Shown here one piece after another: positions 1 through 64,000 of a DNA stretch of 64,000 nt (positions are counted from its first letter, which is position 1; each line of letters begins with the position of its first letter). The notes beneath the pieces are model-generated. The model did not search any database. It was not told where the DNA came from and saw nothing but the letters and a program-made list of their open reading frames with translations. Source of the stretch: Ralstonia sp. A12 (GTDB taxonomy: Bacteria > Pseudomonadota > Gammaproteobacteria > Burkholderiales > Burkholderiaceae); assembly GCF_000801955.1 (NCBI RefSeq), contig NZ_JSZO01000007.1, forward strand, positions 310,001 to 374,000. The letters are read 5' to 3'. The translations under genes and the position numbers were made by a program.

Positions 1-16
1 TGGTGCTGCTTGCCAT
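1..16 (-). CDS. 5' end of an unidentified leftward gene (partial)
   Basis: Only the first five codons lie in the window (Met-Ala-Ser-Ser-Thr). An ATG on the minus strand at 16-14 is preceded by a good Shine-Dalgarno sequence, AAAGGAG (about 22-28). It follows the GntR regulator gene in the same direction with about 90 bases between them, so the two may be co-transcribed. The product cannot be identified from five residues. A purine-degradation gene would fit the neighbourhood, but that is only a guess. Confidence 0.6.
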
Positions 17-38
17 ATACGTCTCCTTTGGGTGGTGA

Positions 39-56
39 GCCGGACGGGCGTCCGGC
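39..56 (-). repeat. Perfect 8-bp inverted repeat between the GntR gene and the next gene
   Basis: The arms GCCGGACG and CGTCCGGC are separated by only two bases. On the minus strand the hairpin would form just before the Shine-Dalgarno sequence of the partial gene. No run of T follows, so it is not a standard intrinsic terminator. It could attenuate read-through or mark the end of the regulator mRNA. Confidence 0.5.
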
Positions 57-109
57 TTGTGGCGGCCGGCCTCTGTCGTGCCAGCTCGCCCAATACAGCA
101 AAACCGGTC

Positions 110-859
110 CTAGACTTTGTTGCGCGGGCCCAATACCGAACGCAGATCGAAATCAGCGGGCGCCTCCGGGCGCACGCGGTCGGCACAGCATTGCAAGTGC
201 TGGGCCATGTGGGCCTGGGCAGCGCTGGCGTCGCCGCGCTCCAGCGCGTTGAGGATGTCGAGGTGTTCGTCAAACGAGCAGGCGTTGTTGCCCGGGGCTT
301 CGACGCTGGCAATCATCAGCGTGGTGCGCGACACCAGACGACGCATCATCTCGACCACCAGAGGGTTGCCGGACTGCTCGGCCAGCGCAACGTGGAATTC
401 CGCCGACAGGCGGATCCAGCGCGGGCGGTCCTGTGTGACGAACGCCTGGCGTTCTTGCTTGACGAGTTCCACCAGGGGCGCGATGGCTGCCTTTGGGTCG
501 CTGCTGTGGCCGACCTTGTCGAGCACCGCGTGCTCCAGGATCTGGCGCAGCTCGAACATGGCGTGGGCTTCGTCGATTGACGGGGCGGCAATGAAGGCGC
601 CGCGGTTCGGCTCCAGGTCAACCAGGCCATCGGCGGCCAGTTGGGAGAAGACCTTGCGCACCGTATGGCGTGCGGTGGCATAGATTTCGCAAAGCGCATG
701 CTCCGTCAGCTTGGTGCGCGGAGGCAGGCGGTGTTCCATGATCGCGTCGTAGATCTCGTGGTACATCCGCTCTTCGACTGACATGCGTGTTGCCCCCGAT
801 GCCTTGTTGCCCGGCTTGGATGCCGTTTCAGTGGAGACCAGCTTGAGACTTTTGGACAT
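110..859 (-). CDS. GntR-family transcriptional regulator with FCD domain
   Basis: This is a 249-residue cytoplasmic DNA-binding protein of the FadR (FCD) subgroup. A winged helix-turn-helix occupies roughly residues 29-95 (core LTEHALCEIY...HTVRKVFSQL). An all-helical FCD effector domain follows, with the spaced histidines typical of metal-binding FCD pockets (FHVALAEQSGN, DEHLDIL, HMAQH). I chose the ATG at 859 because the upstream in-frame ATG at 919 falls inside the operator-promoter repeat. The gene is divergent from hiuH-puuD, and the perfect repeat at 911-950 lies between them. The likely role is ligand-responsive control of urate catabolism; the ligand is unknown. Confidence 0.9.
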   Translation of the reverse strand: MSKSLKLVSTETASKPGNKASGATRMSVEERMYHEIYDAIMEHRLPPRTKLTEHALCEIYATARHTVRKVFSQLAADGLVDLEPNRGAFIAAPSIDEAHAMFELRQILEHAVLDKVGHSSDPKAAIAPLVELVKQERQAFVTQDRPRWIRLSAEFHVALAEQSGNPLVVEMMRRLVSRTTLMIASVEAPGNNACSFDEHLDILNALERGDASAAQAHMAQHLQCCADRVRPEAPADFDLRSVLGPRNKV

Positions 860-910
860 GGCGAACCCGCTTGTGAACAGTGCGACGCAGCATAAGCTAC
901 TGCGAAAACC

Positions 911-950
911 TGTTGACAATTATTCGTGGGCGCCTTCAATATTGTCAACA
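911..950. promoter_or_regulatory. Divergent promoter-operator: perfect 10-bp inverted repeat
   Basis: TGTTGACAAT (911-920) and ATTGTCAACA (941-950) form a perfect inverted repeat with a 20-base spacer. Each arm contains a consensus TTGACA -35 box, one on each strand. Plausible -10 boxes lie 17-18 bases away: TCAATA or CAATAT near 936-942 on the plus strand, and GAATAA or AATAAT near 925-919 on the minus strand. A dimeric GntR/FCD protein bound here would cover both -35 boxes. The likely regulator is the adjacent FCD protein. Confidence 0.7.
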
Positions 951-965
951 AAATGCGTTCAGGAA

Positions 966-1169
966 TCCGACAAACTAGGGAAATCCCTGTTTCGAGTCCC
1001 CACCGAAACACGGAGTCGGACCCAGAACGAGCGACGGCTTTGCCGGTTTGGCATGTCCCCTCCCAACATGGGTGGCAGGCGTAAACCGGCTGGACGCGCG
1101 CCGGGATGCGTGCATAGCACGTACCGAGCGGGCCCCGGCGCCAGCCCTTGTCACGCAAGGGATTGGCGC
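966..1169 (+). promoter_or_regulatory. Highly structured 5' leader of hiuH-puuD
   Basis: The region between the divergent promoter and hiuH (about 275 bases) has no credible gene but many perfect complementary arms. TCCGAC (966-971) pairs with GTCGGA (1015-1020) and encloses AGGG/CCCT (977-988) and GTTTCG/CGAAAC (989-994/1004-1009), giving a possible three-way junction. GCCGGTTT (1042-1049) pairs with AAACCGGC (1083-1090). CGTGC/GCACG occurs at 1109-1121. GCGCCA-CCCTTG (1138-1150) pairs with CAAGGG-TGGCGC (1156-1169). No uridine run follows any stem. It may be a regulatory RNA, but I cannot match it to a known class by eye. Confidence 0.45.
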
Positions 1170-1225
1170 GAGGTGCAAGTGGAGGCAGCGGCGCTTCTGA
1201 AAATTCGAACTACAGAGGAAGACAA

Positions 1226-1579
1226 ATGGGACGCTTGACTACCCATGTGCTCGACACCGCTGCAGGCACGCCGGGTCAAAACCTGGCGATCGCTCTGTTC
1301 AAGATTGTCGACAATCAGCGCCAACCGGTGAAATCGGTTCGCACCAATCACGATGGCCGTTGCGATGCGCCGCTGCTGGAAGGCGACGCGCTGCAGGTTG
1401 GCGTCTATGAGCTGGACTTCGGGGTGGGCGAGTACTACCGCGCAGCCGGCGTCAAACTCCCCGAGCCCGCGTTCCTGGACGTGGTGACGCTGCGCTTTGG
1501 CGTGGCCGACACTAGCGCGCACTACCACGTGCCGCTGCTGGTCTCGCCGTGGTCGTATTCGACCTATCGCGGTAGCTAA
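1226..1579 (+). CDS. hiuH: 5-hydroxyisourate hydrolase (transthyretin-like protein)
   Basis: The 117-residue product hydrolyses 5-hydroxyisourate, made by urate oxidase, to OHCU in the urate-to-allantoin pathway. The family signatures are clear: LTTHVLD near the N-terminus with His7, Arg45 in TNHDGRCD, the His99/His101 pair, and the C-terminal tetrapeptide YRGS. The ATG at 1226 has the ribosome-binding site AGAGGAAG just upstream and gives the normal family length. It is followed after 17 bases by puuD, so enzyme and substrate supply are co-transcribed. Expression is probably controlled by the GntR operator at 911-950. Confidence 0.95.
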   Translation: MGRLTTHVLDTAAGTPGQNLAIALFKIVDNQRQPVKSVRTNHDGRCDAPLLEGDALQVGVYELDFGVGEYYRAAGVKLPEPAFLDVVTLRFGVADTSAHYHVPLLVSPWSYSTYRGS

Positions 1580-1596
1580 CAGGGCAGGGAGTCATC

Positions 1597-2862
1597 ATGG
1601 AAGGTTATATCCTCGACTGGGCCAACTTGCTCTTGCGTTGGCTGCACGTGATCGTCGCGATCGCGTGGATCGGTTCGTCGTTCTACTTCGTCTGGCTGGA
1701 CAACAGCCTGAACAAGCCGACGGCACCGGACCTGAAGGACAAGGGCGTCGACGGCGAGCTGTGGGCCGTGCACGGCGGCGGGTTCTACAACCCGCAGAAG
1801 TACCTGCTGGCACCGAAGCAACTGCCGGATCACCTGCACTGGTTCTACTGGGAGTCGTACACGACCTGGATGTCGGGCTTCGCCCTGCTGACGGTGGTGT
1901 ACCTGTTCAACGCCAACGTCTACATGATCGACCGCAACGTGTTCGACATGTCGGCAACAACGGCGGTGCTGCTGGCGCTGGGCTTCCTGGTGGTCGGCTG
2001 GCTGGTGTACGACACCATCTGCCGCGTGTTCGGCAAGAACGACCGCGTGGTGGGCATTCTGGTGGCGGCCTATGTGGTGATCGCGGCGTTTGCAGCGACC
2101 CACCTGTTCTCGGGCCGTGCGGCATTCCTGCTGATTGGCGCGATGATCGCGACCATCATGAGCGCCAACGTGTTCTTCTGGATCATCCCGGGGCAACGCA
2201 AGGTGGTGGCCTCGCTCAAGGCCGGCGAGAAGCCGGACCCGATCCACGGCAAGCGCGGCAAGCAACGCAGCGTGCACAACACGTACTTCACGCTGCCGGT
2301 GCTGTTCGCGATGCTGTCGAACCACTACAGCATGACGTACGCGAACAAGTACAACTGGGTTGTGCTGGTGCTGATCATGCTGGCAGGCGTGCTGATCCGT
2401 CAGTTCTTCATCCTGAAGCACAAGGGCGTGGTGAACTGGGGTTATCCGGCAGCCGGCGTTGCAGTGCTGCTAGGCGTGGCGGTGTGGCTGGCTCCGGTGC
2501 AGCATCCGGCAGCGCCGGTGGCTGAAAGCGCCGCCGCAGTCGCTCCCGCAGCGGCAGAGGGCGGTGCTTCGGCGCCTGCCGCAGCCGCTCCGGCAGCCGC
2601 TAGCGGTTCGGACTTCGCCAAAGTACAGGCAGTCGTTACCGCGCGGTGCTACCAATGTCATTCGGCTCATCCTACTCTGATGCCTTCGCCGGCTAAGGGC
2701 GTGTTGCTCGATACGCCGGACCAATTGTCTGCGCATGCGCAGCTCGTCTACCAGCAGGTTGTGCAACAGAAGCTGATGCCGCTGGGCAACGTCACGAACA
2801 TCACCGACGACGAGCGCACGATCATCGCCAAGTGGTTTGAAGGCGGCGCCAAGACCAACTGA
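1597..2862 (+). CDS. puuD: Membrane urate oxidase/hydroxylase with C-terminal cytochrome c domain
   Basis: The 421-residue protein has an N-terminal membrane domain of several helices (about residues 1-300, the DUF989/urate oxidase N-terminal family). An Ala/Pro-rich linker (about 305-340) leads to a cytochrome c domain with the haem motif Cys351-Tyr-Gln-Cys354-His355 and a possible Met ligand in LMPLGN. This is the PuuD type, which oxidises urate at the inner membrane and passes electrons to the respiratory chain instead of making hydrogen peroxide. The ribosome-binding site is AGGGAG. It lies directly downstream of hiuH, which takes its product. Confidence 0.93.
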   Translation: MEGYILDWANLLLRWLHVIVAIAWIGSSFYFVWLDNSLNKPTAPDLKDKGVDGELWAVHGGGFYNPQKYLLAPKQLPDHLHWFYWESYTTWMSGFALLTVVYLFNANVYMIDRNVFDMSATTAVLLALGFLVVGWLVYDTICRVFGKNDRVVGILVAAYVVIAAFAATHLFSGRAAFLLIGAMIATIMSANVFFWIIPGQRKVVASLKAGEKPDPIHGKRGKQRSVHNTYFTLPVLFAMLSNHYSMTYANKYNWVVLVLIMLAGVLIRQFFILKHKGVVNWGYPAAGVAVLLGVAVWLAPVQHPAAPVAESAAAVAPAAAEGGASAPAAAAPAAASGSDFAKVQAVVTARCYQCHSAHPTLMPSPAKGVLLDTPDQLSAHAQLVYQQVVQQKLMPLGNVTNITDDERTIIAKWFEGGAKTN

Positions 2863-2945
2863 GGCACGCTGAAGCAACAACAGATTTTAGGTTTATCGGA
2901 GCATGTCATTCGTTCCCTAGCGGGTGACATGACCGGTGAGGGTTG

Positions 2946-2971
2946 AACGGGGCCACGGCCCCGTTTTTTTT
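2946..2971 (+). terminator. Rho-independent terminator after puuD
   Basis: The arms ACGGGGCC and GGCCCCGT (2947-2964) form a strong GC stem followed by eight T residues. It sits 85 bases after the puuD stop and ends the hiuH-puuD transcript. The rest of 2863-3135 holds no gene I can support. Confidence 0.9.
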
Positions 2972-3135
2972 CGCCCTGAGGATATGTTTGCGGTGCTTTA
3001 GCGCAGGCCGATTTCGGCGTGACTATGCGCCGCGTGGGCGCATTGGAGGACGGTAGTCCCGCAACACCCACTCAACGGCTCGCGGAGAAGCGTCAGCAGG
3101 CTCTGAGCGGGTGCGCAGAGCCTTCAGTCTGATGC

Positions 3136-3708
3136 CTACTTGCCGACACCCAGCAACGCCAGTACACCCAGCACAAGGAAGATCAGCGCAGCAATCCGAT
3201 GCACCAGCGTGATCGGCATGCGCGCGGCAAACTTGTTGCCCATCAGCACGGCGGGCACATTGGCCAGCAGCATGCCGATGGTCGTGCCGGCCACCACAGA
3301 CACCACATCATTGAAGCGCGCAGCCAGCGCCACGGTGGCGATCTGCGTCTTATCGCCCATCTCTGCAAAGAAGAACGCAACGATGGTGGTACCCAGAATG
3401 CCCAGGCCGCGCTGCGCGGTGGAGGGGGCCTCCTCATCGTCCAGCTTGTCCGGAATCAGCATCCATCCAGCCATGGCGATGAAGGCGGCGCCGAGAATCC
3501 AGCGCAGCACGTTCTCACCGAGCACATGTGTGATCCAGCCGCCGACAGCGCCGGCAAGCGCGTGATTGACGAGGGTAGAGATGAAGATGCCGAGGATGAT
3601 CGGTACCGGCTTGCGAAAACGCGCGGCCAGCAGGATCGACAGCAATTGCGTCTTATCGCCGATTTCCGCGAGGGCGACGATGCCGGTAGAGACGAGGAAG
3701 GCTTCCAT
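3136..3708 (-). CDS. GDT1/TMEM165 (UPF0016) family manganese exporter
   Basis: The 190-residue inner-membrane protein has about six transmembrane helices in two homologous halves. Each half carries the family motif E-x-G-D-K-T: Glu15-Ile-Gly-Asp-Lys-Thr20 and Glu116-Met-Gly-Asp-Lys-Thr121. Bacterial members of this family (MneA type) export Mn2+. The gene is immediately preceded by a yybP-ykoY manganese riboswitch, which independently supports that role. It lies downstream of guaD on the same strand but has its own promoter at 3936-3964. Family assignment is firm; Mn2+ specificity is inferred from family and riboswitch. Confidence 0.92.
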   Translation of the reverse strand: MEAFLVSTGIVALAEIGDKTQLLSILLAARFRKPVPIILGIFISTLVNHALAGAVGGWITHVLGENVLRWILGAAFIAMAGWMLIPDKLDDEEAPSTAQRGLGILGTTIVAFFFAEMGDKTQIATVALAARFNDVVSVVAGTTIGMLLANVPAVLMGNKFAARMPITLVHRIAALIFLVLGVLALLGVGK

Positions 3709-3759
3709 GTTGTTGTGATGTCAGGGCCGTGTGCGAACCAATGACGCACCGCTGCCGGC

Positions 3760-3927
3760 CCTATCCGCAGAGGTGTGTCATCGGTCTCGCCAGGCATGAC
3801 ACCAAGGTGCCAGGTTGGCACCCTGAGTGGCAGCTGACCACGCCATAACCCTCTGTCATTGCGACGAGGGTCAAGTCTGTTGACGTGGCCCCCAGAGCTT
3901 CGGCTCTGGGCGGCTACTCCCCAATGG
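3760..3927 (-). promoter_or_regulatory. yybP-ykoY manganese riboswitch
   Basis: On the minus strand the leader opens with GGGGAGTAGCC, then a GCCCAGAGC/GCTCTGGG stem-loop, the conserved CGTCAACAGACTTGACC segment, and further down GCCTGGCGAGACCGATGAC, the second conserved loop. These match the known yybP-ykoY aptamer core. It ends about 50 bases before the exporter ATG. Members of this class turn expression on when Mn2+ binds, which suits an exporter. Exact boundaries need a covariance model. Confidence 0.85.
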
Positions 3928-3935
3928 AAGCGAGG

Positions 3936-3964
3936 ATTATAAGAGGATCAAGCGTTGGCGCCAA
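3936..3964 (-). promoter_or_regulatory. Sigma-70 promoter for the riboswitch and Mn exporter
   Basis: On the minus strand, TTGGCG (3964-3959), a 17-base spacer and a perfect TATAAT (3941-3936) predict a start site near 3929. That is just before the riboswitch GGGGAGTAG. The -35 box overlaps the last codons of guaD, so the exporter is transcribed independently of the purine operon. Confidence 0.75.
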
Positions 3965-5282
3965 CCGCAAACTTGGCCGGCTCGCCCTGGATGTAAGTGG
4001 CGGATACCGCACGGTCCTCGCCCAGCAGCGCCAGCGAGAACAGCAGTTCTTCCAGCGTTTCCGAGCGTGCGTTGCGGCGTGCCAGCAGCGGCGTAGCAGC
4101 CGGGTCCAGCACGATGAAGTCCGCTTCGGCGCCCGGCACAAAGCTACCGATACGGTCTTCCCAACCCAGTGCTTCTGCAGCGCCGCGCGTGGCCAGGTAG
4201 AACATGCGCAGTGCGGTCAGGTGATAGCCGCCCATGCGCGCGACCTTGTGTGCCGTGCCCATCGTGCGCAGCATCGAGAACGAGCTGCCACCGCCTACGT
4301 CGGTGGCCAGCGTCAGCGCCAAGCGGTGCGCGTCGTTCTTGTGGAAGTTGTACAGGCCGCTACCCAGGAACAGGTTGGACGTGGGGCAGTGCGCCACGGC
4401 CGCGCCGGATTCCGCCATGCGTTGACGGTCGCTGTCGTCCAGCCAGATGGCGTGGCCGTAGAAGGCGCCCTTGCGCAGCAGGCCGTACTTGTCATACACG
4501 TCCAGGTAGCTGCGGGCGTTCGGGAACAGGTCGGCCACCCACTTCACCTCGTCCGGGTTTTCGGCAACGTGCGTTTGAATGAAGACGTCCGGGTGTTGCT
4601 TGGCCAGCTCGCCGGTGGCAGCCAGTTGGGCTTCGCTGGAAGTGGGGGCGAAGCGCGGGGTGATGGCGTAGGCGAGGCGGTCCTTGCCGTGCCAGCGGGA
4701 GATCAGATCGGCCGAGTCGCGCGCGCCGGATTCTGCCGTGTCCTGCAGGTACTCCGGGCAGTTGCGATCCATCATCACCTTACCGGTAATGAGGCGCATG
4801 CCGCGCTGCTGCGCTTGGCTGAACAGCGTTTCTGCCGAGCCGCGATGCACGGTGCTCCACACCATCGCGCTGGTCGTGCCGTTGCGCAGCAGCTCATCGA
4901 GGAAGAACGAGGCGACGCCGGCGGCGTATTGCTCGCTTTCAAAGCGGCGCTCTTCCGGGAAGGTGTACGTTTCCAGCCAGTGCAACAGGCCCGGCGACGG
5001 CGACGCGATCATGTCAGTCTGCGGGAAGTGCACGTGCGTGTCGATGAAGCCCGGCACGATCAGCTTGCCGCTGTAGTCGTGCAGCTGCGTGCCGGCGGGC
5101 AGGTTTTCGCGCAGCGCGGCGTAGTCGCCGGCTTGCACGATCTTGCCGCCCATGACCACAAGCAGGCCGTCTTCCCAATACTCATAGGCATCGCGCTCGC
5201 GATACTGCGGATCGTGCAGGAAATGCAGCACACGGCCGCGGTAGGCGTGAACGGTGTTGGAAGTCGGAGGCATGGTGGTCAT
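3948..5282 (-). CDS. guaD: Guanine deaminase
   Basis: The 444-residue amidohydrolase deaminates guanine to xanthine, the substrate of the XDH encoded upstream. Metal-site motifs are visible: PGFIDTHVHFPQTD (the H-x-H pair), FIQTHVAENPDEV, GHAIWL and a late Asp in LATDVGGGSS. The length is normal for bacterial GuaD. It is the last gene of the xdhA-xdhB-xdhC-ade-guaD transcript, 19 bases after ade. No terminator is evident before the downstream promoter. Confidence 0.95.
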   Translation of the reverse strand: MTTMPPTSNTVHAYRGRVLHFLHDPQYRERDAYEYWEDGLLVVMGGKIVQAGDYAALRENLPAGTQLHDYSGKLIVPGFIDTHVHFPQTDMIASPSPGLLHWLETYTFPEERRFESEQYAAGVASFFLDELLRNGTTSAMVWSTVHRGSAETLFSQAQQRGMRLITGKVMMDRNCPEYLQDTAESGARDSADLISRWHGKDRLAYAITPRFAPTSSEAQLAATGELAKQHPDVFIQTHVAENPDEVKWVADLFPNARSYLDVYDKYGLLRKGAFYGHAIWLDDSDRQRMAESGAAVAHCPTSNLFLGSGLYNFHKNDAHRLALTLATDVGGGSSFSMLRTMGTAHKVARMGGYHLTALRMFYLATRGAAEALGWEDRIGSFVPGAEADFIVLDPAATPLLARRNARSETLEELLFSLALLGEDRAVSATYIQGEPAKFAVGANA

Positions 5283-5301
5283 CGTCGTCTCGTCGTGTTT
5301 T

Positions 5302-6339
5302 TTAGTGTGTGGCTTTCCAGTGGTCGTCGACCTTGGCTAGCCACAGGGCTTTGTCCTGCTCGGGCAGGAAGGACGCCTCGAAGCTGTTGCGCGCCAGCGT
5401 GTGGGCATCGGCGGCAGACAGGTTGAGGGCGTTGAAGGTGGCGAGCCAGTTGGTGTTCATGTAGCCGCCAAAGTAGGCCGGATCGTCGGAGTGCAGGGTC
5501 ACCGCGCATCCTGCGTCCAGCAATTGCTTGAGCGAGTGATCGCGCAAGTCGGGGTAGACCTTCAGTTTTTCGTTTGACAGCGGGCAGACCGTCAGCGCGA
5601 CGCGCTCGGTGGCCAGGCGCTTGACGAGTGCTGCGTCGTCGATGGCGCGTACGCCGTGGTCGATCCGCTCCACGTTCAAGATGTCGAGCGCGTCGATCAC
5701 GTACTGCGCTGGGCCTTCTTCGCCAGCGTGGGCAACGAGGCGCAGGCCGAGCTTCTTGCACTCGGCGAACACGCGTGCGAATTTTTCCGGCGGGTTGCCG
5801 CGTTCGGACGAATCCAATCCCACACCGATGATGCGGTTGGCCGGGTCCTGGATGTAGGGCAGGGCGGCTTCCAGCGTGGCGAAGGCGTCTTCCTCGCTCA
5901 GGTGGCGCAGGAAGCAGAGGATCAGGCTGCTGGAGAAACCGTGCTCGCGCTCGGCGTCATCCAGCGCGTGGACGATACCGCCAATCACCACGTGCATTGG
6001 CACGTTGCGGGCGGTGTGCGTTTGCGGGTCGAAGAAGATCTCTGCGTGGCGGACGTTGTCGGCCAGTGCGCGCGCCACGTAGGCGGCAGTCATGTCGTAG
6101 AAATCCTGCTCGGTCAGCAGCACGCTGGCGCCGGCGTAGTACAGGTCGAGAAACGATTGCAGATCGTCGAAGGCATACGCTGCGCGCACTTCTTCGACAG
6201 AGGCATACGGCAGCTTGACGCCGTTGCGCTCGGCCAGCGCGAACATCAGTTCGGGTTCGAGCGAGCCTTCAATGTGGATGTGCAGTTCGGCTTTGGGGCT
6301 GGTGGCGATGCGTTCTGCAAGCGTGGAGGAGATCGGCAT
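5302..6339 (-). CDS. Adenine deaminase (adenosine-deaminase-like, type 2)
   Basis: The 345-residue TIM-barrel hydrolase belongs to the adenosine/adenine deaminase family. Zn and catalytic motifs are His20-x-His22 (AELHIHIEGS), LVAHAGEEG, RIDHGVRAI and TLHSDDPAYFGG. The N-terminal LEPELMFALAERN and the GLDSSERGNPPEKF segment resemble the Pseudomonas adenine deaminase subfamily, so adenine to hypoxanthine is the preferred reaction. Adenosine is the alternative. The ATG at 6339 lies two bases after the xdhC stop; a longer frame runs through xdhC and is not real. The purine operon context favours a free-base substrate. Confidence 0.9.
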   Translation of the reverse strand: MPISSTLAERIATSPKAELHIHIEGSLEPELMFALAERNGVKLPYASVEEVRAAYAFDDLQSFLDLYYAGASVLLTEQDFYDMTAAYVARALADNVRHAEIFFDPQTHTARNVPMHVVIGGIVHALDDAEREHGFSSSLILCFLRHLSEEDAFATLEAALPYIQDPANRIIGVGLDSSERGNPPEKFARVFAECKKLGLRLVAHAGEEGPAQYVIDALDILNVERIDHGVRAIDDAALVKRLATERVALTVCPLSNEKLKVYPDLRDHSLKQLLDAGCAVTLHSDDPAYFGGYMNTNWLATFNALNLSAADAHTLARNSFEASFLPEQDKALWLAKVDDHWKATH

Positions 6340-6341
6340 GA

Positions 6342-7385
6342 TCAGGCAGGGGTAGGGACGCGGTAAGGAACCGCCGCCCCACCGCTGGCGGTGGTGAGCG
6401 CGTGCTGTTGAAGCTCGCGTACCTGCAGGAGTTGGGCGACGACGGATACCGCAATGATATCCGGCGCCTTGTCCACGATGCCCGCTACGCCAATCGGGCA
6501 CACCATTTCCGGCAAGCGTGCCGGGTCCACCCCGTGCTCCACCATGCGGTGCTCGAAACGCGCGCGCTTGGTCTTGGAGCCGATCAGGCCAAAGTAGGCA
6601 AAGTCCGTGCGGCGCATGATGCGCTCGCACAGCATGAGGTCCAACGCATGGTTGTGCGTCATGACCAGGAAGTAGCTGCCGGCGGGCGCGTGGTCGATCA
6701 CGGCCTCCGGCGTATCGGTGGACTCGATGACGACGTTCGGCGGCACTTCCGTGGGGAACGGGAACATCGCATCGCGTTCGTCCACCCAGGTCACGCGGCA
6801 GGGCAGGTGCGCCAGCGCACGCACGATGGCGTGGCCGACATGGCCTGCACCACACAGCACGATCGACATGTCGGGCGGCAGCACGGTTTGCGTGAAGCCA
6901 ATCGGGTCGAGTGCTACGCCGGCCGCGGCGGCATCGCCGATGCTCGCTTCGACAGGCGTTGCCGGATCGATGGAGACGAAGCGGCGCAGGCTGCGGCGCT
7001 GGCGCATGGCGTCATCGGCCAGGGCGATCCAGTCCACATCACGCGCGTCGAGTCGTTCGAGCGACAGGCGTACCACGCCGCCGCAGCACTGGCCGAGCGC
7101 GGGCCCGAGCGGAATGCGCACGAACTGGCGGCGTGCATCACCGCTGGCTTCGGGTGCATCCATCATGGCTTGTGCGATTTCCATCGCGCGCCATTCCAGA
7201 TGGCCGCCGCCGATGGTGCCGAAGAAACCGTCGGTGCCCACCAGCATCAGCGTGCCGGGCTCGCGCGGAGCAGAGCCCTGTACGTCCGTCACGGTGACCA
7301 GCACGCACGGCTGCCCGGCTTGCACGGTGGCAAGCACATCGGCAAAACGGAACGGGCGCAGTTGCGTGTGGTCCATGGCGGTCAT
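6342..7385 (-). CDS. xdhC: Xanthine dehydrogenase accessory protein (molybdenum cofactor sulfurtransfer/insertion)
   Basis: The 347-residue XdhC-family chaperone binds molybdenum cofactor, promotes its sulfuration and delivers it to XdhB. The N-terminal domain has GGGHLEW (59-65) and the Cys100-Cys101 pair in GQCCGG. The C-terminal Rossmann-like domain starts at VLCGAGHVGHAIVRAL. The start has a GGAGA ribosome-binding site and lies 16 bases after xdhB. The order xdhA-xdhB-xdhC is the standard one. Confidence 0.95.
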   Translation of the reverse strand: MTAMDHTQLRPFRFADVLATVQAGQPCVLVTVTDVQGSAPREPGTLMLVGTDGFFGTIGGGHLEWRAMEIAQAMMDAPEASGDARRQFVRIPLGPALGQCCGGVVRLSLERLDARDVDWIALADDAMRQRRSLRRFVSIDPATPVEASIGDAAAAGVALDPIGFTQTVLPPDMSIVLCGAGHVGHAIVRALAHLPCRVTWVDERDAMFPFPTEVPPNVVIESTDTPEAVIDHAPAGSYFLVMTHNHALDLMLCERIMRRTDFAYFGLIGSKTKRARFEHRMVEHGVDPARLPEMVCPIGVAGIVDKAPDIIAVSVVAQLLQVRELQQHALTTASGGAAVPYRVPTPA

Positions 7386-7401
7386 GACGGTATCTCCGGA
7401 C

Positions 7402-9768
7402 TCAGGCGGTCAGCGGGGCGCTGCGGATGGCGTCCACGGCCTTGAGGATTTCCTCGCTGGTGGCCGGTGCGTTCAGCGGCGGGCTCGTACGGCCATCGCC
7501 CACGGCAGCCACCGCATCGCGGATGGCGAAGAACACCGAGAACGGCAGCAGCAGCGGCGGCTCGCCCAGCGCCTTGGAACGGTGGATGCTGTCTTCCACG
7601 TTGGCGTTGTTGAACAGGCGCACGCGGAAGTCCGGCGGACAGTCGTTGACCGTCGGGATCTTGTAAGTGGACGGTGCGTGCGTCATCAGCTTGCCGCTCT
7701 TGTTCCACCACAGTTCTTCCGTGGTCAGCCAGCCCATGCCCTGGATGAACGCGCCTTCCACTTGGCCGATGTCCAGCGCCGGGTTGATCGAGCGGCCCGC
7801 ATCGTGCAGCACGTCGGCGCGCAGCAGGCGCCATTCGCCGGTGAGCGTATCGACCACCACCTCCGACACGGCAGCGCCGTATGCATAGTAGTAGAACGGG
7901 CGACCGGCCAGCTTGGATTGATCCCAGTGCAGCTTGGGCGTGGCGTAGAAGCCATCCGACCACAATTGCACGCGGGCAATGTAGGCCAGGCGGATCACCT
8001 CATCGAACGCCACTCGGCGTGCACCGATCTCCAGTTGGTCGCCCACAAAAGCGACCGTCTCGATGGGCACGTCGTAGTGCTGTGCGGCAAAGGCGGTCAG
8101 GCGCTCGCGGATCTGGCGTGCAGCGTCTTGCGCGGCCTTGCCGTTCAGGTCGCTGCCCGTCGATGCTGCCGTGGCCGACGTGTTGGCCACCTTGCTGGTG
8201 TCCGTTGCCGTCACGCGAATGCGGGTGAAGGCAACGCCCAGTTCGTGTGCCACAACCTGTGCGACCTTCGTGTTCAGGCCCTGGCCCATTTCGGTGCCGC
8301 CGTGGTTCACGAGGATCGAGCCGTCGTTGTACACGTGCACAAGCGCGCCGGCCTGGTTGAAGTGCTTCACGTTGAACGAGATGCCGAACTTCACCGGCGT
8401 CAGTGCCAGGCCACGCTTGAGCACGGGGCTCGTTGCGTTGAACGCGCGGATCTCTTCGCGGCGGGCACGATAGTCGGACGTCGCTTCCAACTCATCAAGC
8501 AGTTCGTGGATGACGTTGTCTTCCACGGTCTGGCCGTACGGCGTGACGTTGTTTTTGTCCTTGCCGTACAGGTTGGCGCGGCGCACGTCGAGCGAGTCAC
8601 GGCCGACCGAGCGCGCGATGTTGTCCATGATGTACTCGATGGCAAACGCGCCCTGCGGGCCGCCGAAGCCGCGGAACGCGGTGTTCGACTGCGTGTTGGT
8701 GCGTGCGCAGAAGCCGTCGATCTCCACATCCGACAGCCAGTAGGCGTTGTCGAAGTGGCAGATGGCGCGCGTCATCACGGGGCCGGACAAGTCGGCCGAG
8801 AAACCAGCGCGCGAGGTCATGTCGCACGTGATGCCGAGGATGCGGCCGTTGTCGTCGTAACCGGCTTCGTAACCGAAGCGGAAGTCGTGACGCTTGCCGG
8901 TGATCATCATGTCGTCGTCGCGGTCCGGACGCAGCTTGACCGGGCAGGCGAGCTTCCAGGCTGCCAGCGAAGCGCAGCATGCAAAGATGCCCGATTGCGA
9001 TTCCTTGCCGCCAAAGCCACCGCCCATACGGCGGCATTCCACTAGCACCTGATTGGCGTGCCAGCCCAGCATGTGCGAGACCATGTGCTGCATCTCGGTC
9101 GGGTGCTGCGTCGAGCACCACACGTGCATGCCGTTGTCTTCCTTCGGCACCGCGTACGAGATCTGGCTTTCCAGATAGAACTGTTCCTGGCCGCCCAGTG
9201 ACATCTGGCCTGCTTCGGAACGCGGCGCGGCAGCAATGCGCTCTGCCGGCTCACCGCGCTTGAGGTGCATCGGCGGCAGCACGGATTTGCCAGCGGCGCG
9301 CGCCTCTTCAGGCGTGAGCAGCGGGGGCAGGACTTCGTATTCGATCTGCCCCAAGCGTGCCGCGCGGCGTGCTGCATCGTGCGACGTGGCCACCACGATG
9401 AACATCGGCTGGCCGATGAAGTGCACCGTATCAGTGGCCAGGATCGGATCATCGTGGATGATCGGACCGCAATCATTGGTGCCCGGAATGTCGGCCGAGG
9501 TGAATACGGCCACCACACCCGGCGCGGCTTTCACGCGGTCCAGGTTCATGTTGACGATGCGCGCGTGGGCTTGCGTGCTCATGCCCAGCGCGGCGTGCAG
9601 CGTACCTGCCAGCTCGGGAATGTCGTCGGTATAGGTGGCGGTGCCGGCAACGTGCAGATGCGCCGATTCGTGCGGCCGCGAGATGCCGACCATAGCACCG
9701 CGCTGGTCAGGAATAGCCGCTGCAATATCGGCTTCTGCGAGCAGGAAGGCCTCGGTTTGCTTGTTCAT
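7402..9768 (-). CDS. xdhB: Xanthine dehydrogenase molybdopterin-binding subunit
   Basis: The 788-residue large subunit carries the molybdenum cofactor and oxidises hypoxanthine to xanthine and xanthine to urate. Cofactor-binding loops GGGFGGKE, RGFGGPQG and TEMGQGLNTK are present. The catalytic glutamate is Glu736 in ALGEPPLLLP, as in Rhodobacter XdhB. Length is normal. It lies 22 bases downstream of xdhA, which supplies FeS clusters and FAD for the cytoplasmic complex. Confidence 0.97.
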   Translation of the reverse strand: MNKQTEAFLLAEADIAAAIPDQRGAMVGISRPHESAHLHVAGTATYTDDIPELAGTLHAALGMSTQAHARIVNMNLDRVKAAPGVVAVFTSADIPGTNDCGPIIHDDPILATDTVHFIGQPMFIVVATSHDAARRAARLGQIEYEVLPPLLTPEEARAAGKSVLPPMHLKRGEPAERIAAAPRSEAGQMSLGGQEQFYLESQISYAVPKEDNGMHVWCSTQHPTEMQHMVSHMLGWHANQVLVECRRMGGGFGGKESQSGIFACCASLAAWKLACPVKLRPDRDDDMMITGKRHDFRFGYEAGYDDNGRILGITCDMTSRAGFSADLSGPVMTRAICHFDNAYWLSDVEIDGFCARTNTQSNTAFRGFGGPQGAFAIEYIMDNIARSVGRDSLDVRRANLYGKDKNNVTPYGQTVEDNVIHELLDELEATSDYRARREEIRAFNATSPVLKRGLALTPVKFGISFNVKHFNQAGALVHVYNDGSILVNHGGTEMGQGLNTKVAQVVAHELGVAFTRIRVTATDTSKVANTSATAASTGSDLNGKAAQDAARQIRERLTAFAAQHYDVPIETVAFVGDQLEIGARRVAFDEVIRLAYIARVQLWSDGFYATPKLHWDQSKLAGRPFYYYAYGAAVSEVVVDTLTGEWRLLRADVLHDAGRSINPALDIGQVEGAFIQGMGWLTTEELWWNKSGKLMTHAPSTYKIPTVNDCPPDFRVRLFNNANVEDSIHRSKALGEPPLLLPFSVFFAIRDAVAAVGDGRTSPPLNAPATSEEILKAVDAIRSAPLTA

Positions 9769-9790
9769 ACGATGTCTCTTTGCAGTCGGC

Positions 9791-11305
9791 TCAGGCGGCG
9801 GTGAGGGTATTCAGTTCGACCGCGCGCACATTGATCTGTTCGGGCGTGAGCGGCGCGTCGGTACGGGTTTCCAGCCAGAAGCGGTACACCGTGTTGGCCG
9901 CCGACACGCGGCGGTAGTTGTCGGTGGCGCGCATGTCAGTCAGCGGGGTGTAGTCGCGCGACATGGCTGCCATGGCAGCACGCACCGTCGCTTCGTTCCA
10001 CGGTTGGCCGACGATGGCGGCTTCGGTTTCAGCGGCGCGCTTGGACGTTGCCGCCATGCCGCCGTAAGCGATGCGTGCGCTGCGCACAATGTCGCCGTCC
10101 AGTTCGATGGCCAGCGCTGCGCACACAGCCGAGATGTCTTCGTCAAAGCGCTTGGACAGCTTGTACGTGCGGAAGCGCATGGCGTCGCGACCCTCGCGCA
10201 CCGGGATGCGCATACCAGCCACGAACTCGCCTTCTTCCATCGCGTTCTTCTGGTAGGCGAGGTAGAGGTCTTCGAGCGGCAGCTCGCGGCGCACGTCGCC
10301 ACGCTGCAGCACGACGCGCGTGCCGATGGCGATGAGTGCCGGGGCCGAGTCACCGATCGGCGAACCGTTGGCGACGTTGCCGCCCAGCGTGCCGGCGTTG
10401 CGGATCGGCAGCGAGGCGAAGCGCTTCCACAACTCGGTCAGCTCGGGGTAGTCCTGGGCGAGGAAGTCGTAGGCCTTTTCCAGCGAGACGGCGGCGCCGA
10501 TCTCGATCCAGCCGTCGCGCTTTTCCAGGGCGTACAGGTCAGCCACTTGGCCGATGTAGAGGATGTCGCCCAGATCGCGGAACTGCTTGGTCACCCACAG
10601 GCCCACGTCGGTGCTGCCGGCCAGGATACGGATGTCCGGGTGCGCAGCCTTGATGGCGGCGAATGCCGATGCCGTGCGCGGCGCGTAGAAGCGCGGAGCG
10701 TTCTCGGTGTAGGCAGGTGCGTAGCTGAAGGTATCCGTGCGTTGCAGTTTGCGCAGCGTTTCCGCCAGTTGCGTGCGGTCAATGCCGGCGGGGGAGGGCA
10801 GCTCGAACATGCGTTCGCCCGCATCGATGATGGGGCGGTAGCCCGTGCAGCGGCACAGGTTGCCCGTGAGCGAATCGCAGATGGTTTGGCGCGAGGGGAT
10901 TGGCGCCTCGCTGCCGGTGTTCTCGTACAGCGCGTAGAGCGACATCACGAAGCCTGGCGTGCAGAAGCCGCACTGCGAGCCGTGACACTCCACCATGGCT
11001 TCCTGCACCGGGTGCAGGGTGCCGTCCTTGCCGCGCACGTCTTCCACGGTGAACAGCGCCTTGCCGTCCAGCGTGGGCAGGAACTGGATGCACGCGTTGA
11101 CCGCCTTCAGGCCGACGCTGCCGTCTTCCTGCAGTTCGCCAAGCACGACCGTGCATGCACCGCAATCGCCCTCGGCGCACCCTTCCTTGGTGCCTGTACA
11201 GTGTGCGTCTTCACGCAGGTATTGGAGCACCGTACGGGTGATCGGCGCGTCCGTGACGGTGCGCACCTGGCCGCGGTGGAAGAAGCGGATGGGCTGAGTC
11301 TCCAT
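9791..11305 (-). CDS. xdhA: Xanthine dehydrogenase FeS/FAD subunit
   Basis: The 504-residue small subunit carries a plant-ferredoxin-type 2Fe-2S cluster (Cys43, Cys48, Cys51, Cys72), a second helical 2Fe-2S domain (Cys112, Cys115, Cys151, Cys153) and an FAD domain from about residue 190 (ILAGSTDVGLW, GGNVANGSPIGDS). It passes electrons from molybdenum to NAD+. I start it at the ATG at 11305, where METQPIRFF matches XdhA N-termini. The 69 extra upstream codons lack family similarity. It is the first gene of the leftward purine operon and is divergent from a LysR gene. Confidence 0.96.
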   Translation of the reverse strand: METQPIRFFHRGQVRTVTDAPITRTVLQYLREDAHCTGTKEGCAEGDCGACTVVLGELQEDGSVGLKAVNACIQFLPTLDGKALFTVEDVRGKDGTLHPVQEAMVECHGSQCGFCTPGFVMSLYALYENTGSEAPIPSRQTICDSLTGNLCRCTGYRPIIDAGERMFELPSPAGIDRTQLAETLRKLQRTDTFSYAPAYTENAPRFYAPRTASAFAAIKAAHPDIRILAGSTDVGLWVTKQFRDLGDILYIGQVADLYALEKRDGWIEIGAAVSLEKAYDFLAQDYPELTELWKRFASLPIRNAGTLGGNVANGSPIGDSAPALIAIGTRVVLQRGDVRRELPLEDLYLAYQKNAMEEGEFVAGMRIPVREGRDAMRFRTYKLSKRFDEDISAVCAALAIELDGDIVRSARIAYGGMAATSKRAAETEAAIVGQPWNEATVRAAMAAMSRDYTPLTDMRATDNYRRVSAANTVYRFWLETRTDAPLTPEQINVRAVELNTLTAA

Positions 11306-11360
11306 GGGGTGTCTACGCTTGTTTGTGTGTGTAACGGAACCATAGCACCGGGCCAGGAAT

Positions 11361-11375
11361 GCAATATTTGGCCCA
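11361..11375 (-). promoter_or_regulatory. Possible sigma-54 promoter for the xdh operon
   Basis: On the minus strand TGGGCCAAATATTGC aligns with the sigma-54 -24/-12 pattern TGGCACR-N4-TTGC, with two mismatches in the -24 block. The invariant GG and GC are correctly spaced. The predicted start is near 11350, about 45 bases before xdhA. GGGCCA/TGGCCC arms (11350-11374) overlap it. No enhancer site was identified. Confidence 0.35.
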
Positions 11376-11407
11376 GGTGATAACCCGCATCGGAAAGCCA
11401 AAATCCG

Positions 11408-11417
11408 GGGTATACCC
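11408..11417. promoter_or_regulatory. Palindrome GGGTATACCC, candidate LysR-type operator
   Basis: A perfect 10-bp palindrome lies midway in the 223-base region between the divergent xdhA and LysR genes. LysR regulators usually bind dyads in exactly this position to activate the divergent operon and repress themselves. A weaker pair AACG...CGTT follows near 11463-11480. The evidence is positional and symmetry-based only. Confidence 0.35.
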
Positions 11418-11528
11418 GCCGGTAGTGGTCTGGCGGCGCGACGTACAAGTGACATACACTGAGAACGTCCCCTCGCACGTTTTATAGACGGTACGGTACT
11501 GCCCCCCGTCACCTATTTTCGCCTCCAG

Positions 11529-12473
11529 ATGCACGGCAAAGATCACCTCGATACCTACCTCCTGCGCGTCCTGTACACGCTGCTCACCGAGCAGAGCGTG
11601 ACGCGTACGGCCGTCAAGCTTGGCCAGTCGCAGCCGGCCATCAGCAATACGCTCAAGCGCCTGCGCGAGATCACGGGCGACGCCATCCTCGTGCGCGGCA
11701 AGAACGGTATGGTGCCGACCGAGCGTGGCCACGAACTGCTCGCCCTGGCCCAGCAGAGCCTGGAGGCGATGGAGCGCATTGCCCGCCCTTCACAGGAGTT
11801 CGACCCCGGCAACACCACGCGCACCTTCCACCTGGGCGCGCCTGACTACCTGGACGCCTTCTTCCTGCCGAACATCGTCGAGCGCCTGCGCAAGCAAGCG
11901 CCGCAGGCCAAGCTGGTGGTGCATCCGCTCAATGCGGGCGTCGATTACCTGGCCGCGCTGGAGCAGGGCGGCATGGATCTGGTGATCGGCAACTGGCTTT
12001 CGCCGCCGGAGCACCTGCACATTTCCCCGCTGTTCGACGATGAAGTCGTCTGCATGCTGGGCGCGCAGCACCCGCTGGCGCGCAAGGGCATCTCGCTCAA
12101 GCATTACGTGGAGATGCCGCACCTGGCGCCCGCGCCGTATGCGGTCATGCAGCGCAGCATGATCGATCAAGCACTTGCAGAGCAAGGGCTGAAGCGGCAG
12201 ATCCAGGTGTCGCTGCCGTACTTCGGGCTGGTGCCCTATGTGCTGATGCGCACGGATCTCGTCTTCACGACCGGCCGCCAGTTTGCCGCGCATTGTGCGC
12301 AGTACCTGCCGATCCGCATCCTGCCGACGCCCATGGCGTTCCCGAAGATGCGCTTCTACCAGCTCTGGCATGAGCGCAGCCACGCTGCGCCCGATGTGAT
12401 GTGGCTGCGCCGGATGATCGGCGAAGTGGCCGCTGAGCTGCCGCAGCATCCGCAATTGGAAACGGCGGCCTGA
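11529..12473 (+). CDS. LysR-family transcriptional regulator
   Basis: The 314-residue protein has an N-terminal winged helix-turn-helix (about residues 8-66, core VTRTAVKLGQSQPAISNTLKRLR). A LysR substrate-binding domain follows (about 95-300). It is divergent from the xdh-ade-guaD operon, which makes that operon its most likely target, with a purine or purine-breakdown product as effector. Its NodD/PcpR-like N-terminus (YLLRVLYTLLTEQSVT) does not define a ligand. Confidence 0.92.
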   Translation: MHGKDHLDTYLLRVLYTLLTEQSVTRTAVKLGQSQPAISNTLKRLREITGDAILVRGKNGMVPTERGHELLALAQQSLEAMERIARPSQEFDPGNTTRTFHLGAPDYLDAFFLPNIVERLRKQAPQAKLVVHPLNAGVDYLAALEQGGMDLVIGNWLSPPEHLHISPLFDDEVVCMLGAQHPLARKGISLKHYVEMPHLAPAPYAVMQRSMIDQALAEQGLKRQIQVSLPYFGLVPYVLMRTDLVFTTGRQFAAHCAQYLPIRILPTPMAFPKMRFYQLWHERSHAAPDVMWLRRMIGEVAAELPQHPQLETAA

Positions 12474-12503
12474 GCTGCCGTCCGGTTTCCCATCGCAGCG
12501 GGG

Positions 12504-13352
12504 TTACTTCCCGCTCGCCACTGCTCTCCCGTAGTCAGGGAAGAACACCTGCTCCCCGTTCACCTTGAAATCGGCAATCACCTGCTGGCCGGCGGTCGAG
12601 GTGATCCACTCGATCAGCCTGGTCGCATCCGCATAGTTGATGCTCGGATACTTCTTCGGGTTCACGGCGATGATCCCGTACGGGTTGAACATGCGCGCGT
12701 CCCCGGTCAGCACGATGTCCAGGCCTGTCTTGGCGCGGTAGGCGCCATAGGTGGCGCGGTCGGATAGCGTGTACGCGTTCATCTGCGCGGCCATGTTCAG
12801 CACTTCGCCCATCCCCAGGCCCGCGCTCACGTACCAGGGCTTGCCCTTCGGATCGATGTTGGCCGTCTTCCAGTAGGCCTTTTCCATCACATCGGTGCCG
12901 GAGTTGTCGCCGCGCGAGATGAACTTGGTGCCGGACTTCTCGCCGGCGGCGGCGATGGCCTCCATGCCCTGGATGACATTCTTCTGACCGCGGATGCCTG
13001 CCGGGTCCGCCGTTGGGCCGACGAGGATGAAGTCGTTGTACATCACGTCCCGCCGGTCGATACCGCCACCCGAGGCGACGAAGGCATCTTCCAGTTGCCG
13101 GGCGTGCACGAGCACCACGTCCACATCACCCGATTCCCCCAGTTTGACTGCCTTGCCAGTGCCAACGGCAATCACGTGCACATGGATGCCGGTGGCGGCC
13201 TCGAACTTGGGCAACAGCACTTTGAGCAAACCGGAGTTTTCCGTACTGGTGGTGGTTGCCATGCGGAGATCGGCTGCATATGCAGCGCTGGCGAACGTCA
13301 GTGCCAGGCAGGTGATGGCGGACAACCGAAGGGTTTGGAGCAATCCGGGCAT
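12504..13352 (-). CDS. Tungstate/molybdate-type substrate-binding protein (TupA-like)
   Basis: The 282-residue periplasmic protein has a signal peptide (cleavage about AYA26). It then shows the TupA/ModA-like fold signature LRMATTTSTENSGLL, VGTGKAVKLGESGDVDVVLVHA, SRGDNSGTDVMEK and NPYGIIAVNPKKYP. TupA proteins deliver tungstate, sometimes molybdate, to a TupBC permease. No permease or ATPase gene is adjacent here. The ATG at 13352 starts the signal peptide directly; the longer in-frame reading overlaps the divergent regulator. Proximity to a molybdoenzyme operon suggests molybdate or tungstate supply. Confidence 0.88.
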   Translation of the reverse strand: MPGLLQTLRLSAITCLALTFASAAYAADLRMATTTSTENSGLLKVLLPKFEAATGIHVHVIAVGTGKAVKLGESGDVDVVLVHARQLEDAFVASGGGIDRRDVMYNDFILVGPTADPAGIRGQKNVIQGMEAIAAAGEKSGTKFISRGDNSGTDVMEKAYWKTANIDPKGKPWYVSAGLGMGEVLNMAAQMNAYTLSDRATYGAYRAKTGLDIVLTGDARMFNPYGIIAVNPKKYPSINYADATRLIEWITSTAGQQVIADFKVNGEQVFFPDYGRAVASGK

Positions 13353-13393
13353 GTTGTGAGCAGGGGGTAAGAGACGTGGACGCTTTATGTCGG

Positions 13394-13416
13394 ATGTTGC
13401 ATGATGTCGGCAACAT
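13394..13416. promoter_or_regulatory. Inverted repeat ATGTTGC-N9-GCAACAT, candidate operator
   Basis: Perfect 7-bp arms (13394-13400 and 13410-13416) lie in the 159-base gap between the tupA-like gene and the divergent ModE-like regulator gene. The position is right for autoregulation and control of tupA. The sequence is not the classical E. coli ModE box. Confidence 0.45.
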
Positions 13417-13511
13417 TGAGGCGGTCGGCGGCCACAATGCGCCCGCCTCGGGAAGTGATGGGAATTGTTTTCCGGGAGCATGAGCGAAGTAAATAGGAAA
13501 CCATAAACATA

Positions 13512-14612
13512 ATGACGTTCCAGTTCGAGGTATTTCCGGTGGTTGGCGCGGACGACAATCCGCGCGCCAACGGCAAGGTCTTTCAGTTGCTGCGGGCGGT
13601 GCGCGAAACGGGGTCGCTGCACCGGGCAGCCAAGCAGGTGGGGTTGTCGTACCGGCACGCATGGGGCGTGATGCGCTCGTGGGAAGAGATGCTCGGACGG
13701 GCTTTGCTGGATATGGAGCGCGGCCGCGGCGCATCGCTCACGCTGTTCGGCGAGCGCATGTTGCGTGCGGAGATGCGCCTGCGCGAGCAGCTTGATCCGG
13801 CCGTGCGCCAGGCCATGGGCCAGTTCATGGCGGAGCTGGAAGACGCCTCGCAGTCGCAAACGCGCATTCGCTTCTCAGGCAGCCACGATCCGGCAGTGGA
13901 AGTGCTGGCCGAGACCTTTGCGCATGAAAGCCATGCCTCGCAGCTCGATACCGTGTTCTGCAGTGCGGTGGAAGGGCTGATCTGCCTGCAGGAGAAACAG
14001 TGCGAGGTGGCCGGCTTCTATGTGGCGCCGCAACAGGGTGCCGGTTCGATCGCTCACCAGACGTTGCGCAAGTGGCTGCGTCCGACCGCCGTGCGCCTGA
14101 TCGCCCTGGCAGACCGGGAGCAGGGGCTGATGATGTCGCCGGAATGGGCGGGGCGTGTGCAGTCGCTACAGGATTTGGCGCGCACGCAGGCGCGATTTAT
14201 CAATCGCCAGCGCAGTTCGGGTACGCGCCTGCTGTTCGATCAGTTGCTGGTGGCTGCCGGGCTGTACCCAGATCAGATCAACGGTTACGACGAACAGGAA
14301 TTCTCCAGCGACAAGATCGCTGTGGCTGTGCAGGAAGGGCGGGCGGACGTTGGCTTTGGCCTGCGCCCCGGCGCCGAGGCCCATGGCCTGCATTTCGTGC
14401 CGCTCACCCGTGAGACGTACTACCTGGCGGTGCGCCGCAATGACGCGCTCAGCCTCTGGGTGCGCGAGCTGATCGAGCGCATTGGCCAGCCGGTGTTCCG
14501 CGAGGGCCTGAGCCATCTGGCTGGCTATCGCGCCACCGAGCAGGTCGCGCTGCTCACCGCTGACCAGGCGTTGCCCTGGCACGCCGAGGACGCCCGCGCG
14601 CTGGCCCACTGA
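13512..14612 (+). CDS. ModE-like HTH regulator fused to a periplasmic-binding-protein-like domain
   Basis: The 366-residue cytoplasmic one-component regulator has an N-terminal ModE/LysR-like winged helix (about residues 18-85, GSLHRAAKQVGLSYRHAWGVMRSWEE). A C-terminal domain related to the PBP-like proteins of COG1910 follows (about 115-350; RSSGTRLLFDQLL, EGRADVGFGLRPGAE). The C-domain probably senses an oxyanion or molybdopterin-related ligand directly. It is divergent from the tupA-like gene, its obvious target. Classical ModE has MOP/TOBE ligand domains instead, so this is the alternative architecture. Confidence 0.88.
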   Translation: MTFQFEVFPVVGADDNPRANGKVFQLLRAVRETGSLHRAAKQVGLSYRHAWGVMRSWEEMLGRALLDMERGRGASLTLFGERMLRAEMRLREQLDPAVRQAMGQFMAELEDASQSQTRIRFSGSHDPAVEVLAETFAHESHASQLDTVFCSAVEGLICLQEKQCEVAGFYVAPQQGAGSIAHQTLRKWLRPTAVRLIALADREQGLMMSPEWAGRVQSLQDLARTQARFINRQRSSGTRLLFDQLLVAAGLYPDQINGYDEQEFSSDKIAVAVQEGRADVGFGLRPGAEAHGLHFVPLTRETYYLAVRRNDALSLWVRELIERIGQPVFREGLSHLAGYRATEQVALLTADQALPWHAEDARALAH

Positions 14613-14677
14613 AGTCGTGCGAACATGGCGGGGTTTGCGTGATCGATGTCGATGCGCGCCCTGTCCATGTTCCGCCC

Positions 14678-17212
14678 ATGTCACGTTTTTCCGTCTGGAC
14701 CCAAGCCCTGCGCATGCTGCGCCGCGACTGGCGCGCTGGCGAGCTGAACCTGCTGCTCGTTGCGTTGGTGCTGGCTGTGGCCGCGCTGGCGTCTGTCAGC
14801 TTCCTCGCTGACCGCATGCACGCTGGCCTGGAGCGCGATGCCCGCCAGTTGATTGGCGCGGATGTGCTGGTCGTGTCCGATCAGCCGCTGCCCGCCGACA
14901 TCGAAGCGCATGCGCGCGCCGGCGGCCTGGAGGTCACGCATACCGCTACCTTCCCCAGCATGGCCAGCACGCTCACTAACGGGTCATCTGGCGAGCCGGC
15001 ATCGCAACTGGCAGCCATCAAGGCCGTGGATGCGGGATACCCGCTGCGCGGCGCCCTCAAGGTGAGCGGCGACGGGCGCGATACCGTCGGCACCCCCATC
15101 CGCGCAATTCCTTCCGCTGGCACGGTGTGGGTAGACGCACCACTGCTCGAAGCGTTAGGCCTGCGTGTGGGCGATGCCGTCCGCCTGGGCACGCGTACCT
15201 TCAAGATCGCCCACGTCATCACGCAAGAGTTGGATCGCGGCGCAGGCTTCATGAACTTTGCCCCGCGTGTGATGTTGCCGATGGCCGACCTGGCTTCCAC
15301 CGGCCTCGTCACCTATGGCAGCCGCGTCACGTATCGCTTGCTGGTGGCCGGGCCCGATGCCGCCACGGCTGCCTTTCGCAACTGGACCGAAAGCGAGTTG
15401 AAGACGCGCCAGGTGCGCGGCGTGCGCATCGAGTCGTTGCAGAATGGTCAGCCGCAGATGCGCGAAACGCTGGATCGCGCTGAGCGCTTCCTCTCGCTTG
15501 TCGCCTTGCTTGCGGCGATGATCGCAGCAGTGGCCATCACCATGGCAGCACGGCGCTACACCGCGCGGCATACCGATGCGGTGGCCATCATCAAGTGCCT
15601 CGGCCTGCGGCAGGGGCAGATCCTTGGGACGTTTGCGCTGGAGTTCCTGTTGATCGGCGTGCTTGGCTCGCTCGTGGGCGTGGCGCTGGGCTACGGCGCG
15701 CATTGGCTGCTGCTGGCTTCGCTGGGTGATCTGGTGACGGTGTCGTTGCCGGCGCCGTCTGCATGGCCGGCCGTGGTGGGGGTGACGGCGGGTCTGGTGC
15801 TGCTGGTGGGTTTTGCCGTGCCGCCGCTGCTGAGCCTCGTGCGCGTGCCGCCGCTGCGCGTGCTGCGGCGTGACGTGAGTGAGCGCGCCATTGCCGCGTG
15901 GGTTGGCTATGCGTTGGGAGCGGCGGCGTTCTTTGCGCTGCTGGTGGTGTCTGCGCGCGATGTGAAACTGGGGGCGTTGACGGCGGGCGGGTTTGCCGGC
16001 GCCATCCTTGTTTTCGCGTTGCTGGCGGCCGCTGGGTTGCGCGCGTTGGCGGTATCGCTCGGGCGTGGCCGTGCGCTGGGCGTGGGCTGGCGTTTTGCGC
16101 TGGCCGTGCTGGAGCGCCGTCGCGGTGTGAGCGTGCTGCAAACCGTTGCCTTGGCTGTCGGGCTGATGGCACTGCTGCTGCTTGCCATGACGCGCAATGA
16201 CCTGATTCGCTCGTGGCACAACGCCACGCCGGCCGATGCACCCAATCGCTTCATCATCAACATCCAGCCGGATCAGATGGAGGCGGTGTCGCAAGCGCTG
16301 TCGCAGGCGGGCGTGGCCGATCCGAAGCTCTACCCGATGGTGCGCGGGCGCCTGACGCAGGTGAACGGTCAGACCATCGGCCGCGAGACGTATGCGGAAT
16401 CCCGCGCTCGTAACCTGATCGAGCGCGAGTTCAACCTCTCCTACGCGACGGAACAGCCACCCGAGAATCGCATCATCGCCGGCCAGTGGTTTGGCGGGCA
16501 GAAGCCCGAGGCGTCGGTGGAAGAGGGCATCGCCAAGACGCTGAACTTGCGCCTGGGCGACGTGCTGCGTTTCGACGTTGCCGGGCAGACGGTGGATGCG
16601 CCCATCACGTCATTGCGCAAGCTCGACTGGAGCTCGATGCGCGTGAACTTCTTCGTGATCCTGCCGCCCGTGGCACTGCACGACATGCCGCAGACTTACG
16701 TGACGGCGTTCCGGATTCCTGCGGGGCAGGCCGATCTACCGTCTAAGCTGGTGCGCGAGTTCCCGAACCTGACGGTGGTAGATACCGAGTTGATTTTGCA
16801 GCAGGTGCAGGGTGTACTGGATCAGGTGACGGTGGCGGTAGAGTTCTTGTTCGTCTTCACGTTGGCGGCGGGTGTGCTGGTGCTGTACGCCGCGCTGTCT
16901 GGCTCGCGCGACGAGCGCCTGCGCGATGCCGGCGTGCTGCGCGCGCTGGGCGCGGGCTCCGGCATCGTGCGGCAGACGCAATACGCTGAGGTGCTGATCG
17001 TCGGTGGCTTGGCCGGATTGATGGCGGGTCTGGGCGCCATCGCTATTGGCTGGGTGCTGTCGGCGCATGTGTTCGACTTCCCGTATCGATTCAACCCGGC
17101 GATCTTGCCGGTGGGCATCGTGGGCGGCATGCTGTGCGCCTTTGCCGGTGGCTGGCTGGGTTTGCGCGACGTGCTGCGTCGCCCAGCCATGGCGACGCTG
17201 CGGGATGCCTGA
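14678..17212 (+). CDS. FtsX-like ABC transporter permease (YbbP type)
   Basis: The 844-residue inner-membrane protein has an N-terminal helix (about 17-40), a large periplasmic MacB-like domain, and two FtsX permease modules of 3-4 helices each (about 270-420 and 700-840), plus a central helix cluster. YbbP-type permeases normally pair with a YbbA ATPase and are linked to export of lipids or lipoproteins. No ATPase gene is adjacent. I chose the ATG at 14678; a GTG at 14639 is also open. Neither has a good ribosome-binding site. The downstream globin gene starts 27 bases later. Confidence 0.85.
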   Translation: MSRFSVWTQALRMLRRDWRAGELNLLLVALVLAVAALASVSFLADRMHAGLERDARQLIGADVLVVSDQPLPADIEAHARAGGLEVTHTATFPSMASTLTNGSSGEPASQLAAIKAVDAGYPLRGALKVSGDGRDTVGTPIRAIPSAGTVWVDAPLLEALGLRVGDAVRLGTRTFKIAHVITQELDRGAGFMNFAPRVMLPMADLASTGLVTYGSRVTYRLLVAGPDAATAAFRNWTESELKTRQVRGVRIESLQNGQPQMRETLDRAERFLSLVALLAAMIAAVAITMAARRYTARHTDAVAIIKCLGLRQGQILGTFALEFLLIGVLGSLVGVALGYGAHWLLLASLGDLVTVSLPAPSAWPAVVGVTAGLVLLVGFAVPPLLSLVRVPPLRVLRRDVSERAIAAWVGYALGAAAFFALLVVSARDVKLGALTAGGFAGAILVFALLAAAGLRALAVSLGRGRALGVGWRFALAVLERRRGVSVLQTVALAVGLMALLLLAMTRNDLIRSWHNATPADAPNRFIINIQPDQMEAVSQALSQAGVADPKLYPMVRGRLTQVNGQTIGRETYAESRARNLIEREFNLSYATEQPPENRIIAGQWFGGQKPEASVEEGIAKTLNLRLGDVLRFDVAGQTVDAPITSLRKLDWSSMRVNFFVILPPVALHDMPQTYVTAFRIPAGQADLPSKLVREFPNLTVVDTELILQQVQGVLDQVTVAVEFLFVFTLAAGVLVLYAALSGSRDERLRDAGVLRALGAGSGIVRQTQYAEVLIVGGLAGLMAGLGAIAIGWVLSAHVFDFPYRFNPAILPVGIVGGMLCAFAGGWLGLRDVLRRPAMATLRDA

Positions 17213-17239
17213 AGGTTTTTTTGACGTGATTGACGCTGT

Positions 17240-17644
17240 ATGACTGACGCAACTTCCGGCCAGGAAACCCTGGCCTTCGACCTGATTGGCGGCGAGGCGT
17301 GTGTGCGCGAACTCGTCGACCGTTTCTATGACCTGATGGACCTTGATCCCGAGTTTGCCGTGCTGCGTGGGGTGCACCCGCCCAGCCTGGATAGCGCGCG
17401 GGACAAGCTGTTCTGGTTCCTGTGCGGTTGGCTCGGTGGCCCGAACCACTACATCGAGCGTTTTGGCCACCCGCGTCTGCGCGCTCGCCATCTGCCATTC
17501 GAGATCGGCACGCAGGAGCGTGACCAGTGGATGCGCTGCATGGCACTCGCGATGCAAGACATCGGTCTGGATGAAGCGCTGCAGATGCGTCTCATGCAGG
17601 CCTTCTGGCAGACCGCCGACTGGATGCGCAATGTGCAGCGGTAA
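17240..17644 (+). CDS. Group II truncated haemoglobin
   Basis: The 134-residue 2-on-2 globin has key group II residues visible: Tyr30 (B10), proximal His84 (F8) in RARHLPFEIG, and Trp97 (G8) in RDQWMRCM. Such proteins bind O2 or NO and are linked to NO detoxification or redox chemistry. It is monocistronic or weakly coupled to the upstream permease. The following DUF924 gene starts 63 bases later with its own ribosome-binding site. Confidence 0.92.
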   Translation: MTDATSGQETLAFDLIGGEACVRELVDRFYDLMDLDPEFAVLRGVHPPSLDSARDKLFWFLCGWLGGPNHYIERFGHPRLRARHLPFEIGTQERDQWMRCMALAMQDIGLDEALQMRLMQAFWQTADWMRNVQR

Positions 17645-17707
17645 GTTACAGCGGGCGCCGCGCTAAGCGCACGCTGCAAGATAAGAACACCCTGAGGAGA
17701 CACCCGC

Positions 17708-18286
17708 ATGATCGGTTTGCCCACCGCCGACGACGTGCTCGCGTTCTGGTTCGGTACTGTGCCGCTCGTCGATCAACGATCGGTATGGTTCATCAAGTCC
17801 GACGAATTTGACGCAGAGATTCGCGCGCGTTTCCTGCCGTTGTGGGAGGCGTTGTCAACCGGCGAGGCCGATACGTGGATGGACACGCCGCTGGAAGCGA
17901 TTGCGCGCATCGTGGTGCTGGATCAGTTCTCGCGCAACATGTTCCGCAACAGCCCGCGCGCTTTTTCCAGCGACGCGGCGGCGCTGCATACCGCGCAGAT
18001 CGTCGTGGCCGCCGGTTGGGACGTGCAACTTCCAACGCGCTATCACCGCGCGTTCTGCTACCTGCCGTTCGAGCACAGCGAGACGCTGGCTGCGCAGGAC
18101 GAATCGATCCGCCTCTATACGCGCCTGCGTGACCAGGAGGGCGACGCAGACTCACTCATCTGGGCGGAGAAACATCGGGAGATCATTGCGCGCTTCGGGC
18201 GCTTCCCGCATCGCAATGGAGTGCTCGGGCGTGTGTCTACGCCCGAGGAGGTGCAGTTTCTGACCCAGCCCGGGTCGTCTTTCTAG
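17708..18286 (+). CDS. DUF924 family protein
   Basis: The 192-residue soluble, helical protein has family hallmarks DDVLAFWFG, an aromatic-rich N-terminus, IARIVVLDQFSRNMFRNSPRAF and YLPFEHSE. The fold is TPR-like. No enzymatic activity is established for the family, so function is unknown. The ribosome-binding site GAGGAG is a few bases before the ATG. It is convergent with the LOG gene 19 bases downstream. Confidence 0.88.
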   Translation: MIGLPTADDVLAFWFGTVPLVDQRSVWFIKSDEFDAEIRARFLPLWEALSTGEADTWMDTPLEAIARIVVLDQFSRNMFRNSPRAFSSDAAALHTAQIVVAAGWDVQLPTRYHRAFCYLPFEHSETLAAQDESIRLYTRLRDQEGDADSLIWAEKHREIIARFGRFPHRNGVLGRVSTPEEVQFLTQPGSSF

Positions 18287-18305
18287 ACGCGAGGCCGGGC
18301 GCGGC

Positions 18306-18890
18306 TCAGGTGCGCTCGCGGCGTTCCGACCACTTGTCGACCGTCTCGCGCGGTGCACGCGAGAGCATGTCGATCAGCTCGGCAGGGTTGTCGCTCACGT
18401 GCAGCAGGTCGGCGTGGTGGCGCTTGAGGAAGCCTTCCTGCACGGCGTGATCAATAAAGGCAAGCAGCTTGTCGTAGAAGCCCGCCACGTTCAGCAAGCC
18501 GATCGGCTTGTTGTGATAGCCGAGTTGCAGCCACGTGAAGGTTTCGAACAGCTCTTCGTACGTGCCCACGCCGCCGGGCATGGCGATGAAGGCATCCGCA
18601 CGGTCAGCCATCATCTGCTTGCGCTGGTGCATGCTGTCGACGACGTGCAGCTCGGTCAGCTCCTTGTGGCCGACCTCCTTGCGCACCAACGACTTCGGGA
18701 TGATGCCGATGACTGGGCTGCCGCCATGCAGCACCGCATCCGCCACGATGCCCATCAGGCCGACGTTGCCGCCGCCGTAGACGAGCGTGAGGCCACGCTG
18801 GACCATCTCATTGCCCAGCGCAATGGCGCCGGTCTTGTAGTCCGGGCGTTCGCCCGGGCTGGAACCGCAATAGACGCAGATCGATTTCAT
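18306..18890 (-). CDS. LOG-family protein (cytokinin riboside 5'-monophosphate phosphoribohydrolase-like)
   Basis: The 194-residue Rossmann protein of the TIGR00730/LOG family has the nucleotide-binding GGGNVGLMG (39-47) and the catalytic motif PGGVGTYEE (105-113). The family cleaves cytokinin nucleotides or AMP-like nucleoside monophosphates to base plus ribose 5-phosphate. In plant-associated relatives it can release active cytokinin, but it is also a general nucleotide-salvage enzyme. Its ATG overlaps the stop of the upstream TetR gene (ATGA), so the pair is translationally coupled. Confidence 0.9.
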   Translation of the reverse strand: MKSICVYCGSSPGERPDYKTGAIALGNEMVQRGLTLVYGGGNVGLMGIVADAVLHGGSPVIGIIPKSLVRKEVGHKELTELHVVDSMHQRKQMMADRADAFIAMPGGVGTYEELFETFTWLQLGYHNKPIGLLNVAGFYDKLLAFIDHAVQEGFLKRHHADLLHVSDNPAELIDMLSRAPRETVDKWSERRERT

Positions 18891-19600
18891 TTGGCAGGAG
18901 TGGTGGTGCCGCCGGCAGAGCCCAGGGGCGGATCGTTGCTGCGGCTGACCGCGAGCAGATCGAAGGCACGGCGAGGCTTGCCGCGCAGGTAAGGCGCCAG
19001 GATAGACAGGATGTGGTAACTCGCGCCGTGCAGGTGGTCACGGATCGCGTTCTGGTCGTTGTACTGACGCGGGTGCTGCACGAACTGGAACGACAGCCAG
19101 TAGGTGGCGATCACCACGATGTTGGTGCAGATCGCATCGACTTGGACGGGCGTGGCTTCCATCTCGCCGTCTTCAATGAACTGGTGGCAGATGTCCATGG
19201 CGAAGTGGCGCTTCTGCTCGACGATGCGCTTGAAGTTCAGCTCCAGCATGCGGTTGCGTGCCAGCAGATCGTTGATGTCGCGATACAGGAAGCGGTAGTT
19301 CCACAAGAACTCCGACATGTACTGCAGATAACCCCAGGTCTCGTCCAGTGTGGCCTTGTGGTCGTCCGGCAGCTTCAGGCGGCGCGCGATCTCTTGCTCG
19401 AACTGCACGAAGATCGAGTTGATGATGTCGTCTTTGTTGCGGAAGTGGTAGTACAGGTTGCCCGGGCTGATCTCGAGCTCTTCGGCAATCGTCGTGGTGG
19501 TGACGTTGGGCTCGCCCAGCTCGTTGAACAGGCGCAGCGATACTTCGAGGATGCGGTCGCGCGTGCGGCGTGGGCCGGTGGAATGCTGCTTGGTTTCCAT
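18887..19600 (-). CDS. TetR-family transcriptional regulator
   Basis: The 237-residue protein has an N-terminal TetR helix-turn-helix (about residues 12-60; TTTTIAEELEISPGNLYYHFRNKDDII) and an all-helical effector domain resembling the TetR_C-type regulators of Burkholderiales. The ATG at 19600 is chosen; the longer upstream frame runs through other genes. It overlaps the LOG gene by four bases, so the two share a transcript. Ligand and targets cannot be read from the sequence. Confidence 0.9.
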   Translation of the reverse strand: METKQHSTGPRRTRDRILEVSLRLFNELGEPNVTTTTIAEELEISPGNLYYHFRNKDDIINSIFVQFEQEIARRLKLPDDHKATLDETWGYLQYMSEFLWNYRFLYRDINDLLARNRMLELNFKRIVEQKRHFAMDICHQFIEDGEMEATPVQVDAICTNIVVIATYWLSFQFVQHPRQYNDQNAIRDHLHGASYHILSILAPYLRGKPRRAFDLLAVSRSNDPPLGSAGGTTTPAK

Positions 19601-19740
19601 TGAACTGCCAAGGCCGGTGGCCCTGTCTCCGTGGCGTGTGTGTGCCCGGATTATAAAAGATCGTGCTGCAGCAACGACTCCCCACATGCAGTGGGGCAGA
19701 CATTGCCAAACGTTATCGCCGCGAGTGCGCGGGTAAGCCC

Positions 19741-20205
19741 TTAGCGCAACAGCGATGCCACCCACGGCCAGGCGATCGCCACCCATGTCCCCACGCACAG
19801 CAGCAGGGCCAGCATGACGGCCGCGCTGCCGAAATCCTTGGCGCGCTTGGACAGCCCGTGCTGCTCCAGTGAGATGCGGTCGACCGCGGCTTCCACGCTC
19901 GAATTGAGCAGCTCGACGATCAGCACCAGCACCAGTGTGCCGATCATCATGATGCGCTCCACCACCGTAGCGGGAATGACGAACGCGCATGGCAACAGGA
20001 TCGCGCACAGCGTCAGCTCCTGGCGGAACGCGCTTTCCTCGTCGATGGCGAAGCGGATGCCGCTGATGGAGTTCTTGAGCGCGAACCACGCCCGCGCGAT
20101 GCCCCGGTTGCCCTTGTGCGGGTTGTCGGCCGGCGAATAGGCGCCTGCCGCGGGCGGCGTGGCTGGGTCTGCTAATGGCCGATCGGGCGGCGTGGTCGGC
20201 TTCAT
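19741..20205 (-). CDS. dgkA: Diacylglycerol kinase
   Basis: The 154-residue membrane protein of the DgkA family phosphorylates diacylglycerol to phosphatidic acid. It has a polar N-terminal extension (about 35 residues) followed by the conserved RAWFALKNSISGIRFAIDEESAFRQE amphipathic region, catalytic ELLNSSVEAAVDR, and three transmembrane helices. I chose the ATG at 20205 over an in-frame TTG at 20214. It lies 12 bases after the glycosyltransferase gene and completes a lipid trio: PlcP-like enzyme releases diacylglycerol, Agt-like enzyme glycosylates it, and this enzyme recycles it. Confidence 0.92.
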   Translation of the reverse strand: MKPTTPPDRPLADPATPPAAGAYSPADNPHKGNRGIARAWFALKNSISGIRFAIDEESAFRQELTLCAILLPCAFVIPATVVERIMMIGTLVLVLIVELLNSSVEAAVDRISLEQHGLSKRAKDFGSAAVMLALLLCVGTWVAIAWPWVASLLR

Positions 20206-20217
20206 GGAACGCAAGGC

Positions 20218-21336
20218 TTAAGCGCCCGTGGCGGTCGAGGGTTGAGCGGTCTTGGCATCGCCGGATTGTACGGCGGGCATCGGACGCAAGTGCGCCAGGA
20301 ATTGCTCGGAAGCCGCTCGCCATGAGAATTTCTCGGCGTGTGCGCGGGCCGTCGGTCGGTCGATGCGCAGCGCTTCGAGGCAGGCTTCGCGCAGGTCTTC
20401 GCGCAGCGCACCGGCCGGCGAGTCGCCCAGCACGTCGATCGGGCCCGTCACCGGGTAGGCCGCCACAGGCAGGCCGCTGGCCAGCGCTTCGAGCAGCACC
20501 AGCCCAAACGTATCCGTGCGGCTCGGGAAGACGAACACATCGGCCGAGGCGTACACCTTGGCCAGCTCCGGCTGCTTGAGCACGCCCAGGTAGTTTGCGT
20601 TCGGGTACTTTGCCTTCAGGCCGGCCAGCGCCGGGCCTTCGCCCACCACCCACTTGGAGCCGGGCAGGTCCAGCTCCAGAAACGCTTCCACGTTCTTCTC
20701 CACGGCCACGCGGCCGACGTACAAGAAGATCGGGTGAGCCGTGTTGAGTACGGTGCCGCGCTGGGAGGTGAAGACGTCCAGGTCTACGCCGCGCGTCCAC
20801 AGCACGCCGTTGGTGATGCCGTAGTCGGCGAGGTCTTTCAGCACCACGGGCGTTGGCGCCATCACCGCTTGAGCGGGGCTATGGAACCAGCGCAGGAAGC
20901 GATACGTCCAGGCCAGCGGAATGCCGAAGCGTGCCTGCACGTACTCCGGAAAGCGCGTGTGGTACGCCGTCGTGTAGGGCAGCTTGTGGCGTAGCGCATA
21001 GGCGCGTGCGGCCAGGCCCAGCGGGCCTTCGGTGGCGATGTGCAACGCCTGTGGGGCGAACTGTTCGATGCGCTCACGCACGCGCTTGGCCGGCAGGATC
21101 GAGAGGCGGATTTCCGGATACGTCGGGCACGGCACCGTCTTGAATTCGAGCGGCGTGATCATGTCGACGATGTGGCCCATCGCTTCAAGCTCACGGCGCG
21201 TCTGAGTGAGGGTACGGACGACGCCGTTGACCTGCGGTTCCCAGGCATCGGTGACGATCAAGACTTTCACGGGCTCTCCTTGGGGGGTAGGTTGGGCGGC
21301 GGCAGGCTGCGCAAGGTCGATGTTGGTGTTCGTCAT
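20218..21336 (-). CDS. GT4-family glycosyltransferase, Agt-like (candidate diacylglycerol glycosyltransferase)
   Basis: The 372-residue GT-B enzyme has N-terminal VLIVTDAWEPQVNGVVRTL, HIATEGPLGLAARAY and TTAYHTRFPEYVQARF in the acceptor domain. The donor domain has YVGRVAVEKNVEAF and the E-x7-E region FPSRTDTFGLVLLEALASG. These segments recall Agrobacterium/Rhodobacterales Agt, which glycosylates diacylglycerol during phosphate limitation. The ATG at 21336 has GGAAG at suitable spacing; an ATG at 21348 overlaps the upstream stop. It follows the PlcP-like gene directly. The lipid acceptor is inferred; a sugar-polymer acceptor is the main alternative. Confidence 0.82.
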   Translation of the reverse strand: MTNTNIDLAQPAAAQPTPQGEPVKVLIVTDAWEPQVNGVVRTLTQTRRELEAMGHIVDMITPLEFKTVPCPTYPEIRLSILPAKRVRERIEQFAPQALHIATEGPLGLAARAYALRHKLPYTTAYHTRFPEYVQARFGIPLAWTYRFLRWFHSPAQAVMAPTPVVLKDLADYGITNGVLWTRGVDLDVFTSQRGTVLNTAHPIFLYVGRVAVEKNVEAFLELDLPGSKWVVGEGPALAGLKAKYPNANYLGVLKQPELAKVYASADVFVFPSRTDTFGLVLLEALASGLPVAAYPVTGPIDVLGDSPAGALREDLREACLEALRIDRPTARAHAEKFSWRAASEQFLAHLRPMPAVQSGDAKTAQPSTATGA

Positions 21337-21347
21337 GTGGGCTTCCA

Positions 21348-22400
21348 TCAGGCGGCAGCCGCAGCGGCACGGCGGGCGCGGCGGGAGGTGGGCGGTGCGT
21401 CGAGCAGGTGCGTCCAGTAGACGATCTGCAGTTCGCCTTCCATGGTTTCGACCAGGGCGGAGAGGCTCTCCACCCAGTCGCCGTCGTTGCAATAGAGCTG
21501 ACCGTCGATCTCGCGGATCTCGGCCTTGTGGATGTGCCCGCAGACCACGCCATCGCAGCCGCGGCGGCGCGCTTCGTCGGTCATCACGCGCTCGAACGAG
21601 TTGATGAAGTTGACCGCGTTCTTGACCTGATGCTTGAGGTATTGCGACAGCGACCAGTACGGAAACCCCAGCCGCACACGGATGCTGTTGAAGTGCCGGT
21701 TCATCGCCAGGATGAAGGTGTAGAGCGTGTCGCCCACGTAGGCGAGCCAGCGCGCGTGCTGCATCACGCCGTCGAACAGATCACCGTGCACGACCCATAG
21801 GCGTTTGCCTGTGGCGGTCACATGTACCGCATCTTCCGCGACTTCGATATCGCCGAAGTTCAGACCATGGAACTGGCGCGCCATCTCGTCATGGTTGCCC
21901 GGGATGAACACCACGCGGGTGCCCTTGCGCGCGCGGCGCAGCACCTTCTGCACCACGTCGTTGTGCGCCTGTGGCCAGTACCAGCCCTTGCGCAGTTGCC
22001 AGCCGTCGACGATGTCGCCGACGAGGTACAGCGTGTCGGATTCGTTGTGCTTGAGGAAGTCGAGCAGGTAGTCGGCCTGGCAGCCGGCGGTGCCGAGGTG
22101 GATATCCGACAGCCAGATGGTGCGGTAGCGGTGAATTTTTTCGGCAGGTGGGTCGGCGTCCTTGTCGGCCAACTGGTCGGGTACCAGGGCCGGGATTGGT
22201 GCCGAGGCGGGTGCCTCGTGATCACGCACATCGCCGCGGCCTGCAGGTACGGCCGAGCCCAGCGCGCCGGCGGCGAGTCCGGCGGCCATTTGCATCAGAG
22301 GCGGTGGAGCGTTCCAGTCGGAACCGGTGAGGGGGGCGGCGCGAAAGCGTTGCGCGAGGCGGCGAAGAAAACCAGGGCTGGGCAGATTTGGCAGGACCAT
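21348..22400 (-). CDS. PlcP-like metallophosphoesterase (candidate phospholipase C)
   Basis: The 350-residue calcineurin-like phosphoesterase has metal ligands Asp99-x-His101 (WLSDIHLG), Asp129 (LVGDIVDGW), Asn169-His170-Asp171, His205 (VVHGD) and His289-x-His291 (CGHIH). It is close in appearance to the COG2908 subgroup that includes Sinorhizobium PlcP, not to short LpxH. PlcP cuts phospholipid head groups to give diacylglycerol under phosphate stress. About 85 low-complexity residues precede the domain, so the true start could be later (for example Met36). It is the first gene of the trio and has Pho-box-like repeats upstream. Confidence 0.82.
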   Translation of the reverse strand: MVLPNLPSPGFLRRLAQRFRAAPLTGSDWNAPPPLMQMAAGLAAGALGSAVPAGRGDVRDHEAPASAPIPALVPDQLADKDADPPAEKIHRYRTIWLSDIHLGTAGCQADYLLDFLKHNESDTLYLVGDIVDGWQLRKGWYWPQAHNDVVQKVLRRARKGTRVVFIPGNHDEMARQFHGLNFGDIEVAEDAVHVTATGKRLWVVHGDLFDGVMQHARWLAYVGDTLYTFILAMNRHFNSIRVRLGFPYWSLSQYLKHQVKNAVNFINSFERVMTDEARRRGCDGVVCGHIHKAEIREIDGQLYCNDGDWVESLSALVETMEGELQIVYWTHLLDAPPTSRRARRAAAAAA

Positions 22401-22454
22401 GTCGGCAACAGAGGCTGCGTTGGACGGATTTCGCCACCGCTGCGTGAATAAGCC

Positions 22455-22481
22455 GTGTCAGAAACATGACCGTCACATGAC
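22455..22481 (-). promoter_or_regulatory. Candidate Pho box (three 11-bp-phased repeats)
   Basis: On the minus strand GTCAT occurs at 22481-22477 and 22470-22466, and GACAC at 22459-22455, each offset by exactly 11 bases. PhoB boxes are 11-bp direct repeats with a TGTCA core, so spacing and core match, though the flanking bases are GC-shifted. The site is 55-81 bases upstream of the PlcP-like ATG, where PhoB would replace a -35 box. A weak -10 (TTATTC) lies just downstream. Confidence 0.55.
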
Positions 22482-22536
22482 GTGATTGCCAAGGAATATC
22501 AGGGCGTGCGCCGGAGACCTTTGCCCAGCGTGCGTT

Positions 22537-23556
22537 TCAAGGAGATGAGGCGGGCGGGGTGCCTTCGATGCGTGTCAGTTCTGCCAGCACGGCATCGCGC
22601 ACGTGTGCGTCGCATAGCAGCGACACATGGCCGATACCGGAGAACGGCACGTGTCGCGCACCCTCTAGCCAGGACGCACCGGCCGGCCCGACGATGGAGT
22701 CGTGCCACGAGAAGATCGATGTGATACGCGCCCGTACGGCCGGCGTTTCGGATGCTGCAAGCTGACGCAGCCATGCGCTGGCCCAGGCCATCTGCCGCAC
22801 GTTGCGCCCGCGCCCACTGCGCGCCATCGCCGTGCCGCGATGTGGCGTGCCAAGCGTGATGACGTGGGCGATCGGGCAAGCATCCGATGCTTGCCGCAGC
22901 AGCGCACGTGCAGCCAGCCCGCCCATGCTGTGGCAAAGCAGTACGGGCGCACGGCCGTATGCATGCGCCATCCGAGCGGCAACCGTTGCGATGTCGTGGG
23001 CGTAGTCGTCAATGTCACCCAGCAATGGCATCAGATCGATGGCCTCGATCGGGTGACCGGCGGCGGCCAGATGTTTTTGCATCGGCAACCACACCGCACG
23101 GTTGCAACCGTACCCGTGGATCATCAGCACAGGCACACGCGTGCCATCATCTGTTGCCGTATCGAGCGCCGCCTGAGCGCGAAACGGCTGCAACACATTG
23201 AACATCCAAGCCACCGACACGCATTCACGCAGCCAGCAGGCGATGAAGCCGGCCACGCCGATGCGCTGCTCGCGCGGCACGGGCATGCGGTCCCACACCG
23301 GGTCATCCGGAATGGCCGTGCCCAGACTTGTGGATGCAATGAGGAATGCCCAGCCCACCGAGACGAGATAGCCGAGCACCAGTGCCGCTGCGGCAACGGC
23401 AGCCGCGCCCCACCAGTTCAGGTCGCCCCAGCGATGCGCTGTCCATGCGACCGCCAGCGTCGCCGCGCATTGCAGTGCCACGGCAATGCGGCGCGCGTTG
23501 GCTGCCGTCAGCGAAGCGAGGGGCGTGGAGGAGGTCGGCAGATCGGCGCGCGTCAT
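22537..23556 (-). CDS. Alpha/beta-hydrolase (lipase/esterase-like) with N-terminal membrane segments
   Basis: The 339-residue protein has two likely transmembrane segments (about 22-42 and 48-76), then an alpha/beta-hydrolase domain. The oxyanion-hole motif is MIHGYGCNRAVW (His147), the nucleophile elbow is CHSMGG (Ser210), and a late His lies in GIGHVSLL. It resembles triacylglycerol lipases and PGAP1-like hydrolases; the substrate is unknown. It is the last gene of the leftward sigma-factor cluster, 30 bases after the RDD gene. About 135 bases separate it from the PlcP-like gene. Confidence 0.85.
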   Translation of the reverse strand: MTRADLPTSSTPLASLTAANARRIAVALQCAATLAVAWTAHRWGDLNWWGAAAVAAAALVLGYLVSVGWAFLIASTSLGTAIPDDPVWDRMPVPREQRIGVAGFIACWLRECVSVAWMFNVLQPFRAQAALDTATDDGTRVPVLMIHGYGCNRAVWLPMQKHLAAAGHPIEAIDLMPLLGDIDDYAHDIATVAARMAHAYGRAPVLLCHSMGGLAARALLRQASDACPIAHVITLGTPHRGTAMARSGRGRNVRQMAWASAWLRQLAASETPAVRARITSIFSWHDSIVGPAGASWLEGARHVPFSGIGHVSLLCDAHVRDAVLAELTRIEGTPPASSP

Positions 23557-23586
23557 GGAATGTGCCGTCGCCGAAGATGCGATCGA

Positions 23587-24111
23587 TCAGCCGCGCACCA
23601 GCCGCGTGCCGGCCAGGCGGTCGTGCAGAAACTGGCGCTGTGGGTCCAGCCATGCCAGCGCGCCCCACGCCAGCACGCAGGCCAGTGCGACGCCTGCGCC
23701 GGTCCAGCGTGAAACCCCGCACACATGAATGATGCCGACGGCTACGACCACCCAGATCCAGGCCAGCGCATAACGCGCAATGGCACGGCCGAGCGAAATG
23801 GGGGAGCCGTCCGCGTTCACGACGCGCATGCGCCACGTCTGCATGGCGAGCGTCTGGCCGCGCTTGCGCCAGAAACCCACGAAATACAGGCCGAGCGCGA
23901 AGAACCCCCACACTTGCAGGCCGATATCGCCCGTGCGCGCCAGCGGCGGAATGATTGCGCGCAGTAGCAGAAAGATCGCTGTCGCGCCAAACATCACGCC
24001 AAACAGCAGCAAGCCCTCGTAGAGCATCGCAGCCAGTCGGCGGCGCAGCGTGGGAGCGGCGAGTGGATCAGGCGTCGTGACAGGCGAGGAGGGGGAAGCG
24101 GTAGTGGCCAT
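23587..24111 (-). CDS. RDD-family membrane protein
   Basis: The 174-residue protein is of the RDD family with about four transmembrane helices. The first Arg-Asp-Asp-like region is TLRRRLAAMLYEGLLLFG, followed by the RDD hallmark RKRGQTLAMQTWRMRVVNADG. Function is not defined; some members affect ion homeostasis. It lies 92 bases downstream of the DUF3106 gene on the same strand, within the sigma-factor cluster. Confidence 0.87.
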   Translation of the reverse strand: MATTASPSSPVTTPDPLAAPTLRRRLAAMLYEGLLLFGVMFGATAIFLLLRAIIPPLARTGDIGLQVWGFFALGLYFVGFWRKRGQTLAMQTWRMRVVNADGSPISLGRAIARYALAWIWVVVAVGIIHVCGVSRWTGAGVALACVLAWGALAWLDPQRQFLHDRLAGTRLVRG

Positions 24112-24203
24112 CGAACCGGGTAAGCGCAGGCTGGGCGTAATTGATCGTGCGCCCGCACAACGTGCGCGGCGCGTGATCGGATTATGCCAAAGGGTGTGCG
24201 GGC

Positions 24204-25055
24204 TTAGCCGCCCAGTACGGTCGACGGTGGAGGATTGCCTGAATCGCCGTCGGGGCTAGTCGCTGGAGCAACCGGATGTGCCGGCGTGATCGGCGCACTT
24301 GCCGGTGCTGGCGCCACTGCAGCGGGGGCGGGTGCTGCTGCGGCAGGCGCAGATGCCGCAGCCGTTGCAGTGGACTTGGCCGGCGCCAGCGGATTCGGCG
24401 CCGATTTTGTCGTGCCCGGCTTGGTGCGACCATGGTGGACGGCCTTGGCTGCGTCCTTGGCCAGGCTTGTGCTGCCTGGCAATGCCGTCACCGCAGACGG
24501 ACGCTTCTGCGCCTTGGCGGCAGCAGCAAGCTCCTTCTTCTGCTCATCAGGCAGTTGCTGGTAACGCTGCCAGGCCTCGCTCTTCTTCTGCACCGGAACC
24601 GACTTGGTGGTCTGGAAGTTTTCGCGCGCACGGTGGCGCTGTTCCGGGGTCAGCTTGACCCAGTCCGCCATGCGCGTCTGCAGACGCTGCTGCTGCGCAG
24701 GTGCGTACTTCGGATAGGCCTGGGCAATCTGCAGCCATTTCTTGCGGGCAAGCTCGGGCATGCCGTTCCACTCCGGCGCGAGCGGCGCCAGGATGCGCTG
24801 CTGCACGATGGTCAACTCTGACCAGTTCGGATGGATGGACGGTTGCGGATTGGTGGTCGGTGGCGTGGGCAGCGCCAACGGTGCGTTGGTGCTGATGTCA
24901 GGCGCGGCAACTGGTGCCGATGCGGCCGGAACTTGTGCAATCGCCAGTCCGGCGGTCAGCCCAGCGGCGCCAATCAGCGCGAAGAGGGTAGCGCACAGGC
25001 GCGAGGTCTGGCCGCCTCGCGGTGGTTGGCCGTGGGTGCGGTGGAAGTTGCTCAT
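24204..25055 (-). CDS. DUF3106 domain protein, exported
   Basis: The 283-residue protein has a long n-region and a hydrophobic signal segment (about 22-40, ATLFALIGAAGLTAGLAIA). The DUF3106 core follows (about 75-185), rich in W and in LTPEQRHRARENFQ-type repeats that resemble periplasmic Spy/CpxP-like helical proteins. The C-terminal 100 residues are low-complexity Ala/Pro/Thr. It probably acts in the periplasm. It sits 11 bases after DUF3619 and belongs to the sigma-factor operon. No enzymatic function is known. Confidence 0.85.
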   Translation of the reverse strand: MSNFHRTHGQPPRGGQTSRLCATLFALIGAAGLTAGLAIAQVPAASAPVAAPDISTNAPLALPTPPTTNPQPSIHPNWSELTIVQQRILAPLAPEWNGMPELARKKWLQIAQAYPKYAPAQQQRLQTRMADWVKLTPEQRHRARENFQTTKSVPVQKKSEAWQRYQQLPDEQKKELAAAAKAQKRPSAVTALPGSTSLAKDAAKAVHHGRTKPGTTKSAPNPLAPAKSTATAAASAPAAAAPAPAAVAPAPASAPITPAHPVAPATSPDGDSGNPPPSTVLGG

Positions 25056-25066
25056 CGATCAGCCTT

Positions 25067-25513
25067 TCACTGCTGATCGCGTTTATCGAGGTACTGATGG
25101 AAGCCTTGATCGGCGTAGGCGGCCAGCGGCAGGTCGTCGAGCAGCATGGCGGCGTCGACCTCGGCGAGCTCGTCCACGCGTTGTTGCTGCTGCCACTGAT
25201 AGATGCCGGCAAGCCCTGCAACCAGCGCGATGGTCGGCCACAGCAGGCCAAATCGACGCAGGAACGCGCCGAGGCGCTGCAGCGGCGACGTGGCGTCGTC
25301 CTCCAAGTCGAAGGAGACCTGACCCACACCCGGCATGACCAGGGCAGGCGAGCGCACTGTGCTCGGCGCTTCCGCTTTCTTATGCGCGAGCGCCGTTCGG
25401 CGTGCCGCAGAGAGGCGGTCACGTACGTCAGGCGGCAACTGTCCGGCCGACTCGTTCAGAGCGGTGCGGACGGCGTGCACAAAGCGGCGTTCTCGAAGTT
25501 CTACCTTGTTCAT
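25067..25513 (-). CDS. DUF3619 protein; candidate anti-sigma factor
   Basis: The 148-residue protein has a charged N-terminal cytoplasmic region (1-80), one transmembrane helix (about 88-108, FGLLWPTIALVAGLAGIYQW) and a short C-terminal tail. This topology matches single-pass anti-sigma factors, but no ZAS motif (HxxxCxxC) is present. Its ATG overlaps the stop of the ECF sigma gene by four bases, so synthesis is coupled. That pairing makes an anti-sigma role the leading hypothesis. The family itself is uncharacterised. Confidence 0.85.
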   Translation of the reverse strand: MNKVELRERRFVHAVRTALNESAGQLPPDVRDRLSAARRTALAHKKAEAPSTVRSPALVMPGVGQVSFDLEDDATSPLQRLGAFLRRFGLLWPTIALVAGLAGIYQWQQQQRVDELAEVDAAMLLDDLPLAAYADQGFHQYLDKRDQQ

Positions 25514-26076
25514 AGTCGGATCCCTCGCGCCCGCAGCGCTTGGGCCAGGGCGTGCGTTGCCCGCGAGCAGTGCGTTTTCACGCTCCCCTCGGAACAGCCC
25601 ATCGCCTGGGCAGTTTCGGCAACATCCATGTCTTCCCAGTAACGCATCAGAAAGGCTTCCCGTTGACGTGTGGGGAGCTTCTCGATTTCGCGTTCCAGGA
25701 TTTCCAGCATCTGCGAGCGCTCGACCTTGTCGGCGCTGCTTTCTGCTGCTGTGGAGCCGGCTTCACTTTCGATCAGCTCCAGCGGGTCGGTATCGTCGCC
25801 TTCTGCATCCGTGCGGAAGCTGGAGAACAGGCTGACCCACGTGTTGCGCACCTTGGAGCGGCGGAACCAGTCGTGGATCGTGTTCTGCAGAATGCGCTGG
25901 AACAGCAGCGGCAGTTCGGCCTCGGGCTTGTCGCCATATTTTTCGGCCAGCTTGATCATCGCGTCCTGCACGATGTCGAGCGCAGCGTCGTCGTCGCGGA
26001 CCGCGAATACTGCCTGCTTGAAGGCGCGTTTTTCGACGCTTATGAGGAAGGCCGACAGTTCCTGTTCAGAGGCCAT
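25510..26076 (-). CDS. ECF-type RNA polymerase sigma factor (RpoE-like)
   Basis: The 188-residue sigma factor has region 2 at about residues 10-75 (AVFAVRDDDAALDIVQDAMIKLAEKY; LLFQRILQNTIHDWFRR) and region 4 at about 125-182 (LPTRQREAFLMRYWEDMDVAETAQAMGCSEGSVKTHCSRA). It is the first gene of a leftward cluster with DUF3619, DUF3106, RDD and a hydrolase. It probably directs an envelope-stress or surface regulon and may autoregulate. Two related dyads (26168-26235) lie upstream. Confidence 0.95.
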   Translation of the reverse strand: MASEQELSAFLISVEKRAFKQAVFAVRDDDAALDIVQDAMIKLAEKYGDKPEAELPLLFQRILQNTIHDWFRRSKVRNTWVSLFSSFRTDAEGDDTDPLELIESEAGSTAAESSADKVERSQMLEILEREIEKLPTRQREAFLMRYWEDMDVAETAQAMGCSEGSVKTHCSRATHALAQALRARGIRL

Positions 26077-26167
26077 ACAACAGCGGGTGCGAATCCTGTG
26101 GGGCGGGTTGGCGAAATTTCACATTGTCATGAAGTGATGCGATGTGAACATGACGCCGCGCAGCAGC

Positions 26168-26235
26168 GACGGTCTAGACCGTCAAAAATGTTGCGATGCT
26201 AGCAAAAATGCGGGTCGACGGACAGTCCGACCGTC
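26168..26235. promoter_or_regulatory. Two related dyads in the sigma-factor/ilvB intergenic region
   Basis: A perfect 16-bp palindrome, GACGGTCTAGACCGTC (26168-26183), is followed 50 bases later, centre to centre, by GACGG-N9-CCGTC (26217-26235), which also contains CGGAC/GTCCG. Both share GACGG/CCGTC arms, and the spacing is about five helical turns. They look like paired operator sites in the 379-base gap between the divergent sigma gene and ilvB. The bound protein is unknown. The rest of the gap shows no clear promoter or gene. Confidence 0.45.
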
Positions 26236-26455
26236 TGGCGGACCGCTCGGTGTGGCCGCGGTGTGGTGATTCGCGCCGCTGCTGGACCACCATGCGGCAT
26301 TGCAGTATCATCATCGGTTCACAACATCTGTGGTTTGTCTCATCTGGCTGCCCATCAGGCGGCCATCCATGCAGACGCGCACCGCTCAAATCCGTGCCAC
26401 AAGCCCGGTAGAGAGCATCCAAACAATTTTTTGCCGAAAATTGCAAAGGACTGAC

Positions 26456-28213
26456 ATGAATATGCCAAGCGCGGAATTTTCCCACGCCAATAGCGGTTCA
26501 TCTGCCGACATGATGGGGGCTGACATCCTCGTCAATGCGCTCGCGGCAGAGGGCGTCGAGTTCGTCTGGGGTTACCCCGGCGGCGCGGTGCTCTATATCT
26601 ACGACGCGTTCTACAAGCAAAACAAGATCGAACACATCCTGGTGCGCCATGAACAGGCGGCAGTCCATGCGGCTGACGGCTATGCGCGCGCCACGGGCAA
26701 GGTCGGTGTCGCCCTCGTGACGTCCGGCCCTGGCGTGACCAATGCCGTGACCGGCATCGCCACCGCCTACCTGGATTCGATCCCGATGGTGATCATCACC
26801 GGCAACGTGCCGACGCACGCCATCGGCCAGGATGCCTTCCAGGAATGCGACACCGTCGGCATCACCCGCCCGATCGTCAAGCACAACTTCCTGGTCAAGG
26901 ATGTGCGCAACCTCGCTTCGACCATCAAGAAGGCGTTCTACATTGCCGCGACGGGCCGTCCGGGCCCGGTGGTGGTGGACATCCCGAAAGATGTTTCGCG
27001 CGAGATGTGCAAGTACGAGTATCCGAAGACCATCGAGATGCGCTCGTACAACCCCGTCAACAAGGGGCACTCCGGCCAGATCCGCAAGGCGGTGAGTCTG
27101 CTGCTGCAGGCCGAACGTCCGTACATCTATTCGGGTGGCGGCGTGGTGCTTGCCGAGGCCAGCGAAGAGCTGCGTCAACTGGCTGCGCTAACGGGTTACC
27201 CGGTCACGAACACGCTGATGGGCCTGGGCGCATTCCCCGGCACCAGCAAGCAGTTCGTCGGCATGCTGGGCATGCACGGTACCTACGAAGCCAACATGGC
27301 GATGCAGAACTGCGACGTGCTGATCGCCATCGGCGCGCGCTTTGATGATCGCGTGATCGGCAGCCCGGCGCACTTCACGTCGCAGCCGCGCAAGATCATC
27401 CACATCGACATCGATCCGTCGTCCATCTCCAAGCGGGTGAAGGTCGACATCCCCATCGTCGGCAACGTCAAGGACGTGCTGCAGGAGATGATCGCCCAGA
27501 TCCAGTCTGGCGAAGCTAAGCCGAACAAGACGGCGCTGGCCAAGTGGTGGGAGCAGATCGAGCAGTGGCGCAGCGTCGACTGCCTGAAGTACGACCGCAC
27601 CTCCGAGATCATCAAGCCGCAGTACGTGGTCGAGAAGATCTGGGAACTGACGAATGGCGACGCCTTCGTCTGCTCCGACGTGGGTCAGCACCAGATGTGG
27701 GCTGCGCAGTTCTACAAGTTCAACGAGCCGCGTCGCTGGATCAACTCCGGTGGCCTGGGCACGATGGGCGTGGGCCTGCCGTACGCCATGGGCATCAAGA
27801 AGGCGTTCCCGGACAAGGAAGTCGTCACCATCACCGGTGAAGGCTCGATCCAGATGTGTATCCAGGAACTGTCGACCTGCCTGCAGTACGACACCCCAGT
27901 GAAGATCTGCTCGCTCAACAACGGCTATCTGGGCATGGTGCGTCAGTGGCAGGAAATCGAGTACGACAACCGTTACTCGCACTCCTACATGCAGGCGCTG
28001 CCCGACTTCGTGAAGCTGGCTGAGTCGTACGGCCACGTTGGCATGCGCGTCGAAAAGACCGCTGACGTTGAGCCTGCGCTGCGCGAAGCCTTCCGACTCA
28101 AGGATCGCACCGTGTTCCTCGACTTCCAGACCGACCCGACCGAAAACGTCTGGCCGATGGTCCAGGCGGGCAAGGGCATCTCTGAAATGCTGCTCGGCGC
28201 GGAGGACCTGTAA
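26456..28213 (+). CDS. ilvB: Acetolactate synthase large subunit
   Basis: The 585-residue catalytic subunit makes acetolactate and acetohydroxybutyrate for valine, leucine and isoleucine. The thiamine-activating Glu is in LVRHEQAAVHAADGYARATG. Three domains are in normal order (TPP Pyr, central FAD, C-terminal TPP). The TPP-Mg motif reads GEGSIQMCIQE...SLNNGYLG, with Glu in place of the usual second-position Asp of GDG. The ATG at 26456 has an AAAGGA site; 52 upstream in-frame codons lack similarity. It overlaps ilvH by one base. Confidence 0.97.
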   Translation: MNMPSAEFSHANSGSSADMMGADILVNALAAEGVEFVWGYPGGAVLYIYDAFYKQNKIEHILVRHEQAAVHAADGYARATGKVGVALVTSGPGVTNAVTGIATAYLDSIPMVIITGNVPTHAIGQDAFQECDTVGITRPIVKHNFLVKDVRNLASTIKKAFYIAATGRPGPVVVDIPKDVSREMCKYEYPKTIEMRSYNPVNKGHSGQIRKAVSLLLQAERPYIYSGGGVVLAEASEELRQLAALTGYPVTNTLMGLGAFPGTSKQFVGMLGMHGTYEANMAMQNCDVLIAIGARFDDRVIGSPAHFTSQPRKIIHIDIDPSSISKRVKVDIPIVGNVKDVLQEMIAQIQSGEAKPNKTALAKWWEQIEQWRSVDCLKYDRTSEIIKPQYVVEKIWELTNGDAFVCSDVGQHQMWAAQFYKFNEPRRWINSGGLGTMGVGLPYAMGIKKAFPDKEVVTITGEGSIQMCIQELSTCLQYDTPVKICSLNNGYLGMVRQWQEIEYDNRYSHSYMQALPDFVKLAESYGHVGMRVEKTADVEPALREAFRLKDRTVFLDFQTDPTENVWPMVQAGKGISEMLLGAEDL

Positions 28214-28704
28214 TGCGTCACATCATTTCCGTCCTGCTGGAAAACGAAGCCGGCGCGCTGTCGCGCGTGGTGGGTTTGTTCTCGGCGCGCGGCTACAACA
28301 TCGAGACGCTGACGGTCGCTCCGACCGAAGACGCCTCGCTGTCGCGCATGACGATCGTCACGACCGGTTCGGACGACATCATCGAGCAGATCACCAAGCA
28401 CCTGAATCGCCTTGTGGAAGTCGTCAAGGTCGTCGACCTGACCGAAGGCGCGCACATCGAGCGCGAGCTGATGCTCGTGAAGGTGCGCGCGGTCGGCAAG
28501 GAACGCGAGGAGATGAAGCGTACGGCGGACATCTTCCGCGGCCGCGTCATCGACGTGACCGAGAAGACCTACACGATCGAGCTGACCGGCAACGGCAGCA
28601 AGCTTGACGCGTTTCTTGATGCCATCGACCGTACTGCCATCCTTGAGACCGTCCGTACGGGCGGCTCGGGCATCGGCCGCGGCGAGCGCATTCTGAAGGT
28701 TTGA
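28213..28704 (+). CDS. ilvH: Acetolactate synthase small (regulatory) subunit
   Basis: The 163-residue subunit has an N-terminal ACT domain (MRHIISVLLENEAGALSRVVGLFSARGYNIETL, residues 1-75), which binds valine for feedback inhibition. A C-terminal ACT-like domain (about 80-160) activates IlvB. The ATG overlaps the ilvB stop (TAATG), so expression is coupled. Length and order are standard for ilvBH. Confidence 0.97.
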   Translation: MRHIISVLLENEAGALSRVVGLFSARGYNIETLTVAPTEDASLSRMTIVTTGSDDIIEQITKHLNRLVEVVKVVDLTEGAHIERELMLVKVRAVGKEREEMKRTADIFRGRVIDVTEKTYTIELTGNGSKLDAFLDAIDRTAILETVRTGGSGIGRGERILKV

Positions 28705-28769
28705 ACCGGCGCGTGCACGAGCGTGTAACTGCGGCCGGACCCCATAGATCAGCAATATTTGAAAATTAG

Positions 28770-29795
<1,026 letters not shown>

Positions 29796-29818
29796 TCGCC
29801 CGCGCCTTGTGCGAGAAG

Positions 29819-29846
29819 AAAGCCAGCCTTCGGGCTGGCTTTTTTT
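29819..29846 (+). terminator. Rho-independent terminator after ilvC
   Basis: AGCCAGCC (29821-29828) and GGCTGGCT (29833-29840) form an 8-bp stem capped by a TTCG tetraloop and followed by six T. It ends the ilvBHC transcript. Confidence 0.95.
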
Positions 29847-29945
29847 ATGCTGAATCCACAGGAGGATGTACCGTTTCGAGTGCTGGCGCGGTCCCGTGTC
29901 GGCTAGAATGCCGCATTTCCTTCAAGACGCTGTCGAGGTCTGATT

Positions 29946-30593
29946 TTGAACAACACGTATCCGCATCCCATCATCGCCCGCGAGGGCTGGCCGTACCTGG
30001 GCGGGATCTTCATTGTCTCGCTCATCGTGCAGGTTGCCGCCGGCTTCGGCTGGGCTTGGCCGTTCTGGGTGCTGACGCTGTTCGTGCTGCAGTTTTTCCG
30101 TGATCCGGCGCGTGCGGTGCCAACGCAGGCCAACGCGATTCTTTCGCCGGCCGACGGCCGTATCGTCGCCGTCGAACAAGTGCGTGATCCGTACGCCGAT
30201 CGCGACTCGCTGAAGATCAGCGTGTTCATGAACGTCTTCAATGTGCACTCGAACCGCGCGCCCGTCGATGGCACGGTGCAGCAGGTGCAGTACTTCCCGG
30301 GCAAGTTCGTCAATGCAGACCTGGACAAGGCTTCGCTCGAGAACGAGCGCAACGCAGTCGTCCTGCGCCGTCCCGATGGCCAGCTCGTCACCTCAGTGCA
30401 GGTGGCCGGGTTGATCGCGCGCCGCATCCTTTGCTATACCAAGGCAGGGGAGAGTCTCTCGCGCGGTCAGCGTTATGGCTTCATCCGCTTTGGCTCGCGC
30501 GTCGACGTGTACCTGCCGCTGACGGCGCGCCCGCGCGTGACGATCGGCGAGAAGGTGTCGGCCACGCTGACGGTGCTCGCCGAACTGGACTGA
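29946..30593 (+). CDS. psd: Phosphatidylserine decarboxylase proenzyme
   Basis: The 215-residue short-form PSD makes phosphatidylethanolamine from phosphatidylserine. It has N-terminal membrane helices (about 18-50), Asp70 (SPADGRI), His101 (NVHSNR) and the self-cleavage site Gly183-Ser184 in [11 protein letters not shown], where Ser becomes the pyruvoyl group. The start is a TTG with a GAGG site, giving [15 protein letters not shown] as in relatives. A -10-like TAGAAT (29904-29909) precedes it. pssA, which makes its substrate, follows after 13 bases. Confidence 0.95.
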
Positions 30594-30606
30594 TCCGGAG
30601 GCCGTC

Positions 30607-31479
30607 ATGCCCGCGTTCAATCGGCGCAAGAAGCGCTTTACCCCCAGCAACGTGACGCACCTGCGTCCGCTGCGCCACAACCAGCCGCGCCCGGATGACG
30701 ACGATCTGGAAGTCGTTCGTCCCCGCCGCCGCGGCATCTATCTGCTGCCCAACGCGTTCACGACGGCTGCGCTGTTCGCTGGCTTCTTCGCCATCGTGCA
30801 GGCGATGAACCTGAACTTCGAGACGGCGGCCATTGCTATCTTCGCGGCGATGGTGCTCGACGGCATGGATGGCCGTGTCGCACGCCTCACCAACACGCAA
30901 AGCGCGTTCGGCGAACAGTACGATTCGCTGTCCGATATGGTGTCGTTTGGCGTGGCCCCCGCGTTGGTGATGTACGAGTGGATCCTGCGTGATCTGGGCA
31001 AGTGGGGCTGGCTGGCCGCATTTGTCTACTGCGCGGGTGCGGCATTGCGGCTTGCGCGGTTCAACACCAACATCGGCGTGGTCGATAAGCGCTTCTTCCA
31101 GGGCATGCCGAGCCCTGCCGCAGCCGCACTCATCGCCGGCTTCGTCTGGCTGGCGATCGACAACAAGCTGCCGGTGAAAGAGCTGTGGATGCCGTGGGTC
31201 GCCTTCGGGCTCACCTTGTACGCGGGGCTGTCGATGGTGTCGAACGCACCGTTCTACAGCGGCAAGGTGCTGGGTGTGCGGAATCGCGTGCCGTTCGGTG
31301 TGATGGTGCTGATGCTCGTGCTGTTCGTGGTCGTGTCGAGCGACCCGCCGGTGGCGCTGTTCGGCCTGTTTGTCGGCTACGCGGTGTCGGGCTACCTGCT
31401 CTGGGGCTGGCGTACGCTGCACGGGCAGCAGGGCAGCCCACGCATGCCGAATCAGACATCGGACGAAGTGCATGAGTGA
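30607..31479 (+). CDS. pssA: CDP-diacylglycerol-serine O-phosphatidyltransferase
   Basis: The 290-residue integral membrane enzyme of the CDP-alcohol phosphatidyltransferase family has the signature D88-G-x2-A-R-x8-G102-x3-D106-x3-D110, complete and correctly spaced. About eight transmembrane helices follow a basic N-terminus. It makes phosphatidylserine for Psd, encoded just upstream, so the pair builds phosphatidylethanolamine. The ribosome-binding site GGAGG lies close before the ATG. Confidence 0.96.
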   Translation: MPAFNRRKKRFTPSNVTHLRPLRHNQPRPDDDDLEVVRPRRRGIYLLPNAFTTAALFAGFFAIVQAMNLNFETAAIAIFAAMVLDGMDGRVARLTNTQSAFGEQYDSLSDMVSFGVAPALVMYEWILRDLGKWGWLAAFVYCAGAALRLARFNTNIGVVDKRFFQGMPSPAAAALIAGFVWLAIDNKLPVKELWMPWVAFGLTLYAGLSMVSNAPFYSGKVLGVRNRVPFGVMVLMLVLFVVVSSDPPVALFGLFVGYAVSGYLLWGWRTLHGQQGSPRMPNQTSDEVHE

Positions 31480-31503
31480 CCGATGCGGCGCGCTATTGTG
31501 CGC

Positions 31504-31532
31504 TTGCGTCAATTTTTGAATTCGTCTATAGT
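31504..31532 (+). promoter_or_regulatory. Sigma-70 promoter of the leuA leader
   Basis: TTGCGT (31504-31509), a 17-base spacer and TATAGT (31527-31532) predict transcription starting near 31538-31540, at or just before the leader-peptide ATG (31540). Confidence 0.75.
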
Positions 31533-31539
31533 CGTTCGC

Positions 31540-31623
31540 ATGCTTTCGCACCCGATTTCCATTCTGATTACGCTAGTCTCGATTGATGGCCTACTAGGTC
31601 GTCAGGTCGGGACACGTGCATAG
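31540..31623 (+). CDS. leuL: leu operon leader peptide (27 residues)
   Basis: A short frame upstream of leuA encodes 27 residues rich in Leu, Ile and Val, including codons CTG (31564), CTA (31573) and the tandem CTA CTA (31591-31596). CTA is rare in this GC-rich genome, so its use here is telling. It stops with TAG at 31621, about 60 bases before a terminator. Ribosome stalling at Leu codons would report leucine shortage, as in other leu attenuators. The start is essentially leaderless given the promoter position. Confidence 0.7.
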
Positions 31624-31717
31624 GAAATCGCAAGACAAGGCAAGCAGAAACCGCCAAGTTTTCGCGAACCAGAATTCACAGCGCCCCGGCCTGCAACCAT
31701 GCACGCCGGGGCGTTTT
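31603..31717 (+). promoter_or_regulatory. leuA attenuator: antiterminator and terminator arms
   Basis: CGCCCCGGC (31682-31690) and GCCGGGGCG (31705-31713) form a 9-bp terminator stem followed by TTTT. CAGGTCGGG (31603-31611), inside the leader peptide gene, can pair with CCCGGCCTG (31685-31693) with one G-U pair and would break the terminator stem. This is the mutually exclusive pairing expected of attenuation. A ribosome at the tandem CTA codons would partly cover the antiterminator arm, so stalling at the earlier Leu codons may matter more. Confidence 0.65.
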
Positions 31718-31793
31718 GCATTCTGCGCCGCAAAAAACATCTGAGACACCACTGAGACCGACGTCAAAAACGTCACCCCACCAAGGAGCCGCC

Positions 31794-33335
31794 ATGAGCG
31801 ACAAACTCATCATTTTCGATACCACCTTGCGCGACGGCGAGCAGTCCCCCGGGGCGTCGATGACCAAGGAAGAGAAGATCCGCATTGCCAAGCAACTCGA
31901 GCGGCTCAAGGTGGATGTGATCGAAGCCGGCTTTGCGGCCAGCTCCAATGGCGACTTTGAGGCGATCCGTGCGATTGCCCAGTCGGTCAAGGATTCGCGA
32001 ATTTGTTCGCTGGCCCGTGCGAACGACCGCGACATCTCCCGCGCCGCCGAGGCACTCAAGCCGGCTGGCCAGTTCCGTATCCACACGTTCATCGCCACGT
32101 CGGCGCTGCACATGGAGAAGAAGCTGCGCATGTCGCCGGATCAGGTGTACGAGCAGGCGCGTCTGGCTGTGCGCTTCGCCCGCCAGTTCACGGATGACAT
32201 CGAGTTTTCGCCGGAAGACGGCAGCCGCTCCGACATGGACTTCCTCTGCCGCGTGCTGGAGGGCGTGATCGACGAAGGCGCGACGACCATCAACCTGCCG
32301 GATACGGTGGGTTATGCGGTGCCGGAAGGCTACGCTGCGCTGATCCGCTCGGTGCGCGAGCGCATCCCGAATTCGGACAAGGCGATCTGGTCGGTGCATT
32401 GCCATGACGACCTGGGCATGGCCGTTGCCAATTCGCTGACCGCTGTCCAGTTGGGCGGCGCACGCCAGATCGAATGCACGATCAACGGCCTGGGCGAGCG
32501 CGCCGGCAACACCAGCCTTGAAGAGGTGGTGATGGCCGTCAAGACGCGCCGCGATTACTTCAACCTCGACGTCGGTGTCGATACCTCGCAGATCGTGCCG
32601 GCCTCCAAGCTGGTCTCGCAGATCACTGGCTTCGTCGTGCAGCCGAACAAGGCGGTGGTGGGCGCCAACGCGTTCGCACATGCTTCCGGCATCCACCAAG
32701 ACGGCGTGCTCAAGGCGCGTGATACCTACGAAATCATGCGCGCCGAAGACGTGGGCTGGACGGCCAACAAGATCGTCCTGGGCAAACTCTCGGGCCGCAA
32801 TGCATTCAAGCAGCGCCTGCAGGAACTGGGCATTGAGCTGGATTCCGAAGCCGAACTGAACGCCGCGTTCACGCGCTTCAAAGAACTCGCTGACCAGAAG
32901 GCCGAGATTTTCGACGAGGACATCGTCGCCATCGTCTCCAACGAGGCCCAGCACAGCGAGGGTGAACACTTCCGCTTCGTATCGCTGGCGCAGCGCTCGG
33001 AAACCGGTGAGCGCCCGCACGCGCGCATCGTCTTCGTTGCCGATGGCAAGGAAGTGACGGGTGAGGCCGAGGGTAATGGCCCGGTGGATGCCACGCTCAA
33101 TGCCATCGAAAGCAAGGTCGCCAGCGGTGCTGAGCAGCTTCTGTACTCGGTCAACGCCATCACGACTGGCACGCAGGCGCAGGGTGAGGTGACAGTGCGT
33201 TTGTCCAAGTCGGGCCGCATCGTCAACGGCGTGGGCACGGATCCGGACATCGTCGCGGCTTCGGCCAAAGCTTACCTGGCTGCATTGAACAAGCTGCAGG
33301 ACAAGAGCAGCGAAAAACTCAATCCGCAGATCTGA
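31794..33335 (+). CDS. leuA: 2-isopropylmalate synthase
   Basis: The 513-residue enzyme condenses acetyl-CoA with 2-oxoisovalerate, the first committed step of leucine synthesis. The N-terminal HMGL-like TIM barrel has the metal-site motif [13 protein letters not shown] near residue 10 and [13 protein letters not shown]. The C-terminal LeuA regulatory domain (about 390-510) binds leucine. The ATG at 31794 has AAGGAG upstream; earlier in-frame codons lie in the attenuator. Regulation is by leader peptide attenuation plus allosteric inhibition. Confidence 0.97.
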
Positions 33336-33521
33336 TCGCGGGTTTCAACGAACACACGCAGGAGTCAGCCCAGACCCCAACACGATTACCACTGAGCGCG
33401 CACCCGGTTATCCACCGGAACGCGAAGCGGGTGCGGCGGCACCGGACACGTCAGGAGCGTGATTTCCGAGCCGACCGTCTTTGAGAGCGATGTCTGTGTG
33501 ATCCACGACATGGCCGACCCG

Positions 33522-33558
33522 AACATCCACGCCAGGTGACGCGCCTCGCGTGGATGTT
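33522..33558. repeat. Strong 11-bp inverted repeat between convergent leuA and lipoprotein genes
   Basis: AACATCCACGC (33522-33532) and GCGTGGATGTT (33548-33558) are perfect arms around a 15-base loop. It lies where two transcripts converge and may act as a bidirectional, T-poor terminator or an RNA-stabilising structure. The rest of 33336-33571 contains no gene I can support. Confidence 0.5.
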
Positions 33559-33571
33559 GCCGTTTCGGCGC

Positions 33572-34093
33572 TCAGCGGCTGGAATCGTGATCGTGGTCGT
33601 ACATCGGGTCTGGGCTGACCTGCGTGAGCCGCACGATGCCGTCGCGGTCGAAATAGAAATTCATCAGCGACGGCCACACACCTTCGTGCTTGAAGCGGTA
33701 GGACCACACCCGCCGATCCATCAGCCGAAAGTAGGCGGTCTCCTCGGGCTTGCCGAACATCTGCTGCACATCTTTCTGCGTCGAAGTGCCGACGCGAATC
33801 TTCGCAAACTCCATCGTTGTCAGGATCTGCCGAAACGAGACGAGCTTGCCGCTCGCGTCGAAGTCAGCGGCATAGGTGAATTGCCCGTATGGCTGGGTGG
33901 GATATAGCCATCGCGTGCCACCGTCCGCTCGCGGGTATTGTTCGGGTGGTTTGCCAAAACGCGCTTCTACGGCAGGCGCCGGCTGGCCGATCAGTGCTTC
34001 GCCTGTTTGAACAGGGGCCAGTACGGTACATGCGCTCATCAACGCCAGCGCCATGGCGAGCAGCGCAGTACGCTGCCAAGTTCGGGTGCTCAC
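33572..34093 (-). CDS. Putative lipoprotein, BamE/SmpA-like
   Basis: The 173-residue protein has a signal peptide ending in a lipobox (Leu18-Met-Ser-Ala-Cys22). Two repeats of the BamE-like pattern follow, in which a glycine-containing turn precedes a short W/Y-rich strand: GQPAPAVEARFGKPPEQYP...WLYPTQPYGQFTY and VGTSTQKDVQQMFGKPEETAYF...VWSYRF. It is probably an outer-membrane-associated lipoprotein. It is too diverged and duplicated to call BamE itself. It is divergent from the amino-acid-binding protein gene. Confidence 0.85.
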   Translation of the reverse strand: MSTRTWQRTALLAMALALMSACTVLAPVQTGEALIGQPAPAVEARFGKPPEQYPRADGGTRWLYPTQPYGQFTYAADFDASGKLVSFRQILTTMEFAKIRVGTSTQKDVQQMFGKPEETAYFRLMDRRVWSYRFKHEGVWPSLMNFYFDRDGIVRLTQVSPDPMYDHDHDSSR

Positions 34094-34195
34094 GATGGTT
34101 CTCCTGAATGCCTTCAGTGTAGGGCGTCATGTCGCTTGGCCGCTTGTGCCGGCGAGGCGGCGCGCTTTACCATCCGCGCTTCACGGGGAGTTGCC

Positions 34196-35455
34196 ATGAT
34201 GTTTCGCTTGTTTGTGGCCGCGTTGGCGGCCGTTGGGTTATGCGCCACTGCCATTGCGCAACCTGAGGCTGCGCCGATTCGGCTGGCGTTGATCGAGGGC
34301 TTGTCCGGCCCGTTCGCCAATGCGGGGGAGGCGGTGGATCGCAATCTGCGCTTCGCCATCGAGGGGGTGAATGCGCGTGGTGGCGTGAAGCTGCCTGACG
34401 GGCGCCATCCACTTGCACTCGTGCGCTTGGACAGCAAGAACACGGTCGACGAATCCTTGCTGCAACTGCAGGCCGCCACCGATGCGGGAATCCGCTTCGT
34501 CCTGCAGGGCAATAGCTCGGCGGCCGCGGCTGCGTTGTCGACGTCCATCTCGCGCTACAACGAACGCCATCCGGAGTCGCGCGTGCTGTACCTGAACTAC
34601 GCCGCCGTCGATCCAGCCCTGACCAATGAGGCCTGCAGCTTCTGGCATTTCCGTTTTGACGCGTCGGCCGACATGCGAATGCATGCGCTGACTGAGGTGA
34701 TCCGCACCGATAAGGCCATCAAGAAGGTCTACCTGATCGGGCAGGACTACACATTCGGCCGTCAGGTAGCGCAATCGGCGCGTCAGCAATTGGGCGAAAA
34801 GCGGCCGGATGTGGCCATCGTTGGCGAGGTGCTGCACCCGATTGGCAAGGTGAAGGACTTCGCGCCGTATGTGGCGCGCATTGCCGCGTCGGGTGCGGAT
34901 ACGGTCATCACCGGCAACTGGGGCAATGATCTGACGCTGCTCGTCAAGGCTGCGCGCGATGCGGGGCTCAAGGCGCGCTTTTTCACGTTCTATGGCAACT
35001 CGCTGGGCGCGCCAGGGGCGATGGGCGAGGCGGGTGTTGGTCGCGTGGTGGCGGTGGCGGAGTGGCATCCGAACCTCGGTGGCGCCAAGTCCGATGCGTT
35101 CTACAAGGCCTTCCGCGCGCGCTTTCCGGCGCCGGCTGACGACTACCCCTTGCTACGCGATCAAATGATGATCGACATGCTGGCCACCGCCATCGAGCGC
35201 GCAGGCACGGCGGAGGCGGGCGCGGTAGCACGTGCGTTGGAAGGCGCTTCGCTCGACAATGGTTTCCACCGCATGACGCTGCGTGCGGAGGATCACCAGG
35301 CGATCCAACCGCTGATCGTTACGCTGATGGAGCGGGCAGGCACGCCCGGCACGCCATTCGATATCGAGGGCTCCGGTTATGGCTTTCGCACGCTGAAAGT
35401 GATTCCTGCGACGCAAACGGCATTGCCCACCACTTGCAAAATGGCGCGCTATTGA
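34196..35455 (+). CDS. Branched-chain amino acid-type ABC transporter substrate-binding protein
   Basis: The 419-residue periplasmic type 1 binding protein (LivJ-like) has a signal peptide (about 1-21, cleavage before QPEAAP). Its core starts IRLALIEGLSGPFANAGEAV. The ribosome-binding site GGGGAG precedes the ATG ATG start; I use the first. No permease or ATPase genes are adjacent, so it is a solitary binding protein that must pair with a distant transporter or act as a sensor. The ligand is unknown; an amino acid, amide or aromatic compound is possible. Confidence 0.88.
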   Translation: MMFRLFVAALAAVGLCATAIAQPEAAPIRLALIEGLSGPFANAGEAVDRNLRFAIEGVNARGGVKLPDGRHPLALVRLDSKNTVDESLLQLQAATDAGIRFVLQGNSSAAAAALSTSISRYNERHPESRVLYLNYAAVDPALTNEACSFWHFRFDASADMRMHALTEVIRTDKAIKKVYLIGQDYTFGRQVAQSARQQLGEKRPDVAIVGEVLHPIGKVKDFAPYVARIAASGADTVITGNWGNDLTLLVKAARDAGLKARFFTFYGNSLGAPGAMGEAGVGRVVAVAEWHPNLGGAKSDAFYKAFRARFPAPADDYPLLRDQMMIDMLATAIERAGTAEAGAVARALEGASLDNGFHRMTLRAEDHQAIQPLIVTLMERAGTPGTPFDIEGSGYGFRTLKVIPATQTALPTTCKMARY

Positions 35456-35471
35456 CCACCTGACACAGAAC

Positions 35472-35501
35472 TGTCGTCTGTGGGGGCTTTTGGGCTATAA
35501 T
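35472..35501 (+). promoter_or_regulatory. Sigma-70 promoter of rpsO
   Basis: A perfect TATAAT (35496-35501) preceded by GGGC lies 18 bases after TGTCGT (35472-35477). Position and strength fit the ribosomal protein S15 gene 115 bases downstream. Confidence 0.7.
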
Positions 35502-35616
35502 CGCGGTCTTGCCGTCCAGGCCGGATTTGGAATGGGGTCGGCAAGACATTGTTCAACACGGCACCAGCGGCGGCGATTTTCAAACGCTGCAGTGTCCGCA
35601 AGTCAAAGGAATCGAA

Positions 35617-35886
35617 ATGTCCGTTGCTAACATCAACAAGCAAGAAATCGTCAAGGATAACGGCCGCAGCGCCAACGACACGGGTAGCCCGGAAGTGCAG
35701 GTTGCACTGCTGACCGCCCGCATCAACGAACTGCAGCCGCACTTCAAGGCGCACATGAAGGACCACCACAGCCGTCGCGGTCTGCTCAAGATGGTGAGCC
35801 GTCGTCGCCGTCTGCTGGACTACCTCAAGGGCAAGGACGCTGACCGTTACACTGCGCTGGTTGCGAAGCTGGGTCTGCGTAAGTAA
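35617..35886 (+). CDS. rpsO: 30S ribosomal protein S15
   Basis: The 89-residue protein has the expected S15 length, with the core [50 protein letters not shown]. It binds 16S rRNA helices 20-22 in early 30S assembly. The start has AAAGGA. It is followed by a terminator-like hairpin and then pnp, the conserved rpsO-pnp order in proteobacteria. Confidence 0.98.
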
Positions 35887-35919
35887 TGGTGGGTCTCACG
35901 CACTGCGCGTGATGAAAAG

Positions 35920-35957
35920 TGCCTGCGTCAGCGTGCTGATGCAGGCATTTTGTTTTT
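35920..35957 (+). terminator. Terminator (possibly partial) after rpsO
   Basis: TGCCTGCGTCAGC (35920-35932) and GCTGATGCAGGCA (35935-35947) form a 13-bp stem with one G-U pair and only two loop bases, followed by TTTTGTTTTT. In other proteobacteria the terminator here is leaky, so some pnp mRNA may come from rpsO. Confidence 0.85.
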
Positions 35958-36065
35958 GGCGGCCGCGTTTGTGGCCGCGTCGGGCAACCGGCAAATATGG
36001 CAGTCGGCCAGTTCAGTTGATGAAGCGGCTGCCAGGGACCGGAGGCGGCAGGAAGCAGAGTCTTG

Positions 36066-36112
36066 TGTCATTCCAGTGCGGCGTTGCATGTCAGCGCCGC
36101 GCTGGAATGGCA
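36066..36112 (+). promoter_or_regulatory. Long hairpin in the pnp leader, candidate RNase III site
   Basis: CATTCCAGTGCGGCG (36069-36083) pairs with CGCCGCGCTGGAATG (36095-36109): 15 bp with one G-U, extendable by three more pairs outward. It has an 11-base loop and no T run, so it is not a terminator. It lies about 110 bases before pnp. In E. coli a pnp leader stem is cut by RNase III and then PNPase represses its own mRNA. The remaining 35958-36217 shows no gene. Confidence 0.6.
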
Positions 36113-36217
36113 TAAAACACACCTCTGCAACCGCACCGTCTTCCGGAACGTGTTTGTCGTGGCGCAATGAAATCGCGTTTGACGCGTGAGCGCCGCGAAT
36201 ACCGAACAGGAGATGCT

Positions 36218-38392
36218 ATGACCATGTTCAACAAGATCGTCAAAGAATTCCAATGGGGCGGCCATAAGGTCCGCATGGAAACGGGTGAGATCGCCCGTCA
36301 AGCGAGCGGCGCCGTGCTGCTCGACATGGACGACACCGTCGTGCTCGCCACCGTGGTGGGCGCCAAGAACCCGAAGCCGGGTCAGGACTTCTTCCCGCTG
36401 ACCGTCGACTACCTCGAGAAGACCTACGCCGCCGGCAAGATTCCGGGTGGCTTCTTCAAGCGTGAAGGCCGTCCGTCAGAAAACGAAACGCTGACCTCGC
36501 GCCTGATCGATCGTCCGCTGCGTCCGCTGTTCCCGGAAGGCTTCTACAACGAAGTCCAGGTCGTCATCCACGTGCTGTCGATCAACCCGGAAGTGCCGGC
36601 CGATATCCCGGCGCTGGTGGCCGCTTCGGCTGCGCTGGCCGTGTCGGGTCTGCCGTTCAACGGCCCGGTGGGCGCTGCCCGCGTGGGTTACAAGGATGGC
36701 CAGTACCTGCTGAACCCGAACCGCGCGCAACTGGCGCATTCGGATCTGGACCTGGTTGTGGCCGGTACCGAGCGTGCCGTGCTGATGGTGGAATCCGAAG
36801 CGCAGCAGCTGTCGGAAGAGATCATGCTGGGCGCTGTGGTGTTCGGCCACGAGCAGATGCAGATCGCCATCAACGCGATTCACGATCTGGTGCGTGAAGG
36901 CGGCAAGCCGGAGTGGGATTGGCAAGCTGCTCCCAAGAACGAAGCGCTGGTCGCCAAGGTGTCCGAACTGGGCCTGGCTGACCTGCAAGCCGCTTACCAA
37001 CTGCGCCAGAAGTCGGCCCGCAGCCAGAAGCTGAAGGAAGTCTACAAGTCGGTCGCCGAGAAGCTGGCTGCCGCTGGCGTGGAAGCCGACGGCGTGGAAG
37101 TCGACAACATCCTGTTCGAGCTCGAGTCGAAGATCGTGCGCGGCCAGATCCTGAACGGCGAACCGCGTATCGACGGCCGCGACACCCGCACGGTGCGCCC
37201 GATCGAAATCCGCTCGTCGGTGCTGCCGCGTGCGCACGGTTCGGCCTTGTTCACGCGTGGTGAAACGCAAGCGCTGGTGGTGGCCACTCTGGGCACCAAG
37301 AGCGACGAGCAGATCATCGACGCGCTGCAAGGCGAGTACCGTGACCGCTTCATGCTCCACTACAACATGCCGCCGTTCGCCACGGGCGAAACCGGCCGCG
37401 TGGGCAGCCCGAAGCGCCGCGAAGTCGGCCACGGCCGTCTGGCCAAGCGCGCACTGATTCCGGTGCTGCCGAAGGACGACGAATTCGCCTACACGATCCG
37501 TCTGGTGTCGGAAATCACCGAATCGAACGGCTCCTCGTCGATGGCTTCGGTGTGCGGCGGCTCGCTGTCGCTGATGGATGCTGGCGTGCCCATCAAGGCG
37601 CACGTCGCAGGTGTGGCCATGGGCCTGATCCTGGAAGACAACAAGTTCGCCGTGCTGACCGATATCCTGGGTGACGAAGATCACCTGGGCGACATGGACT
37701 TCAAGGTGGCGGGTACCGACGCTGGTATCACCGCGCTGCAGATGGACATCAAGGTGCAGGGCATCACCAAGGAAATCATGCAGGTGGCACTGGCGCAAGC
37801 CAAGGAAGGCCGTCTGCACATCCTGGGCAAGATGCAATCGGCCATGGGTCACGCACGCACCGAACTGTCGGAGCATGCGCCGCGCATGATCACCGTCAAG
37901 ATCAATCCGGAGAAGATCCGCGACGTGATCGGCAAGGGCGGTTCGACCATCCAGGCGCTGACCAAGGAAACCGGCTGCACAATCGACATCGGGGAAGACG
38001 GCACGATCACCATCGCGTCGACCTCGTCGGAAGGCATGGCGGAAGCCAAGCGCCGCATCGAAGGCATCACGGCTGAAGCCGAAGTGGGCAAGATCTACAA
38101 CGGTACCGTGCTCAAGCTGCTGGACTTCGGCGCGATCGTGAACATCCTGCCGGGCAAGGACGGTCTGCTGCACATCTCGGAAATCGCCAATGAGCGCGTG
38201 AACCAGGTCTCCGACTACGTGAAGGAAGGCCAGGCAGTGCGCGTGAAGCTGCTGAGCACTGACGAGAAGGGCCGCATGCGTCTGTCGATCAAGGCCGCCA
38301 AGGCTGAAGAAGGCGACGTGCCGGCTGCTGCACCGCAAGCGCCGGGCGCTGGCGACGCTGCTTCGCAACAGCAGCAGCAACAACAGCAGTAA
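36218..38392 (+). CDS. pnp: Polyribonucleotide nucleotidyltransferase (PNPase)
   Basis: The 724-residue 3'-to-5' phosphorolytic exoribonuclease is a degradosome component. The order is RNase PH domain 1 (about 1-145), alpha-helical linker (150-235), RNase PH domain 2 (about 310-535), KH (about 555-615; [15 protein letters not shown]) and S1 (about 622-695). The C-terminus ends in eight glutamines encoded by CAA/CAG triplets. The ATG at 36218 follows AACAGGAG. A strong leader hairpin suggests RNase III/PNPase autoregulation. Confidence 0.98.
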
Positions 38393-38411
38393 GCGCGGTC
38401 TCTCGCTATCC

Positions 38412-38447
38412 AAAAACGGCTGGACATCGTCCAGCCGTTTTTTTGTT
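38412..38447 (+). terminator. Rho-independent terminator after pnp
   Basis: AAAACGGCTGGAC (38413-38425) and GTCCAGCCGTTTT (38429-38441) form a perfect 13-bp stem with a 3-base loop, followed by more T residues. Confidence 0.95.
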
Positions 38448-38483
38448 TACACTGCGTCGCGAGTTCTCCTTCCGCGACCAATC

Positions 38484-39431
38484 ATGAGCCGTCTGTTCGA
38501 GCAAAACCGCATCGCAGTTGTCTGGGATTTCGACAAGACGCTGATCCCGCGCTACATGCAAGTGCCGCTGTTTGAGCGCTATGGCATCGTTGAGCAGGGT
38601 TTCTGGGATGAGGTGGCTGCGGGCTCCCGCGAAATCGAATCGCGCGGCCAGAAGGTCAACCACGAGACGTTCTACCTCAACGTGCTGCTGCGCCACGTGC
38701 GCGATGGCCGCATGGCCGGACTCGATAACACCACGTTGCGCACGCTTGGCGAACAGCTCGAATTCTTCCCCGGTGTAACCGATTTCTTCGGGCGTAGCAA
38801 AGCCTGGGTGCGCGACAACGGCGCGTATCAGGCCTTCGACATCAAGCTCGAGCACTACATCGTCAGTACTGGCCTGACCGAGATGATCAAGGGTTCGCCC
38901 ATCGCCCCGTATATCGACGGCGTGTGGGGCTGCGAATTTCTGGAAGCGCCTGATGCGAACGGTCGCCCGGTCGTCTCCGAAGTCATCTACGCCATCGACA
39001 ACACCACCAAGACGCGCGCGCTGTTCGAGATCAACAAGGGCGTCAACAAGCACCCGGAAGCTGTGAACGTAAACTCGTCGATTGCCGAGGATGAGCGTCG
39101 CGTGCCGTTCGCCAACATGATCTACGTGGCGGATGGTCCGAGCGATATTCCGGCCTTCTCCGTTGCGCGCAAAGGTGGTGGCCGCACGTATGCGGTTTAC
39201 AACCCCGAGAGCCCGCGCTCGTTCGAGCAGGCCGACAATTTGCGTGCCGACGACCGCGTCGACATGCTTGGGCCCGCGGACTATCGCGCCGGTTCACCGA
39301 CCGAGATGTGGCTCAAATTGCATATTGGCAAAATCGCCGACGCCATCGTTCACGGTAAGCAGGAAATCCTGCGCGAGACATCGCGCGGCATCCCGCAGCA
39401 CTTTGTCGAGCCCAAGCGCACCGCGTCGTAA
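38484..39431 (+). CDS. HAD-superfamily hydrolase (phosphatase-like)
   Basis: The 315-residue protein has HAD motif I as VVWDFDKTL (nucleophile Asp15, acid Asp17), a Ser/Thr motif near YIVSTGL, and motif IV as VADGPSDIPAF. The large cap region (about 25-110) resembles phosphoserine-phosphatase-like HAD enzymes. Its substrate is unknown. It begins about 35 bases after the pnp terminator and is followed 20 bases later by the quinone oxidoreductase gene. Confidence 0.87.
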   Translation: MSRLFEQNRIAVVWDFDKTLIPRYMQVPLFERYGIVEQGFWDEVAAGSREIESRGQKVNHETFYLNVLLRHVRDGRMAGLDNTTLRTLGEQLEFFPGVTDFFGRSKAWVRDNGAYQAFDIKLEHYIVSTGLTEMIKGSPIAPYIDGVWGCEFLEAPDANGRPVVSEVIYAIDNTTKTRALFEINKGVNKHPEAVNVNSSIAEDERRVPFANMIYVADGPSDIPAFSVARKGGGRTYAVYNPESPRSFEQADNLRADDRVDMLGPADYRAGSPTEMWLKLHIGKIADAIVHGKQEILRETSRGIPQHFVEPKRTAS

Positions 39432-39451
39432 CTCTCACCGATCAGATTCCC

Positions 39452-40456
39452 ATGAAAGCGATTGAAATCACCCAGTACGGCGGCCCTGAAGTCCTGAAGC
39501 TCGGCGAGCGCCCGATGCCCGAGCCGAAGGCGGGCGAAGTGTTGATCCGCGTGCGCGCAGCCGGCGTGAATCGGCCCGACGTGTTCCAGCGCACGGGCAA
39601 CTATCCGGTGCCGCCGGGTGCGTCTGACATTCCTGGGCTGGAAGTGGCGGGCGAAATCGTGAGTGGTGATCTGTCGCATGCCGATAATCGCTACGGCCTG
39701 AAGGCGGGCGACCGTGTGTGTGCGTTGGTGCAAGGCGGTGGCTATGCGGAGTTCTGCGTAGCGCCAATTGGCCAGGTGCTGCCGGTGCCGGCAGGCTTGT
39801 CCGATGTCGAGGCGGCAGCGCTGCCCGAAAACTACTTCACGGTGTGGTCGAATGTGTTCGATCGCGGTTTGCTGGGGCGGGGCGCGCATGGCAAGGACGA
39901 GACGCTGCTCGTGCAGGGCGGCTCCAGCGGCATCGGCACGACGGCCATTCAGATGGCAGCGGCACTCGGCTACCGCGTGTTCGCCACAGCTGGCAGCACC
40001 GACAAGTGCGCCGCATGCGTCGAGTTGGGTGCCACGCGCGCCATCAACTACAAAACGGAAGACTTTGCAGAGATCGTCAAGGCCGAAACCGGCCGCGGCG
40101 CCGACGTGGTGCTCGACATGGTTGGCGGCAGCTACGTCGCGCGCGAGATTGCCTGCACGGCTGACGACGGCCGCATCGTGTTGATCGCGCTGTTGGGCGG
40201 CGCCAAGGCCGAAGTGCCGCTGGGCGACATTCTGCGCCGACGCATTACGCTGACGGGCTCGACGTTGCGTCCGCGTCCGGTGGCCTTCAAAGCGGCAATT
40301 GCCGCTAACCTTTACGAGCATGTGTGGCCGCTGTTGGCCTCGGGCCGCATCAAGCCTGTCATCCACGAGGTCATGCCGGCGGCGCAGGCAGCGCAGGCGC
40401 ATGCGTTGATGGAATCCAGCGCCCACATCGGCAAGATCATGTTGGTTTGGGATTGA
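39452..40456 (+). CDS. NAD(P)H:quinone oxidoreductase, zeta-crystallin/PIG3 type
   Basis: The 334-residue zinc-free MDR-family protein has N-terminal GroES-like MKAIEITQYGGPEVLKLGERPMPEP and a Rossmann domain with VQGGSSGIGTTAIQMA (NADPH loop) and NYKTEDF. PIG3-like members reduce quinones by one electron and are tied to oxidative stress, but substrates vary. It is probably co-transcribed with the HAD gene. tpiA downstream has its own promoter. Confidence 0.9.
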   Translation: MKAIEITQYGGPEVLKLGERPMPEPKAGEVLIRVRAAGVNRPDVFQRTGNYPVPPGASDIPGLEVAGEIVSGDLSHADNRYGLKAGDRVCALVQGGGYAEFCVAPIGQVLPVPAGLSDVEAAALPENYFTVWSNVFDRGLLGRGAHGKDETLLVQGGSSGIGTTAIQMAAALGYRVFATAGSTDKCAACVELGATRAINYKTEDFAEIVKAETGRGADVVLDMVGGSYVAREIACTADDGRIVLIALLGGAKAEVPLGDILRRRITLTGSTLRPRPVAFKAAIAANLYEHVWPLLASGRIKPVIHEVMPAAQAAQAHALMESSAHIGKIMLVWD

Positions 40457-40472
40457 GTTCAAGACGTCAAAA

Positions 40473-40502
40473 TTGACCCTGTTTTTGCTGCCACGGTAGA
40501 AT
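40473..40502 (+). promoter_or_regulatory. Sigma-70 promoter of tpiA-secG
   Basis: TTGACC (40473-40478) and TAGAAT (40497-40502) are 18 bases apart, predicting a start near 40509, about 33 bases before tpiA. Confidence 0.8.
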
Positions 40503-40541
40503 GCCGGGTTTATTTGACAGTCGACCGGGCGGAACAAGAAC

Positions 40542-41288
40542 GTGAACGCAAGACCGAAGCTGGTGGTAGGCAACTGGAAGCTGCATGGCAGCCTGAACAC
40601 CAACGCCGCGCTGCTTGAGCAGATCAAGGCCGCGGGCAAGACCAGCGCCACGCTGGCGGTGTGCGCACCGTTCCCATATCTGGCTCAGTGCCAGTCGCTG
40701 CTAGCTGGTTCCGCAGTGGGTTGGGGTGCACAGGATGTGTCGGCCGAAGCGCGCGGTGCTTTCACCGGCGAAGTAGCGGCGTCGATGCTGTCGGAATTTG
40801 GCTGCGGCTACGCGATCGTCGGTCACTCCGAGCGTCGTACGTACCACGGTGAAATCGATGCGCAAGTGGCGGCCAAGGCACTGCGCGCGCTGGAGCACGG
40901 CATTACCCCGATCGTCTGCGTGGGTGAAACGCTGGCGCAGCGTGAAGCCGATGAAACCGAGCAAGTGGTCGGTCGCCAACTGGATGCGGTGCTGGAAGCG
41001 TTGTCGGTCGAGCAACTGGGCAATATCGTCGTGGCTTACGAGCCGGTCTGGGCGATCGGTACTGGCAAGACCGCGACAAGCGAGCAAGCGCAGGCTGTGC
41101 ATGCATTCCTGCGCGCGCGCGTCGCCGCCCGTGATGCAGGTGTGGCGCAGCGTCTGCCGGTTCTGTACGGCGGTAGCGTCAAGCCGGACAACGCTGGCGA
41201 ATTGTTTGCGATGGCGGATATCGATGGCGGCCTGATCGGCGGCGCATCGCTGAAGGCCGAAGATTTCCTGGCGATCGGCCGCGCTTGA
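40542..41288 (+). CDS. tpiA: Triosephosphate isomerase
   Basis: The 248-residue TIM barrel interconverts DHAP and glyceraldehyde 3-phosphate. Active-site residues are Lys13 (GNWKLHG), His in VGHSERR and Glu in [15 protein letters not shown]. The start is GTG with a modest GGAAC site; the N-terminus [13 protein letters not shown] is complete. secG follows after 65 bases, an arrangement common in bacteria. Confidence 0.97.
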
Positions 41289-41353
41289 GCGATTGATCAA
41301 GATTGCAACATGCGGCGCATGTGCGACTGCAACATATTATTGAGAGATACGAA

Positions 41354-41704
41354 ATGGCAATTCTGAAGACTCTGCTGCTGGTAGCGCAAATCCTGAGCGC
41401 GCTTGGTGTGATTGGCTTGGTGCTGCTGCAGCACGGCAAGGGCGCTGACGTGGGCGCTGCTTTCGGTTCGGGCGCGTCGGGCAGCCTGTTTGGCGCGACC
41501 GGTTCGGCCAACTTCCTGTCGCGTACGACGGCTGTGCTGGCTAGCGTGTTCTTTGTAGCCACGCTGGCGCTAACGCTGATCGGTACCAACAAGGGCAGTG
41601 TATCGGCAGGCGTGATGGGTTCGGTGGCGCCGGCTGTGCCGGCAGCTTCGGCGCCTGCGGCATCGGCTCCGGCTGCAGCCTCCGCGCCGGCCGTGCCCAA
41701 GTAA
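41354..41704 (+). CDS. secG: Protein-export membrane protein SecG
   Basis: The 116-residue small SecYEG subunit has two transmembrane helices (about 4-24 and 53-73). They are separated by the Gly-rich loop LQHGKGADVGAAFGSGASGSLFG, which is the SecG hallmark. The C-terminal 30 residues are an Ala/Pro tail. I start at the ATG at 41354, giving MAILKTLLLVAQ. Earlier in-frame codons lack similarity. Confidence 0.95.
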   Translation: MAILKTLLLVAQILSALGVIGLVLLQHGKGADVGAAFGSGASGSLFGATGSANFLSRTTAVLASVFFVATLALTLIGTNKGSVSAGVMGSVAPAVPAASAPAASAPAAASAPAVPK

Positions 41705-41777
41705 TTTGCTGTAACGGTCGCGGGCGCGCTATTGGTTTTTTCGGTGCGCCGCGATGCATAAGATTTTTGTTTGTGCA

Positions 41778-41807
41778 TTGAACAAAAGCTTCGCTTTGCG
41801 GTAGAAT
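41778..41807 (+). promoter_or_regulatory. Sigma-70 promoter for tRNA-Leu (and possibly nuo)
   Basis: TTGAAC (41778-41783) and TAGAAT (41802-41807) are 18 bases apart, 77 bases before the tRNA. No terminator is visible between the tRNA and nuoA, so read-through into nuo is possible. Confidence 0.7.
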
Positions 41808-41883
41808 GTGAGGCTTGAAACAATGCGGAAAACAGCGAAGGCGCTAAGCCCGATCTGGGTTCCTGATAGAGTTTCTTCCCCCA

Positions 41884-41968
41884 GCCGACGTGGTGAAATT
41901 GGTAGACACGCTATCTTGAGGGGGTAGTGGCGAAAGCTGTGCGAGTTCGAGTCTCGCCGTCGGCACCA
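41884..41968 (+). tRNA. tRNA-Leu (anticodon GAG)
   Basis: An 85-base class II tRNA with CCA encoded. The acceptor stem is GCCGACG/CGTCGGC. The anticodon arm is CTATC-TTGAGGG-GGTAG, with anticodon GAG reading CUC/CUU. A long variable arm (TGGCGAAAGCTG) and the T-loop GTTCGAGTC are present. It closely resembles E. coli tRNA-Leu(GAG). It lies 179 bases before nuoA. Confidence 0.97.
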
Positions 41969-41991
41969 ATCAAATTCGGGGTCTGGCTAAT

Positions 41992-42017
41992 GGGATGTTC
42001 CGCTTAGGGATGTTCCG
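41992..42017 (+). repeat. Short direct repeat upstream of nuoA
   Basis: GGGATGTTCCG occurs at 41992-42002 and again at 42007-42017, a 15-base period, in the tRNA-nuoA gap. It could be tandem regulatory sites or a chance duplication. The rest of the gap holds GGCGCC arms near 42077-42104 but no terminator. Confidence 0.35.
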
Positions 42018-42147
42018 TTCGGGCTCCATCCGCAAGACGACGTTCAGTTGAGGCGTCGTGAGGCTGCGGACCCGGCGCCTTCGATGGGGCGACAAGGCGC
42101 CGCCTGCGGGCAGTGCTGTTGCAACCATTCAAAAAGGCGGGCGTCCC

Positions 42148-42507
42148 TTGAACCTCGAAGCCTATTTCCCCGTATTGTTGTTCATCGTCGTCGGTGTTGG
42201 TCTTGGCCTTGCACTGATGACCATCGGCCGAATTCTCGGTCCGAACAATCCCGATCCTCAAAAGCTCTCGCCGTACGAGTGCGGCTTCGAAGCCTTCGAA
42301 GACGCGCGCATGAAGTTCGACGTGCGCTATTACCTCATCGCCATCCTGTTCATCCTGTTCGATCTGGAGACCGCGTTCCTCTTCCCGTGGGGCGTGGCGC
42401 TGCGTGAGATCGGCTGGCCGGGGTTCTTCGCGATGGGTGTGTTTCTTCTCGAGTTTCTCGTGGGCTTCGTCTACATCTGGAAAAAAGGCGCGCTCGATTG
42501 GGAGTGA
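42148..42507 (+). CDS. nuoA: NADH-quinone oxidoreductase subunit A
   Basis: The 119-residue complex I membrane subunit has three helices and the conserved [34 protein letters not shown] segment. The start is TTG at 42148, giving [12 protein letters not shown] as in related NuoA. Earlier codons do not match the family. It is the first of 14 nuo genes transcribed in the same direction. Confidence 0.96.
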
Positions 42508-42513
42508 TGTGAA

Positions 42514-42996
42514 ATGGCGATCGAAGGCGTACTCAACGAAGGCTTTGTCACGACCACCGCTGACAAGCTGATCAACTGGACCCGTACCGGGTCGCTTTGG
42601 CCGATGACGTTCGGCCTGGCCTGCTGTGCTGTGGAGATGATGCATGCTGGTGCATCGCGTTATGACCTGGACCGCTTCGGTGTGGTGTTCCGCCCGTCAC
42701 CGCGTCAGTCCGACGTGATGATCGTGGCCGGCACGCTCTGCAACAAGATGGCACCCGCTCTGCGCAAGGTGTACGACCAGATGGCCGAGCCACGCTGGGT
42801 CATCTCGATGGGCTCGTGTGCCAATGGCGGCGGCTACTACCACTACTCGTATTCCGTCGTGCGTGGTTGCGACCGCATCGTGCCGGTCGACGTGTATGTG
42901 CCGGGTTGCCCGCCGACCGCTGAAGCGCTGATCTACGGCGTCATCCAGTTGCAGGCCAAGATCCGTCGCACCAACACCATCGCGCGCAAGGGCTGA
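42514..42996 (+). CDS. nuoB: NADH-quinone oxidoreductase subunit B
   Basis: The 160-residue peripheral-arm subunit carries cluster N2, the last 4Fe-4S before quinone. Its ligands are visible: Cys37-Cys38 ([10 protein letters not shown]), a Cys in GSCANGGG and another in [11 protein letters not shown]. It starts six bases after nuoA. Confidence 0.98.
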
Positions 42997-42997
42997 C

Positions 42998-43600
42998 ATG
43001 ACCGAAAAGCTTGCCACCCTGAAGGCCGCGCTGGAAAAGGCGCTGGGCGATCGTATTCAAAGCCTGACCGAATCAGTTGGTGAACTTACCCTCGTGGTGA
43101 AGGCCGCTGACTATCTTGAGGCCATGCGCACGCTGCGCGATGACGCCTCGCTCAAGTTCGAGCAGTTGATGGATCTGTGCGGTGTCGACTACGCCGACTA
43201 CGGCGACGGTGCCTGGAATGGCCCGCGTTTTTCGGCCGTGTCGCATCTGTTGTCGATCACGAACAATTGGCGCGTGCGCGTGCGTGTGTTCGCGCCGGAA
43301 GATGACTTCCCGGTCGTACCCTCCGTCACTACTCTCTGGAGTTCCGCCGACTGGTTCGAGCGCGAAGCGTTCGACCTGTACGGTCTGGTGTTCGAGGGCC
43401 ACCCGGACCTGCGCCGTATCCTGACTGACTACGGCTTCATCGGCCACCCGTTCCGCAAAGATTTCCCCGTCTCGGGCTACGTTGAAATGCGTTATGACCC
43501 GGTGCAGCGTCGCGTGGTCTACCAGCCGGTGACCATCGAGCCGCGCGAGATTACGCCGCGTGTGATCCGCGAGGATCAATACGGTGGTCTGAAGCACTGA
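42998..43600 (+). CDS. nuoC: NADH-quinone oxidoreductase subunit C
   Basis: The 200-residue 30-kDa subunit has the typical [32 protein letters not shown] block. It is a separate protein here, not fused to NuoD as in E. coli. One base separates it from nuoB. Confidence 0.98.
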
Positions 43601-43613
43601 AGGGCGCCCGATC

Positions 43614-44867
43614 ATGGCAGATATTAAGAACTACACCCTGAACTTCGGCCCGCAGCACCCGGCCGCACACGGCGTGCTGCGCCTGGTGCTCGAGCTGGAC
43701 GGCGAAGTGATTCAACGTGCCGATCCGCACATTGGCCTGCTGCACCGCGCGACCGAAAAGCTCGCCGAGCAGAAGACCTGGATTCAGAGCGTGCCGTACA
43801 TGGACCGGCTCGACTACGTGTCGATGATGGTCAACGAACACGCCTACGTGATGGCCATCGAGCGCCTGGCGGGCATCGAAGTGCCGCTGCGCGCGCAGTA
43901 CATCCGCGTCATGTTCGACGAGATCACGCGGATCATGAACCACCTGATGTGGATCGGCTCGCACGCGCTGGACGTGGGCGCCATGGCTGTGTTCCTGTAC
44001 GCCTTCCGCGAGCGTGAAGACCTGTTCGACATGTACGAGGCGGTGTCGGGTGCGCGTATGCACGCGGCCTACTACCGTCCGGGTGGCGTCTACCGCGATC
44101 TGCCTGACACGATGCCGCAATACAAGGCATCCAAGGTGCGCAACGAGAAGGCCCTGGCCGCCCTGAACGAAACGCGTTCGGGTTCGTTGCTGGACTTCAT
44201 CGAAGATTTCACCAATCGTTTCCCGAAGTACGTCGACGAATACGAAACGCTGTTGACCGATAACCGGATCTGGAAGCAGCGTCTGGTCGGCATCGGCGTG
44301 GTAAGCCCGGAACGTGCGCTCAACAAGGGCTTCTCCGGCGCCATGCTGCGCGGCTCGGGCATCGCCTGGGACGTGCGCAAGAAGCAGCCGTACGAAGTGT
44401 ACGACCGCATGGACTTCGATATTCCGGTGGGCGTGAACGGCGATTGCTACGACCGTTATCTGGTGCGCGTGGAAGAGATGCGCCAGAGCAACCGCATCAT
44501 CCGTCAGTGCATCGAGTGGCTGCGCAAGAACCCGGGTCCGGTGATTACCGATAACCACAAGGTGGCCCCGCCGTCGCGCGTCGAGATGAAGACGAACATG
44601 GAAGAGCTGATTCACCACTTCAAGCTCTTCACAGAAGGCATGCATGTGCCCGAAGGCGAGGCGTATGCCGCTGTCGAGCATCCGAAGGGCGAGTTCGGTA
44701 TCTATGCGATCTCGGACGGCGCGAACAAGCCGTACCGTCTGAAGATCCGCGCACCGGGCTTCGTGCACTTGGCAGCGCTTGACGAGATGGCCCGTGGCCA
44801 CATGATCGCCGACGCTGTGACGATCATCGGTACGCAAGACATCGTGTTCGGCGAAATTGATCGCTAA
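43614..44867 (+). CDS. nuoD: NADH-quinone oxidoreductase subunit D
   Basis: The 417-residue 49-kDa subunit forms the quinone site with Nuo[22 protein letters not shown] at the N-terminus and the hydrogenase-like C-terminal DIVFGEIDR are complete. It starts 13 bases after nuoC. A 115-base gap with a hairpin separates it from nuoE. Confidence 0.98.
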
Positions 44868-44932
44868 CCCGCGATCGCCGAACCCGCAGGAAACAACGGT
44901 TTGACGCGCTGGCAAGCGCGGCTGTGAAACGA

Positions 44933-44963
44933 GGACGCACGCCGGGGTGAGAGCCCCGCGTCC
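44933..44963 (+). repeat. Nested hairpin in the nuoD-nuoE gap
   Basis: GGACGC (44933-44938) pairs with GCGTCC (44958-44963), and inside GGGG (44944-44947) pairs with CCCC (44954-44957). There is no T run. It is the longest gap in the front half of nuo and may tune mRNA stability or translation of nuoE. Confidence 0.4.
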
Positions 44964-44982
44964 CGCACCAATCGCAACGAAA

Positions 44983-45486
44983 ATGCTATCAGCAGAAGCT
45001 CTCAAGGAAATCGACCGGGCGGTCGCGAAATATCCCGCCGACCAGAAGCAGTCCGCCGTGATGGCGGCGCTGGCGGTCGCGCAGAGCGAGAAAGGCTGGG
45101 TCTCGCCCGAGGTCATGCAGTTCGTGGCCGAATATCTCGATATGCCGCCGGTGTGGGTCGAGGAAGTGGCGACGTTCTACAACATGTATGACACCAAGCC
45201 GGTGGGCCGCTTCAAGCTGTCGGTGTGCACGAACCTGCCGTGTGCGCTGTCGGGCGGTGAGCGCGCTGCCGACTACCTGAAGAAGAAGCTGGGCATCGGT
45301 TTCAACGAGACCACCGCCGACGGCAACTTCACGCTGAAGGAAGGCGAGTGCATGGGCGCGTGCGGTGACGCACCGGTCATGATCGTCAACAACACCAATA
45401 TGTGCAGCTTCATGAGCAATGAGAAGCTCGACGCGCTGATCGCCGACCTCCAGGCGAAAGCTGCGACCAACGGAGCAGGCAAGTAA
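44983..45486 (+). CDS. nuoE: NADH-quinone oxidoreductase subunit E
   Basis: The 167-residue thioredoxin-like subunit binds 2Fe-2S cluster N1a through Cys in SVCTNLPCALSG and CMGACGDAP. The ATG at 44983 gives MLSAEALKEIDRA, the usual N-terminus. A GTG at 44947 is open in frame but unlikely. Its stop abuts the nuoF ATG. Confidence 0.96.
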   Translation: MLSAEALKEIDRAVAKYPADQKQSAVMAALAVAQSEKGWVSPEVMQFVAEYLDMPPVWVEEVATFYNMYDTKPVGRFKLSVCTNLPCALSGGERAADYLKKKLGIGFNETTADGNFTLKEGECMGACGDAPVMIVNNTNMCSFMSNEKLDALIADLQAKAATNGAGK

Positions 45487-46782
45487 ATGACCTCCCTGCA
45501 CGATCGACATATCCAGCCGTTGATTCTCGCCGGCCTGAACGGCGACAACTGGCACCTCGAAGACTACGTCAAACGTGGCGGCTATCAGCAGCTCAAGCGC
45601 ATCCTGACGGAAAAGATCACTCCTGAACAAGTCATCGCTGATGTGAAGGCCTCGGGCCTGCGCGGTCGTGGCGGTGCGGGTTTCCCGACCGGTCTGAAGT
45701 GGAGCTTCATGCCGCGCCAGTTCCCGGGCCAGAAGTACCTGGTCTGCAACACGGACGAAGGCGAGCCGGGCACGTTCAAAGACCGCGACATCATTCGCTA
45801 CAACCCGCACGCGCTGATCGAAGGCATGGCCATCGGCGGCTACGCGATGGGTATCACCGTGGGCTACAACTACATCCACGGCGAAATCTGGAACGAGTAC
45901 AAGATTTTCGAGCAGGCGCTCGAAGAGGCGCGTGCTGCGGGCTTCCTGGGTGACAACATCCTCGGCTCCGGTTTCAACTTCCAGCTGCATGCGCACCATG
46001 GTTATGGCGCGTACATCTGCGGCGAAGAAACCGCGCTGCTCGAATCGCTGGAAGGCAAGAAGGGTCAGCCGCGCTTCAAGCCGCCGTTCCCGGCCAGCTT
46101 TGGCCTGTACGGCAAGCCGACCACGATCAACAACACCGAAACCTTTGCAGCGGTGCCGTTCCTGCTGTCGATCGGTCCGGACAACTACCTGAAGATGGGC
46201 AAGCCGAACAACGGCGGCTCGAAGATCTTCTCGGTGTCCGGCGACGTGGAGCGTCCGGGCAACTACGAGATTCCGCTGGGTACACCGTTCTCCAAGCTTT
46301 TGGAGCTGGCGGGCGGCATGCGCGGTGGCAAGAAGCTCAAGGCGGTCATCCCGGGGGGCTCGTCGGCGCCTGTCGTGCCAGCCGACCTGATGATGGCCTC
46401 CGACATGGACTACGATTCGATCGCCAAGGCCGGTTCGATGCTGGGCTCGGGCGCCGTGATCGTGATGGACGAGACGCGCTGCATGGTGAAGTCGCTGCTG
46501 CGCCTGTCCTACTTCTACTTTGAAGAGTCGTGCGGCCAGTGCACGCCGTGCCGTGAAGGCACCGGCTGGCTGTACCGTGTGGTCGACCGCATCGAACACG
46601 GCAAGGGCCGCCAGGAAGACCTGGACTTGCTCAACAACGTGGCCGAAAACATCATGGGCCGGACCATTTGCGCGCTCGGCGATGCCGCCGCGATGCCGGT
46701 CCGCGGCATGCTCAAGCACTACTGGGATGAGTTCGCGTATCACGTCGAACACAAGCAGTGCATGGTGCCCACCTACATTTAA
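45487..46782 (+). CDS. nuoF: NADH-quinone oxidoreductase subunit F
   Basis: The 431-residue NADH-binding subunit has [16 protein letters not shown] (NADH/FMN glycine-rich loop), [15 protein letters not shown], and the N3 4Fe-4S motif [12 protein letters not shown] plus a later Cys. It receives electrons from NADH via FMN. It starts directly after nuoE. Confidence 0.98.
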
Positions 46783-46794
46783 GCGTGGCAGAAC

Positions 46795-49146
46795 ATGGTT
46801 GAAATCGAAATCGATGGCAAGAAGGTCGAGGTTGCCGAAGGCAGCCTGGTGATGGAAGCGGCTCGCCAGGCGGGCACCTACATTCCTCACTTCTGCTATC
46901 ACCGCAAACTGTCGGTCGCGGCCAACTGCCGGATGTGTCTGGTCGAGGTCGAGAAAGCGCCCAAGGCACTGCCGGCCTGCGCCACGCCGGTCACGGCGGG
47001 CATGAAGGTCTTCACCAATTCCGAGAAGGCGGTGAAGGCGCAGAAGTCCGTGATGGAATTCCTGCTGATCAACCACCCGCTGGATTGCCCGATCTGCGAT
47101 CAGGGCGGCGAGTGTCAGCTGCAGGATCTGGCCGTGGGTTACGGCAAGTCCGAATCGCGCTACCAGGAAGAGAAGCGTGTGGTGTTCCACAAGAACGTGG
47201 GCCCGCTGATTTCCATGGAAGAGATGACGCGCTGCATCCACTGCACGCGCTGCGTCCGTTTCGGCCAGGAAGTGGCCGGCGTGATGGAACTGGGCATGCT
47301 CAACCGCGGTGAGCATTCCGAAATCACGACGTTCGTCGGTCAGACCGTTGACTCGGAACTGTCGGGCAACATGATCGACCTGTGCCCGGTTGGCGCGCTG
47401 ACCAGCAAGCCGTTCCGCTATTCGGCCCGTACGTGGGAGTTGGCACGCCGCAAGTCGGTGTCGCCGCACGACGGCCTGGGCGCCAATGTGATTGTTCAGA
47501 CGAAGAACCAGCGCGTGATGCGCGTGCTGCCGCTGGACAACGAAGCCATCAACGAATGCTGGCTGTCTGACAAGGATCGCTTCGCGTACGAAGGTGTGAA
47601 CAGCGACGACCGCCTGACCCAGCCGATGCTCAAGCAGGGCGGTCAGTGGAAGGCTGTTGATTGGACCACGGCGCTGGAATACGTTGCCAACGGTCTGAAC
47701 GAAATCAAGCGCGACCACGGTGCAGAGCAAATTGGTGCACTGGCCAGCCCGCATAGCACGCTGGAAGAACTGTTCCTGCTGCAAAAGCTGGTGCGTGGTA
47801 TCGGCAGCGACAACGTCGACTTCCGCCTGCGTCAGTCCGATTTCTCGGTCAAGCCGACGGGTGCTCCGTGGCTGGGTATGCCGATCGCCGATGTGTCGCT
47901 GCTGCAGCGTACGCTGGTGGTGGGCGCGTTCCTGCGCAAGGATCATCCGCTGCTGGCCGCGCGTCTGCGCCAGGCTGGCAAGAAGGGCGCGCAACTGAAT
48001 GTGATTGGCGCTGGCGGTGAAGACCTCTTGATGCCCGCCACGCAACTGCTGGGCGCGCCGTCGCAATGGCTGTCGCTGCTGTCGCAAGTGGCCGTGGCGG
48101 TTGCTGTTGCCAAGAACGTCGCACGTCCGGCCGGTACTGACGGTATCGAAGCCGGTGACGTTGCCAAGCGCATCGCCGAAAGCCTGGCTTCGGGTGAGCG
48201 CCGCGCGGTGTTCCTCGGCAACGCTGCCGTGGCGCATCCGCAGTTCTCGACGCTGCATGCGCTGGCCCAGTGGGTCGCGCAGCAGACTGGCGCCACGCTG
48301 GGTTTCCTGACGGAAGCTGCCAACACGGTTGGCGGTTATATCGCCGGCGCGCTGCCGCAAGGCAATGGCCTGCACGCTGCCGCTATGCTGGCACAACCGC
48401 GCCGCGCCTACGTGCTGCTGGGCGCCGAGCCGGAATTCGACACCGCCAACCCTGCGCAGGCACGTGCCGCGCTGGATCAGGCTGACACCGTGGTCGTGCT
48501 GGCACCGTTCGCTTCGCGCGCCGCGCTGGAATATGCCGATGTGCTGCTGCCGACCGCGCCGTTCACCGAAACCTCGGGCACCTTCGTCAACTGCGAAGGC
48601 CTGCCGCAAAGCTTCAGCGGTGTCGTGCGTAGCTTGGGCGACTCGCGTCCGGCCTGGAAGGTGCTGCGCGTGCTGGGCAACCTGCTGAACCTGTCGGGCT
48701 TCGACTACGACACCTCGGAAGTGGTGCGTAATGATGTGCTGGCCAAGCCGGTGACCGATCGCCTGTCGAACGTGACGACAGCACAAACCGCCGCTTCGGC
48801 CACAGCTGCTGCTGGTGTCGAGCGTCTGGCGGACGTGCCCATCTATCATGCCGATCCGATCGTGCGCCGTGCCGGCTCGTTGCAACTGACGGCGGCTGCC
48901 CGTGCTGCGGTTCGCGCTGGTCTGCCGGCCGATCTGTTTGCGCAACTGGGCCTGGCCAACGGCGACGCCGTGCGCGTGACGCAAGGGCAGGGCAGTGTGG
49001 TGTTGCCGGCTGTGCTGGACAAGTCGCTGGCATCCGGCGTGATCCGCGTGCCGGCCGCTACCGAGGCATCGTCCAAGCTGGGTGCGATGTTTGGCGTGGT
49101 GAGCGTTGAAAAGGTTGAATCGTCCGCGCTGGCGGCTACGGTGTAA
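46795..49146 (+). CDS. nuoG: NADH-quinone oxidoreductase subunit G
   Basis: The 783-residue large FeS subunit starts with a 2Fe-2S ferredoxin domain ([22 protein letters not shown]). It continues with the His-ligated cluster ([18 protein letters not shown]) and a 4Fe-4S pair ([11 protein letters not shown]), then a molybdopterin-oxidoreductase-like domain without cofactor. A very long open frame on the opposite strand (44989-48984) is a codon-bias shadow. Confidence 0.97.
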
Positions 49147-49154
49147 GGGTCAAC

Positions 49155-50219
49155 ATGATCGAGTCGATTACTTCTTTCGGCACGGCGACCTTCGGCGGCT
49201 GGTGGCCGCTGGTTTGGACGCTGGTGCGTGCGGTCTGCATCATCCTGCCGCTGCTGCTGTGCGTGGCTTACCTGATTCTTTGGGAGCGTAAGCTGATCGG
49301 CTGGATGCACGTGCGTCTGGGCCCGAACCGCGTGGGCCCGATGGGCCTGCTGCAGCCGATTGCCGATGTGCTCAAGCTGCTGCTCAAGGAAGTCATGGTA
49401 CCGAGCCAGGTCAGTCGTGGCCTGTACATCATTGCACCGCTGATGGTGCTGATGCCGGCCGTGGCGATCTGGGCGGTGGTGCCGTTCCAGGCGGAAGCCG
49501 TGGTGTCGAACATCAACGCTGGCCTGTTGTACGTGATGGCCATCAGCTCGGTGGGTGTGTACGGCGTGATCCTGGCCGGCTGGGCCTCGAACTCCAAGTA
49601 CGCGTTCCTGGGTGCGATGCGCGCTTCGGCACAGATGATTTCGTACGAAATCGCCATGGGCTTCGCGCTGGTGACAGTGCTGATGGTGACGGGCAGCCTG
49701 AACCTGTCGGACATCGTCAACTCGCAGAATCGCGGTTTCTTTGCGGATCACGGCGTGAACATCCTGTCGTGGAACTGGCTGTCGCTGCTGCCGATGTTCG
49801 GCGTGTATTTCATCTCTGGCGTGGCGGAAACCAACCGCCACCCGTTTGACGTGGTGGAAGGCGAGTCGGAAATCGTGGCCGGCCACATGATCGAGTACTC
49901 GGGCATGGCGTTCGCGCTGTTCTTCCTGGCTGAGTACATCAACATGATCGTCATCTCGGCGATGACGGCAACCATGTTCCTGGGTGGTTGGGCGCCGCCG
50001 ATCGATGCACCGGTGTTCAACTGGATCCCGGGCTTCTTCTGGCTGCTGATCAAGGTCTTCCTGCTGCTGTCGGTCTTCATCTGGCTGCGCGCATCGTTCC
50101 CGCGTTATCGCTATGACCAGATCATGCGCTTGGGCTGGAAGATCTTTATTCCGCTCACCGTGGGTTGGCTGATCATCGTTGCCATCTGGCTGGTGTCGCC
50201 GTGGAACATCTGGAAGTAA
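49155..50219 (+). CDS. nuoH: NADH-quinone oxidoreductase subunit H
   Basis: The 354-residue membrane subunit at the arm junction has about eight helices. [36 protein letters not shown] and [20 protein letters not shown] are diagnostic and contribute to the quinone channel. It starts eight bases after nuoG. Confidence 0.98.
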
Positions 50220-50239
50220 CGGGACAATAGGAAGGCACC

Positions 50240-50731
50240 ATGTTGCTTGCCATCAAGGAATTCTTTAACAGCCTGCTCCTGAAGGAACTCTTCAAGGGGC
50301 TGGCGTTGACCGGGCGCTATCTGTTTGCGCGCAAGATTACCGTGCTCTTCCCGGAAGAGAAGACGCCGCTGTCGCCGCGCTTCCGCGGGCTGCACGCGCT
50401 GCGTCGTTATCCGAACGGGGAAGAACGCTGCATCGCATGCAAGCTGTGCGAAGCCGTGTGCCCGGCCATGGCCATCACGATCGAGTCGGATCAGCGTGAT
50501 GACGGCACCCGCCGCACCACGCGCTACGACATCGACCTGACCAAGTGCATTTTCTGCGGCTTCTGCGAAGAGGCTTGCCCGGTGGATGCCATCGTCGAAA
50601 CGCACATCCTGGAATACCACGGTGAGAAGCGCGGCGACCTGTACTTCACCAAGGACATGCTGCTGGCCGTGGGTGACCGTTTCGAGCCGGAAATTGCGGC
50701 GAACAAGGCGGCCGACGCGAAGTACCGCTGA
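50240..50731 (+). CDS. nuoI: NADH-quinone oxidoreductase subunit I
   Basis: The 163-residue subunit has two 4Fe-4S clusters (N6a/N6b) bound by [12 protein letters not shown] and [12 protein letters not shown]. It lies 20 bases after nuoH. A 157-base gap to nuoJ follows, in which I see no gene or terminator. Confidence 0.98.
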
Positions 50732-50888
50732 TTCAACGCGCCCGTCGCGCGAGTGGTGACGGGGGTGCAATTTAGGCAGTTGAAATTCCGGAAGGACAAC
50801 GGCTCCTCGTGAGCCAACCAGCTACGGCGGCATCATGCCGCCGCGGCTTTGGACAAGCGCGTGCCGCAAAACGGCCCGCGCCAGGATC

Positions 50889-51521
50889 ATGGAAATCACG
50901 ACGATCATCTTCTACTCTTTCGCGCTGGTACTGGTGCTCTCAGCGCTGAAGGTCATCACCGCGAAGAACCCGGTGCACGCGGCGCTGTTCCTCGTGCTGT
51001 CGTTCTTCACCGCAGCGGCGATCTGGATGCTGCTCAAGGCGGAGTTCCTCGCTATCACGCTGGTGCTGGTCTACGTGGGGGCAGTGATGGTGCTGTTCCT
51101 ATTTGTGGTGATGATGATCGACATCGACATCGAGCACCTGCGACGGGACTTCTGGACCTACGTGCCGCTGGCAGCGTTCGTGGGCGTGGTCATCATCCTG
51201 GAAATGGCCGTTGTGCTGACCAAGACCTTCATGGGTCGCGTACAGCCTGTGCAGGAATTGCCCAAGGGATTTAACGGCCCGAATACGCAGGCGCTCGGCA
51301 AGCTGATCTACACCGATTACATCTACGCCTTCGAAGTGGCGGGCATTGTGCTGCTGCTGGCGATCGTCGCCGCTGTGGCACTGACGGCTCGTCGTCGTAA
51401 GGACACCAAGAGCCAGAAAGTGGCCGATCAGATCCGTGTGCAGCGCAAGGACCGCGTGCGCCTGGTTTCGATGCCGGCTGAAAAGACGGCAGGCGCAGCT
51501 TCGGCTGATTCCAAGAGCTGA
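50889..51521 (+). CDS. nuoJ: NADH-quinone oxidoreductase subunit J
   Basis: The 210-residue five-helix membrane subunit has the pi-bulge region [20 protein letters not shown] basic C-terminal tail of about 40 residues is longer than in E. coli. The ATG at 50889 gives [13 protein letters not shown]; the ribosome-binding site is AGGA. Confidence 0.96.
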
Positions 51522-51538
51522 GCCCCGGGAGAATCCAT

Positions 51539-51850
51539 ATGTCTTCGCTATCCCTTGCCCATTACCTCGTGCTCGGCGCGGTGCTGTTTGCCATCAGCAT
51601 CGTCGGCATCTTCCTCAACCGCAAGAACGTCATCGTGCTACTGATGGCGATCGAACTGATGCTGCTTGCGGTCAATATGAACTTCGTCGCGTTCTCCCAC
51701 TACCTGGGTGACCTGGCGGGGCAGGTGTTCGTGTTTTTCATCCTGACGGTGGCCGCGGCGGAATCCGCGATCGGTCTCGCCATCCTGGTGGTGCTGTTCC
51801 GTAACCTGGACACCATCAACGTCGACGATCTGGACAGCCTCAAGGGCTGA
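51539..51850 (+). CDS. nuoK: NADH-quinone oxidoreductase subunit K
   Basis: The 103-residue three-helix antiporter-like subunit has the conserved membrane Glu residues in [11 protein letters not shown] and [19 protein letters not shown] precedes the start. Confidence 0.97.
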
Positions 51851-51880
51851 CCGCCGCATCCACCTATAAGAAGCGTTCCA

Positions 51881-53941
<2,061 letters not shown>

Positions 53942-53953
53942 GGGATAACAAAA

Positions 53954-55420
53954 ATGGTTCTGTCTTTTGCGATCTGGCTGCCGATCTTCTTCGGCGTGCT
54001 GGTGCTGGCCTCGGGCTCAGACCGCAATCCCGGTTATGTCCGCTGGATGTCGCTGATCGGCTCGCTGATCAGCTTCGTGATCACGCTGCCGCTCGTCACG
54101 CGTTTCGATAAGACGACGGCTGCGATGCAGTTCGTCGAGAAGTCGAGCTGGATCGAGCGCTTCCACATCAACTACTACCTGGGTGTCGACGGCATCTCGA
54201 TGTGGTTCGTGGTGCTGACGGCATTCATCACGGTGATCGTGGTGATCGCGGCATGGGAAGTGATTACCGAACGCGTTGCGCAGTACATGGCGGCGTTCCT
54301 GATCCTGTCGGGTCTGATGATCGGCGTGTTCGCCTCGCTCGACGGCATGCTGTTCTACGTGTTCTTCGAAGCCACGCTGATCCCGATGTACATCATCATC
54401 GGTGTGTGGGGCGGCCCGAACCGTGTGTATGCGGCCTTCAAGTTCTTCCTGTACACGCTGCTGGGCTCGCTGCTGACGCTGGTTGCACTGCTGTACCTGT
54501 ACTTCCACAGCGGTACGTTTGAGATTCTGCAGTGGCATCAGGTCAAGCTGTCGATGAACGAGCAGATCCTGATCTTCATCGCGTTCTTCATGGCCTTTGC
54601 CGTGAAGGTGCCGATGTGGCCGGTGCACACCTGGCTGCCGGACGCCCACGTGGAAGCGCCGACCGGCGGTTCCGTGGTGCTGGCTGCGATCATGCTGAAG
54701 CTGGGCGCCTACGGTTTCCTGCGGTTCTCGCTGCCGATCGCACCGGACGCCAGCCATAGTCTGTCGGCGTTCATCATCACGATCTCGCTGATCGCTGTGA
54801 TCTACATCGGTCTGGTGGCGCTGGTGCAGGCCGACATGAAGAAGCTGGTTGCGTACTCGTCGATTGCGCACATGGGCTTCGTCACGCTGGGCTTCTTCAT
54901 CTTCAACGAGATCGGTATCGAAGGCGGCATCGTCCAGATGATCTCGCACGGCTTCATTTCGGGCGCGATGTTCCTGTGCATCGGCGTGCTGTATGACCGT
55001 GTGCACTCGCGCCAGATCGCAGATTACGGCGGTGTGGTGAACACGATGCCGAAGTTTGCCGCGCTGTCGGTGTTCTTCGCGATGGCCAACTGCGGCCTGC
55101 CGGCAACCTCCGGTTTCGTTGGCGAATTCATGGTGATCCTGGGTTCGGTCAAGTACAACTTCTGGATTGGCCTGCTGGCTGCCACCGCACTGATCTTCGG
55201 CGCTGCGTATTCGCTGTGGATGGTCAAGCGCGTGATCTTTGGTGACGTGACGCACAAACACGTTGCTGAGCTTCAAGACCTGAACGCGCGTGAATTCTTC
55301 ATGCTCGGCGTGCTGGCGATCGCGACGCTTTACATGGGCCTGTATCCGAAGCCCTTCACCGATGTCATGCATGCGTCCGTGGTGAATCTCCTCACCCACG
55401 TGGCTCAGAGCAAGCTGTAA
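53954..55420 (+). CDS. nuoM: NADH-quinone oxidoreductase subunit M
   Basis: The 488-residue proton-pumping subunit has the conserved Glu in FFEATLIPMY and Lys in AFAVKVPMWPVHTWLPDAHVEAPTGGSVVLA. About 14 helices are present. It lies 12 bases after nuoL. Confidence 0.98.
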   Translation: MVLSFAIWLPIFFGVLVLASGSDRNPGYVRWMSLIGSLISFVITLPLVTRFDKTTAAMQFVEKSSWIERFHINYYLGVDGISMWFVVLTAFITVIVVIAAWEVITERVAQYMAAFLILSGLMIGVFASLDGMLFYVFFEATLIPMYIIIGVWGGPNRVYAAFKFFLYTLLGSLLTLVALLYLYFHSGTFEILQWHQVKLSMNEQILIFIAFFMAFAVKVPMWPVHTWLPDAHVEAPTGGSVVLAAIMLKLGAYGFLRFSLPIAPDASHSLSAFIITISLIAVIYIGLVALVQADMKKLVAYSSIAHMGFVTLGFFIFNEIGIEGGIVQMISHGFISGAMFLCIGVLYDRVHSRQIADYGGVVNTMPKFAALSVFFAMANCGLPATSGFVGEFMVILGSVKYNFWIGLLAATALIFGAAYSLWMVKRVIFGDVTHKHVAELQDLNAREFFMLGVLAIATLYMGLYPKPFTDVMHASVVNLLTHVAQSKL

Positions 55421-55436
55421 GCGGGGAGAAGAAACC

Positions 55437-56912
55437 ATGCAAATGTCCTCATCCTTGGCGGCTATCGCCCCAATCATCTTCCTCGCGCTCGGCATTGGTG
55501 CCGTCAACTGGATCGACCTGGCGCGTGGTCAGAACCGCAGCAGCGTCGCCTATCCGGTGGCGCTGGTCATTACGCTGGTGCTGACCGTCTGGTTTGCGCT
55601 CAACGCAGCAACCGGCGAAACACACTATGTGTTCAGCAACCTGGCTGTGATTGACCCGATGGCCAATGTGCTGTCGTCCGTGGCAGCACTGGCCGTGTTC
55701 GTGACGCTGGTCTACACGCGCAAGTACCTTGACGATCGCGGCATGTACAACGGCGAGTTCTACATGTTCGCGCTGTTCACGCTCGGCGGTCAGGTGGTGA
55801 TGATCACCGGCAACAACTTCCTGACGCTGTATCTGGGTCTGGAACTGCTGTCGCTGGCTTCGTACACGCTGGTGGCGCTGCGCCGTGGCGCGAATGTCTC
55901 GTCGGAATCGGCGATGAAGTACTTCATCCTCGGTGCGCTGGCGTCGGGCCTGCTGCTGTACGGCATGTCGATGATCTACGGCGCGACGGGTTCACTGGAT
56001 CTGGGTGAAGTGTTCCGCCAGATCAACACCGGCAATATCAACAAGACGATTCTGGTGTTCGGCGTGGTGTTCCTGGTAGCCGGTTTGGCATTCAAGCTGG
56101 GTGTTGCACCGTTCCACATGTGGGTGCCGGACGTGTACCAGGGTTCGCCGACGGCCGTGACGCTGCTGATTGCCGGTGCGCCGAAGCTGGCTGCATTTGC
56201 GATGACGCTGCGCATCCTGGTTGAAGGCCTGCTGCCGCTGGCGTTCGACTGGCAGAACATGCTGATTGTGTTGGCTGTCCTCTCGCTGGCCATCGGCAAC
56301 ATCACCGGCGTGGTGCAGACGAATTTCAAGCGTCTGCTGGCCTACTCGACGGTGTCGCACATGGGCTTCCTGCTGTTGGGCCTGCTGTCGGGCGTGAGCG
56401 CCGGCAAGCCGGACCTGACGGCCCAGGCGTATAGCGCTTCGATGTTCTACGCTGTGACCTACGTGCTGACCACGTTGGGCGCCTTCGGCATCATCCTGCT
56501 GCTGTCGCGCAAGGGTTATGAGGCGGAAGAGATTGCCGACCTGAAGGGCTTGTCGAAGAAGAGCCCGTGGTTTGCGCTGCTGACGCTGTTCATGATGATG
56601 TCGCTGGCAGGTCTGCCGCCGACGGTCGGCTTCTACGCCAAGCTGTCCGTGCTGGGAGCGGTAGTTGACGCGGGCATGCCTTGGCTGGCCATTGTGGCCG
56701 TGCTGTTCTCGCTGGTGGGTGCGTTCTACTACCTGCGCGTCATCAAGGTGATGTACTTCGACGCACCGGCTGACGACGTTCCGGTGGAAGCCACCTTCGG
56801 TCTGCGTTCGGTGCTGTCGGTCAACGGTGTGCTGGTGCTGCTGCTGGGTATCTTCCCGGCCAGCCTGATGGCCCTGTGCTACCAGGCAATCCGCCTGACG
56901 CTGGCCTCCTAA
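55437..56912 (+). CDS. nuoN: NADH-quinone oxidoreductase subunit N
   Basis: The 491-residue third antiporter-like subunit has YLGLELLSLASYTLVAL and the key Lys region AFKLGVAPFHMWVPDVYQGSPTAVT. Met1 and Met3 are both possible starts; I use the first. It completes nuoA-N in standard order. Confidence 0.98.
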   Translation: MQMSSSLAAIAPIIFLALGIGAVNWIDLARGQNRSSVAYPVALVITLVLTVWFALNAATGETHYVFSNLAVIDPMANVLSSVAALAVFVTLVYTRKYLDDRGMYNGEFYMFALFTLGGQVVMITGNNFLTLYLGLELLSLASYTLVALRRGANVSSESAMKYFILGALASGLLLYGMSMIYGATGSLDLGEVFRQINTGNINKTILVFGVVFLVAGLAFKLGVAPFHMWVPDVYQGSPTAVTLLIAGAPKLAAFAMTLRILVEGLLPLAFDWQNMLIVLAVLSLAIGNITGVVQTNFKRLLAYSTVSHMGFLLLGLLSGVSAGKPDLTAQAYSASMFYAVTYVLTTLGAFGIILLLSRKGYEAEEIADLKGLSKKSPWFALLTLFMMMSLAGLPPTVGFYAKLSVLGAVVDAGMPWLAIVAVLFSLVGAFYYLRVIKVMYFDAPADDVPVEATFGLRSVLSVNGVLVLLLGIFPASLMALCYQAIRLTLAS

Positions 56913-56928
56913 CCACCAGGCGCAAGCA

Positions 56929-57234
56929 ATGAACGCATCGACGGGCGGTCTGTTTGTCATCGTGTTGGCACTCATCTGTGCCAACCTGCCGTTCGTCAAT
57001 CAACGCGTGCTGGCCCTGGTGCCAGCACGCTGGCCGCGCAAGCCGTTCTGGCTGCGCGGTACCGAGCTGATCGCCATGTATGTTGTGGTGGGGTTGATCG
57101 GCTTCGGCATTGAATCGAGCCAGGGTAATGCCTTCCCGCAGGGCTGGCAGTTCTACGCAATCACCGCTTGTTTGATGCTGGTGTTCGCGTTTCCCGGCTT
57201 TACGTGGCAATACCTCGTTCGCCACTCCCGTTGA
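56929..57234 (+). CDS. DUF2818 membrane protein following nuoN
   Basis: The 101-residue protein has three predicted transmembrane helices (about 6-26, 45-65, 75-95), a basic loop after the first (ARWPRKPFWLRG) and an aromatic C-terminus (FPGFTWQYLVRHSR). It starts 16 bases after nuoN, so it is part of the nuo transcript. The family is mainly seen in Burkholderiales at this location. Function is unknown; an assembly or accessory role for complex I is inferred only from position. Confidence 0.85.
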   Translation: MNASTGGLFVIVLALICANLPFVNQRVLALVPARWPRKPFWLRGTELIAMYVVVGLIGFGIESSQGNAFPQGWQFYAITACLMLVFAFPGFTWQYLVRHSR

Positions 57235-57279
57235 TCACCCGCCGGGCAGGCACCCGCTGTCTCGGCATGAGAGAGCGCC

Positions 57280-57909
57280 ATGTCCGACACCAATCCCGCA
57301 TCCACGATCCCTGCATCGGCTGACACGACGTCCAATCAGGACGATCGGGACGCCGGCCTGCGCGAGACCCAGGTCGCCTCGGCGTTGATGCATCAGGGCA
57401 AGTTCCTCACGCTCAAGCAAGACATCGTTCGCCTGCCGGATGGGCGTAACGCCAGCCGTGAATACCTGATTCACCCGGGCGCGGTCATGATGATCCCGCT
57501 GTTCGACGACGGCACTGTGCTGATGGAGCGCCAGTTCCGTTACCCGGTTGGCAAGGTGATGATCGAATTCCCCGCGGGCAAACTTGACCCGCAAGAGGGC
57601 GCACTGGCATGCGGCAAGCGTGAGTTGGTTGAAGAAACCGGCTACACGGCTGAGCGCTGGGACTACCTGACGCGCATCCATCCGGTCATTTCGTATTCCA
57701 CGGAGTTCATCGACATTTATCTCGCCCGCGATCTCAAGCAGGGTGAGGCGAGGCTCGATGAAGGCGAATTCCTTGAGACGTTCATCACGTCGGCGGGCCA
57801 GTTGATTGACTGGGTACGCGCGGGCAAGATTTCCGACGTGAAGACCATCATCGGTACGTTCTGGCTGGAGAAGATTCTGTCAGGTGCGTGGGCGCCAGGT
57901 GCTGCCTGA
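57280..57909 (+). CDS. NUDIX hydrolase, ADP-ribose pyrophosphatase type
   Basis: The 209-residue protein has a complete Nudix box Gly100-x5-Glu106-x7-Arg114-Glu115-x2-Glu118-Glu119-x-Gly121. The upstream QFRYPVGKVMIEFPAGK segment is typical of ADP-ribose pyrophosphatases. The N-terminal 25 residues are Thr/Ser/Asp-rich and probably disordered. It may salvage ADP-ribose from NAD turnover. It follows the nuo transcript after 45 bases. Confidence 0.9.
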   Translation: MSDTNPASTIPASADTTSNQDDRDAGLRETQVASALMHQGKFLTLKQDIVRLPDGRNASREYLIHPGAVMMIPLFDDGTVLMERQFRYPVGKVMIEFPAGKLDPQEGALACGKRELVEETGYTAERWDYLTRIHPVISYSTEFIDIYLARDLKQGEARLDEGEFLETFITSAGQLIDWVRAGKISDVKTIIGTFWLEKILSGAWAPGAA

Positions 57910-58046
57910 GCCGCTTGCATATCCGTCTGCCCCCCCTCTTTTTCCCGTTGCCGTTACGATAGCGAACGACCGTGCGAAAAAATTAGCACGACCGTTCACA
58001 AATTTTCGAATCGGGGATACACTCATCCCCATGCGCTGGACCGATC

Positions 58047-58508
58047 ATGAAAGTGCTGGACCTCCGCTGTGCCAATGACCACCGCTTCGAAGGCTGGTTC
58101 GGCTCTGATGCCGACCTGCAATCGCAGCAAGAACGCGGGCTGTTGACGTGTCCGGTCTGTGGCCATAACGAGGTTGAGCGCTTGCCGAGTGCGCCGCGCC
58201 TGAATCTGTCGTCGTCACGTGCGGATGCTGCCCAGAAGGGCGCCGCCGCCCGCGCGGCCGAAGGCGAGGGCGGTGTGCCCGCAGCCCTGCAACAGCTCTA
58301 TCTGAAGGCCGTGCGGCATGTCCTGGCCAATACCGAGGATGTCGGCGAACGGTTTGCAGAAGAGGCGCGTCGCATGCACTACGACGAAGCGCCGGAGCGG
58401 GGCATTCGCGGGACGACGTCTCGGCAGGAAGCGCAGGAACTGGCAGAGGAGGGCATCGAGGTGATGCCGTTGCTGGTGCCGGACGCGCTCAAGCAGCCCG
58501 TGCACTAG
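58047..58508 (+). CDS. DUF1178 family zinc-ribbon-like protein
   Basis: The 153-residue soluble protein has an N-terminal zinc-ribbon-like part with Cys8 and the pair Cys35-x2-Cys38 (LTCPVCGHNEVERLPSAP), a flexible Ala-rich middle and a C-terminal helix ending IEVMPLLVPD. The family is conserved in proteobacteria without an assigned role. It is separated from the NUDIX gene by 137 bases that contain no further gene. Confidence 0.87.
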   Translation: MKVLDLRCANDHRFEGWFGSDADLQSQQERGLLTCPVCGHNEVERLPSAPRLNLSSSRADAAQKGAAARAAEGEGGVPAALQQLYLKAVRHVLANTEDVGERFAEEARRMHYDEAPERGIRGTTSRQEAQELAEEGIEVMPLLVPDALKQPVH

Positions 58509-58592
58509 CTGCCCTGATTCAGGTCCGCGCCGGTCCGACAGAACGTGCTTCGCCGATTTGCCACGGTGGAGCGCCAACCACAGGAGACAGGC

Positions 58593-59789
58593 ATGGATCT
58601 GAACTACTCGGCGGCCGATGACGCGTTCCGCCAGGAAGTCCGCGGCTGGCTGGAAGCCAATTTGCCCAAGGACATTCAAGACAAGGTGTTGAACCACCGC
58701 CGGCTGAACCGCGAAGATTTCGTTCGCTGGCACAAGGCGCTCGCGGGCAAGGGCTGGTCGGTCCCGCACTGGCCGGTCGAGTGGGGCGGTACGGGCTGGT
58801 CCCCCATCCAAAAACATATCTGGGACGAAGAGTGCGCACAGGTTGGCGCGCCCGGCGTGCTGCCGTTCGGCGTCAGCATGGTCGCGCCCGTCATCATGAA
58901 GTACGGCAATGAAGCGCAGAAGCGCTACTTCCTGCCGCGCATCGTCGATTGCACCGACTGGTGGTGCCAGGGCTACTCTGAACCGGGCTCCGGTTCGGAT
59001 CTGGCCTCGGTCAAGACCCGCGCCGTGCGCGAGGGCGATCACTACGTCGTCAACGGCCAGAAGACCTGGACCACGCTCGGCCAGCATGCCGACATGATCT
59101 TCTGCCTGGTTCGTACCGACCCGGACGCCAAGAAGCAGGAGGGCATCTCGTTCCTGCTGATCGACATGAAGACGCCGGGCATCACCGTGCGCCCGATCAT
59201 CATGTTGGATGAGGAACATGAAGTGAACGAGGTGTTCTTCGACAATGTGAAGGTGCCGGTCGACAACCTCATCGGCGAGGAAAACCGCGGCTGGACGTAC
59301 GCCAAGTACCTGCTCGGCCACGAACGCACCGGCATTGCACGCGTGGGCAACTCCAAGCGTGAGCTGGCATTCCTCAAGCGCGTCGCGCTGCAGCACCAAA
59401 AGAACGGCAAACCGCTGCTGCAGGACCCGGTGTTCGGCGCCAAGGTGGCGTCGCTGGAGATCGAGTTGCTGGCGCTTGAGATTACCGTGCTGCGCGTGGT
59501 GTCGAGCGAGAACGCCGGCAAGGGCCCTGGCCCCGAGGCATCGCTGCTCAAGATCAAGGGCACGCAGATCCAGCAGATGCTGACCGAGCTGATGGTCGAG
59601 GCCGTCGGCCCCTACGCCCAGCCGTTCGACCCGAGCTACCTGGAAGGCGATACGCCCGATGCGGCGACCGGCGACAACGATGCCGCACCGCTCGCACCGT
59701 ACTACTTCAACTATCGCAAGACCTCCATCTACGGCGGGTCGAACGAGATCCAGCGCAACATCATCTCGCAGATGATCCTCGGCGTCTGA
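58593..59789 (+). CDS. Acyl-CoA dehydrogenase (PimC-like large subunit)
   Basis: The 398-residue flavoprotein has N-terminal MDLNYSAADDAFRQEVRGWLEANLP, a middle domain with GYSEPGSGSDLASVKTRA, and C-terminal SIYGGSNEIQRNIISQMILG. It resembles the PimC large subunit of the two-gene pimeloyl-CoA dehydrogenases, and a second dehydrogenase gene follows after 24 bases. The true substrate is unknown. The ATG at 58593 has CAGGAGA. Confidence 0.88.
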   Translation: MDLNYSAADDAFRQEVRGWLEANLPKDIQDKVLNHRRLNREDFVRWHKALAGKGWSVPHWPVEWGGTGWSPIQKHIWDEECAQVGAPGVLPFGVSMVAPVIMKYGNEAQKRYFLPRIVDCTDWWCQGYSEPGSGSDLASVKTRAVREGDHYVVNGQKTWTTLGQHADMIFCLVRTDPDAKKQEGISFLLIDMKTPGITVRPIIMLDEEHEVNEVFFDNVKVPVDNLIGEENRGWTYAKYLLGHERTGIARVGNSKRELAFLKRVALQHQKNGKPLLQDPVFGAKVASLEIELLALEITVLRVVSSENAGKGPGPEASLLKIKGTQIQQMLTELMVEAVGPYAQPFDPSYLEGDTPDAATGDNDAAPLAPYYFNYRKTSIYGGSNEIQRNIISQMILGV

Positions 59790-59813
59790 TCAGAACGGAT
59801 AACGGAGACAACA

Positions 59814-60944
59814 ATGGATTTCTCGTTCACCGACGAACAGAAGCAACTGGCCGATGCGGTGCGCCGCTTTGTCGATAAGGACTACGGCTTCGAGGCTCGC
59901 AACAAGATCGTGTACTCGCCAGAGGGCGTGTCGCAGAGCGCCTGGGACAGCATCGCCGAACTGGGCTTGACTGCGCTGCCGGTGCCGGAAGCGCAAGGTG
60001 GCTTCGACGGCCGTGCGATGGACCTGTTGGTGGTGATGCAGCAGTTGGGCCGTGGCTTGGTGGTGGAGCCGTATCAGGCGACCGTGCTGGGTGCGCAGGC
60101 GCTCAAGCTTGCGGGCGGCCAGGATGCGCTGCTCGAAGAAGTGGCCGGTGGTACCGTCAAGCTGGCCATTGCCTTCAGCGAGCGCCAATCGCGCTACGAA
60201 CTCTTCAACGTCACCACGCGTGCTGTGCAGCAGGGCAGCAGTTGGACCATTACCGGCGAGAAGGCCGTGGTCGTGCACGGCGCGCAGGCTGACAAGCTGA
60301 TCGTCTCGGCTCGCACGGGCGGTGAGGCGCGTGATACCTCGGGCCTGTCGTTGTTCGTGGTCGACCGTGATGCGGCTGGCGTGACGGTCAAGGACTACCG
60401 CACCATCGACAACCTGCACGCTGCAGACATCCGCTTTGACAACGCAGCGGCCACGCTGCTGGGCAAGGCTGGCGACGCATGGGAAACCATCGATGCCGTG
60501 GCCGATCTGGGTTGCGTGCTGCTGTGTGCCGAGGCCGTCGGCCTGATCGACGCGCTGAACGCCGCTACGCTGGAGTACACCAAGACGCGCCAGCAGTTTG
60601 GTGTGCCCATCGCCCGCTTCCAGGCGCTGCAGCATCGCATGGTCGACATGTTCATCCACGCTGAGCAAGCGCGTTCGATCACGTACCTGGCGGCTGCGCA
60701 CTTTGAAGATGGCGATGTCGAGGCACGCCGCCGTTATGTGTCGGCAGCCAAGGCACGTGTCGGTCAGGCTGCGCGTGACGTCGGCCAGGAAGCTGTGCAG
60801 TTGCACGGCGGGATGGGCGTGACCAACGAACTGCCGGCCGCGCACATGTTCAAGCGGCTGACGATGATCAACACGACGCTCGGCGACGTGGACCATCATC
60901 TGGCCCGCTTTGCATCGCTGCCGGGCTTCCAGCACGCAGCGTAA
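59814..60944 (+). CDS. Acyl-CoA dehydrogenase (PimD-like small subunit)
   Basis: The 376-residue partner flavoprotein has [27 protein letters not shown], a diverged middle domain ([18 protein letters not shown]) and C-terminal [21 protein letters not shown]. Tandem large and small dehydrogenases of this kind usually form heteromers acting on longer or dicarboxylic acyl-CoAs. A hairpin lies between this gene and the MaoC genes. Confidence 0.88.
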
Positions 60945-60956
60945 CGGCAACCTCAG

Positions 60957-60987
60957 CGCCCCGCGGTCATGCGGGGCGTTGTCATTT
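60957..60987 (+). terminator. Terminator-like hairpin after the acyl-CoA dehydrogenase pair
   Basis: CGCCCCGC (60957-60964) and GCGGGGCG (60971-60978) form a perfect 8-bp stem with a 6-base loop, followed by a T-rich but interrupted tail (TTGTCATTT). Termination may be partial, letting some transcripts continue into the MaoC genes. Confidence 0.65.
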
Positions 60988-60999
60988 ATAGGAGGCGAT

Positions 61000-61485
61000 A
61001 TGGTGGAGAACGAAAAGGCAGAGGCAACGCTACCGTACGAGTTCTACTTCGATGACTTTGAAGTTGGCCGTACGCTGGAAATGGGCACGTACACCGTCAC
61101 CGAGGAAGAGATCCTGACCTTCGCGCGACAGTACGATCCGCAGCCGTTCCACGTTGATGCAGAAGCGGCCAAGCAGAGCATCTACGGCGGCATCATCTCC
61201 AGTGGCTGGATGACATGCTCGATCATGATGCGGTTGATGGTGACGGGTTTTCTCGGTAAAGCCGCTAGCATGGGCTCGCCGGGTGTGGATGAGATTCGTT
61301 GGATGAAGCCGGTGTATCCGGGTGACACGCTCTCGGTGTCGAGCACGTGCATGGAGATCAAGCCGTCGCAGTCGAAGCCCGACCGCGGTGTGGCGATCAA
61401 CCGCTGGGAGGCACGCAACCAGCGCGGTGAACTGGTCTGCACCGTCACCGGCATGGGCTTGTTTGGGCGGCGTCCGAAAGGCTGA
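61000..61485 (+). CDS. MaoC-like dehydratase domain protein
   Basis: The 161-residue hot-dog-fold protein has the hydratase signature [31 protein letters not shown], with Asp and His at the catalytic positions. It is probably an enoyl-CoA hydratase or acyl-CoA dehydratase. Start is ATG at 61000 with AGGAGG. The second MaoC protein follows after 39 bases; the two may form a heterodimer or act on successive substrates of the dehydrogenase pathway. Confidence 0.88.
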
Positions 61486-61524
61486 TCGAATCGGCGATCA
61501 CACAACAACAAGGAGACAACCGAG

Positions 61525-62004
61525 ATGCGCATCATCGAGTCGCTCGACGAGCTGCGGGGAATGATCGGCCAGGAAGTTGCGGTGAGCGACTGGACCGAGA
61601 TCACACAACAGCAGGTCAATCTGTTTGCCGAGGCCACGGGCGATCACCAGTGGATTCACGTGGATGTGGAGCGCGCGAAGCGTGAGTCGCCATTCGGGGC
61701 GCCGGTGGCGCATGGTTTTCTGACGCTCTCGCTGCTGCCGATGCTGATGGCGAATGCGCTGGAGATGCCGGACGTGAAGATGGGCGTGAACTACGGCCTG
61801 AACAAGGTCCGCTTCACGGCGCCGGTGCCGGTGGGCAGCCGCGTGCGTGCACGTGTGAGCTTGGTGGAGATGGAAGCGCTGCCGCCCCTGCCCAATGCAC
61901 CGACGCTCACTGGTGCGCAGATGACCTGGGCGGTGACCATCGAACGCGAAGGGCAGGAGCGCCCGGTGTGCGTGGCGGAATCGATCTCGCGCCGGTATTC
62001 TTGA
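61525..62004 (+). CDS. MaoC-like (R)-specific enoyl-CoA hydratase family protein
   Basis: The 159-residue hot-dog protein has FAEATGDHQWIHVDVERAKRESPFGAPVAHGFLTLSLLP, a textbook R-hydratase motif. It is likely to hydrate enoyl-CoA made by the acyl-CoA dehydrogenases upstream. Start has AAGGAGA. A strong terminator follows. Confidence 0.9.
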   Translation: MRIIESLDELRGMIGQEVAVSDWTEITQQQVNLFAEATGDHQWIHVDVERAKRESPFGAPVAHGFLTLSLLPMLMANALEMPDVKMGVNYGLNKVRFTAPVPVGSRVRARVSLVEMEALPPLPNAPTLTGAQMTWAVTIEREGQERPVCVAESISRRYS

Positions 62005-62028
62005 ACGGCGTTTTTTCGCAAGCTCCAG

Positions 62029-62057
62029 AGGCCGGCGCAATGCCGGCCTTTCTTTTT
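62029..62057 (+). terminator. Rho-independent terminator after the MaoC genes
   Basis: AGGCCGGC (62029-62036) and GCCGGCCT (62042-62049) with a 5-base loop and T-rich tail (TTTCTTTTT). It separates the acyl-CoA cluster from the urt operon. Confidence 0.92.
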
Positions 62058-62168
62058 GCGCGGTTTCTCCTTGCGCTCCGCCGGTTTTGTGCTTGTCCGC
62101 GCGTGCCCCACGCGTGCGCATGGCTATCACTGAATGCGCGGATTTGGCGCGTGCTCAGGCCCATTTCG

Positions 62169-62183
62169 GCACCGTTTTGGCGC
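62169..62183 (+). promoter_or_regulatory. Possible NtrC-type site upstream of urtA
   Basis: GCACC-N5-GGCGC is close to the NtrC dyad GCACC-N5-GGTGC (one mismatch). It lies about 30 bases upstream of the sigma-54 -24 box. Enhancers are often farther away, so this is tentative. Confidence 0.35.
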
Positions 62184-62212
62184 GAATTTCCCATCAAACG
62201 AGCCAAACACGG

Positions 62213-62228
62213 TGGCACGGTAGTTGCA
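62213..62228 (+). promoter_or_regulatory. Sigma-54 promoter of the urt operon
   Basis: TGGCACGGTAGTTGCA matches the sigma-54 -24/-12 consensus (TGGCACG-N4-TTGCW) at every conserved base. The start site would be near 62240, about 40 bases before urtA. This implies nitrogen-regulated (NtrC) expression of urea uptake. Confidence 0.85.
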
Positions 62229-62280
62229 ATTTTGGCTCCCGGGAGTCGTTCTCGCCACCAACAAAACCGAAGGAGCCGCA

Positions 62281-63543
62281 ATGAAACGTCGTGCGCTGTT
62301 GAAGCTGTCGGCCGTCGCCGCAGCAACGCTGTTGTCCGTCTCGAACCTCGCGTTTGCTCAGGCAAAAGAGCCGATCAAGGTCGGTATCCTGCATTCGCTG
62401 TCGGGCACCATGGCCATCTCCGAAACGTCGCTGAAAGACGTGGCGCTGATGACGATCGACGAGATCAACAAGAGCGGTGGCGTGCTCGGCCGCAAGCTCC
62501 AGCCGGTGGTGGTGGACCCGGCCTCGAACTGGCCGCTGTTTGCCGAAAAGGCGCGCGGGCTCCTGACGCAGGACAAGGTGGCCGTGACGTTCGGCTGCTG
62601 GACGTCGGTGTCGCGCAAGTCGGTGCTGCCGGTGTATGAAGAGCTGAACGGCCTGCTGTTCTACCCGGTGCAGTACGAAGGTGAAGAGATGTCGAAGAAC
62701 GTCTTCTACACCGGTGCCGCGCCTAACCAGCAGGCCATTCCGGCGGTGGAATACCTGATGAGCAAGGAAGGCGGCGGTGCCAAGCGCTTCTTCCTGCTGG
62801 GTACCGACTACGTGTACCCGCGCACGACCAACAAGATCCTGCGCGCGTTCCTGCACAGCAAGGGCGTGAAGGACAGCGACATCGAAGAGGTCTACACGCC
62901 GTTCGGCCACTCCGATTACCAGACCATCGTCGCCAACATCAAGAAGTTCTCGCAGGGTGGCAAGACAGCCGTCATTTCCACCATCAACGGTGATTCCAAC
63001 GTGCCGTTCTACAAGGAACTCGGCAACGCCGGCCTGAAGGCCAAGGACGTGCCGGTGGTGGCGTTCTCGGTGGGTGAAGAGGAACTGCGCGGCATCGACA
63101 CCAAGCCGCTGGCCGGCCAGCTTGCTGCATGGAACTACTTCATGTCGGTCAAGAACCCTGTGAACGATGATTTCAAGAAGAAGTGGGCCGCATGGGTGAA
63201 AGCCAACAACCTGCCGGGCGGCGACAAGCGCGTCACCAACGACCCGATGGAGGCCACCTACGTCGGCATCATGATGTGGAAGCAGGCCGTCGAGAAGGCC
63301 GGTACCACCGACGTGGACAAGGTGCGCCAGGCGATGTACGGCCAGCAGTTCAAGGCGCCGTCCGGCTTCACGCTGGTGATGAACAACAACCATCACCTCA
63401 GCAAGCCGGTGATGATCGGCGAGGTGAAGGGCGATGGTCAGTTCAACATCGTGTGGAAGACGCCGACGGTGATCCGCGCCAAGCCGTGGAGTCCGTACAT
63501 TCCCGGCAACGAGGGCAAGCCTGACATGGTTGCAAGCAAGTGA
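62281..63543 (+). CDS. urtA: Urea ABC transporter substrate-binding protein
   Basis: The 420-residue periplasmic binding protein has a signal peptide with an MKRRALLKLS start (cleavage about AFA26). The UrtA signature includes IKVGILHSLSGTMAISETSLKDVALMTIDEIN, FGCWTSVSRKSVLPVYEELNGLLFYPVQYEG and a C-terminal IRAKPWSPYIPGN. It captures urea or short amides for UrtBCDE. The ribosome-binding site is AAGGAG. Transcription is from the sigma-54 promoter. Two hairpins separate it from urtB. Confidence 0.96.
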   Translation: MKRRALLKLSAVAAATLLSVSNLAFAQAKEPIKVGILHSLSGTMAISETSLKDVALMTIDEINKSGGVLGRKLQPVVVDPASNWPLFAEKARGLLTQDKVAVTFGCWTSVSRKSVLPVYEELNGLLFYPVQYEGEEMSKNVFYTGAAPNQQAIPAVEYLMSKEGGGAKRFFLLGTDYVYPRTTNKILRAFLHSKGVKDSDIEEVYTPFGHSDYQTIVANIKKFSQGGKTAVISTINGDSNVPFYKELGNAGLKAKDVPVVAFSVGEEELRGIDTKPLAGQLAAWNYFMSVKNPVNDDFKKKWAAWVKANNLPGGDKRVTNDPMEATYVGIMMWKQAVEKAGTTDVDKVRQAMYGQQFKAPSGFTLVMNNNHHLSKPVMIGEVKGDGQFNIVWKTPTVIRAKPWSPYIPGNEGKPDMVASK

Positions 63544-63554
63544 TGTGATCAGGC

Positions 63555-63636
63555 GGACAGGTCACGTGACTCATGTGGCCTGTCCTTTGAACGACGCTGT
63601 ACGACGTGGCGGACCGGCCTCGACACCGGCCGCCAC
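63555..63636 (+). repeat. Two hairpins between urtA and urtB
   Basis: GGACAGG (63555-63561) pairs with CCTGTCC (63579-63585), followed by TTT. GTGGCGG (63606-63612) pairs with CCGCCAC (63630-63636), with inner CCGG pairs. Structures after a binding-protein gene usually protect or partly end the transcript so that the binding protein is made in excess over the permease. Confidence 0.6.
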
Positions 63637-63649
63637 GCATCGGATTGCC

Positions 63650-64000
63650 ATGATGCGCTTGTCCCGCTTTTTTGCCGCGCTGCTCTGCGCGCTGTGCCTG
63701 GCCGCCGTGCCTGCTGCCACTTCGTGGGCCGCAGGGCAGCCGCTCACCCAGGCCGATCTCAAGCCCCTGGCTGAAGACGACTTCGACGCCAAGGTAAAAA
63801 CGCTCAACGCGCTGGCCGCCGCACCCGCAGAGCAGGCCGGCCCGATTCTGCAAGCGTTGCAGAACGATGCGCTGTTCTTCGCGCCCGCTGCCGGCATGGT
63901 GCGCCAAGATGGTGAGCGCTATCTCGATGCGATCTCCGGTCAGCCGGTGACCATCAAGGCGGACGATCTGCAATCCCTCACGTTGAACAACGCGCTGCGC
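63650..64000 (+). CDS. urtB: Urea ABC transporter permease UrtB (5' part)
   Basis: 117 codons are present and the frame runs off the window end. A signal-like N-terminus (MMRLSRFFAALLCALCLAAVP) is followed by the UrtB N-terminal periplasmic domain (DLKPLAEDDFDAKVKTLNALAA; FFAPAAGMVRQDGERYLDAISG). The membrane domain lies beyond the window. The first of two adjacent ATGs is used. Position after urtA makes the call secure. Confidence 0.93.
   Translation, partial: MMRLSRFFAALLCALCLAAVPAATSWAAGQPLTQADLKPLAEDDFDAKVKTLNALAAAPAEQAGPILQALQNDALFFAPAAGMVRQDGERYLDAISGQPVTIKADDLQSLTLNNALR

Follow-up and report, generated by a model that had tools for sequence, protein, structure and literature searches.

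A candidate phosphate-starvation membrane-remodelling operon with a diacylglycerol kinase as its third member in Ralstonia sp. A12 and other Burkholderiaceae

Layout of the plcP-agt-dgkA locus

The window analysed here, a 64,000-nt stretch of the genome of Ralstonia sp. A12, carries plcP, agt and dgkA in sequence on its minus strand, nearly touching each other, behind a Pho-box-like site (Table 1). The initial annotation had described three leftward, almost contiguous genes, and the open reading frame coordinates and a check of the codons bear this out. The agt reading frame is open from the ATG at 21348, which overlaps the plcP stop codon (TGATG), while the alternative GTG at 21270 has AAGGAG in front of it and appears to be the better-looking start of the two. 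The agt stop at 20218 is followed, after a gap of 12 nt, by the dgkA ATG at 20205, and in 5 of the 15 loci inspected the agt stop is overlapped by an in-frame dgkA start, possibly giving overlapping codons. The three genes are presumably co-transcribed. A consensus scan for sigma-70 promoters returned none for dgkA and none for plcP either, so it has no bearing on whether dgkA has a separate promoter.

Table 1. Features of the plcP-agt-dgkA locus, in window coordinates.
Feature	Position	Strand	Description
plcP	21348..22400	-	Predicted intracellular phospholipase C with a calcineurin-like metallophosphoesterase fold; conserved part begins near residue 88; uncertain choice of start codon
agt	20218..21348, or from GTG 21270	-	Predicted GT4 glycosyltransferase, diacylglycerol glycosyltransferase type
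dgkA	19741..20205	-	Predicted integral-membrane diacylglycerol kinase; PF01219
Pho-box-like site	22455..22481	-	Three half-sites, 11-bp spacing: GTCAT, GTCAT, GACAC

A TetR gene (18887-19603) and a LOG-type gene (18306-18890) come after dgkA in the Ralstonia, Cupriavidus and most Burkholderia-type loci; 46 of the 80 named loci have the TetR gene, which in L037 is inverted. Because 137 nt separate dgkA from the TetR gene and neither gene is found in the Polynucleobacter and Thiobacillus loci, both were rejected as operon members and set aside as likely separate units. The alpha/beta hydrolase gene at 22537-23556 was also rejected as a member; it lies beyond the Pho-box-like site, and the loci from Burkholderia, Paraburkholderia and Caballeronia showed no copy of it.

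Identity of the phosphoesterase and the glycosyltransferase

The plcP product matches Pfam PF00149 (43.9 bits) and has motifs starting at residues 98, 128, 168, 203 and 287, which we take to be its metal motifs. It shares 53.5% identity over 243 residues with the PlcP of Sinorhizobium meliloti and 53.8% with that of Pseudomonas aeruginosa, both references being named records identified by neighbourhood. The S. meliloti record (L344), which from its AHL-synthase and LuxR neighbours is presumably that of the tested enzyme, has no agt or dgkA annotated behind plcP. Of the 13 LpxH loci, 11 entered our phylogenetic tree and two fell short of the profile. A single branch with an SH-aLRT support of 100 separates these 11 LpxH rows from the 48 PlcP rows, which include the window phosphoesterase and its counterparts from S. 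meliloti and P. aeruginosa.

Were the phosphoesterase instead an LpxH, the locus would be an envelope operon with a part in lipid A synthesis. Homologues of plcP are named UDP-2,3-diacylglucosamine diphosphatase in 24 of 31 plasmid records (no feature is annotated at that place in the remaining 7), and the only PDB sequence matches of the product at E 0.001 are LpxH chains (three sequences). Against this, the product scores 36.5 and 42.7 bits on two LpxH models with cut-offs of 190.35 and 134, respectively, and a separate LpxH gene elsewhere in the genome reaches 241 bits on TIGR01854. Together with the split in the tree these scores refute an LpxH identity at the sequence level and make it extremely unlikely. 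The phosphoesterase is thus a predicted PlcP rather than an LpxH, and it would act as a phospholipase C on membrane phospholipids. Public records often give PlcP the name of LpxH, as in the plasmid records above, and this finding would put that right.

The agt product matches PF13439, PF13692 and PF00534 and shares 49.5% identity over 323 residues with P. aeruginosa Agt1. It scores 592 bits on an Agt profile, on which the four GT4 paralogues of its own genome that register reach about 41 bits or less. These values mark it as a putative orthologue of the characterised Agt, which would transfer glucose or glucuronate to diacylglycerol, and the Agt-like and PlcP-like assignments of the initial annotation, the latter made with the provision that the protein should not group with LpxH, have both withstood the comparison. 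The enzyme might act on a different lipid, such as ceramide or phosphatidylglycerol, or use a different sugar, with products other than MGDG and GADG, but we regard this as improbable. Its best NCBIfam matches are other glycosyltransferases, all far below cut-off; the Agt branch is set apart from four other GT4 proteins with a support of 83 only, on a tree with long outgroup branches; and the available part of one paper reports a broad specificity for a Pelagibacter glycolipid glycosyltransferase (PMC8231724). However, agt has in common with P. aeruginosa agt1 both its place behind plcP and the identity given above, and in 120 of 123 family genomes it is coupled to plcP, the predicted maker of diacylglycerol.

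The Pho-box-like site upstream of plcP

The 11-bp-phased repeats that the initial annotation had reported are exact in their letters and lie 54-81 nt upstream of plcP (GTCAT at 22477-22481, GTCAT at 22466-22470 and GACAC at 22455-22459). The motif GTCAT-N6-GTCAT-N6-GACAC occurs once in the window with zero mismatches, and it is still the sole match when up to three mismatches are allowed, a level at which shuffled sequences average 1.59 matches. The GTCAT pair alone is weak evidence because the exact GTCAT-N6-GTCAT pair is found 15 times in the 6.1-Mb genome, compared to about 5 expected from base composition, and with one mismatch 231 times, compared to 90 for the pattern read backwards. One of the 15 exact pairs lies 334 nt upstream of a gene for a PF04185 phosphoesterase.

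The case for a putative Pho box draws its strength from conservation and position, not from the pair itself. Across 16 Ralstonia loci, 27 of 29 box columns are invariant as against 57 of 114 flanking columns (Fisher p 1e-5), and a similar half-site layout is seen upstream of Ralstonia pstS, where the main boxes are present in 15 of 15 genus loci. Family-wide, upstream regions were scored by their sense-strand match to CTGTCAT-N4-CTGTCAT, which is a published consensus and not measured binding, with a threshold of 11 of the 14 bases. At least 11 bases are matched by 94 of 121 plcP upstream regions, which belong to related loci so that the counts are not independent, compared to 1.0% of shuffles; the remaining 27 score below 11. 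None of the control regions upstream of agt (0 of 121) or dgkA (0 of 111) reached 11 of 14, and 5 of 42 upstream regions of an RDD gene control scored at least 10. The repeats, whose conservation the initial annotation had proposed to check, are thus conserved in both genus and family. The genome also encodes PhoB (344.8 bits against a cut-off of 296.2), with pstS near the PhoB gene.

A reading in which the repeats do not form a PhoB site, and the operon is expressed constitutively or answers to a different regulator such as the downstream TetR-type gene, is very improbable. GTCAT pairs are common enough in this genome, and the TetR gene recurs in the named loci as described above, but the higher conservation of the box than of its flanks in Ralstonia, the family enrichment on the sense strand and the likeness to the pstS boxes all argue for PhoB, which would be expected to bind here.

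Distribution of the gene set and the possible part of DgkA

Our sample comprised 150 Burkholderiaceae genomes and, outside the family, 80 chosen loci. Within the family, plcP is present in 123 of the 150 genomes, agt lies directly behind it in 120 of these 123 (and is absent in 2), and dgkA comes next after agt in 111 of the 120 testable plcP genomes, the other 9 having no dgkA there. Judged by gene order, plcP-agt-dgkA is the usual arrangement in Burkholderiaceae, a predicted DgkA completing the set across the family. Cupriavidus necator A5-1 (L038) is among the strains that carry the operon. Of the 80 loci from elsewhere only 2 (L221 and L222) have dgkA as a neighbour, and since the other 78 do not, the switch as such can do without DgkA. 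Thirty of these 80 loci are without agt, and 3 of 50 'agt' genes are diverged (232-247 bits), including that of L222, a dgkA-bearing locus.

In P. aeruginosa, a PlcP-Agt pair preceded by a Pho box is reported to give rise to glycolipids (PMC8528852), and PA3219-PA3218 (PlcP-Agt1; record L345) has, as in the window, plcP and then agt behind the box; unlike the window, it has no dgkA, and agt1 is followed by a gene for an adenylate/guanylate cyclase on the opposite strand. The type 2 arrangement of marine heterotrophic bacteria is likewise plcP then agt with Pho boxes, but the main text of that report does not once use the word 'kinase' (PMC4796936). In Pseudomonas putida BIRD-1 DagK is counted with PlcP among the phosphate-starvation lipid proteins, and the discussion gives PlcP, DagK, OlsA and OlsB as PHO-dependent; DagK is not among the proteins listed as missing from the regulator mutant, and, unlike the window, the sections available describe no operon of DagK with plcP and agt (PMC5082522). 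The alphaproteobacterial HIMB59 island fGIp-C holds a glycosyltransferase, a diacylglycerol kinase and an 'LpxH' alongside pst and phoRB, but the available text describes no three-gene operon, and its authors place the glycosyltransferase and the kinase among the genes without a direct phosphorus function (PMC10734472). Speaking against remodelling to glycolipids, the only low-phosphate lipid experiment that we found for a member of the family, Paraburkholderia xenovorans LB400 ('data not shown'), reports ornithine lipids, and glycolipid formation is not mentioned in the accessible part of the paper (PMC7814305). We found no description of the plcP-agt-dgkA set in Burkholderiaceae in the open-licence literature, and to this extent the view of the initial annotation that the set is not widely described for the lineage stands; it needs qualifying in that near relatives, those of HIMB59 and P. 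putida BIRD-1, are in print, as far as their available texts go. The lipid remodelling literature that we found covers marine bacteria, rhizobia and Agrobacterium, a methanotroph and Pseudomonas, and the present locus offers a concrete, testable version of remodelling in a family holding soil, plant-associated and freshwater bacteria.

The dgkA product matches PF01219 with 106 bits, the one such match in the genome, and its residues 37-150 (P0003) align to the solved DgkA 3ze4. A DgkA of any kind is found in 121 of 123 plcP-bearing family genomes compared to 7 of 27 plcP-less ones, a comparison confounded by genome reduction, and the plcP-less family genomes known to be larger than 3 Mb (G006, G036, G046 and G080) are all without DgkA. 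The presence of dgkA behind agt requires 7 changes on the PlcP tree, compared to a shuffled mean of 35.5.

The gene identities assigned by homology, the close linkage of the genes and their conservation, the conserved Pho-box-like site and the PhoB/Pst system suggest that the locus is probably a phosphate-starvation membrane-remodelling operon, in which the known PlcP-Agt switch, as the initial annotation had proposed and as the PlcP tree and the conservation of the box support, is joined by DgkA. When phosphate is scarce, phosphorylated PhoB would act on the half-sites and turn on plcP-agt-dgkA. PlcP would then cut phospholipids to diacylglycerol and a phosphoalcohol, the phosphate of which could be salvaged, and Agt would glycosylate the diacylglycerol with glucose or glucuronic acid, yielding phosphorus-free glycolipids. 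DgkA most likely re-phosphorylates surplus diacylglycerol to phosphatidic acid, be it unused by Agt or left over once phosphate returns, which would keep this bilayer-disturbing lipid low and make the switch adjustable and reversible.

Phosphorylation of diacylglycerol uses phosphate, which is odd under phosphate starvation, and there is a paradox in why an ATP-spending enzyme should be induced that puts phosphate back on a just-stripped lipid. We tentatively suggest, as one possible purpose of the conserved kinase, a two-way valve: PlcP and DgkA would be co-induced at the diacylglycerol branch point, from which the lipid may pass either to glycolipid (Agt, saving phosphate) or to phosphatidic acid (DgkA, a phosphate-neutral headgroup exchange, e.g. 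PE to PG or cardiolipin). In Burkholderiaceae the cell's only DgkA would thereby have come under phosphate control. Rather doubtful, in our judgement, is that DgkA is a housekeeping passenger, a general recycler of diacylglycerol (e.g. from glucan or envelope modification) that shares the transcript and plays no particular role in phosphate starvation. As the sole PF01219 match it would serve every source of diacylglycerol, the 7 plcP-less genomes mentioned above retain a DgkA, and dgkA lacks a separate Pho-box-like site. However, its place behind agt is kept in the great majority of testable family genomes, with possible overlapping codons in some loci, the larger plcP-less genomes lack DgkA as well, and DgkA adjoins plcP in two distant loci too (L221 and L222). 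An EptA_B_N gene, a possible other source of diacylglycerol, is absent from the genome of the window, which also speaks against a passenger. The mcr-3 enzyme leaves diacylglycerol behind. In the mcr-3-dgkA pair a lipid A modification gene is closely linked to dgkA, according to the part of that report available, which concerns another pathway and is a precedent for the pairing only (PMC7559476).

Identity and layout of the operon genes

The arrangement described in the initial annotation is real, and that annotation was correct in nearly every point. The three leftward, nearly touching genes are present as described (see table), and are assigned by Pfam to a metallophosphoesterase (plcP), a GT4 glycosyltransferase (agt) and a prokaryotic diacylglycerol kinase (dgkA). 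The PlcP-Agt part is already a known type, and the conserved DgkA makes the operon a variant of it.

Features of the plcP-agt-dgkA operon and of its upstream site (window coordinates)
Feature	Position	Strand	Remark
plcP	22400-21348	minus	ORF
agt	ATG 21348 or GTG 21270, end 20218	minus	ORF, downstream of plcP
dgkA	20205-19741	minus	ORF, downstream of agt
half-site GTCAT	22477-22481	minus	upstream of plcP
half-site GTCAT	22466-22470	minus	upstream of plcP
half-site GACAC	22455-22459	minus	upstream of plcP

An ATG of the agt frame, at 21348, is overlapped by the plcP stop TGA, and AAGGAG lies just 5' of the alternative GTG, which would be the likelier start because the equivalent position has ATG in Polynucleobacter and Burkholderia loci. 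The agt stop is 12 nt from the dgkA ATG. Of 15 such junctions looked at, 5 (from two Burkholderia, one Caballeronia, an uncultured Bordetella and one other bin) offer a dgkA start in frame that gives a 4-nt overlap with the agt stop, so the apparent gap at these junctions may code for an extended N-terminus of DgkA.

An LpxH identity for the window's PlcP was rejected, its score being far under both curated LpxH cut-offs; a separate gene in the genome scores 241 bits on the LpxH model. A single branch parts 48 PlcP from 11 LpxH rows in a tree of 59 (SH-aLRT 100). Given the great length of this branch, and with only 11 of the 13 LpxH loci included (L135 and the partial L143 fell below profile reach), the tree resolves the two groups from each other but not their finer history. 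The best named matches are from Ralstonia pickettii SSH4 (93% identity) and Ralstonia sp. TCR112 (92%), which makes a Ralstonia very probable as the source. As references we used a P. aeruginosa locus (L345), with plcP and agt beside an adenylate/guanylate cyclase gene, and an S. meliloti locus (L344), with plcP near an acyl-homoserine-lactone synthase gene and a LuxR gene; judging by these neighbourhoods, we take them to be PA3219-PA3218 and the PlcP that was tested in S. meliloti. Identity of the window's PlcP is 53.5% with the S. meliloti protein and 53.8% with that of P. aeruginosa; these two references share 48.1% with each other, close to the 46% published for PA3219 and S. meliloti PlcP (PMC8528852).

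The Agt-like nature of the second gene is borne out by 49.5% identity to P. aeruginosa Agt1 across 323 residues and by Agt profile scores (592 bits, against 467 for Agt1 and no more than about 41 for four other GT4 proteins of the genome), and the Agt rows stand on a separate side of a branch from those four (support 83, the outgroup branches being very long). Residues 37-150 of DgkA align with 3ze4, a DgkA of solved structure.

Conservation of the gene set and a possible role of DgkA

Among 150 Burkholderiaceae genomes, the window's own included, plcP was found in 123 (E 1e-20 or better). Their neighbourhoods were all examined by profiles (same strand, with downstream limits of 400 nt for agt and 900 nt for dgkA), leaving out four loci fetched in duplicate (L002, L027, L029, L030). 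Directly 3' of plcP, agt is present in 120/123, the exceptions being L316, where it is farther off and plcP is broken, and L308 and L315, which have no agt. The three-gene arrangement is conserved more widely than first supposed: dgkA lies downstream in 111 of the 120 loci with enough sequence (L316 counted) and is absent in 9, three loci being too short to judge. In 80 named loci, which share some species with the family sample, agt is next to plcP in 76, and dgkA adjoins in 61 of the 75 that could be judged. Those lacking it number 14: the four testable Thiobacillus/Hydrogenophilales, both Pigmentiphaga, three Polynucleobacter, one Lautropia, one Steroidobacter bin and three Burkholderiales bins.

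Outside the family, 80 loci (79 genomes) were chosen out of about 139 matching genomes so that each family group was represented once or a few times. Here agt occurs in 50, three of them (L155, L156, L222) scoring only 232-247 bits, and dgkA in two distant proteobacterial loci from small genomes: upstream of plcP-agt in L221, and downstream of plcP and the diverged glycosyltransferase in L222, which suggests that these kinase genes joined plcP loci independently. Mapped onto a PlcP tree built from 141 selected rows, 135 of them of known state, the presence of dgkA behind agt requires 7 changes vs 35.5 in shuffles. DgkA would have joined the operon in a betaproteobacterial ancestor, or several times near there, with occasional losses and with partners elsewhere.

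The window's genome (60 contigs, 6.10 Mb) holds one PF01219 match and no EptA_B_N gene; an mcr-3-dgkA pair is treated in PMC7559476. PF01219 DgkA is present in 128/150 family genomes, 121 of 123 with plcP vs 7 of 27 absent from the plcP match list (Fisher p 5e-17), a co-occurrence that is not independent evidence, given the small size of many plcP-less genomes and the relatedness within the sample. The two plcP-bearing genomes without DgkA are G057 (70% complete) and G085 (also without agt). The plcP-less genomes with a listed size above 3 Mb, G006, G036, G046 and G080 (the last counted as plcP-less by its absence from the match list; two plcP-less genomes lay outside this check), also have no PF01219 DgkA, as if the operon had been lost all at once. 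Single copy, co-occurrence and EptA_B_N absence combined indicate that DgkA is probably tied to diacylglycerol made by PlcP. We favour a DgkA that would act as a safety and return valve for diacylglycerol; alternatively, it may be a housekeeping gene riding on the plcP-agt transcript.

Downstream of dgkA, a TetR-type regulator gene (18887-19603) is present in 46 of the 80 named loci. A Mitsuaria sp. 7 plasmid (L346) has plcP adjacent to ppk1 and then a Ppx/GppA gene, agt and dgkA not being annotated there.

The Pho-box-like site

The phased upstream repeats GTCAT, GTCAT and GACAC were confirmed; they are 11 bp apart and precede the plcP ATG by 54-81 nt. We scored CTGTCAT-N4-CTGTCAT, the consensus given for P. 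aeruginosa (PMC8528852), taking for each locus the highest match on the sense strand in the 350 nt 5' of the conserved PlcP core. Of 121 family loci, 115 reached at least 10/14, 94 at least 11 and 37 at least 12, against 7.1%, 1.0% and 0.1% of shuffled sequences; control scans gave 3, 0 and 0 loci upstream of agt (n = 121) and 1, 0 and 0 upstream of dgkA (n = 111). In 16 Ralstonia loci, some possibly conspecific, 27/29 box columns are invariant vs 57/114 flanking columns (Fisher 1e-5); the repeats are conserved in the genus and the family. Outside the family, a score of 11 was reached in 18/50 loci with agt and 6/30 without. As a positive control, the main pstS of the genus carries the same box type in 15/15 loci (11 or 12 of 14), five diverged pstS paralogues score 8 to 10, and the one PhoB gene over cut-off in the window's genome lies about 3.6 kb from the main pstS (contig C56). 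The named plcP loci of P. aeruginosa and S. meliloti score only 10; the consensus score is therefore modest even with published PhoB control.

Just upstream of the box, an alpha/beta hydrolase gene (22537-23556) occurs in Ralstonia and Cupriavidus loci and was not found in Burkholderia, Paraburkholderia or Caballeronia loci. Elsewhere in the genome, an exact GTCAT-N6-GTCAT (L115, C6:60638-60653) precedes, by 334 nt, a PF04185 phosphoesterase gene that may encode a secreted phospholipase C within the same regulon.

Published arrangements and misnamed homologues

PlcP-Agt pairs have been treated in P. aeruginosa (PMC8528852), Methylosinus (PMC9239053) and Agrobacterium (PMC3972451), and an HIMB59 island is described in PMC10734472. 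Six plcP arrangements are given for marine bacteria, in a main text where "kinase" occurs 0 times (PMC4796936); PlcP has 0 mentions in the accessible text of PMC11828411. In P. putida BIRD-1, PlcP and DagK are both among lipid proteins raised at low phosphate, and the discussion lists PlcP, DagK, OlsA and OlsB as PHO-dependent, DagK not being named among the listed proteins absent from the regulator mutant in the accessible text (PMC5082522). Putative Pho boxes lie 5' of olsB in 21/43 Burkholderia s.l. genomes, and P. xenovorans is stated to form ornithine lipids at low phosphate, data not shown (PMC7814305). Among the matches listed, no title or abstract beginning describes plcP-agt-dgkA in Burkholderiaceae, and those mentioning PlcP with Ralstonia concern, by title, papain-like proteases or plant defence.

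Naming PlcP homologues as LpxH is a common misnaming: of 31 plasmid records, 24 are named UDP-2,3-diacylglucosamine diphosphatase and 7 have no annotated feature there. In Pelagibacter phage Mosig EXVC030M (L353, MT647606.1:94129-94866), a "UDP-2,3-diacylglucosamine hydrolase" gene is PlcP-like (336 bits on the PlcP profile, at 47% identity) and has a putative phosphate transporter gene as its back-to-back neighbour, making it a candidate phage-borne lipid-remodelling gene.
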